A stretch of 33,237 bases of DNA from Pseudomonadota bacterium (GTDB taxonomy: Bacteria > Pseudomonadota > Alphaproteobacteria > Acetobacterales > Acetobacteraceae): assembly GCA_021801465.1 (NCBI GenBank), contig JAJYXY010000252.1:1-33237 (forward strand), read 5' to 3'. Positions 1 through 33,237 of the stretch are shown piece after piece. How positions within the stretch are numbered: position 1 is the stretch's first letter; each line of letters begins with the position of its first letter. The notes beneath the pieces were generated by a model, which was given only the letters and a program-made list of their open reading frames with translations, did not search any database and was not told the DNA's origin. A program made the translations under genes and the position numbers.

Positions 1-1
1 C

Positions 2-334
2 GGGCTTTCGCGCATGACCGACATGATGCTGACCGGCCGGGTTTTCAGCGCCGAGGAGGGTCAGGCGATCGGACTCTCGAATTACCTCGTCGATGATGGC
101 GCCGGGCTCGCGCTGGCCCTCGATCTCGCGGCGAAAATCGCCAACAACGCGCCGCTTACCAACTTCGCGGTGTTGCACGCCTTGCCGCGCATCGCCGAGA
201 GTGACCGCGAAGCGGGTTTTCTCGCCGAAAGCCTGATGGCGGCGATCGCTGCTGCGGATCACGAGGCCAAATCTCGTCTGCGGGCGTTTCTCGAAGGGCG
301 GGCGGCGAAGATCGCGCCAAGTCCGCCTTCATGA
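2..334 (+). CDS. Enoyl-CoA hydratase/isomerase family protein, C-terminal part (5' end outside window)
   Basis: Frame is open to the left edge (GLSRMTDMMLTGRVFSAEEGQAIGLSNYLV...), with the crotonase-type C-terminal segment 'LTGRVFSAEEGQAIGL'; immediately upstream of a CoA ligase. Confidence 0.85.
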   Translation, partial: GLSRMTDMMLTGRVFSAEEGQAIGLSNYLVDDGAGLALALDLAAKIANNAPLTNFAVLHALPRIAESDREAGFLAESLMAAIAAADHEAKSRLRAFLEGRAAKIAPSPPS

Positions 335-392
335 GCGATCTCGGCACGCGCTGAGCGGGCGCACGGGCAACGACCCAAACGGAGGAAACAAA

Positions 393-2201
393 ATGGCGAT
401 TTCGGTGGTCCCGGTCCGGCTCGCGGTGCCTGAGATGGCGATCACGCGGGACGCCGATGGCACCATCCGGGCGCGGGCAAAAACGCCGCTTGGCCCCTAT
501 CCGGCGCGGCTGACGGCGCGGCTCGAACACTGGGCGGAGCTCGCGCCTGATCGCGTCTTTCTTGCCGAGCGCACACAAGACGGCGCCGGCTGGCGGCGCA
601 TCACCTATGCCGAGACACTGGCGGCGGTCACGGCGCTCGGCCAGGCGCTGCTCGATCGCGATCTCTCGCCCGATCGGCCGATCGCCATTCTTTCTGGCAA
701 CGGCATCGATCACGCGCTTCTCGGCCTTGCAGCGCAGCATGTCGGCGTGCCGTACGCGCCGATTTCGGTCGCCTATTCGACCTCCGGCGGGGATTTCGCG
801 CGGCTTCGCCACATCCTCGCGCTGCTCACCCCGGGTCTCGTCTTTGCCGAGGACGGCGCCCGCTTTGCCCCAGCCTTGGCGATCGCGGCGGCGGGCAGCG
901 AGATCGTCGTCTCGCGCAACCCGCCGCCCGGGCGCGCGATTTCGCTCTTTGCCGATCTCCTCGCAACCCGCTCTGGTGCGGCGGTCGCGGCGGCGGCCGA
1001 ACGCGTCGGGCCAGAGACGATCGCGAAATTTCTGTTCACCTCGGGCTCGACCGATCTTCCCAAAGGGGTCATCAACACCCAGCGCATGCTGTGCAGCAAT
1101 CAGGCGATGATCCTCTCGGTGATGCGCTTTCTAGGCGACGAACCGCCAATGCTGCTCGACTGGCTGCCGTGGAACCACACCTTCGGCGGCAACCATAATT
1201 TCGGTATCGCGCTTTATAATGGCGGCTCGCTTTACATCGATGACGGGCGGCCGGTGGCGGGCGGGATCGCCGCCACGTTGCGCAATCTCCGCGAGATCGC
1301 CCCCAACGTTTATTTCAACGTCCCCAAGGGCTGGGAGGAAATCGCGCTCGCCTGCCGCGACGATGCGGCGCTGCGGGCGCGATTCTTCAGCCGGGCAGCG
1401 TTGTTTTTCTATGCCGGGGCGTCGCTTGCGCAGCATGTCTGGGATTTGCTCGATGACCTCGCGATCGCAACGATTGGCCGGCGTGTCACCATGCTGACCG
1501 GGCTTGGCGCGACCGAAACCGCGCCCTTCGCGCTTTGCTGTCATCCCTCGCACGCACGCTCGGGGATGGTCGGCGTGCCGGCGCCGGGTGTCGAACTGAA
1601 ACTCGCCAAGGTCGAAGGAAAATGGGAAGCGCGCCTGCGCGGGCCGAGCATCACGCCGGGCTATTGGCGGGATGCGGCGAAAACCCGTGCGGCGTTCGAT
1701 GAGGAGGGATTTTATCGCACCGGTGATGCGCTCGACTGGATCGATCCCGAAACGCCCGCGTACGGGTTTCGTTTCGATGGCCGGATCGCCGAGGATTTCA
1801 AGCTTTCGAGCGGCACCTGGGTGCATGTCGGGCGGCTCCGGGCGCTGTTGCTCGAACGTCTCGCGCCGCATGTCCGCGATGTCGTGATCGCCGCCCCCGA
1901 TCGTGATGCGATCGCGGTGCTCGCGCTTCCCGAACGCGCCGAATACGCAGACGACGCGGCCATCCGCGCCGAGATCGCGCGTCGGCTTGCCGCGTTTGCG
2001 CGCGACTATCCGGGAAGCTCGATGCGGGTCGCGCGGCTTGCGTTTCTCACCGATCCGCTCTCTGTCGATGCCGGTGAGATCACCGATAAAGGCTCGCTCA
2101 ATCAGCGTGCGATCCTGCGCAACCGCCCCGCGCTGATCGATCGCCTCTATGCCGAGCCCGCATCCCCGGACATCATCACCGTTGAGGAATTCGCTGCATG
2201 A
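393..2201 (+). CDS. fcs: Feruloyl-CoA synthase-like AMP-dependent acyl-CoA ligase
   Basis: 602 aa; strong SD (ggagga) before ATG; AMP-binding motif FTSGSTDLPKGV, LTGLGATETAP, YRTGDA, C-terminal GEITDKGSLNQRAIL typical of the feruloyl-CoA synthase branch. Confidence 0.8.
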   Translation: MAISVVPVRLAVPEMAITRDADGTIRARAKTPLGPYPARLTARLEHWAELAPDRVFLAERTQDGAGWRRITYAETLAAVTALGQALLDRDLSPDRPIAILSGNGIDHALLGLAAQHVGVPYAPISVAYSTSGGDFARLRHILALLTPGLVFAEDGARFAPALAIAAAGSEIVVSRNPPPGRAISLFADLLATRSGAAVAAAAERVGPETIAKFLFTSGSTDLPKGVINTQRMLCSNQAMILSVMRFLGDEPPMLLDWLPWNHTFGGNHNFGIALYNGGSLYIDDGRPVAGGIAATLRNLREIAPNVYFNVPKGWEEIALACRDDAALRARFFSRAALFFYAGASLAQHVWDLLDDLAIATIGRRVTMLTGLGATETAPFALCCHPSHARSGMVGVPAPGVELKLAKVEGKWEARLRGPSITPGYWRDAAKTRAAFDEEGFYRTGDALDWIDPETPAYGFRFDGRIAEDFKLSSGTWVHVGRLRALLLERLAPHVRDVVIAAPDRDAIAVLALPERAEYADDAAIRAEIARRLAAFARDYPGSSMRVARLAFLTDPLSVDAGEITDKGSLNQRAILRNRPALIDRLYAEPASPDIITVEEFAA

Positions 2202-3421
2202 GCCAAGGTCTTTTCGCATCCTGGCCGGATGTCTGGCTGTTCGATGGCGCGCGCACGCCCTTCGTCGATTACAATGGCGCGCTCGCTTTGGTCTCGCCGA
2301 CCGATCTCGGGATCAAGGTGGCGCGTGAGGCGATCGCGCGCGCCGGGATTACGCCGGAGGCGATCGGCAGCGTGGTCGCGGGTTCGGTCGCGCAGGCGAG
2401 TTTCGATGCCTATATGCTGCCCCGTCATATCGGGCTCTATGCCGGCTTGCCGCAGGCGACACCGGCGCATCTCGTCCAGCGTGTCTGCGGCACCGGGATC
2501 GAAGCTCTGATGCAAGGGGCGGACGCCATCACCCATCGCGGCCTGGATGCGGCGCTTTGCGTCGGCTCTGAAAGCATGAGCCGCAACCCCATCGCCGCCT
2601 ACACCCATCGCGGCGGGTTTCGCATGGGGCAAGTCGAATTCAAGGATTTTCTTTGGGAGGCACTGCTCGATCCGGCGCCGGGCAAGACCATGGGCGAAAC
2701 CGCCGAGGCCCTGGCGCTGCGCTATGACATTCCGCGTGCCGAGGTTGATCGGTTCGCTGCCCAAAGTTTTGCACGCGCGATCGCGGCTGCGGAATTTCGC
2801 GCCGGCGAGATCGTTCCCGTGGTGAGCGAGAGTTTTGCCCGCGACGGTCTTCATGATCGCGGCATTCGGCTCGCGCGCGGGGTTGCCGAGGTGAGCCTCG
2901 ACACCCATGTGCGGCCATCGCCACGCGCCGTGCTCGAAAAATTGCCGCCGGCGTTCGGGGGTGTGCAGACCGGCGGCAATAGTTCGGCGATCGTCGATGG
3001 CGCAGCGGCAGCGGTGATCGGGCGGAAATCGCTCGCCGTGCGACGGCCGCTTGCGCGCCTGGTCGCCGGGGTTGCGATCGGCTGTGCGCCCGAGATCATG
3101 GGGATCGGCCCGGTGCCGGCGATCGAGACGCTGCTTGCGCGCACGGGGCTTTCGCTCGATGCGATCGGCCGCGTTGAGATCAATGAGGCGTTCGGCGCGC
3201 AGGTGCTCGCTTGCGCCCGCGCGCTCGAACTCGATGAAGCGCGGCTCAACGTCAATGGCGGCGCGATCGCGATCGGCCATCCGCTGGCCGCGACCGGGCT
3301 GCGCCTGACGCTGACGCTGGCGCGCGAAATGCAGCGCGCGGGGGTGCGCTTCGGCATCGCCTCGGCCTGCATCGGCGGCGGCCAAGGTATCGCCCTTTTG
3401 GTCGAAAATGCCGAGGTTTGA
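2198..3421 (+). CDS. Thiolase family protein (acetyl-CoA acetyltransferase-like)
   Basis: 407 aa; ATGA overlap with the upstream ligase; thiolase Cys motif VCGTGIEAL, GHPLAATG His motif, C-terminal CIGGGQG. Confidence 0.88.
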   Translation: MSQGLFASWPDVWLFDGARTPFVDYNGALALVSPTDLGIKVAREAIARAGITPEAIGSVVAGSVAQASFDAYMLPRHIGLYAGLPQATPAHLVQRVCGTGIEALMQGADAITHRGLDAALCVGSESMSRNPIAAYTHRGGFRMGQVEFKDFLWEALLDPAPGKTMGETAEALALRYDIPRAEVDRFAAQSFARAIAAAEFRAGEIVPVVSESFARDGLHDRGIRLARGVAEVSLDTHVRPSPRAVLEKLPPAFGGVQTGGNSSAIVDGAAAAVIGRKSLAVRRPLARLVAGVAIGCAPEIMGIGPVPAIETLLARTGLSLDAIGRVEINEAFGAQVLACARALELDEARLNVNGGAIAIGHPLAATGLRLTLTLAREMQRAGVRFGIASACIGGGQGIALLVENAEV

Positions 3422-3427
3422 GCCGGC

Positions 3428-3853
3428 ATGTTCGTCAATACCATGACCCGCCTCATCGAATGGGGCGATTGCGACCCGGCCGGCATCGTGTTCTATCCGC
3501 GCTATTTCGCGATGTTCGATACCGCGACCGCATTGTTGTTTCAGGCGGCGCTAGGGATCGACAAGGCGGCGATGCTGGCGCGCTTTGGCATTGCCGGTTT
3601 CCCGATGGTCGACACGCGCGCGCGGTTTCTTACGGCGCTGAGTTTCGGCGCCACCGTTCGTATCGAGTCGTCCGTCACCGCCCTCGGCCGCTCGAGTTTC
3701 GGCATTCGTCACGCGCTGTTCGACGGGGAGGCGTGTGCCGTCGAAGGCGAGGAGACGCGGGTCTGGACCCGGCGCGATCCCGAGGGGCCGAAGCCCCTCC
3801 GGGCCGCGCCTATTCCTGATGAGGTGAGGGCGTGCCTCGCGCGGTCGCGGTGA
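3428..3853 (+). CDS. Acyl-CoA thioesterase, 4-hydroxybenzoyl-CoA thioesterase (hotdog) family
   Basis: 141 aa; 'IEWGDCDPAGIVFYPRYFAMFDTA' matches the 4HBT active-site signature; 6 bp after the thiolase stop. Confidence 0.88.
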   Translation: MFVNTMTRLIEWGDCDPAGIVFYPRYFAMFDTATALLFQAALGIDKAAMLARFGIAGFPMVDTRARFLTALSFGATVRIESSVTALGRSSFGIRHALFDGEACAVEGEETRVWTRRDPEGPKPLRAAPIPDEVRACLARSR

Positions 3854-4334
3854 GCTGCGCCAGAAGCGCGAGCAGGGTTGGCTTGCCGGCCTCGCCGAGC
3901 GCGAGGGCAAGCCGCTGCTCATGGTGCGCGATCGCCGCCTCGGCCCGCGCGAGCAGGGTTGTGCCGTTTGCGGTCAGGAAGAGGGCGAAGGCGCGCCGAT
4001 CGCTCTCCATCCGGTCGCGGGTGACGAGGCCGCGCGCTTCCAGCCCGTCGAGCAGGGGGACGAAATTGGTGCGCTTGATCCCGAGCGCCTCGGCCACTTG
4101 GCTCGCGCGGATGCCTGGGTTGGCGCGCAGCACCAAGAGCACCGAATATTGCCCGGGGCGGAGATCGAGTTCGGCGACGGCGCGGTGGAAATCCTGGAAA
4201 ACCGCCACCTGCGCGAGCCGCAGGGCAAAGCCGATATGCTCTGGCAAACTACCGAGGGAAATCTCGGCCGCGGCGTCAGAGCCGCTTTTGGCGGCGGTTT
4301 TGTCCGTCCGTCGTGTTTCGACCACATCCGACAT
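3810..4334 (-). CDS. MarR family transcriptional regulator
   Basis: 174 aa; winged-helix pattern LDLRPGQYSVLLVLRANPGIRASQVAEALGIKRTNFVPLLDGLEARGLVTRDRMESDRRAFALFLT; divergent from the downstream SBP gene. Confidence 0.9.
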   Translation of the reverse strand: MSDVVETRRTDKTAAKSGSDAAAEISLGSLPEHIGFALRLAQVAVFQDFHRAVAELDLRPGQYSVLLVLRANPGIRASQVAEALGIKRTNFVPLLDGLEARGLVTRDRMESDRRAFALFLTANGTTLLARAEAAIAHHEQRLALALGEAGKPTLLALLAQLTATARGTPSPHQE

Positions 4335-4409
4335 GCGGGCATATTATCGGCGCCTTCGCCGCAAGGCGAGGGGCCAAAAACACCGCCATACAAGGGGGGC
4401 GCACGCGTC

Positions 4410-5609
4410 ATGAAAAAATATCTATATCTTGTCTCGGCTTTCCTGTTTTTGTCGGCTTTCGCCGAGGCCGCGGAGCCGCTCAAGCTCGGGGTCCTGAATG
4501 ATCTTTCCGGTGTCTATGCGGATTATCAGGGGCGCGGCTCGGTGATCGCGGCCGAAATGGCGGCCGAAGATTATGGCGGCAGCGTCATGGGGCGGAAAAT
4601 CGAGATCATCGCCGGCGATCATCAGAACAAGCCCGATATCGGCCTTGCGATCGCGCGCCGCTGGTTTGACACCGAAGGAGTGGATGCGGTGCTTGATGTG
4701 CCGAATTCGGCGATCGCGCTCGCTGTCGCCGATCTCGCGCGCGAGAAGAACAAGGTCTTCATCGGCTCGGGCGCCGGCACCGCGTTATTGACCGGCGCCA
4801 AATGCTCACCCAACACCATCCATTGGACGTTCGATACCTGGGAGGTCGGGCACGCGTTGGGGCGCGCTGTCGTCGCCGAAGGCGGCAAGAAATGGTTTTT
4901 TCTCACCGCCGATTACACTTTCGGCTATGATCTCGAGACCTCGATGACGGAGGCGGTGCGTGCCGCCGGTGGCGAGGTGATGGGTTCCGTCCGGCATCCG
5001 CTCGGCACCAGCGATTTTTCGAGCTATCTTCTGCAGGCGCAGAGCTCGGGCGCGGATGTGCTCGGCCTTGCCAATGCCGGCGGCGATACCGCGACCGCGA
5101 TCAAGGAGGCGCATGAATTCGGCCTTGCGCGCAAGATGAAAATGGCCGGCCCGATCGTCAACATCAACATCATCGAGGCGATCGGCCTCGCCGACGCCGA
5201 AGGGCTTCTCGCGGTGACGCCCTTCTACTGGGACATGACCCCCGCAACCCGCGCCTTCGCCGAGCGCTTCAGCGCCCGCCATCCCCAACACATCATGCCA
5301 AATGACATGCAGGCCGGGGTTTATGCTGCGACCCTCGCCTATCTCAAGGCGGTCGCGGCGCAGGGCGGCAAGAGCAGCGATGGCCGCGCGGTGGTCGCCG
5401 AGATGAAGAAGAAGCCCGCCGAAGATCCGCTATTCGGCGAAAGCGTGATCCGCGCCGATGGCCGGGTTATGCACCCGGTCTATCTCATGGCCGCGAAGAC
5501 CCCGGCGGAAAGCCATGGCAACTGGGATTTCTTCAAATTACTCGCGACCGTGCCGGCCAATCAGGCCTACCGCCCGCTCGCCGAGGGGCATTGCCCGCTG
5601 GTGCCGTAA
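4410..5609 (+). CDS. ABC transporter substrate-binding protein (Liv/Peripla_BP_6 type, aromatic-acid-like)
   Basis: Start set at ATG 4410, which gives signal peptide MKKYLYLVSAFLFLSAFAEAAEPLKLG; the ORF-track start at 3921 runs antisense through marR. Body 'LGVLNDLSGVYADYQGRGSVIAAEMAAEDYGG' is LivK-like. Confidence 0.88.
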   Translation: MKKYLYLVSAFLFLSAFAEAAEPLKLGVLNDLSGVYADYQGRGSVIAAEMAAEDYGGSVMGRKIEIIAGDHQNKPDIGLAIARRWFDTEGVDAVLDVPNSAIALAVADLAREKNKVFIGSGAGTALLTGAKCSPNTIHWTFDTWEVGHALGRAVVAEGGKKWFFLTADYTFGYDLETSMTEAVRAAGGEVMGSVRHPLGTSDFSSYLLQAQSSGADVLGLANAGGDTATAIKEAHEFGLARKMKMAGPIVNINIIEAIGLADAEGLLAVTPFYWDMTPATRAFAERFSARHPQHIMPNDMQAGVYAATLAYLKAVAAQGGKSSDGRAVVAEMKKKPAEDPLFGESVIRADGRVMHPVYLMAAKTPAESHGNWDFFKLLATVPANQAYRPLAEGHCPLVP

Positions 5610-5746
5610 TCGGCCCGCACCTTTGCGGCGCGGCGCGGCGGGCGGTGCGATCTGGCCGATCGCCGCGAATGTGATAGAGTTGCCTGCTCGCTCAGCCCCT
5701 CATCCCGAGGGGCCGGCTTTGCCGATTGCCCGCTCGAGGAACACAC

Positions 5747-7144
5747 ATGACCCAGCCCCGCGCCAATTCCAACGCCGCTCGCGATATCGCCTCCGTCCTC
5801 CATCCCTACACCGATCTCCTGGCCCACGCCGAAACCGGCCCGCTGGTGATCGCGCGTGGCGAGGGGGTGCGGGTCTGGGACGAGAACGGCAAGCCTTATA
5901 TCGAGGCGATGGCCGGGCTCTGGTGCGCCTCCCTCGGGTTCAGCAATGAGCGCCTGGTCGAGGCGGCGGCGGCGCAGATGCGCAAACTGCCCTTCTATCA
6001 TGCTTTCGCCGCCAAATCGCACGAGCCGCTGATCACGCTTGCCGAGATGCTCCTCGCGCGTGCGCCGGTCCCGATGAGCAAGGTGTTTTTCGCCAATTCA
6101 GGGTCGGAGGCGAATGATACCGCGATCAAGATGATCTGGTATTTCAACAATGCCCTCGGGCGCCCGCAAAAGAAAAAAATCATCGGCCGGGTCAAGGGGT
6201 ATCACGGCATCACACTCGCCGCCGCCTCGCTCACCGGGCTTCCCGCCAATCATCGCTCTTTCGATGTGCCGCTGCCCGGTTTCTTGCATACCATCACGCC
6301 GCATTTCTATCACGGCGCCGAGCCGGGCGAGAGCGAACAGGCCTTCGCCGCCCGCTGTGCCGCTGAGCTCGAAGCCCTGATCCTCGCCGAAGGGCCGGAC
6401 ACCATCGCCGGCATGTTCGCAGAGCCCGTGATGGGCGCCGGCGGCGTGATCGTGCCGCCGGAGGGGTATTTCCCGGCGATCCAGGCGGTGCTGCGTAAAT
6501 ATGACATCCTGCTCGTCGCCGATGAGGTGATCTGCGGCTTTGGGCGCACCGGTAATTACTGGGGCAGCCAGACCTTTGCCATCACCCCCGATATTCTGAC
6601 CTGCGCCAAGGCTCTCTCCGCCTCGTTCCTGCCGATCAGCGCGGTGATGGTGAATACGCGCGTCTTCGCCGCCTTGGCGGAGGAATCGCACAAAATCGGC
6701 ACCTTCGGTCATGGCTTCACCTATTCCGGCCATCCGGTGCCGGCCGCGGTCGCGATCGAGGCATTGAAAATCTACGATGAAATCGGCCTCATCGATCACG
6801 TCCGCGGCGTCTCGCCAGCGTTTCAGCGCTTGCTCGGCGAATTTGCCGACCACCCCCTGGTCGGCGAGACCCGTGGGGTCGGGCTTCTTGGCGGCATCGA
6901 GCTGGCCGCCGACAAGGCGGCACGGCAGAATTACGACCCGGCGTTGAAAATCGCCCCACGAGCGGCCAAGCTTTTGGAAAAACACGGCATCATCGGCCGC
7001 GCCGTGCCAGGCGACACGCTCGCCTTCACCCCGCCGCTGATCATCAGCGAAAGCGAGGTCGGAGAAATGTTCGCCGGCGTGCGCGGCGCGCTCGACGAAC
7101 TGTTGGCCGAGCTGACGAGAGAGGGGCTCGCACCGCGCGGGTAA
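5747..7144 (+). CDS. Class III (omega) PLP-dependent aminotransferase
   Basis: ATG 5747 with 'gagga' SD; motifs NSGSEANDTAIKM, VADEVICGFGRTG, PLP-Lys context TCAKALSASFLPISAV, TFGHGFTYSGHP. Confidence 0.92.
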   Translation: MTQPRANSNAARDIASVLHPYTDLLAHAETGPLVIARGEGVRVWDENGKPYIEAMAGLWCASLGFSNERLVEAAAAQMRKLPFYHAFAAKSHEPLITLAEMLLARAPVPMSKVFFANSGSEANDTAIKMIWYFNNALGRPQKKKIIGRVKGYHGITLAAASLTGLPANHRSFDVPLPGFLHTITPHFYHGAEPGESEQAFAARCAAELEALILAEGPDTIAGMFAEPVMGAGGVIVPPEGYFPAIQAVLRKYDILLVADEVICGFGRTGNYWGSQTFAITPDILTCAKALSASFLPISAVMVNTRVFAALAEESHKIGTFGHGFTYSGHPVPAAVAIEALKIYDEIGLIDHVRGVSPAFQRLLGEFADHPLVGETRGVGLLGGIELAADKAARQNYDPALKIAPRAAKLLEKHGIIGRAVPGDTLAFTPPLIISESEVGEMFAGVRGALDELLAELTREGLAPRG

Positions 7145-7203
7145 TACCTTCCCCTGGCTGGTATGAGGAGGCCAGAGCGAGCGAAGGGTGGGTGAAAGGA
7201 AGA

Positions 7204-7238
7204 GGTTCTTTTTTGAAAAAAAGAACCAAAAAACTTTT
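7204..7238. repeat. 35-bp palindromic dispersed repeat, copy 1 (terminator-like)
   Basis: GGTTCTTTTTTGAAAAAAAGAACCAAAAAACTTTT; identical to 29560-29594. Contains an 11-bp-arm hairpin GGTTCTTTTTT-GA-AAAAAAGAACC; lies in the gap between two convergent genes and overlaps the asnB stop codon by 2 bp. Confidence 0.85.
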
Positions 7239-8997
7239 ATTTCGCCCGGCTCGCCGCCGTCAGCACCGCTTCGACGTCGCCACTTGAGGGGATTCCGAGA
7301 ATGTGGCGGGCATGCCAGAGCGCATAAAATAGCAAGCTCCACATCGCCTGGCCCTCAGCCCGGGCAAACACGGCATGCACCGCCTCGGGTCGCGCAAAGG
7401 CGGCAATGCCGGGGTTGGCCGCGATCAAGGGCGCGAGTTCGGCGCCGCGGGCGGCGATCCATCGGCTCACCGGCGGCTTGAACCCGCGTTTGCGCGCAAA
7501 AGGCCTCGCCGCCGGCAGGCGCTCGGCAAGCCAGCGACGCAATAGGAGCTTGCCCAGGCGCCAGCTCACCTTGCTTTGATCGGGAAGGGCGAAGGCAAAG
7601 GCGGCGATCTTGGGATCGACGAAAGGCGTGCGCCCTTCGACGCCATGCGCCATCAGGCAGCGGTCGAGTTTGATCAGCAAGTCATTGGGCAGCCACTCCG
7701 CGCAATCGAGCGCTTGCAGCGCACGCAGCGGGTTTCGCCCCTGCGCCTCGCGGGCTTCGGCGGCGGTGAAACCATCGCGCCAGCCCGAGAGAGCGAAGCC
7801 GGCAAAGCCATCGAACACCCCGCGCTGTCGCGCCGGGCGCTGAATGAACCGCCACGGCGCGACGGCGCGGCGATAGCGGCCGTAGCCGGCGAACATCTCA
7901 TCGCCGCCTTCACCACAAAGCGTCACTTTGAGCTGGCCGGCGGCGGCGCGGCCGAGAAACCAGGTGGGGAGTGCCGCCGCATCGGTGGTCGGGTCATCGA
8001 GGCAGGCGGCGATGCGCGGCGCGGCGGCCCAAAAATCCTGCTCGGTCATGCTGATCCGCTCGCATGCGGCACCGACCGCACGCGCAACCAAAAGAGCGTC
8101 GGAACTCTCGTCATCGGCATCCGCGCCATCATAGCCGATGGTAATCGCCCGCACCCGCTCGCCGCTGATCCGATGCATGAGCCAGAGCAGGGCGGTGCTG
8201 TCGATCCCGCCCGAGAGGAACAGACCGTAAGGCACGTCCGAGCGCAGATGCACCGCCACACTCTCGCCTAAAACCCGATCGAGATCAGCAGTCGTCGCCG
8301 CCCGCGTCACCGGTTCGGCGGCAAGCCGCGGCAATTGCCGCCGGGCGATGATCTCCCCAGCCTCGATCACCAGCGTCTCACCCGGCAAAAGGCGCCGGAT
8401 ATCAGGGAAAATCGTCCTCTCCCCGGTGGTGAATTTGAGCTGCAACAATTCCGCCCGCCGCGCGGGGTCGATCTCGGCGCGTGCCAGCCCAGCCGCAAGC
8501 AGCGCCTGGGGCTCAGAGGCGAAAGCGAAATAGCGCGGGTTCACGACGTAATAGAGCGGCTTGATGCCAAACGGATCACGCGCGAGCAAAAGCCGCTCGC
8601 GGTTCCGGTCCCCATGGTTCGGATCATAAAGCGCGAGCGCATACATCCCGCGCAACTGAGCGGCGAAATCGACGCCGTGCTCTTCGTAGAGAAAGAGGAT
8701 CGGCTCGCAGTCGGAATGCGTCTGAAACGGCGCCGTTGGGCGCGCGGCACGGAGATCGGGGTCGTTGTAGATTTCGCCATTGACGATGAGCGCCGTGCCA
8801 CCCCGGCCATAAAGCGGCTGATCGCCAGTCACGAGATCGATGATGGACAGCCGGCGATGGACCAGGCCGACCGCCCCCGCCACATGCCGCCCCTCGCCAT
8901 CCGGCCCGCGATGGGCAAGAGCGGCGGCGAGGCTGGCAAGAACGCCGGCGTCCGGCGCCCGGCCGTCGCGCATCATCACGCCCGCGATCCCACACAT
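7237..8997 (-). CDS. asnB: Asparagine synthase (glutamine-hydrolysing)
   Basis: 586 aa; N-terminal Cys2 MCGIAGV, ALAHRGPDGEG, VNGEIYND; synthase domain LFLSGGIDSTALLWL and LCGEGGDEMFAGYGRYR. Confidence 0.93.
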   Translation of the reverse strand: MCGIAGVMMRDGRAPDAGVLASLAAALAHRGPDGEGRHVAGAVGLVHRRLSIIDLVTGDQPLYGRGGTALIVNGEIYNDPDLRAARPTAPFQTHSDCEPILFLYEEHGVDFAAQLRGMYALALYDPNHGDRNRERLLLARDPFGIKPLYYVVNPRYFAFASEPQALLAAGLARAEIDPARRAELLQLKFTTGERTIFPDIRRLLPGETLVIEAGEIIARRQLPRLAAEPVTRAATTADLDRVLGESVAVHLRSDVPYGLFLSGGIDSTALLWLMHRISGERVRAITIGYDGADADDESSDALLVARAVGAACERISMTEQDFWAAAPRIAACLDDPTTDAAALPTWFLGRAAAGQLKVTLCGEGGDEMFAGYGRYRRAVAPWRFIQRPARQRGVFDGFAGFALSGWRDGFTAAEAREAQGRNPLRALQALDCAEWLPNDLLIKLDRCLMAHGVEGRTPFVDPKIAAFAFALPDQSKVSWRLGKLLLRRWLAERLPAARPFARKRGFKPPVSRWIAARGAELAPLIAANPGIAAFARPEAVHAVFARAEGQAMWSLLFYALWHARHILGIPSSGDVEAVLTAASRAK

Positions 8998-9057
8998 ACA
9001 CGCTCCCTAGCCCCGCCATGGGCGAGAGACAAGCCCGGCGCAAGGGCATCGGGCGCG

Positions 9058-10203
9058 CTACAAGCTGCGCGCGATGAGCTCCTTCATGATTTCGTTGCTA
9101 CCGCCATAGATCCGTTGCACCCTGGCATCGGTGAAGCGATGGGCGATCGGATATTCCGCCATATAGCCATAGCCACCGAAAATCTGCAGGCAGGCATCGA
9201 TCACCTTGCCCTGCATCTCCGTCGTCCAGTATTTCGCCATCGCCGCCGTCGCGACATCGAGCGTTCCGGCGAGCAGGCGCGTTATGCACTCCTCGAGAAA
9301 GGCGCGCGCGACCTCGGCCGTGGTTTTCGCCTCGGCGAGGACGAAGCGGGTGTTTTGAAACTCGAACAAGCTCTTGCCGAAAGCGCGGCGGGTTTTGGCA
9401 TGGGCGATGGTCTCAGTGACCGCCGCCTCCATCGCCGCGACCGCGCCGACCGCGATCACCAGGCGCTCTTGCGGCAATTGCTGCATCAGTTGCACGAAGC
9501 CGCGATCAGGCTCCCCGCCCAGCAGATTTTCCGCCGGCACCACGACGTCGTCGAAAAAAAGCTCGGATGTATCTTGCGCGTGTTTGCCGATTTTTTCGAG
9601 ATTGCGGCCGCGCCGGAAGCCGTGCGCGCCCGCCGTCTCGACGGCGAGCAGGGAAATGCCCTTGGCCCCGGCGTCTGCCCGCGTCTTGGCGGCGACGATG
9701 ACGAGGTCGGCGAGCTGGCCGTTGCTGATGAAGGTTTTCTGACCGTTTATGACATAGCCATCGCCGACCCGCCGCGCTGTGGTGCGGATCCCTTGCAGAT
9801 CAGACCCGGCGTCGGGTTCGGTCATGGCGATCGCGGCGATCATCTCGCCTTGCGCCATGCGCGGCAGCCAGCGGCGCTTTTGCGCCTCGGTGCCATAATG
9901 GAGGAGATAGGGCGCGATGATGGCGTTGTGCAGCGAGATCGCGAAATCACCGAAGCCGATCGCCGCCAGCTCCTCGATCAGGATCGCCTCATGGCGAAAA
10001 TCGCCGCCGCCGCCGCCGAATTCCGCCGGCATGCTGGCGCAAAGAAGGCCCGCCGCACCGGCCCGCAGCCATGCCTCACGCGCGACCATGCCGGCCTGGC
10101 GCCAGGCGGGAATATGCGGCACCACTTCGGCGGCGAAAAACCGCCGCACACTGTCACGAAACAAGGTGAGTTCCGCGGCCTGTTCGTTGGTGATATTATC
10201 CAT
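9058..10203 (-). CDS. Acyl-CoA dehydrogenase
   Basis: Start set at MDNITNEQAAEL (10203), 382 codons; AMTEPDAGSDLQGIRTTA, YVINGQKTFISNG, C-terminal FGGYGYMAEYPIAHRFTDARVQRIYGGSNEIMKELIAR. Confidence 0.93.
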   Translation of the reverse strand: MDNITNEQAAELTLFRDSVRRFFAAEVVPHIPAWRQAGMVAREAWLRAGAAGLLCASMPAEFGGGGGDFRHEAILIEELAAIGFGDFAISLHNAIIAPYLLHYGTEAQKRRWLPRMAQGEMIAAIAMTEPDAGSDLQGIRTTARRVGDGYVINGQKTFISNGQLADLVIVAAKTRADAGAKGISLLAVETAGAHGFRRGRNLEKIGKHAQDTSELFFDDVVVPAENLLGGEPDRGFVQLMQQLPQERLVIAVGAVAAMEAAVTETIAHAKTRRAFGKSLFEFQNTRFVLAEAKTTAEVARAFLEECITRLLAGTLDVATAAMAKYWTTEMQGKVIDACLQIFGGYGYMAEYPIAHRFTDARVQRIYGGSNEIMKELIARSL

Positions 10204-10210
10204 GGCGCCC

Positions 10211-11392
10211 TCAGAGCCGCTCGATGATCGTCGCGTTCGCCATGCCGCCGGCTTCGCACATTGTCTGCAAGCCATAGCGCCCGCTGCCACGGCCCAACGC
10301 GTGCAGCATCGTCGTCATCAGCCGCGCGCCCGACGCCCCGAGCGGATGGCCGAGGGCGATCGCGCCGCCGAGCGGATTGAGTTTCTCGGGATCACCGCCG
10401 ACCGCCTTGGCCCAGGCAAGCGGCACCGGGGCGAAAGCCTCGTTGACTTCGACATGGTCGATATCGTCGAGTTTCATCCCGGCTTTACGCAACACCCGCT
10501 CGGTCGCGGGGATCGGCGCCGTCAGCATCAGCAGCGGGTCGTCGCCACAGACATCGAAGCCGACGAAGCGTGCGCGCGGTATCGCGCCGAGGCGTGCGGC
10601 GGCTTCCTCGCTCATCAGCAAAAGCGCGCTCGCGCCATCGGTGATCTGCGAGGAATTGCCGGCGGTGATCGACCAGCGGATTTCAGGAAACCGTTCGCTG
10701 TAATGCCGGCTTTCGAAAGCGGGGCGAAGCGCCGAAAGCCCCTCTTGCGTGGTATCGGGGCGGATGGTTTCGTCTTGCGTCACCAAAACATTGTCGATGG
10801 CGATGGGGACGATCTCGGCGGCGAACGCGCCGCTCGCGCGGGCGCGTGCGGCGCGCTGATGCGAGGCGGCGGAATAGGCATCCATCGCCGCGCGCGAAAG
10901 ACCATAGCGTGCCGCGACCAGTTCCGCCGAGACGCCTTGGTGGATCAGCCCCGGCGCATAGCGTTCGCTGACCAGCGGGCCGACCGGATCGCGGTCGAGG
11001 CGGGCCGAGCCGATCGGCACCCGGCTCATCGATTCCACGCCACCGGCGATGACGATGTCATAGACGCCGGCCTTGATCCCTTGGGCGGCGAAATGGATCG
11101 CCTGCTGGCCAGAGCCGCACATGCGGTCGATCGTGGTCGCGGGGACATGTTCGGGGTAGCCGGCGGCGAGCCAGGCCATCCGCCCGACAGTCGAGGATTG
11201 TTCGCCAACCCGGCTGACGCAGCCGATGATCACGTCATCGACGCTGCCGGGGTCGAGATCGTTGCGCTCAATCAGCCCCTTGAGCACGGCGGCGAGCAGA
11301 TCGACCGGGTGGAGCGCGGAAAGCGCCCCCCCTGCCTTGCCGCGCCCCATCGGTGAGCGAACGGCATCGATGATCACGGGCTCTCGTGACAT
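10211..11392 (-). CDS. Acetyl-CoA C-acyltransferase (thiolase)
   Basis: 393 aa; DRMCGSGQQAIH, GGVESMSRVPIG, GHPLGASGARLM, MCEAGGMANATIIE. Confidence 0.93.
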   Translation of the reverse strand: MSREPVIIDAVRSPMGRGKAGGALSALHPVDLLAAVLKGLIERNDLDPGSVDDVIIGCVSRVGEQSSTVGRMAWLAAGYPEHVPATTIDRMCGSGQQAIHFAAQGIKAGVYDIVIAGGVESMSRVPIGSARLDRDPVGPLVSERYAPGLIHQGVSAELVAARYGLSRAAMDAYSAASHQRAARARASGAFAAEIVPIAIDNVLVTQDETIRPDTTQEGLSALRPAFESRHYSERFPEIRWSITAGNSSQITDGASALLLMSEEAAARLGAIPRARFVGFDVCGDDPLLMLTAPIPATERVLRKAGMKLDDIDHVEVNEAFAPVPLAWAKAVGGDPEKLNPLGGAIALGHPLGASGARLMTTMLHALGRGSGRYGLQTMCEAGGMANATIIERL

Positions 11393-11471
11393 GGCGGTGT
11401 CTCCTCCGAGTTTTTCCCGCCGAGCGTCGCAAGCTCACACTCGGCGGTCAATCTCGGCGAGGCAAGCAGGC

Positions 11472-12572
11472 TCACATTTCGTGATAATTGCCGTCGTGCC
11501 AGACATAGAAGACGTAATCCGGCTTGGTCACGTCGCCCTTGGCATCGAAGCTGATCGGGCCGAGCACGCTGTCCCACGGGCCGCCCGATTTAAGCGCGGC
11601 GGCGACTTTTTTCGGATCGACCGTGCCGGCCTTCTGCGCCGCTTCCGCCCAGATCTGCACCGCAGCGTAGGAATAGAGCACGTAACCCTCGGGATCGACA
11701 CCCTTGGCCTGGAATTCCTTGACCACCGCCGCCGCCGCCGGGCGTTTGCGCGGGTCGGAGGCGAAGGTCATCATCGTCCCCTCGCCGGTCGGGCCAGTGA
11801 TCTGCCAGAATTCCGAGGTGACCAGGGCATCGCCGCTGATCAGCGTGACGTTCATCCCCTGTTCCTTGGCCTGGCGGATGATCAGCCCGGCCTCGGTTTG
11901 ATAGCCGCCGAGATAGATCACGGTGATATTGGCGGCCTTGAGCCGGCTGACGAGGGCCGAGTAATCGCGCTCGCCCGGCACGTAAGGCGTATAGATCGTC
12001 TCCTTCACGCCCGCCTGGTTCATATATTTCCTGGTTTCATCGGCGAGGCCTTTGCCGTAAGCGGTGTTGTCGTGGAGGATCGCGATATTCTGGCCCTTGA
12101 AATGGCTCGCGATATATTCGCCAGCGACCTGGCCCTGCTGGTCGTCGCGGCCGCAGACGCGAAACACGTTCCAGCCGCCATTATCGGTGAGCGCGGGGTT
12201 TGTGGAGGCGGGCGAGATTTGTAAAATCCCCTGTTCGAGATAGACCTTGCTCGCCGGGATCGAGCTCGAGGAGCAGAAATGCCCATCGACGAAAACGACG
12301 CCCTTGTCAGCGAGCTGATTGGCGATCGAGACCGCCTGTTTCGGGTCGCAGGCATCGTCCCCCTCGGTCAGCGCCAATTGCTTGCCGAGCACGCCGCCAT
12401 GGGCGTTGATATCCGCCACCGCCTGCTCTGCGCCCTGCTTCATCTGCGCGCCGAAGGTCGCGTTTGAGCCGGTCAATGGCCCGGCGGAGGCGATCTGGAT
12501 TTGCGCCATGGCGGGGGCGGCGAAGGCCGATGCCAGCATGGCGGTGCCAGCCAGTAACAGAATTTTCCTCAT
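11472..12572 (-). CDS. livK: Branched-chain amino-acid-type ABC transporter substrate-binding protein
   Basis: Start at MRKILLLAGTAMLASAFAAPAMAQ (signal peptide); IQIASAGPLTGSNATFGAQMKQGAEQAVADINAHGGVLG; follows livF on the same strand. Confidence 0.92.
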   Translation of the reverse strand: MRKILLLAGTAMLASAFAAPAMAQIQIASAGPLTGSNATFGAQMKQGAEQAVADINAHGGVLGKQLALTEGDDACDPKQAVSIANQLADKGVVFVDGHFCSSSSIPASKVYLEQGILQISPASTNPALTDNGGWNVFRVCGRDDQQGQVAGEYIASHFKGQNIAILHDNTAYGKGLADETRKYMNQAGVKETIYTPYVPGERDYSALVSRLKAANITVIYLGGYQTEAGLIIRQAKEQGMNVTLISGDALVTSEFWQITGPTGEGTMMTFASDPRKRPAAAAVVKEFQAKGVDPEGYVLYSYAAVQIWAEAAQKAGTVDPKKVAAALKSGGPWDSVLGPISFDAKGDVTKPDYVFYVWHDGNYHEM

Positions 12573-12625
12573 CAGCGTGATCTCCCTTGATTGCGAGAAA
12601 CTATCGGGGCCAAGGCCTGCACCGC

Positions 12626-13344
12626 TCAATGCCCCCCTTCGAGATAGGCCGCGCGGATTTCCGGTCGCGCCAACAATTCCGCCCCCGGCCCAGACATGGT
12701 GATCACGCCGTTGACCAAAACATAGCCCCGATGGGCGAGTCTCAGCGCCTGAAAAGCGTTTTGCTCGACGAGGAGGACGGTAAGCCCGGTTTCGCGGTTG
12801 AGCGCGCGGATCGCCTGAAAAATCTGCCGAACGATGAGCGGAGCGAGGCCGAGGCTCGGCTCGTCGAGCAAGAGGAGGCGCGGGCGCGCCATCAAGGCCC
12901 GCCCGATCGCGAGCATCTGCTGCTCGCCGCCCGAAAGCGTGCCGCCGCGTTGGCTCTGGCGTTCATCGAGGCGCGGAAAGAGGGCAAAGACGCGGGCGAT
13001 ATCGGCGTCATAGTCGCGATAGCCGGCGCTTTCCGCCCCCATGATCAGGTTTTCGCGCACGCTCATGCGCGGAAAAATCCGCCGCCCCTCGGGCGCCTGA
13101 GCGATGCCACGGCGCATGATGAGATGGGTCGGCAATGTCGTGATGTCCTCGCCATCATAAACGATTTGGCCGCTGCGCGCCCGTGGCTGGCCGCAGAGGG
13201 TCATCATCAGCGTCGATTTGCCCGCGCCATTGGCGCCGATCAGGGTCACGATCTCGCCCTCGGTCACGGTGAGATCAACGTTTTTGAGCGCCTGCACCGC
13301 GCCATAAAACGTATTGACGCCGGCGAGCGCGAGCAGCGGCCGGC

Positions 13345-13348
<4 letters not shown>
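12626..13348 (-). CDS. livF: Liv-type ABC transporter ATP-binding protein
   Basis: 240 aa; Walker A GANGAGKST, LSGGEQQMLAIGRALM, LLLLDEPSLGLAP. Confidence 0.93.
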
Positions 13349-14186
<838 letters not shown>

Positions 14187-14187
<1 letters not shown>

Positions 14188-15461
14188 CAGCCGCGCCCCT
14201 CGGCGATCATCGCCGCCGGAATGGCGCCGGCGTTGCGACGAAGCGTGACCGAGGGTCTGCGCTCGGTCACCAGCCCGCGCGGGCGGAGCACCATCATCAC
14301 CACCAAAGCGAGGCCGAAAATCAGCATGCGGTAATCAGCGAGCGGGCGGAACATCTCCGGCCCGCCGATCATCACCAGGGCGGCGAGCACGACCCCGAGC
14401 TGGCTCCCCATGCCGCCCAGGACGACGATCGCGAGCACGGTCGCGCTTTCCATAAAGGTAAAGCTCTCGGGGCTGATGAAGCCTTGGCGGGTGGCGAAAA
14501 AAGCACCCGCGAAGCCGCCGAAACAAGCACCGACGGCAAAGGCGGTGAGCTTTGTCGTGGTGATGTTGATGCCGAGCGAGCGGCAGGCGATTTCATCCTC
14601 GCGGAGCGCCTCCCATACCCGCCCGAGTGGCTGGCGGCGAAGGCGCAGCGTCACCCAATTGGTGAGGAGGGCGAGAACGAGAATAATATAATAGAGAAAA
14701 ATTTGCCGCTGCATCGGCGAGGGGGCGAGGTGAAAGAAACCGGCGAATGTTCCTGGCTCATCGCTCATGGTGAAGCGAAGCCCAAACAGGGTCGGGCGCG
14801 GTATCCCGGAAATTCCGTTCGGCCCGCCGGTCAGTGACACCCAATTGAGCAGCACGACGCGGATGATCTCACCGAAAGCAAGGGTGACGATGGCGAGGTA
14901 ATCGCCGCGCAGACGAAGAACCGGAAAGCCGAGCGTAATCCCCCACAGCGCGGCGAGCGCGCCCGCGGCTGGCAGGCACGACCAGAAGCCAAGCCCGGTA
15001 TTTTCCGCGATCAAGGCATAGGAATAGGCGCCAACAGCATAAAACGCGACATAGCCGAGATCGAGCAGCCCGGCGAGACCGACGACGATATTGAGCCCCC
15101 AGCCGAGCATGACATAGGTGAGCACCAAAACGCCGAGATCGATCGTCGCGCGGTTCGCGAACCACGGCATCAGGAGGGCGGCGGCGAGAAGGGCGGGGAC
15201 GAGATAGGGGCCAAGGCCGGCAAAAGCGCGCCCGATCCGGCCCACGCCCGCGTGCTCTGGCGGGCGCCGTGCCTGCCACAGACGAACGAGGAGCCGGAGC
15301 ACGAAGACCGCCCCCACCAGGGCTGCGACCGCGAAGGGCCGCGGCACCAGCACGATCCCATGGACGCCGACCGTAGTTTGAAGCCCGACCATCGGCGCAA
15401 ACAAACCCAAAGCGACCAAAGCCGAGAGAAACGCATCGAGAAGGGGGGCGCGCTGGCTCAT
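14187..15461 (-). CDS. livM: Liv-type ABC transporter permease
   Basis: 424 aa multi-span protein; LNIVVGLAGLLDLGYVAFYAVGAYSYAL, FPVLRLRGDYLAIVTLAFGEIIRV; 1-bp overlap with livG. Confidence 0.92.
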
Positions 15462-16372
15462 ACCTTCTCCACGTCTGTCCGCCCCAGCAACCCGGTCGGC
15501 AGGAACACCAAGGTGATCGCGAGAATGGAAAACGCCGCAACGTCTTTATATTGGACGGAGAAATAGGCCGACCAGAACGTCTCGATCAGGCCGATCAAAA
15601 GCCCGCCCAGCACCGCCCCCGGCAACGAACCGATGCCGCCGAGCACTGCGGCGGTGAAGGCTTTCACCCCGGCGACGAAGCCGATGTAAAAATCGATCGC
15701 GCCGTAATAGAGGAGAAACATCAGCCCCGCGACGGCGGCGAGTGCGGCGCCGATGACGAAGGTGAGGCCGATCGTCTGATTGATATCGATGCCAAGCAGG
15801 CTCGCCATCTTGAGATCCTGCTCGCAGGCGCGCATCGCGCGCCCGAGCGGGGTTCGCGTAACCAGCCAGGTGAAGACGCCAAGACAAAGCACCGTGGTTA
15901 AGGCGATGGCGATCTGCATCCAGGAAAGCTGCACCGCGAACCCCTCGCCGTGGCTCAGAACCAGACCGCCGGGCAAAAGCGGTGCCAGCGGCTTGACGCG
16001 CGCCCCTTGCGATACTTGCGCGAAATTCTGCAACGTGATCGACATACCGATGGCGCTGATCAAGGGCGCCAAGCGAAACGAGCCGCGCAATGGCCGATAG
16101 GCGACGCGTTCGATGGTCCAGCCATAAAGTGCTGCGAGTGCTGCGGCGAAAACCAGGGTGATCGCCAAGGCCAGCGGCACGGCGGTAATGCCGAGCGAGG
16201 CGAGCCCAGATAGCGCGATCAGGGAGAGAAAGGCGCCGATCATGAAAACATCGCCATGGGCGAAATTGATCATGCCGATGATGCCATAGACCATCGTGTA
16301 GCCGACGGCGATCAGGCCATAGATCATGCCGAGCGTGATGCCGTTGATCAGCTGCTGCAATGCATAAGCCAA
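15458..16372 (-). CDS. livH: Liv-type ABC transporter permease
   Basis: LQQLINGITLGMIYGLIAVGYTMVYGIIGMINFAHGDVFMIGAF; likely TTG start at 16372 (the ORF-track start 16453 is probably too long); ATGA overlap with livM. Confidence 0.9.
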   Translation of the reverse strand: MAYALQQLINGITLGMIYGLIAVGYTMVYGIIGMINFAHGDVFMIGAFLSLIALSGLASLGITAVPLALAITLVFAAALAALYGWTIERVAYRPLRGSFRLAPLISAIGMSITLQNFAQVSQGARVKPLAPLLPGGLVLSHGEGFAVQLSWMQIAIALTTVLCLGVFTWLVTRTPLGRAMRACEQDLKMASLLGIDINQTIGLTFVIGAALAAVAGLMFLLYYGAIDFYIGFVAGVKAFTAAVLGGIGSLPGAVLGGLLIGLIETFWSAYFSVQYKDVAAFSILAITLVFLPTGLLGRTDVEKV

Positions 16373-16552
16373 GCCCGCCCCCCTTCTTTGCCCGTCAGCG
16401 CGCGATGCGCACCACCGACTCTCTTTGACCGCTTCCCTCATACACCAAAGCATGCCGCATGCCAGCTATGCAACAGGGCGCCGCCCAGGGGCGGTCGAGG
16501 GGCGGCCGAGGTGGGCGCCGGTCGCGAAGAGGTGATGATGGCGGACGCGGTA

Positions 16553-16577
16553 TGACGGGGGCGCCGCGCCCCCGTCA
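16553..16577 (-). terminator. GC-rich hairpin overlapping the cytochrome b561 stop codon
   Basis: TGACGGGGGCGC-C-GCGCCCCCGTCA, perfect 12-bp arms around one central base; its right end contains the b561 stop (16575-16577). No strong U-tract. Confidence 0.55.
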
Positions 16578-17129
16578 GCGGGGGCTCCGTTGCGCGAGCC
16601 CTGGCACCATGCGGGCGAGCACGCCGTCGCGCCAGAGATAATGATGCAAAAGCGCCGCCGCGGCGTGCAAACCGGCGAGGATCAGGATGATGGTCGCGAC
16701 GGTGCCATGAAAATCATTGATGGTCTCGGCCAAAGCCTTGTTTTCGGCGAGCAGCGGCGGGAAGGTTACGAGGCCGAAGAAGCTGAGCGGGTCGCCGCCG
16801 GCCGAGCGGTTGAGCGGCCCGCTGATCGCCATCAGCAAAAGGAGCAGATAGAGCACCCCGTGCACCGCGCGTGAGGCGAGAACGAGGAGACGCGACCCCG
16901 GTGGCGGGGCTAGCCGGCGCCCGCCGCTCAGGCGCCAGGCGAGGCGCGCGAGCATAACCACGATGAACAGCATCCCGAGCGAGACATGCAGCGCCTGCGC
17001 CGCATGCCGCGGCGCCGAGCCCTTCGGCAGCCAGTCCCAGATTTGCGCGATGGTCCAAAGCGTGATCACGAGCGCGACGGTGAGCCAGTGCAGCGCAAGC
17101 GTCGGCGCATCGTAGCGTTCGGCGTTCAT
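16575..17129 (-). CDS. Cytochrome b561 family protein
   Basis: 184 aa; RYDAPTLALHWLTVALVITLWTIAQI..., His-containing TM segments, LHVSLGMLFIVVMLARLAWRL, DFHGTVATIILILAGLHAAAALLHHYLWRDGVLARM. Confidence 0.9.
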   Translation of the reverse strand: MNAERYDAPTLALHWLTVALVITLWTIAQIWDWLPKGSAPRHAAQALHVSLGMLFIVVMLARLAWRLSGGRRLAPPPGSRLLVLASRAVHGVLYLLLLLMAISGPLNRSAGGDPLSFFGLVTFPPLLAENKALAETINDFHGTVATIILILAGLHAAAALLHHYLWRDGVLARMVPGLAQRSPR

Positions 17130-17146
17130 CTCTGTTAATCTCCTGC

Positions 17147-18103
17147 TCAGCTACTACCGATCAAAATGCCCACCGCAAACACCAGCGCGCCGCCGAAGGC
17201 GACTTGAAATGCGGCGGCGAAGGGGGGGGTGTCCATATAGCGCCAGCGCACCCAGCTGATGGCGGCGAGTTCCACCGCCACCACCGCGATGGCCAGCATC
17301 GTCGCCGTCCAGAAACGTGGGATCAGGTAGGGAAGGCTGTGGCCGAGCCCGCCGAGCGTCGTCATCGCGCCGCAGATCACGCCACGGAGCAGCGGCGCGC
17401 CGCGCCCGGTAAGGCTCCCATTGTCGGAAAGCGCCTCGGCAAACCCCATCGAGATACCCGCGCCGAGCGAGGCGGCAAGCCCGACGACAAAGGCGTTCCA
17501 GGATTGGCCGGTCGCGAACGCGGCGGCAAAGAGCGGCGCCAGCGTCGACACCGAGCCATCCATCAGCCCGGCGAGCCCGGGCTGGACGTAGCGGAGGACG
17601 AACATCTGCCGCGCCGTGTGTTCTTCTTCGGCGCGGGCATCGCGGGTGAGATTTTCGGCCATCAGCTTCTCGGCGGTGGTCTCGTGCTCCGATTCGGCTT
17701 CGGCGAGATCGCCGAGCAGTTTACGGATCGAGGCGTCGGTGCTGCGGCTCGCCGCCTGGCGGTAGAAGCGCTGCGTCTCCATCTCCATCAGCTCGGCCTG
17801 CTTGCGCACCGTCTCGAGGCGGATCTCGCGCATCTGCCAGACCGGCTTTCTTTGGACGAAGCCGCGCACATCCTGGCGGCGGATGAGGGGGATGTGTTCA
17901 CCGAATTTCTCCTGATAGAGTTCGATCAGGCGGCGCCGGTGCTCGTTCTCCTCTTGCCCCATTTCGGTGAAGACCCTGGCCGAGGCGGGAAAATGCTCGC
18001 GCAGGGCTTCCGCATAGTCGGCATAGATGCGGCTATCTTCCTCTTCGTTGCTGATCGCGAGCGCCAAAATCTCGCGCTCTCCGAGATCGGAAAAATCACG
18101 CAT
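17147..18103 (-). CDS. mbfA: Membrane-bound ferritin (ferritin-like domain fused to VIT1/CCC1-type membrane domain), MbfA-like
   Basis: Start at [32 protein letters not shown]; diiron-type E/ExxH patterns ([30 protein letters not shown]), then VIT1-like membrane region [23 protein letters not shown]...[10 protein letters not shown]. Confidence 0.88.
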
Positions 18104-18300
18104 GCTGACCTCACGTTGCAAACCCGCACGCCTCGGCGGCGAGAGCGGGACAAATCAGGTTATTCGGCAGGGTTCCGGACAAAACCCACCGCGAGAACGC
18201 GGATTAGTTCGCGTTATTTAGCGATTTCATTGGCCTGGGCAAGCGTGAAGATTAGGAATTTTCTCGATGATGTCTTATGAAATTTTGGTTTTATTGAAAT

Positions 18301-18315
18301 TGCAAATGATTTTCA
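18301..18315. promoter_or_regulatory. Fur/Mur-like box upstream of mbfA
   Basis: TGCAAATGATTTTCA aligns to the 7-1-7 Fur inverted repeat TGATAATnATTATCA at 11 of 14 specified positions; sits in the AT-rich gap upstream of mbfA. Confidence 0.6.
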
Positions 18316-18380
18316 TTGATACCGCCGATCATGTCGCCGGCAAAACGCAGCGGTGCGGGCAAGCCCTTCGATCCCCGAGC

Positions 18381-19706
18381 TCAGTGCAGCTTGACCGCGG
18401 GATCGGCGCGCCGGTCGAGCGCGCGGGCGAGGGTTTCGACGGCGACCGTCCCTGCCCCATGCAGCGCGTATTGGTGCATTTTATAGAGCGAGCGGTACAT
18501 CATGCGGGCGAAATAGCCCTCGATGAAAAAACTCCGCCCGACCAGAACCCCCATCAGGCTGCCGACGGTGCTGTAATCGCCGAGCGACACCAGCGAGCCG
18601 AAATCGCGATAGACGAAAGGCTGCAACGCTTCGCCACGCAAGCGCCGCTGGAGCTGCCGATAGAGATGCGAGGCCTGCTGATGCGCGGCCTGGGCACGCG
18701 GCGGCACCGGCGTCTCAAAGCCCCGGCGCGGACAGGCGGCGCAATCGCCCAAGGCGAAAATCGCCGGATCATGCGTCGTCTGCAGCGTCTCCGTCACCAC
18801 CAGCTGATTGATCCGGTTGACCTCGAGACCATCGAGGGTTGCGAGAAAATCCGGTCCCTTCACGCCCGCCGACCAGATCACCAGCTCGGAGGGCAAGAAA
18901 TTGCCATCGGCGAGGCGCACGCCCTCGCCCGAGACCTCCACCACCCGTGCCGCGACCCGCACCTCGACGCCGAGCTTTTCGAGGAGCCCCTGGGTCGCCA
19001 GCGCGATCCGCTCGGGAAGCGCTGGCAGAATCCGCGGCGCCGCCTCGACCAGGGTCAGGCGAATGTCGCGCTTGGGATCGATACGGTCGAGCCCGTAGGC
19101 GACCACCTCGCGCGTCGTCTGATGCAATTCGGCCGCGAGTTCGGTGCCGGTCGCGCCGGCGCCGATGATAACGACACCGAGCTGGCCAGGTCGCACCGGG
19201 CCAGGCTGGGTTTGGGCGCGAATGAAGGCATTGATCAGCCGCCGGTTGAAACGCGCCGCCTGATCGGGGGTTTCCAGCGGCACCGCGTGGCGCGCAGCAC
19301 CCGGCGTGCCGAAATCATTGGTGACACTGCCGAGCGCCATCACCAGCGTATCGTAATGCAGAACCGTTGGCGCCGTGACCTCGCGCCCTTCATCGTCGAA
19401 CACTGCGCCGAGGGCGATTTCACGCCGCGCTCGGTCGATGCCGATCATTTCGCCCAAGCGAAAATGGAAATGATGCCAATGCGCTTGCGCGAGGTAGTTG
19501 AGCTCGTGCGAGGCGCGATCGAGGCTGCCCGCGGCGACCGCATGCAAAAGTGGCTTCCAGAGATGGGTGCGTGACCGATCGACCAGGGTGATACGGGCAA
19601 GACCGCGCTTGCCCAACCGGTCGCCAAGCCGGGTGGCAAGCTCGAGCCCGCCAGCGCCGCCGCCGACGATGATGATATGATGCAAAGATCCTGCTGCCGC
19701 TGCCAT
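18381..19706 (-). CDS. ndh: NAD(P)/FAD-dependent oxidoreductase, type II NADH dehydrogenase-like
   Basis: 441 aa; HHIIIVGGGAGGLELATRLG, LVMALGSVTNDFGTPG, VVIIGAGATGTELAAEL, IFALGDCAACP. Confidence 0.88.
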   Translation of the reverse strand: MAAAAGSLHHIIIVGGGAGGLELATRLGDRLGKRGLARITLVDRSRTHLWKPLLHAVAAGSLDRASHELNYLAQAHWHHFHFRLGEMIGIDRARREIALGAVFDDEGREVTAPTVLHYDTLVMALGSVTNDFGTPGAARHAVPLETPDQAARFNRRLINAFIRAQTQPGPVRPGQLGVVIIGAGATGTELAAELHQTTREVVAYGLDRIDPKRDIRLTLVEAAPRILPALPERIALATQGLLEKLGVEVRVAARVVEVSGEGVRLADGNFLPSELVIWSAGVKGPDFLATLDGLEVNRINQLVVTETLQTTHDPAIFALGDCAACPRRGFETPVPPRAQAAHQQASHLYRQLQRRLRGEALQPFVYRDFGSLVSLGDYSTVGSLMGVLVGRSFFIEGYFARMMYRSLYKMHQYALHGAGTVAVETLARALDRRADPAVKLH

Positions 19707-19771
19707 CGACGCTCTCCTGCTCCGCCGCTTTAACTATGACGCAGGTTGAGTACCGGGAACAACCTCGATTA

Positions 19772-19808
19772 ACGGCGCGGGATTTTTTTCGAGAAAGCGC
19801 CGTTTTTC
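19772..19808 (+). terminator. Terminator-like hairpin with T-tract between divergent genes
   Basis: ACGGCGC (19772-19778) / GCGCCGT (19797-19803), inner TTTC-GA-GAAA, followed by TTTTC. No + strand CDS lies upstream of it. Confidence 0.5.
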
Positions 19809-19953
19809 TTGCGAAGCGTGGCTCGCATCGGTAATTTGGTGAGCGCGCAGAGTGTGCGTGGGCCGCCTAAGCTCCCGCGCCGGAGTGTCACACGCTGCTG
19901 GCGGCAGCCAGCGCGTCTAAAGTTCCTGTCGAGCATAGGGTTGGTCGACGCGC

Positions 19954-21981
19954 GTGAGCGAAATCATCTCCGGCTTCAGGTTTCTCCCGCGCCAGCGGCT
20001 ATCATCTGCCCGACCGGAAGAGATCGTCGCTCGTCTTGCCGGATTTCCTGTCATTAGCTGCGACGTTTTCGATACTGCTCTGCAAAGAGACCTCGCGCGG
20101 CCCGGCGATGTCTTGCTCGCCGTGGGCGCACGTGCCCGCGCCGCCGGGCTGATCGATTGCGCACCAGAGGCGTTTCGCATCTTGCGTGAAGCCGCTGAAG
20201 GGGAAACGCGGCGCGCGGCGCACAAGGCCGGGCATGACGAGGTGCGGATCGAGGAGATCTACGCCTATCTCGCCGCCTGCGGTGCGGTGTCTGACGCCGA
20301 GGCGGCGGCCGCTCTCGAATTTGCCGCCGAACGCGCAGTCTGCCGCGCGGTGCCAGAGATCCGCGCGGCCCTTGCCTCGCGTGCCCCAGGCCAGCGGCTG
20401 ATTTTTCTTTCCGATTCCACGCTCCCCGGGACGTGGCTTGCAACCTTGCTTGCCGATAACGGCTATGATGGCGTGTATGACGTCGTCTCCTCGGCCGACA
20501 CACGCTACAATAAACATAGCGGGCGGCTTTTCGCCTGGCTGCTCGAGCATCTCGGCTGCGCGGCGCGTGATATACTTCATCTCGGCGACAATCCGATTTC
20601 AGACGTCGCGCGCGCGCGTGCTCATGGTCTTGCGACTTACCATCGCCCAGCCGCTATGCTGGGCCCGGAAAAAGAGGCCGTCGCCGCCCAACACACCGCC
20701 GTCCGTCTGATGCACAGCCGGCGCCGTGTCCGCCGAGACGCGGCGCCATCGGGCATGGAAAAGCCTCTCGCGCATTACGCAAGCGCCCTCATGCTCGGAT
20801 TTGCGTTGTTCGCGCTCGCCGAGGCCCGCCGACGAGGCATTCGCCGTCTCTATTTCACCGCTCGCGACGGCTATCTGCCGCTCGCCATCGCGCGCCGCAT
20901 CGTCGCCAAACGTGGCGATCCCGTCGAATTGCATTACCTCGAGGTCTCGCGCGGGGCGATCATTCTGCCGGGCCTTGGTGAGGATCCTGACACGCTCGCG
21001 GAGATGCTTAGTCATACGGCGAGCGGCGCGCCGTTGGCAAACTTGCTCGACCCTCTCGGGATCACCGCCGATACAACTGCGCAATGCCTCCGCGAACTCG
21101 GGCTCGACCCCATGGCGGTCAATGAAACCGCGCGCTTTGGCCAAGACGTCGCGCGGCGCTTGCTCGTTGCGGATCCAACATTGATCGCATCGGCGTTGGC
21201 GGTGCGGCGAGAGGCGGCGCTTGGCTATCTCGCGAGTGAGGGATTCCTCGCCCCGGGGCCGCGGATGATTGTCGATGTCGGCTGGCGCGGCTCCATTCAG
21301 CGACACCTCGCGCGGCTCACCGGGCTTCCTCGCGGCGATCTTTATGGCTGCTATCTCGGCCTTTTGCCCGAGGCTTTAGCCCCGGACCTCGATATGCGCA
21401 CCGCCTCCGGCTATCTTTTCACCTTCGGCCACCCGGCACCGCGTTGCGCGCTTGCGCGCGAAGGGCTGCTGTTGTTCGAGCTATTTTTCTCCGCTCCGCA
21501 TGGATCAGTATCGCACTACAGGCGGATCGAGGACCGGTTTCGCCCCGTCCACGCAGAGGAGGAAGGTCGCTCGGGCGCGGCGCGCGCAGCATTCTTCGCC
21601 GCCTTGGAGCGCGATTGTCTCGCCGAGATCGATGCGCTTGATGGGCTGATCGATGGCGCTTGGCCTGACAGCATCGACCCGGACTCCGTCCTCTTTGACT
21701 TCGCGCCTTTGTTGGCGCGGCCGAGCCGGCGTGAAGTGCGGGCGATCAACGCCATTCCTTTCGTTCATGGGCTAGATGGGCGGCGCCTCTCGGTTGCCGT
21801 CAACCCCGTGCCACTCCATGAATTCGTGCGTTACCCGAAGGCGACATTGCAGCGCCTGGCCAACGCCCCTTGGCGCGCCGGCGCGGTCAGGGCGAGCTTG
21901 CCCTGGCCGATACCGGATATGACGCATCGCGATTTTCACCACCGCGCGACGCGCCTGTTGCGCCTATTTGGCGGACGTTGA
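19954..21981 (+). CDS. Large HAD-superfamily hydrolase-like protein of the kind found in surface-polysaccharide loci
   Basis: 675 aa; HAD motifs SCDVFDTAL, LIFLSDSTLPG, DILHLGDNPISDVARA; a second domain with YFTARDGYLPLAIARRI and MIVDVGWRGSIQRHL. Confidence 0.75.
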   Translation: MSEIISGFRFLPRQRLSSARPEEIVARLAGFPVISCDVFDTALQRDLARPGDVLLAVGARARAAGLIDCAPEAFRILREAAEGETRRAAHKAGHDEVRIEEIYAYLAACGAVSDAEAAAALEFAAERAVCRAVPEIRAALASRAPGQRLIFLSDSTLPGTWLATLLADNGYDGVYDVVSSADTRYNKHSGRLFAWLLEHLGCAARDILHLGDNPISDVARARAHGLATYHRPAAMLGPEKEAVAAQHTAVRLMHSRRRVRRDAAPSGMEKPLAHYASALMLGFALFALAEARRRGIRRLYFTARDGYLPLAIARRIVAKRGDPVELHYLEVSRGAIILPGLGEDPDTLAEMLSHTASGAPLANLLDPLGITADTTAQCLRELGLDPMAVNETARFGQDVARRLLVADPTLIASALAVRREAALGYLASEGFLAPGPRMIVDVGWRGSIQRHLARLTGLPRGDLYGCYLGLLPEALAPDLDMRTASGYLFTFGHPAPRCALAREGLLLFELFFSAPHGSVSHYRRIEDRFRPVHAEEEGRSGAARAAFFAALERDCLAEIDALDGLIDGAWPDSIDPDSVLFDFAPLLARPSRREVRAINAIPFVHGLDGRRLSVAVNPVPLHEFVRYPKATLQRLANAPWRAGAVRASLPWPIPDMTHRDFHHRATRLLRLFGGR

Positions 21982-21994
21982 AGGGGCAGCAAAC

Positions 21995-22015
21995 AACGCG
22001 CGCGAGGCGCGCGTT
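21995..22015. terminator. Hairpin in a convergent gap (bidirectional terminator candidate)
   Basis: AACGCGCGC-GAG-GCGCGCGTT, perfect 9-bp arms, 3-nt loop, between the HAD stop (21981) and rhlE stop (22037). Confidence 0.55.
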
Positions 22016-22036
22016 CCCGAGCCCTCGCGCGCGGGG

Positions 22037-23206
22037 CTATTGGCGCTCGAGCCGCCGAGCGTCGGCGGCGCTCTCGGTCTTCGCCGCCTCTATCCCAATG
22101 CCGGTTGCGCGTTCGATCGCCCGCAAGACGCCGCGTTCGGCGTTGCCGCAGAACGAAATGGCGATGCCGCGGGCGCCGGCGCGCGCGGTGCGGCCGATGC
22201 GATGGACGTAATCCTCGGGTTGCGCCGGCAGGTCGAAATTGATCACGTGCGAGACCGCGGCGACATCGATCCCGCGCGCCGCGATATCGGTCGCGACCAG
22301 CACGCGGGCGCGGCCATCGCGGAAGCGATCGAGGGCCTTGTTCCGCGCCGCCTGGCTTTTATTGCCGTGGATGGCGCTGACCTCGACCCCATCGGCGCCG
22401 AGGGTTTCGGCGAGACGGTCGGCGGCGCGCTTGGTGCGGGTGAAGACCAGCACCCGCGACAGCGCCGGATCGGCGAGCAGGCGGCCGAGAAGTGCCCGCT
22501 TGCCGGCCGGATCGACGAAATGCACATGCTGCTTGATGCGCGACGCTGCCGGCGCGGTGCGGGCGATTTCAACCCGCGCGGGGTTTTCGAGCAGGGTCTC
22601 GGCGAGCTTGCCGACCGAAGCCGGCATTGTCGCCGAAAACAACGCCGATTGCCGCGCCGCTGGCAGGGCGGCGATGATGCGGCGGATATCGGCGATGAAG
22701 CCGAGATCGAGCATACGATCGGCCTCATCCAGCACGAAATGCTGGACATCATGCAGACGGAGTTCATTGGTCGCCATCAGATCACGCACGCGCCCAGGCG
22801 TGCCGACCACGATGTCGACCCCGGGCCGCATCCTCTGCACCTGCGCGTGGCGGCTCAGCCCGCCAACGATGGCGGCGAGCCGGCGGCGCGCGATGCCGCC
22901 GAAAGCGAGTAGCCCGGCCTCGATCTGCAGCGCGAGCTCACGCGTCGGGGCGAGGATCAGGGCGCGGGTGGAAAACGGGCCGAGCGGCTGGGCCGGCGGG
23001 TTTGCGGCGAGGTGATGAAGGATTGGCAACGCGAAGGCCGCCGTCTTGCCGGTGCCGGTCTCGGCGATGCCGAGCAGGTCGCGCCCGGCGAGAAGCGGCG
23101 GAATGGCCCCGGCCTGGATCGGCGTCGGGGTTTCGAAACGCGCCCGTGCGAGGGCGCGAAGAAGCGGCTCGGCAAGGCCGAGCGCGGCAAAAGTCGAGGA
23201 TGTCAC
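22037..23206 (-). CDS. rhlE: DEAD-box ATP-dependent RNA helicase, RhlE type
   Basis: 389 aa; TFAALGLAEPLLRALARARFETPTPIQAGAIPPLLAGRD, AETGTGKTAAF, VLDEADRMLDLGF, SATMP, HRIGRTARAG. Confidence 0.93.
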   Translation of the reverse strand: MTSSTFAALGLAEPLLRALARARFETPTPIQAGAIPPLLAGRDLLGIAETGTGKTAAFALPILHHLAANPPAQPLGPFSTRALILAPTRELALQIEAGLLAFGGIARRRLAAIVGGLSRHAQVQRMRPGVDIVVGTPGRVRDLMATNELRLHDVQHFVLDEADRMLDLGFIADIRRIIAALPAARQSALFSATMPASVGKLAETLLENPARVEIARTAPAASRIKQHVHFVDPAGKRALLGRLLADPALSRVLVFTRTKRAADRLAETLGADGVEVSAIHGNKSQAARNKALDRFRDGRARVLVATDIAARGIDVAAVSHVINFDLPAQPEDYVHRIGRTARAGARGIAISFCGNAERGVLRAIERATGIGIEAAKTESAADARRLERQ

Positions 23207-23540
23207 GAAAAAATTATCTCCAGCGTGGTCATGGGCGCGTCTCGCGTCCCGGCCTACGCTATTTTATCCGCGTCCCGCGCGATATCGGGGCGAACACTTG
23301 ACAAAAGGGTCTTTCCCGATCGAGACCCATCGCGAATTGCGAATGCGCCGATCACGCGAGCGACGAAAGACTACGTGTGTCTACTTCGCAGCCGCAAAAA
23401 ACGCAAGAAAAAAAGCGCGTCGTGACGCTGCTGGCGCCGGCGTCGCCATTCTGCCCATCCGGGTGGGGTTGGTGAAAGATTTTATCAATGGGATAAGGGC
23501 ATGCTTGCGGGTCTTCCCCTGTCCCTTCATGGATTGAGGC

Positions 23541-24575
23541 ATGACGATCGTATCATCGCTACCGGCTGACCGGCCGGCCGTCGCCCGGATCGTTGACCCG
23601 GTCTGTACCGTGGTGATCGACGCCGAAGAAGATTTCGACTGGCTGACCCCGGTGGAGGGAACCGCCTTTTCGACCGCGAGCCTGATGCAGTTTCGCGACG
23701 CGCAAGCGATTTTTGGTGCCTACGGGGTGGTGCCCGCCTATCTCCTGACCTATCCCGCGCTCGTGGACGCCGATGTCGTGCGGCTCATTCGCCGGCAAAT
23801 CGAGCGCGGCCAATGTATCGTCGGCGTGCAGCTACACACCTGGGTCACCCCGCCTTTCGGCGCGGCCCGCGAGGTACAATTTTCTTTCTCCGGCAATCTC
23901 GATCCCGGGGTCGAGGAGAGAAAGCTCTTGACCCTCAAGGAGAAATTCATCGACTGCTTCGGCTTCCCGCCATTGATGTTTCGCGCCGGACGCTATGGCA
24001 TCAGCGCCCAAACCGCGATCCTTCTCGAAAAACATGGTTTTCTGATCGACACCAGCCTCGCCCCGCGAACCAGCTTCGTGCGCGAGGGTGGCCCCGATCA
24101 TAGCAACTACGAGTATCGCCTCTTCTGGTTCGGCCGCGAGCGCGATCTCCTGGAAGTACCGCTTTGCCGGAGCGTCGTCGGCTGGGGGGGGGAATTGGGG
24201 CGCGTTTTTTATCAGGTGCTCTCGGGGCCGCTGATGACGAAGCTGCGTGTGCCATCTTTGCTCACCCGCTCGCGCTGCGCCGAACGCATCACGCTCTCGC
24301 CAGAGGGCAATGACGCCGTTGCGATGCGGCGCTTAGTGCGCCGGCTGCTTGCGCGCGGCGAGCGCGTGTTTCCGCTCAGCTTTCACAGCTCCTCGCTCGC
24401 GCCAGGGGGCAATCCTTATGTACAAAACCGTGCCGATCTCCATTATTTCTATGATCGGCTGTCGGCCTTGCTCGACCATTTCGCGACCGCGCTCGGCGGC
24501 CGTTTCGTTGCCCTGAGCGACGTCCCAGCGCTGCTTGCGCCACCGCCGGCGCGCCGGCCCCTGGCCTGCCCATGA
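23541..24575 (+). CDS. Polysaccharide deacetylase family protein
   Basis: 344 aa; CTVVIDAEEDFDW (catalytic D/E-rich motif), GVQLHTW (metal His), FRAGRYGISAQTAILLEKHGFLIDTSL. Confidence 0.8.
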   Translation: MTIVSSLPADRPAVARIVDPVCTVVIDAEEDFDWLTPVEGTAFSTASLMQFRDAQAIFGAYGVVPAYLLTYPALVDADVVRLIRRQIERGQCIVGVQLHTWVTPPFGAAREVQFSFSGNLDPGVEERKLLTLKEKFIDCFGFPPLMFRAGRYGISAQTAILLEKHGFLIDTSLAPRTSFVREGGPDHSNYEYRLFWFGRERDLLEVPLCRSVVGWGGELGRVFYQVLSGPLMTKLRVPSLLTRSRCAERITLSPEGNDAVAMRRLVRRLLARGERVFPLSFHSSSLAPGGNPYVQNRADLHYFYDRLSALLDHFATALGGRFVALSDVPALLAPPPARRPLACP

Positions 24576-25840
24576 TCTTGCCTGCTCATGAGAGGTTACC
24601 GATGAGCGCGGACGCCAAGGTTCTGCTGGTGGTCAATAATTTCCCACCGGTGCGCGGCGGCTCGGCGGTGGTTTATGACAATCTCGCGCGCCATGCCGCA
24701 GGGCGGATCATGGTCTTGGCGCCGCGCATCAATTACACCGATGGCTTGCCGCTGATTGGCTGGCGCGAGCATGACCGCGAGGCGCCGTTTCCCATTCGGC
24801 GTCTCGATCTTCTGCGCACCGTCATCGAGCCGCCGCGCGCGTGGTTCGGCAAGCTCGGGTTTCGCTTGAACGACGTGGTCATTCGCCTCCGTCTCGCCGC
24901 GACGGTGCTCTATCTCATCGCGCGCCAGGGGGTTGCGGCGGTCTGTCTCGGTGAATTGCTGGCGAGCGGCTGGTTGGTCGATCTGCTCCGCCTCATCCCC
25001 GGTGTCACCACGCTTGTCTATGTCCATGGCGAGGAGATCACGACCGCCGATCCCTATGATCCCGGCCATGGCCGCCGCCGCCGCGCCTTGCTCGGGGTCG
25101 ATCACATCGTCGTCGTCAGCCGCTTTACCCTCGGCGTCGTGCGCGCGTTGCTTGGGGAGGGGAGCCCGGCGCAGATCAGCCTGATCGAAAACGGCGTCGA
25201 TACCGCGCGCTTTCGCCCAGCGCCGAAACGGGCCGATCTGTTGCAGCTCTATCGGCTGGAGGGGACGTTCGTGTTCGTCTCGGTCTGCCGGCTGCTCGAG
25301 AAGAAAGGCATCGATCAGGCGATCCGCGCCCTGGCCGAGATTGCCCGCGAGCGCCCCGAAATTCGCCTTCTCGTCGTCGGCCAAGGCCCCTACCGCGCCC
25401 GTCTCGAGGAGATTGCCGCAGAAAGCGGGGTTGCCGACAAGGTCATCTTCACCGGCCTGGTCCCCGAGGATGATCTGGTCGATCATTATTGCCTCGGCGA
25501 TGTCTTCGTCATGCCCAACCGCGCCTTGCCCGACGGCGACACCGAGGGGTTCGGCCTGGTTTTCCTCGAGGCCAATAGCTGTGGCCTGCCGGTGATCGCC
25601 GGGCGTGATGGCGGCAGCACGGATGCGGTGGCCGATGGTGTCAACGGCCTCGTCGTCGATGGGCGGTCGGTCGCCGCTGTCGCGCACGCGATGGCGCGGC
25701 TTCATGATGACCCGGTGCTGCGTGAGACCATCCGCCGCCAGGGCCTCGCCACCGCCGCTGCCGCCGATTGGCGCGAAAAAAGCGCTGCTTTCGTGCGCCT
25801 GGCATTATCCGCGCGCGCGCACGCCGCCGGCTCGGGTTAG
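24572..25840 (+). CDS. Glycosyltransferase family 4 (GT-B) protein
   Basis: 422 aa; VLLVVNNFPPVRGGSAVVYDNLARH, IENGVDTARFRP, GTFVFVSVCRLLEKKGIDQAI, EGFGLVFLEANSCGLPVIAGRDGG. Overlaps the deacetylase stop by 4 bp (alternative start 24602). Confidence 0.92.
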   Translation: MILPAHERLPMSADAKVLLVVNNFPPVRGGSAVVYDNLARHAAGRIMVLAPRINYTDGLPLIGWREHDREAPFPIRRLDLLRTVIEPPRAWFGKLGFRLNDVVIRLRLAATVLYLIARQGVAAVCLGELLASGWLVDLLRLIPGVTTLVYVHGEEITTADPYDPGHGRRRRALLGVDHIVVVSRFTLGVVRALLGEGSPAQISLIENGVDTARFRPAPKRADLLQLYRLEGTFVFVSVCRLLEKKGIDQAIRALAEIARERPEIRLLVVGQGPYRARLEEIAAESGVADKVIFTGLVPEDDLVDHYCLGDVFVMPNRALPDGDTEGFGLVFLEANSCGLPVIAGRDGGSTDAVADGVNGLVVDGRSVAAVAHAMARLHDDPVLRETIRRQGLATAAAADWREKSAAFVRLALSARAHAAGSG

Positions 25841-26610
25841 CCGCTTTGTCACTCGGTCCCTTCGCCATCGCCGCCCTGGTCCCGCCGCTCAATCTAGTGC
25901 CGCTTGGCCTACTCGGCACGGGCCTCGCCGCCTTCACGCGCTGGCGCCGCGCCGGCCTTGCCCTCGCGGGGGCCGCGCTCGTCGGGCTTTTGCTGCTCGC
26001 CTTGCCCATCACCGGCGGTTTGCTCATCGCCTCGCTCGAGCGCGACCTGCCCCTGGTGCCGCCGGCCGATGATCCGCCGCGGGCCATCGTCGTGCTCGCC
26101 GCCGAGGTCGAACATGGCAGGCTTTATCCTCCGGCCGCTGGCGCGGACCAGACCGATCTCGGCCCGCTCACGCTGCTCCGGCTCCGCGCCGCGGCAGCGC
26201 TCGCCCGGCGCACCGGACTGCCGGTGCTGGTCAGCGGTGGCAAGCCGCCGACGGGCACTGTCTCGCTCGCCGCCTTGATGGCCGAGAGTCTCCGCGATGA
26301 TTTCGGCATCCCCGCCCGCTGGCGCGAAGACCAGTCGGAGGATACGTGGGAAAACGCCGCCGACAGCGCCGCCATCTTGAAACGCGCTGGAATAGGCTCG
26401 GTCTATGTCGTCACCCATGCCTGGCATATGCGCCGGGCGATGATCGCCTTTCGCGCCGCCGGCCTTCGCGCGACCGCCGCCCCGGTTTTGCTCGATCGTT
26501 CGCCGACCGGGATCTTCAGCGATTTCGCCCCCCGTCTGACCGGCTGGCGGATGAGTTTTTACGCGCTCCATGAATGGATCGGCTGTCTCTATTACGCGTG
26601 GCGGCGCTGA
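25768..26610 (+). CDS. YdcF/ElyC-like (DUF218) membrane protein
   Basis: AIVVLAAEVEHGRLYPPAAG, LPVLVSGGKPPTG, DQSEDTWENAADSAAILKRAGIGSVYVVTHAWHMRRAM are DUF218 signatures. Start uncertain (TTG 25768 or 25846). Confidence 0.85.
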   Translation: MARKKRCFRAPGIIRARARRRLGLAALSLGPFAIAALVPPLNLVPLGLLGTGLAAFTRWRRAGLALAGAALVGLLLLALPITGGLLIASLERDLPLVPPADDPPRAIVVLAAEVEHGRLYPPAAGADQTDLGPLTLLRLRAAAALARRTGLPVLVSGGKPPTGTVSLAALMAESLRDDFGIPARWREDQSEDTWENAADSAAILKRAGIGSVYVVTHAWHMRRAMIAFRAAGLRATAAPVLLDRSPTGIFSDFAPRLTGWRMSFYALHEWIGCLYYAWRR

Positions 26611-27674
26611 CCGGGGTGGAAGTCTATGCCACGTCTCGGCTCGCGGACCTGCCGGCGACGATTTTCCCATCGCCCGCGCAGGCGGTTTTTTCCTCGCGCC
26701 CGTGGTATGAAACGGTGATCACGGATGCGTTGCCCGCGGCGGCGACGCCGTGTTTCGTCGTCGCCCGGGAGAGCGAGGCGCGGGCGGTCTTCGCGCTGCG
26801 CCGTGAGCACGCGGCGGTTGCGAGCCTCACCACCCCCTATACCTGCCTTTATGCCCCGATTTTCGCGCCCGATCTCAGCGCGGCTGCGCGCCTAGCCGCC
26901 GCCACCGGCTTTGCACGGTTTTGCCGGCGCGAGGCCGTGATCCGCCTCGATGCGCTGGCGTCAGAGGCGCCCGAGACGGAGAGCTTGATCGCCGGCGCCC
27001 GCGCAGCCGGTTTCATCGTTCGCCCATTCCGCCATTTCGGCAACTGGCATGAGCCACTCGCCGGGCGCGATTTCGCCGCCTATCTCGCCGACCGGCCCGG
27101 GCCACTCCGTGAAACCATCCGTCGCAAGCGTCGACGTGCGGGCGGGCGAACGACGCTCACGATCTACCGCAACGAGGACGGGATCGCCGATGGCATCGCC
27201 GCGTTCGAGCATGTCTATGCGCGAAGCTGGAAGGAGCCCGAGCCCTATCCCGCCTTCAACCCCGCCTTGATGCGTGCCTTGGCGCCGTTTGGCGTCGTGC
27301 GGCTTTTCATTCTCTCGGATCAGTCGGGGCCGATCGCCGCGCAATTCTGGATCGTCGGCGGCGGTGTCGCGAGCGTACTCAAGCTCGCCCATGATGAGGC
27401 GGCGCGCGCCCTCTCGCCCGGCACCGTGCTGACCGCCGAGTCGATTTCGACGCTGATCGCCGAGGACCGGATTTCCGCCCTCGATTTCGGCCGTGGCGAT
27501 GATCCCTATAAGGCGCTCTGGACCGGGGCGCGGCGCCAGCGGATCGGCCTTCTCCTGATCAACCCGCGCCGCCCCGCGGGCCTTGCCGCCCTCGGCCGGG
27601 AAATCGCCGGTGCGCTGACCAAGCCATTGCGCGCCCAACGCCGGCCGCATTTTGGCCGGCACAGCACGCCGTGA
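26574..27674 (+). CDS. FemAB/CelD-like GNAT acyltransferase
   Basis: 366 aa; RKRRRAGGRTTLTIYRNEDGIADGIAAFEHVYARSWKEPEPYPAFNPALMRALA, PIAAQFWIVGGGVASVLKLAHDEAARALSPGTVLTAESI, LDFGRGDDPYKALWT; overlaps the DUF218 gene by 37 bp. Confidence 0.75.
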   Translation: MDRLSLLRVAALTGVEVYATSRLADLPATIFPSPAQAVFSSRPWYETVITDALPAAATPCFVVARESEARAVFALRREHAAVASLTTPYTCLYAPIFAPDLSAAARLAAATGFARFCRREAVIRLDALASEAPETESLIAGARAAGFIVRPFRHFGNWHEPLAGRDFAAYLADRPGPLRETIRRKRRRAGGRTTLTIYRNEDGIADGIAAFEHVYARSWKEPEPYPAFNPALMRALAPFGVVRLFILSDQSGPIAAQFWIVGGGVASVLKLAHDEAARALSPGTVLTAESISTLIAEDRISALDFGRGDDPYKALWTGARRQRIGLLLINPRRPAGLAALGREIAGALTKPLRAQRRPHFGRHSTP

Positions 27675-27695
27675 TGCGCGCGCCGCTAATCGGCA

Positions 27696-29585
27696 TCACT
27701 CGCAGGAAAGCAGGGTCGGGACCGCAGGATCGAGCGTGACGGTGACGACCGGCGTCATGCCGAAATCATGCGCCGTGCGCAATTCCTCGACCCGGCAGGC
27801 CCGTGGCCGGGTGAAGGTCAGCGACCGCGCCGGCTTTGTCGCCTCGCCGTTGCTCTCGATCGCGAAGATCTCCTGCCCTCCTCGCATGCCCTCAAGCCGG
27901 GTTACGCTGACATTTTCGGGCCAGCCACCCGCCGCGTCACGCAGTTGAAAGCGGGGCTGAAGACCGGCTGCGGTCAGCAAACCGGCGAGATCTCGGCCCG
28001 CGTCTGCACTGGCAGGGTCGAAAATCCGTATCGCGCCATCAGCCAACGGCGCCGCCCGCCGCTTGCCATGCTCATCAAAGCCGCCGGGCGGCGTGGTTGC
28101 GAGCACTTCCCCGCCGGCTGCGGCAAAGCGGCGGATGGCGGCGATTTCTCCCGCCGATAACGCCAAGGTCTCGGGCAGTATCAGCACGCGTATCCCCGCC
28201 TCCCATAGATCGCCCGCCTCCAAGCCGGCCGGCGGGATGATCGCCGGGCGCACGCCGTGGGCGCTAAAAAGCTGAAGGAACGCGGCGATGGCATGGCTTT
28301 GCGGGTTATCGCGATATTCCGCGTCGGCCCCGCGCGCCGCCCAATCCCCTCCCTCGGCCGCGCGGTCGAGCAGCCAACGCAGCCGAAAACTCGCCGGCGA
28401 ATAGAGGATGGCAATCGGATCGACGGGCCGCCGCGCTTTCATCAAAATATCACCGAGCCGGCCACGAAGCGCGAGAAAATCGGGGGCAAAATCCCGCCCC
28501 GCGCGGCCAAGCCCGCCATCGGGGGAGGCCAGAGCCGCATCCTCGTCCCACAAAATCACCCCGCCCATCCCCGCGAGCACGCCGCGCCAAAGCGCCGCCC
28601 GCGCGTTCGGATCATTCACCGCAATGGTCATCAGCGTGATCAGGCGCGCGTTCATCGCCCGCGCGATCGCGACACTCGCACCGAAATCATAAATCTCCAT
28701 CACATCGACGGATTTGGCGAGACGCGTGTAGTCATACCCGCCCCAGCCGGGGATCTGTCCGCCTTCGAGTGCGGCCAGCGCCTGCGGATCGGCGGCATGC
28801 ACCGCCTTGGTGCCGAAGCCGACGGAATCGGCGAAGGAAAGATCCATCCAAGCCTTGAAATCCGCCCACGGCGCGAGATCCGCCATCCCCGCGCGCAGAG
28901 CCTCGTCGGTGGTTTCTGGCGAAATCTCGTCCCAGCGCCGATAATGCCGCCCCCATTCCCGGTTCAGCGCGGCGAGATCATGATAGCTGGCATGAAGCCA
29001 AGCGCGAAAATCATTGAGCGCGCGCGGTGAAAAATCGAAATCCCACGCCGCCGAGAGATCGGCGATCCCGGCCTCATCGGCGAGATCATAATAGAGCGGA
29101 TGATCGGCGCGAAAGCCCGCGACGACGCGGGCAATGCGCTGTGCGATAAGAGCTCGCCAGCCCTGATCGACGAGGCTCGGCTGGCGCAGAAAAGGCTCGA
29201 TGGCAGTTGGGTCTTGCCGGTGCCGCGCCTGATCCGCGAGGAACGCCGCATTCACCGGCGTCGCACCTTGCCAGCGATGATAGGCGCTATAGAAATCAGT
29301 CGCGATGTTTTCGACATAAAATCGAAGACCAAGCGCACGAAACAACGCAAGATGCGGATCCTCCGCCGCCGCCGCGTCACGACGCGCGCGCAGCATCGCC
29401 GCCGAGACACCGATCTCACGCAGCGCCCTGAGTGCCGCGGCCGTCTGCGACTGATAGAGGATGATTTGAAAACCCGGCCAATCGGCAGCGCTGGCGGGCG
29501 CGCAGAAGATAAAGGGGGTAAAGGAGATAAAGGAGATAAAGGAAAGAAATAGGAGAAATGGTTCTTTTTTGAAAAAAAGAACCAA
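27696..29585 (-). CDS. Secreted glycoside-hydrolase-like protein (GH42/beta-galactosidase-like TIM barrel plus GATase-like domain)
   Basis: Signal peptide MVLFFKKEPFLLFLSFISFISFTPFIFCAPASAADW (TTG start 29585; GTG 29645 also possible). GH42-like FRAWLHASYHDLAALNREWGRHYRRWDEISPE, AALEGGQIPGWGGYDYTRLAKSVDVMEIYD, GATase-like IAILYSP...VLILPETLALSAGEIAAIRRFAAAGGEVLATTPPGG. Confidence 0.7.
   Translation of the reverse strand: MVLFFKKEPFLLFLSFISFISFTPFIFCAPASAADWPGFQIILYQSQTAAALRALREIGVSAAMLRARRDAAAAEDPHLALFRALGLRFYVENIATDFYSAYHRWQGATPVNAAFLADQARHRQDPTAIEPFLRQPSLVDQGWRALIAQRIARVVAGFRADHPLYYDLADEAGIADLSAAWDFDFSPRALNDFRAWLHASYHDLAALNREWGRHYRRWDEISPETTDEALRAGMADLAPWADFKAWMDLSFADSVGFGTKAVHAADPQALAALEGGQIPGWGGYDYTRLAKSVDVMEIYDFGASVAIARAMNARLITLMTIAVNDPNARAALWRGVLAGMGGVILWDEDAALASPDGGLGRAGRDFAPDFLALRGRLGDILMKARRPVDPIAILYSPASFRLRWLLDRAAEGGDWAARGADAEYRDNPQSHAIAAFLQLFSAHGVRPAIIPPAGLEAGDLWEAGIRVLILPETLALSAGEIAAIRRFAAAGGEVLATTPPGGFDEHGKRRAAPLADGAIRIFDPASADAGRDLAGLLTAAGLQPRFQLRDAAGGWPENVSVTRLEGMRGGQEIFAIESNGEATKPARSLTFTRPRACRVEELRTAHDFGMTPVVTVTLDPAVPTLLSCE
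29508..29561. repeat. 9-bp tandem repeat (GATAAAGGA)n, six progressively degenerate units, in frame in a signal peptide
   Basis: gataaaggg-ggtaaagga-gataaagga-gataaagga-aagaaatag-gagaaatgg; minus-strand translation gives FIS-FIS-F in the h-region. Confidence 0.75.
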
Positions 29586-29594
29586 AAAACTTTT
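29560..29594. repeat. 35-bp palindromic dispersed repeat, copy 2
   Basis: GGTTCTTTTTTGAAAAAAAGAACCAAAAAACTTTT, exact match to 7204-7238, same orientation. Confidence 0.85.
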
Positions 29595-29648
29595 GACTGT
29601 TTGGGCGGTGTCCAAGCTTCCGCGGGTGGAGGAAAAAAAAGGCACTTG

Positions 29649-30134
29649 CTAGTGACCTGGGCCGAGATAGCGGCGATAAGCCGCGATCCAGTTGCGCGCA
29701 ATGTCATGCTGCGCAACCGCAAGCGGCAGACGATGCGTGCAAACCAGATCGTTCAGCGCGCGCTCGAGTTCGTCCTTGCGTGCCGCATCCCAGCCATTGG
29801 CGGCGCGGCGCGGCTCCACCCAAAGATTGGCCCAGGCCAGCGGCGCGCCACCAAGTTCGAGGGGAATGAGATGATCGAGCTCATAATCGCGCAGCCTCTC
29901 GCCACGATGCCCATACGCCGCCATCAATTCGCGCTTGAAACGGTAGCTTACATCCTCCGGCGGGCGAATGCGGTGCGTATAGCCTGGGCGACAAATCGTC
30001 TCGCCGATATTTTCCTCGCGCACCGAAGGGTCGATCGCGCCCGGCGTCAGCCGCGGATCAGGGAGAACCTGCGCCCAGGCCGGCCATACAAAAAGAACCA
30101 AAATGCCGACGAGAACGAGCCGCCCCACGATCAC
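29649..30134 (-). CDS. Secreted HNH-endonuclease-like protein
   Basis: GTG start at 30134 assumed (ORF open to 30401); signal-like VIVGRLVLVGILVLFVWPAWAQ; ICRPGYTHRIRPP, YELDHLIPLELGGAPLAWANLWVEP, NDLVCTHRLPLAVAQHDIARNWIAAYRRY. Confidence 0.7.
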   Translation of the reverse strand: MIVGRLVLVGILVLFVWPAWAQVLPDPRLTPGAIDPSVREENIGETICRPGYTHRIRPPEDVSYRFKRELMAAYGHRGERLRDYELDHLIPLELGGAPLAWANLWVEPRRAANGWDAARKDELERALNDLVCTHRLPLAVAQHDIARNWIAAYRRYLGPGH

Positions 30135-30141
30135 GCTGCCG

Positions 30142-31785
30142 CTATTCCGCCGCTGCCGCAACCGGCGCAAGCAGACGAAACCCTTCATAGTTATTGGCAG
30201 CGACTTTCTCACAGATTTCGCGATAGGCCCCGACCCCGCCGATATAGGGCATGAACACGCGCGGCTTGCCCGGAACATTGGCGCCCATGTACCAGGAATT
30301 CGCCTGCGGATAGAGCGTGCGATGGGCGACTTCGTTGACATGCGCAACCCACGCATCCTCCGCTTGCACGCTCGCCTCGATACCCACCGCCCCACGCGCA
30401 CGAAGATCCTTAAGGCAACGCACGACCCAATCCACGTGCTGCTCGATCGAGACCATCATGTTGCTGAGAACAGAAGGGCTGCCCGGCCCGGTGATCATGA
30501 ACAGATTGGGAAAGCCCGCCGCCATCAGGCCGAGATAGGTGCGCGGCCCCGCCGCCCATTTATCGGCTAACCGCTCGCCGGCATCGTTCTCGATGGTAAT
30601 GGCATTGAGCGCTCCGGTCATCGCGTCAAACCCTGTCGCAAACACCAGGGCATCGAACGCATAGGGCGTCGCCGAGGTGCGAAGGCCGGTTTCGGTGATT
30701 GCCTCGATCGGCGTCTTCCGCACATCGACCAGCGTCACGTTGCGCCGATTGAAGGTCGCGAAATAATTGGTATCGACGCAGATCCGCTTGGTTCCGATCG
30801 GATAGCTGGTTGGCGTGAGCTTTGCCGCCGTCTCCGGATCATGCACGATCTCGCGGATTTTTTGGCGCACGAATTCCGCCGCCGTTTCGTTGGCGGCGGG
30901 ATTGATAATGAGATCGTTGAACGCAGCCATGAATGGAATGCCGCCGGCCGCCCAACGTTGTTCATAGATTTTCCGCCGTGTCTCGTCATCGACATCGAGC
31001 GCGGATTGGTCATTGAGATCATAGACGATGCCGTTTCGCGTCTCCCACGCCCGCGCACGCAACGCGGGATAGCGGCGCTTCCACATCGCCTCATACTCGG
31101 GCGGCATCGGCCGGTTATGGGCGGGGATGCTGTAATTCGGCGTCCGCTGAAACACCGTCAGCTGTGCGGCCTCCTCTGCGATCACCGGGATTGCCTGGAT
31201 CGCCGAGGAGCCAGTGCCGATGACGCCCACCCGTTGGCCGGAAAAATCGACGCCTTCATGCGGCCAGTGCCCGGTGTGGTAGATCGGGCCACGAAATGTC
31301 TCAACTCCCGGAAATTCCGGCATGCGCGCCGCCGACAAGCATCCCGTCGCCATCACGCAATAACGGGCCGAGACGCGATCACCGCGATCGGTCACGATCT
31401 CCCAGCGGGCTCGGGCGCGATCGAAGCGCGCGCTCTCGACACGGGTCTCGAAGCGAATATCGCGGCGGAGATCGAAACGCTCGGCGACATGCTGGGCATA
31501 GCGCAGTATCTCTGGCTGCGGGGCATAGATTTCCTGCCAGCGCCATTCCTGCTGCAATTCGGGGGAAAACGAATAGGAATACTGCATGCTCTCGACATCG
31601 CAGCGCGCGCCGGGATAGCGATTCCAATACCAGGTGCCGCCAACATCGCCCGCTGCCTCGAAAACCATGGTGCTGAGGCCAAGCGCACGCAACCGATGCA
31701 GCAAGTACATGCCAGAAAACCCGGCACCGACGACGACGACATCGATTTCGCCGGTCAATAGACGCTTCGAGTCCCGCTCCGTCAT
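30142..31785 (-). CDS. Baeyer-Villiger-type flavin monooxygenase
   Basis: 547 aa; VVVVGAGFSGMYLLHRLR, GGTWYWNRYPGARCDVES, BVMO-like fingerprint FRGPIYHTGHWPHEG, VGVIGTGSSAIQAIP. Confidence 0.9.
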   Translation of the reverse strand: MTERDSKRLLTGEIDVVVVGAGFSGMYLLHRLRALGLSTMVFEAAGDVGGTWYWNRYPGARCDVESMQYSYSFSPELQQEWRWQEIYAPQPEILRYAQHVAERFDLRRDIRFETRVESARFDRARARWEIVTDRGDRVSARYCVMATGCLSAARMPEFPGVETFRGPIYHTGHWPHEGVDFSGQRVGVIGTGSSAIQAIPVIAEEAAQLTVFQRTPNYSIPAHNRPMPPEYEAMWKRRYPALRARAWETRNGIVYDLNDQSALDVDDETRRKIYEQRWAAGGIPFMAAFNDLIINPAANETAAEFVRQKIREIVHDPETAAKLTPTSYPIGTKRICVDTNYFATFNRRNVTLVDVRKTPIEAITETGLRTSATPYAFDALVFATGFDAMTGALNAITIENDAGERLADKWAAGPRTYLGLMAAGFPNLFMITGPGSPSVLSNMMVSIEQHVDWVVRCLKDLRARGAVGIEASVQAEDAWVAHVNEVAHRTLYPQANSWYMGANVPGKPRVFMPYIGGVGAYREICEKVAANNYEGFRLLAPVAAAAE

Positions 31786-31815
31786 GTTCGTTTGCTCCCC
31801 TCTCTTGCGACCAAT

Positions 31816-33015
31816 TCAGCCAACCACCCCAGCCTCACGCCATGCCGCGATTTCGCTCTCGTCATAGCCCGCCTCGCGCAGGATGGCGCCGGTATCCGCG
31901 CCAAGCTCAGGCGCGCGGCGGGGCGGGGTTTTGACCTCACCCGCGATGTGAAACGGGCTGCTCACGGTGAGGAAATCGCTGTCAGCGAGCGGCACCAACG
32001 CATGAACAGCCCGCGCCTGATGATCATGGGGAATATCGGCCGGCGTCGCAACCACGCCGAAGGTGAGCCCCGCGGCATCGAGAATCCGGCGCCATTCCGC
32101 GAGATCGCGGCTTGCGAAAACCGCATCGAAGAGGGCGATCAAAGCGACGGCATTTTCGCGCCGCGCCGCCGTCGTTGCAAAGCGTGGGTCGGCGATGAGA
32201 TCGGCGCGGCCGAGCGCTTGGGCGAGATCGGGAAATTGCCGTTCCTCGCTCAGCATCGAGAGAATGAACCATCGCCCATCGCGCGTGCGATAATGATGGG
32301 CGCAGGCATTCGGCCCCTGCTCGCGCGGCGGGCGGGGGGAGAAGGTTGCACCACAGAGCGCCGCCTGCGCGAGGCAGCCATTCGACCACAATCCATTGGC
32401 GAGGAGCGACGTTTCGACATGCCCGCCCCGCCCCGTGCGCTCGCGGCGCAAAAGCGCGGTCACGATCGCGGCATAGAGCGCGACCGCCGTCGGATGATCG
32501 CCCATACCGGGGACCGAGCGCGCCGGCTGCTCATCGGCGCTTGCGCGCACGAGGTCCATGAGCCCCGAACGCGCCCAATAGGCGGTCGAATCGAACCCGG
32601 TTTTCAGAGCCTCGTCACCGAGTTCGCCATAAGCGGTCAGCGAGGCGTAAATCAAACGCGGATTGAGCGCCGAAAGATCGGCATGATTAATGCCAAGCCG
32701 CCCGCGCACCCCGAGCGGCATATTGGTGATGAAAACATCCGCGCCCGCCACCAACCGATGCAGAATGGCGCGGCCGGGCTCTGATTTGAGATCGAGCGCG
32801 AGGCTCCGTTTGTTGCGGCTATCGAGGAGCCAGGGATAATTTTCCGAGCAAACCGGATAGCCCGGCATCGAAGCGAGCGCGCGATAGGGGTCGCCGGTGC
32901 CGGGCGGCTCGATTTTGATGATTTCGGCGCCAAAATCGCCAAGAATGGTCGCGGCGGCGGGGCCAGCGATGAAACTCGCGCAATCGATGACCTTGATCCC
33001 GGCAAAAAGCGACAT
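31816..33015 (-). CDS. CaiB/BaiF family CoA-transferase
   Basis: Start at MSLFAGIKVIDCASFIAGPAAATILGDFGAEIIKIEPPGTGDPYR; RNKRSLALDLKSEPGRAILHRLVAGADVFITNMPLGVRGRLGI; RTGRGGHVETSLLANGLW. Confidence 0.93.
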   Translation of the reverse strand: MSLFAGIKVIDCASFIAGPAAATILGDFGAEIIKIEPPGTGDPYRALASMPGYPVCSENYPWLLDSRNKRSLALDLKSEPGRAILHRLVAGADVFITNMPLGVRGRLGINHADLSALNPRLIYASLTAYGELGDEALKTGFDSTAYWARSGLMDLVRASADEQPARSVPGMGDHPTAVALYAAIVTALLRRERTGRGGHVETSLLANGLWSNGCLAQAALCGATFSPRPPREQGPNACAHHYRTRDGRWFILSMLSEERQFPDLAQALGRADLIADPRFATTAARRENAVALIALFDAVFASRDLAEWRRILDAAGLTFGVVATPADIPHDHQARAVHALVPLADSDFLTVSSPFHIAGEVKTPPRRAPELGADTGAILREAGYDESEIAAWREAGVVG

Positions 33016-33098
33016 GGCGTTTCCCGATAGCGTTTTTTCACAGCCAAAGAGTGCCACGTGGTCCCCGCCCCGGCAAGCAAGGCGTTTGCTCCGCCTCG

Positions 33099-33237
33099 CT
33101 ATGGCAAAGAAAGGCCCCCGGCGCGTTCGATGAAGGCGGCGATCTCGGCAACCCCGCGCCCCGCGCGCACATTGGCGAAAACGAAAGGCCGCTCGCCACG
33201 CATCTTGCGCGCATCGCGATCCATCACCGCAAGACTG
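33099..33237 (-). CDS. ureG: Urease accessory protein UreG, C-terminal fragment (5' end outside window)
   Basis: Translating minus strand from the right edge gives [45 protein letters not shown], matching the UreG C-terminal pattern; too short to appear in the ORF track. Confidence 0.75.

Follow-up and report, generated by a model that had tools for sequence, protein, structure and literature searches.

The window (the entire stretch of 33,237 nucleotides analysed here) begins with a tight plus-strand run of genes for a crotonase (ECH), an Fcs-like ligase, a thiolase, and a 4HBT thioesterase; next come a MarR gene in convergent orientation and a gene for a Liv-type binding protein (SBP). The features are as follows:

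2..334, plus strand: 3′ part of a CouA-type ECH gene (from the ORF list; the complete gene has 282 codons)
393..2201, plus strand: acyl-CoA ligase of the feruloyl-CoA-synthase type, 602 aa (best family PRK12582)
2198..3421, plus strand: Aat-like thiolase of the aryl β-keto-CoA clade, 407 aa (Pfam, identity, tree)
3428..3853, plus strand: hot-dog (4HBT) thioesterase, 141 aa (Pfam, solved relatives)
3810..4334, minus strand: MarR-type repressor of the CouR group, 174 aa (best solved relative 6c28)
about 4410..5609, plus strand: Liv-type periplasmic binding protein of the 3i09 family (Pfam, conserved alongside the cluster)

The ligase and thiolase genes are coupled by an ATGA overlap, and the convergent MarR and thioesterase genes share 44 bp at their 3′ ends. 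All ORFs of the cluster are full length and free of internal stops (the ECH after joining contig C96, see below), and the domains AMP-binding, Thiolase_N/C, 4HBT/4HBT_2, MarR, Peripla_BP_6, and ECH_1 have been confirmed with Pfam. The gene run given in the preliminary description, including the ATGA coupling, is thus borne out by both ORFs and Pfam.

The same description pointed out that the ECH gene is cut at the left edge and that an extension might reveal a vdh or a dehydrogenase gene. The missing part lies on contig C96 of the same assembly, whose end overlaps window positions 1-206 (206 bp, 1 mismatch). The joined ECH gene starts at C96 position 5327, i.e., 515 bp to the left of the window edge, stops at window position 334, and encodes 282 aa. 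It is preceded on C96 by genes for a PhoR-like kinase, a lipoprotein, and others; neither vdh/ALDH nor a 3-hydroxyacyl-CoA dehydrogenase (HACDH) gene was found upstream of ECH on this joined contig. A promoter/terminator scan 5′ of ECH found nothing. The upstream alignment of five congeners bears a conserved CATAACTAT...TTGAC block and no convincing CouR operator palindrome.

The best solved relative of the ECH is 3hin (308 bits, 59% identity), followed by DmdD (4izb, 218 bits). Among protein families, it matches PRK08150 with 374 bits (cutoff 232), and the HCHL family PRK09120 is missing from its 25 top-scoring families. Both catalytic glutamates are kept: one corresponds to DmdD Glu121, which is Ala in 4izc, and the other belongs to ALPEG. 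At the first of these positions HCHL carries Ser; it also has Tyr signatures, and the window ECH bears no Tyr at those sites. By its family match and active-site residues, the protein is a CouA-type hydratase crotonase and not an HCHL.

The ligase is assigned to the feruloyl-CoA-synthase family. PRK12582 is its best family by far, 721.9 bits vs 100 bits for the next one; the score is below the family cutoff of 777, as is that of the Acinetobacter Fcs (664.9). Ligase relatives in plasmid records are annotated as “feruloyl-CoA synthase”. The proposal that this enzyme is not a medium-chain fatty acyl-CoA synthetase therefore holds, and the reading of the cluster as medium-chain fatty acid metabolism has been rejected on the same wide margin. 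The MarR protein has CouR (6c28) as its closest solved relative, with 122.9 bits vs 48.4 for the next, and a congener's MarR is 48% identical to 6c28. CouR-type regulators respond to hydroxycinnamoyl-CoA (PMC4737184). These partners bear on the view that the genes serve some unrelated acyl-CoA metabolism, acting on medium-chain fatty acids or on a DMSP-type acid via a DmdD-like hydratase, a view suggested by DmdD ranking second among the solved relatives of the ECH. It is very improbable in light of the ligase type, the CouR-type regulator, and the pairing of ECH with FCS in 61 of 63 related loci (see below). Since the ligase, the MarR, and the neighbours are all of the hydroxycinnamate type, the DMSP/DmdD reading of the ECH has been rejected.

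The thiolase shares 53–100% identity with members of the cluster clade and at most 36% with other thiolases; in the tree, it falls into the Aat clade together with thiolases adjoining fcs. Thiolytic cleavage of the β-keto-CoA by Aat is an already described route of ferulate degradation (route i, PMC3546705), with which the window shares the ligase, hydration, and thiolysis to acetyl-CoA and aroyl-CoA. The same Aat-like clade also has members next to HCHL and ALDH genes in four genomes, all from a single family, so the thiolase taken alone does not prove the route and has been dropped as sole proof of β-oxidation. In those operons, it accompanies HCHL and ALDH, whereas in the window its companions are a hydratase-type ECH and a thioesterase. 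The latter scores below the YbgC/FadM cutoffs, and its Asp16 takes the place of Asp17 in the alignment with 4-hydroxybenzoyl-CoA thioesterase (1bvq, 55.7 bits). It can thus be described as a hot-dog family member with an equivalent of the catalytic Asp17; in the proposed route, it would act on aroyl-CoA.

About 100 related gene clusters were collected for a comparison that speaks for the β-oxidative reading, and the counts refer to the 63 fully flanked named loci with a CouA-type ECH. Besides FCS (61), these loci contain SDR/3HCDH (53), thioesterase (38), ALDH (2), and HCHL (0). Among 20 HCHL control loci, by contrast, ALDH is present in 17, and SDR/3HCDH and thioesterase in none. The Fcs-HCHL-Vdh operon (on an Acinetobacter plasmid, L079, and in HCHL loci L205-L211) has the ligase family in common with the window but carries HCHL and ALDH where the window type has a hydratase-type ECH, dehydrogenase, and thioesterase.

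The association of thiolase with thioesterase, suggested earlier for the window, recurs in the related loci: a thioesterase gene is present in 15 of 17 loci with thiolase vs 1 of 22 with a CouO-like amidohydrolase only. This split fits an aroyl-CoA product of the thiolase and a free-acid product of the amidohydrolase. The Fisher test of this contrast ignores shared ancestry; in a phylogenetic pairing test, which has low power and is not significant, 3–4 of 5 pairs agree and none disagree. The complete set ECH-FCS-THL-SDR-TE forms one run in six relatives (L044, L040, L106, L107, L110, and L145), and in several other loci an annotated amidohydrolase takes the place of the thiolase. With annotated relatives (L076, L077) as references, no amidohydrolase match was found in the loci of the window genus (L036-L039).

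The whole run from ECH through ligase, thiolase, thioesterase, and MarR to SBP is kept in four congeneric genomes with 68–100% identity. HCHL is absent from the six congeneric genomes, their ALDHs are generic only (at most 36% identity), and none lies beside the cluster in the genus. All six possess pcaH, and four have a near-full pobA; one congener, G004, has neither the ligase nor pobA. VanA was not found in the genus, a result that shows little, the query being a C-terminal fragment of an Acinetobacter protein used with no positive control.

Most related clusters include a 3-hydroxyacyl-CoA dehydrogenase gene, while none was found in the cluster of the window, a gap that counts against the β-oxidative reading. 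A stand-alone SDR orthologue (about 60%) occurs in five congeners; it was not found in the window's own 87%-complete assembly, where generic HACDHs are present. As G004 has this SDR without the ligase, the SDR is not dedicated to the pathway. The dehydrogenase is probably encoded elsewhere, the likeliest source being the stand-alone SDR orthologue, or else a generic HACDH.

The genes present, their families and catalytic residues, and the conserved neighbourhood lead us to infer, with a probability of about 0.72, that the cluster is a CouR-controlled operon for the CoA-dependent β-oxidative removal of the C2 side chain from hydroxycinnamates to give 4-hydroxybenzoate, with a dehydrogenase acting in trans. 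The substrate is most likely p-coumarate. The ligase would convert the hydroxycinnamate to hydroxycinnamoyl-CoA, which the CouA-type ECH would hydrate to 3-hydroxy-3-arylpropionyl-CoA. A 3-hydroxyacyl-CoA dehydrogenase from elsewhere would oxidize the latter to the β-keto-CoA, to be cleaved by the Aat-type thiolase into acetyl-CoA and aroyl-CoA, and the 4HBT thioesterase would release free 4-hydroxybenzoate, of which PobA- and Pca-type enzymes are possible users. A route of this kind is not a new idea, having been known or proposed before; the cluster adds another member. The cou genes of Rhodococcus jostii RHA1 (CouL ... CouO) share with it CoA ligation, β-oxidation of the side chain, an aromatic acid as the product, and a CouR-like MarR (PMC4737184), but they end with the amidohydrolase CouO, which yields the free acid, instead of the thiolase and thioesterase.

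The same logic of reactions would apply to another arylpropanoid, either cinnamate or 3-phenylpropanoates desaturated by an acyl-CoA dehydrogenase (ACAD) such as that at 9058-10290. β-oxidation of 3-phenylpropanoids has been described in Aromatoleum (PMC9765128), where 3-(4-hydroxyphenyl)propanoate is converted to 4-hydroxybenzoyl-CoA, and both the window and some of the related loci contain an ACAD gene. Compared by description, the A. aromaticum genes EbN1_C30520-70 resemble the window in aryl-propanoid β-oxidation to 4-hydroxybenzoyl-CoA and linked ABC uptake, but differ in the TetR-type regulator PprR and the saturated substrate (PMC9765128). The ACAD of the window, however, is encoded on the opposite strand in a unit of its own that includes another thiolase and a Liv transporter, ACAD is not among the genes adjoining the cluster in congeners, and the ligand of CouR-type regulators argues for a hydroxycinnamate; cinnamate or a 3-phenylpropanoate is therefore an improbable substrate.

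The preliminary description compared the layout with couAB/couR of Rhodopseudomonas palustris. This parallel is closer than first thought because the ECH, the ligase, and the MarR are of the CouA, CouB, and CouR types, with the ECH beside the ligase in both. It also counts against β-oxidation, as R. palustris CouAB is reported to form p-hydroxybenzaldehyde and vanillin by a non-β-oxidative route (PMC7997838); in the same paper, a kinetic model did better without free aldehyde intermediates. By analogy, the window ECH might hydrate its substrate and cleave it by a retro-aldol reaction to hydroxybenzaldehyde and acetyl-CoA, with an unlinked ALDH completing the route and the thiolase and thioesterase being accessory or serving a side flux. 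The 59% identity of the ECH to 3hin, the R. pseudopalustris locus consisting of ECH-FCS-TE with CouR, the presence of Aat-like thiolases in HCHL/ALDH operons, and the generic ALDHs of the genome are all compatible with this. Such a course is nevertheless unlikely, given that ALDH adjoins the cluster in no genome of the window genus and in only 2 of the 63 related loci, that most of these loci possess dehydrogenases and β-keto-CoA cleaving enzymes, and that the ECH is devoid of the HCHL signature residues.

A possible, still tentative generalization of the β-oxidative reading is that CouA-type crotonases are all β-oxidation hydratases whose operons swap two endings, one with thiolase and aroyl-CoA thioesterase, the other with a CouO-type amidohydrolase. 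If true, the aldehyde route published for CouAB of R. palustris would need re-examination. The comparison makes the CouAB assignment directly testable. The two modes could be told apart in genomes by a simple rule, HCHL plus ALDH vs CouA-type ECH plus dehydrogenase plus either thiolase/thioesterase or amidohydrolase, useful when annotating the catabolism of lignin-derived aromatics and when picking enzymes that avoid toxic aldehydes.

The Rhodopseudomonas locus differs from the window in being without a thiolase gene. In R. pseudopalustris (L081), the thioesterase gene follows the ligase gene, as in the window, and Liv-type transport genes lie nearby. The window SBP, unlike that locus, has no permease genes next to it; it belongs to the 3i09 family and is conserved with the cluster.

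At the left end of the window, the ORF list and Pfam bear out the gene run given in the preliminary description:

2-334, plus strand, tail of ECH (a CouA-type crotonase)
393-2201, plus strand, ligase of the feruloyl-CoA-synthase type (FCS)
2198-3421, thiolase (THL), with an ATGA overlap with the ligase
3428-3853, 4HBT thioesterase (TE)
3810-4334, minus strand, MarR
4410-5609, Liv-type binding protein (3i09/3n0w family)

The assembly (311 contigs, 87% complete; the window is its contig C95) breaks inside the ECH gene. The end of contig C96 (locus L009) overlaps window positions 1-206 by 206 bp with one mismatch, as expected of a strain-variant bubble, and the join gives a complete ECH of 282 aa. 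Left of ECH, C96 carries genes for a PhoR-like kinase, a lipoprotein and others; neither vdh nor a 3-hydroxyacyl-CoA dehydrogenase is among them, so that the earlier observation of no vdh holds after leftward extension. The identical run in identical order is found in 4/5 congeneric genomes; one congener, G004, lacks the ligase. A block, CATAACTAT...TTGAC, located upstream of ECH (C96, about 5255-5285) and conserved before the operon in five congeners, is a possible promoter or operator. The Liv-type binding protein is an orphan in the window genus, having no adjoining permease or ATPase genes, and stays with the operon in several genomes (L036-L041, L046, L109, L145).

The ligase scores 721.9 bits against PRK12582 (cutoff 777) and 100 bits against the next family, in agreement with its earlier designation as Fcs-like, and its relatives are annotated as feruloyl-CoA synthase. 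The Fcs of an Acinetobacter plasmid (L079), encoded beside the hydratase-lyase of the aldehyde route (HCHL) and an aldehyde dehydrogenase (ALDH), also belongs to PRK12582 (664.9 bits). ECH exceeds the PRK08150 cutoff (374 versus 232 bits); its best solved relative is 3hin (308 bits), followed by DmdD (4izb, 218 bits) and by ordinary hydratases (about 117 bits). 3hin is identified as the Rhodopseudomonas protein by its 94% identity to the R. pseudopalustris locus, whose MarR is 83% identical to CouR (6c28). Aligned with DmdD, the window ECH retains both Glu residues, that of GGGLELA, turned to Ala in 4izc, and that of ALPEG; in HCHL the first of these positions is Ser, and Tyr stands at sites where this ECH lacks it. 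The window MarR best matches 6c28 (122.9 bits; next 48.4), and the thioesterase 4-hydroxybenzoyl-CoA thioesterase 1bvq (55.7 bits, catalytic Asp aligned).

Gene neighbourhoods were compared for 80 named loci retrieved with an alignment of ECH proteins headed by 3hin, a sample biased to Bradyrhizobium and Comamonadaceae, neighbours being scored by fixed tblastn thresholds. The 63 loci with enough flank contained a ligase in 61 cases, an SDR or 3HCDH (candidate 3-hydroxyacyl-CoA dehydrogenases) in 53, a thioesterase in 38, a CouO-like amidohydrolase in 28, a thiolase in 17, ALDH in two and HCHL in none. Among 20 HCHL loci sampled evenly across the phylum as a control, ALDH was present in 17, a ligase in nine and a thiolase in four, with SDR/3HCDH and thioesterase at 0/20 each. 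Thus, the two crotonase types are markers of two different gene sets. Full ECH-FCS-THL-SDR-TE sets exist elsewhere (L040, L044, L106, L107, L110 and others), and the window genus seems to have all of these genes except SDR.

The thioesterase accompanies the thiolase in 15/17 loci and occurs in 1/22 amidohydrolase-only loci (Fisher value 8e-8, ancestry ignored); when pairs were drawn from a tree to allow for ancestry, 3-4 of 5 agreed and none disagreed, too few for significance. Such pairing would make chemical sense because thiolysis leaves an aroyl-CoA needing hydrolysis, while the RHA1 amidohydrolase CouO gives the free acid directly (PMC4737184; PMC9618137). Both endings occur together in L113, L116, L140, L143, L146 and L149.

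The operon is predicted to perform beta-oxidative side-chain removal, with a probability of 0.72; conflicting evidence holds the figure there. CouAB of R. palustris is reported to yield the aldehydes from p-coumarate and ferulate (PMC7997838, with reference to Pan 2008 and Hirakawa 2012). In the same article, the fit improved when a kinetic model left out free aldehyde intermediates, a result its authors took as a sign of substrate channelling. The window thiolase groups with thiolases from hydroxycinnamate clusters (53-100% identity, 306-706 bits; all others 163 bits or less), and in four genomes of a single family members of this clade adjoin HCHL and ALDH; hence the route cannot be read from the thiolase alone. 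The Rhodopseudomonas locus examined, L081 (R. pseudopalustris), is ECH-FCS-TE, without SDR. Neither it nor L082-L105 (mostly Bradyrhizobium, most of these with SDR), which share the CouA-type ECH-ligase with thioesterase, has a thiolase or amidohydrolase near ECH-ligase; the C-C cleaving enzyme is absent from these clusters.

The dehydrogenase missing from the operon could be supplied by an SDR with about 60% identity to those of the clusters, whose gene lies outside the operon in 5/5 congeners. The one neighbourhood inspected, that of G001, shows it by itself, flanked by gyrB/parE-type and EPSP-synthase-type genes. This SDR did not turn up in the window's own 87%-complete assembly, where generic 3-hydroxyacyl-CoA dehydrogenases are present. 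HCHL is absent from all six genus genomes searched, and their ALDHs are generic (36% identity or less). pcaH is above its cutoff in 6/6. The pobA-type gene (497-508 bits, cutoff 538.7) comes close to full length in four of them (G000, G001, G002, G005) and is a partial gene in G003; G004, the congener without the ligase, has none. This pattern speaks for a main line through 4-hydroxybenzoate, and thus for p-coumarate; a VanA search of the genus, run without a positive control, gave no match.

The route itself is already described, as Aat (beta-ketothiolase) thiolysis (PMC3546705), beta-oxidation of 3-phenylpropanoids in Aromatoleum (PMC9765128) and beta-oxidative deacetylation in RHA1 (PMC4737184), and the operon is a further example of that kind. 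The comparison contributes three points: CouA-type ECH and HCHL belong to separate gene sets, operon endings appear to be exchanged for one another, and the role assigned to CouA becomes open to a doubt that can be tested.

Three clusters (L109, L125, L045) each carry two tandem feruloyl-CoA-synthase-type ligases. A second acyl-CoA unit in the window (9058-16453, minus strand) encodes an acyl-CoA dehydrogenase, a thiolase distinct from that of the operon (33% identity) and all parts of a Liv-type ABC transporter, including a separate binding protein.
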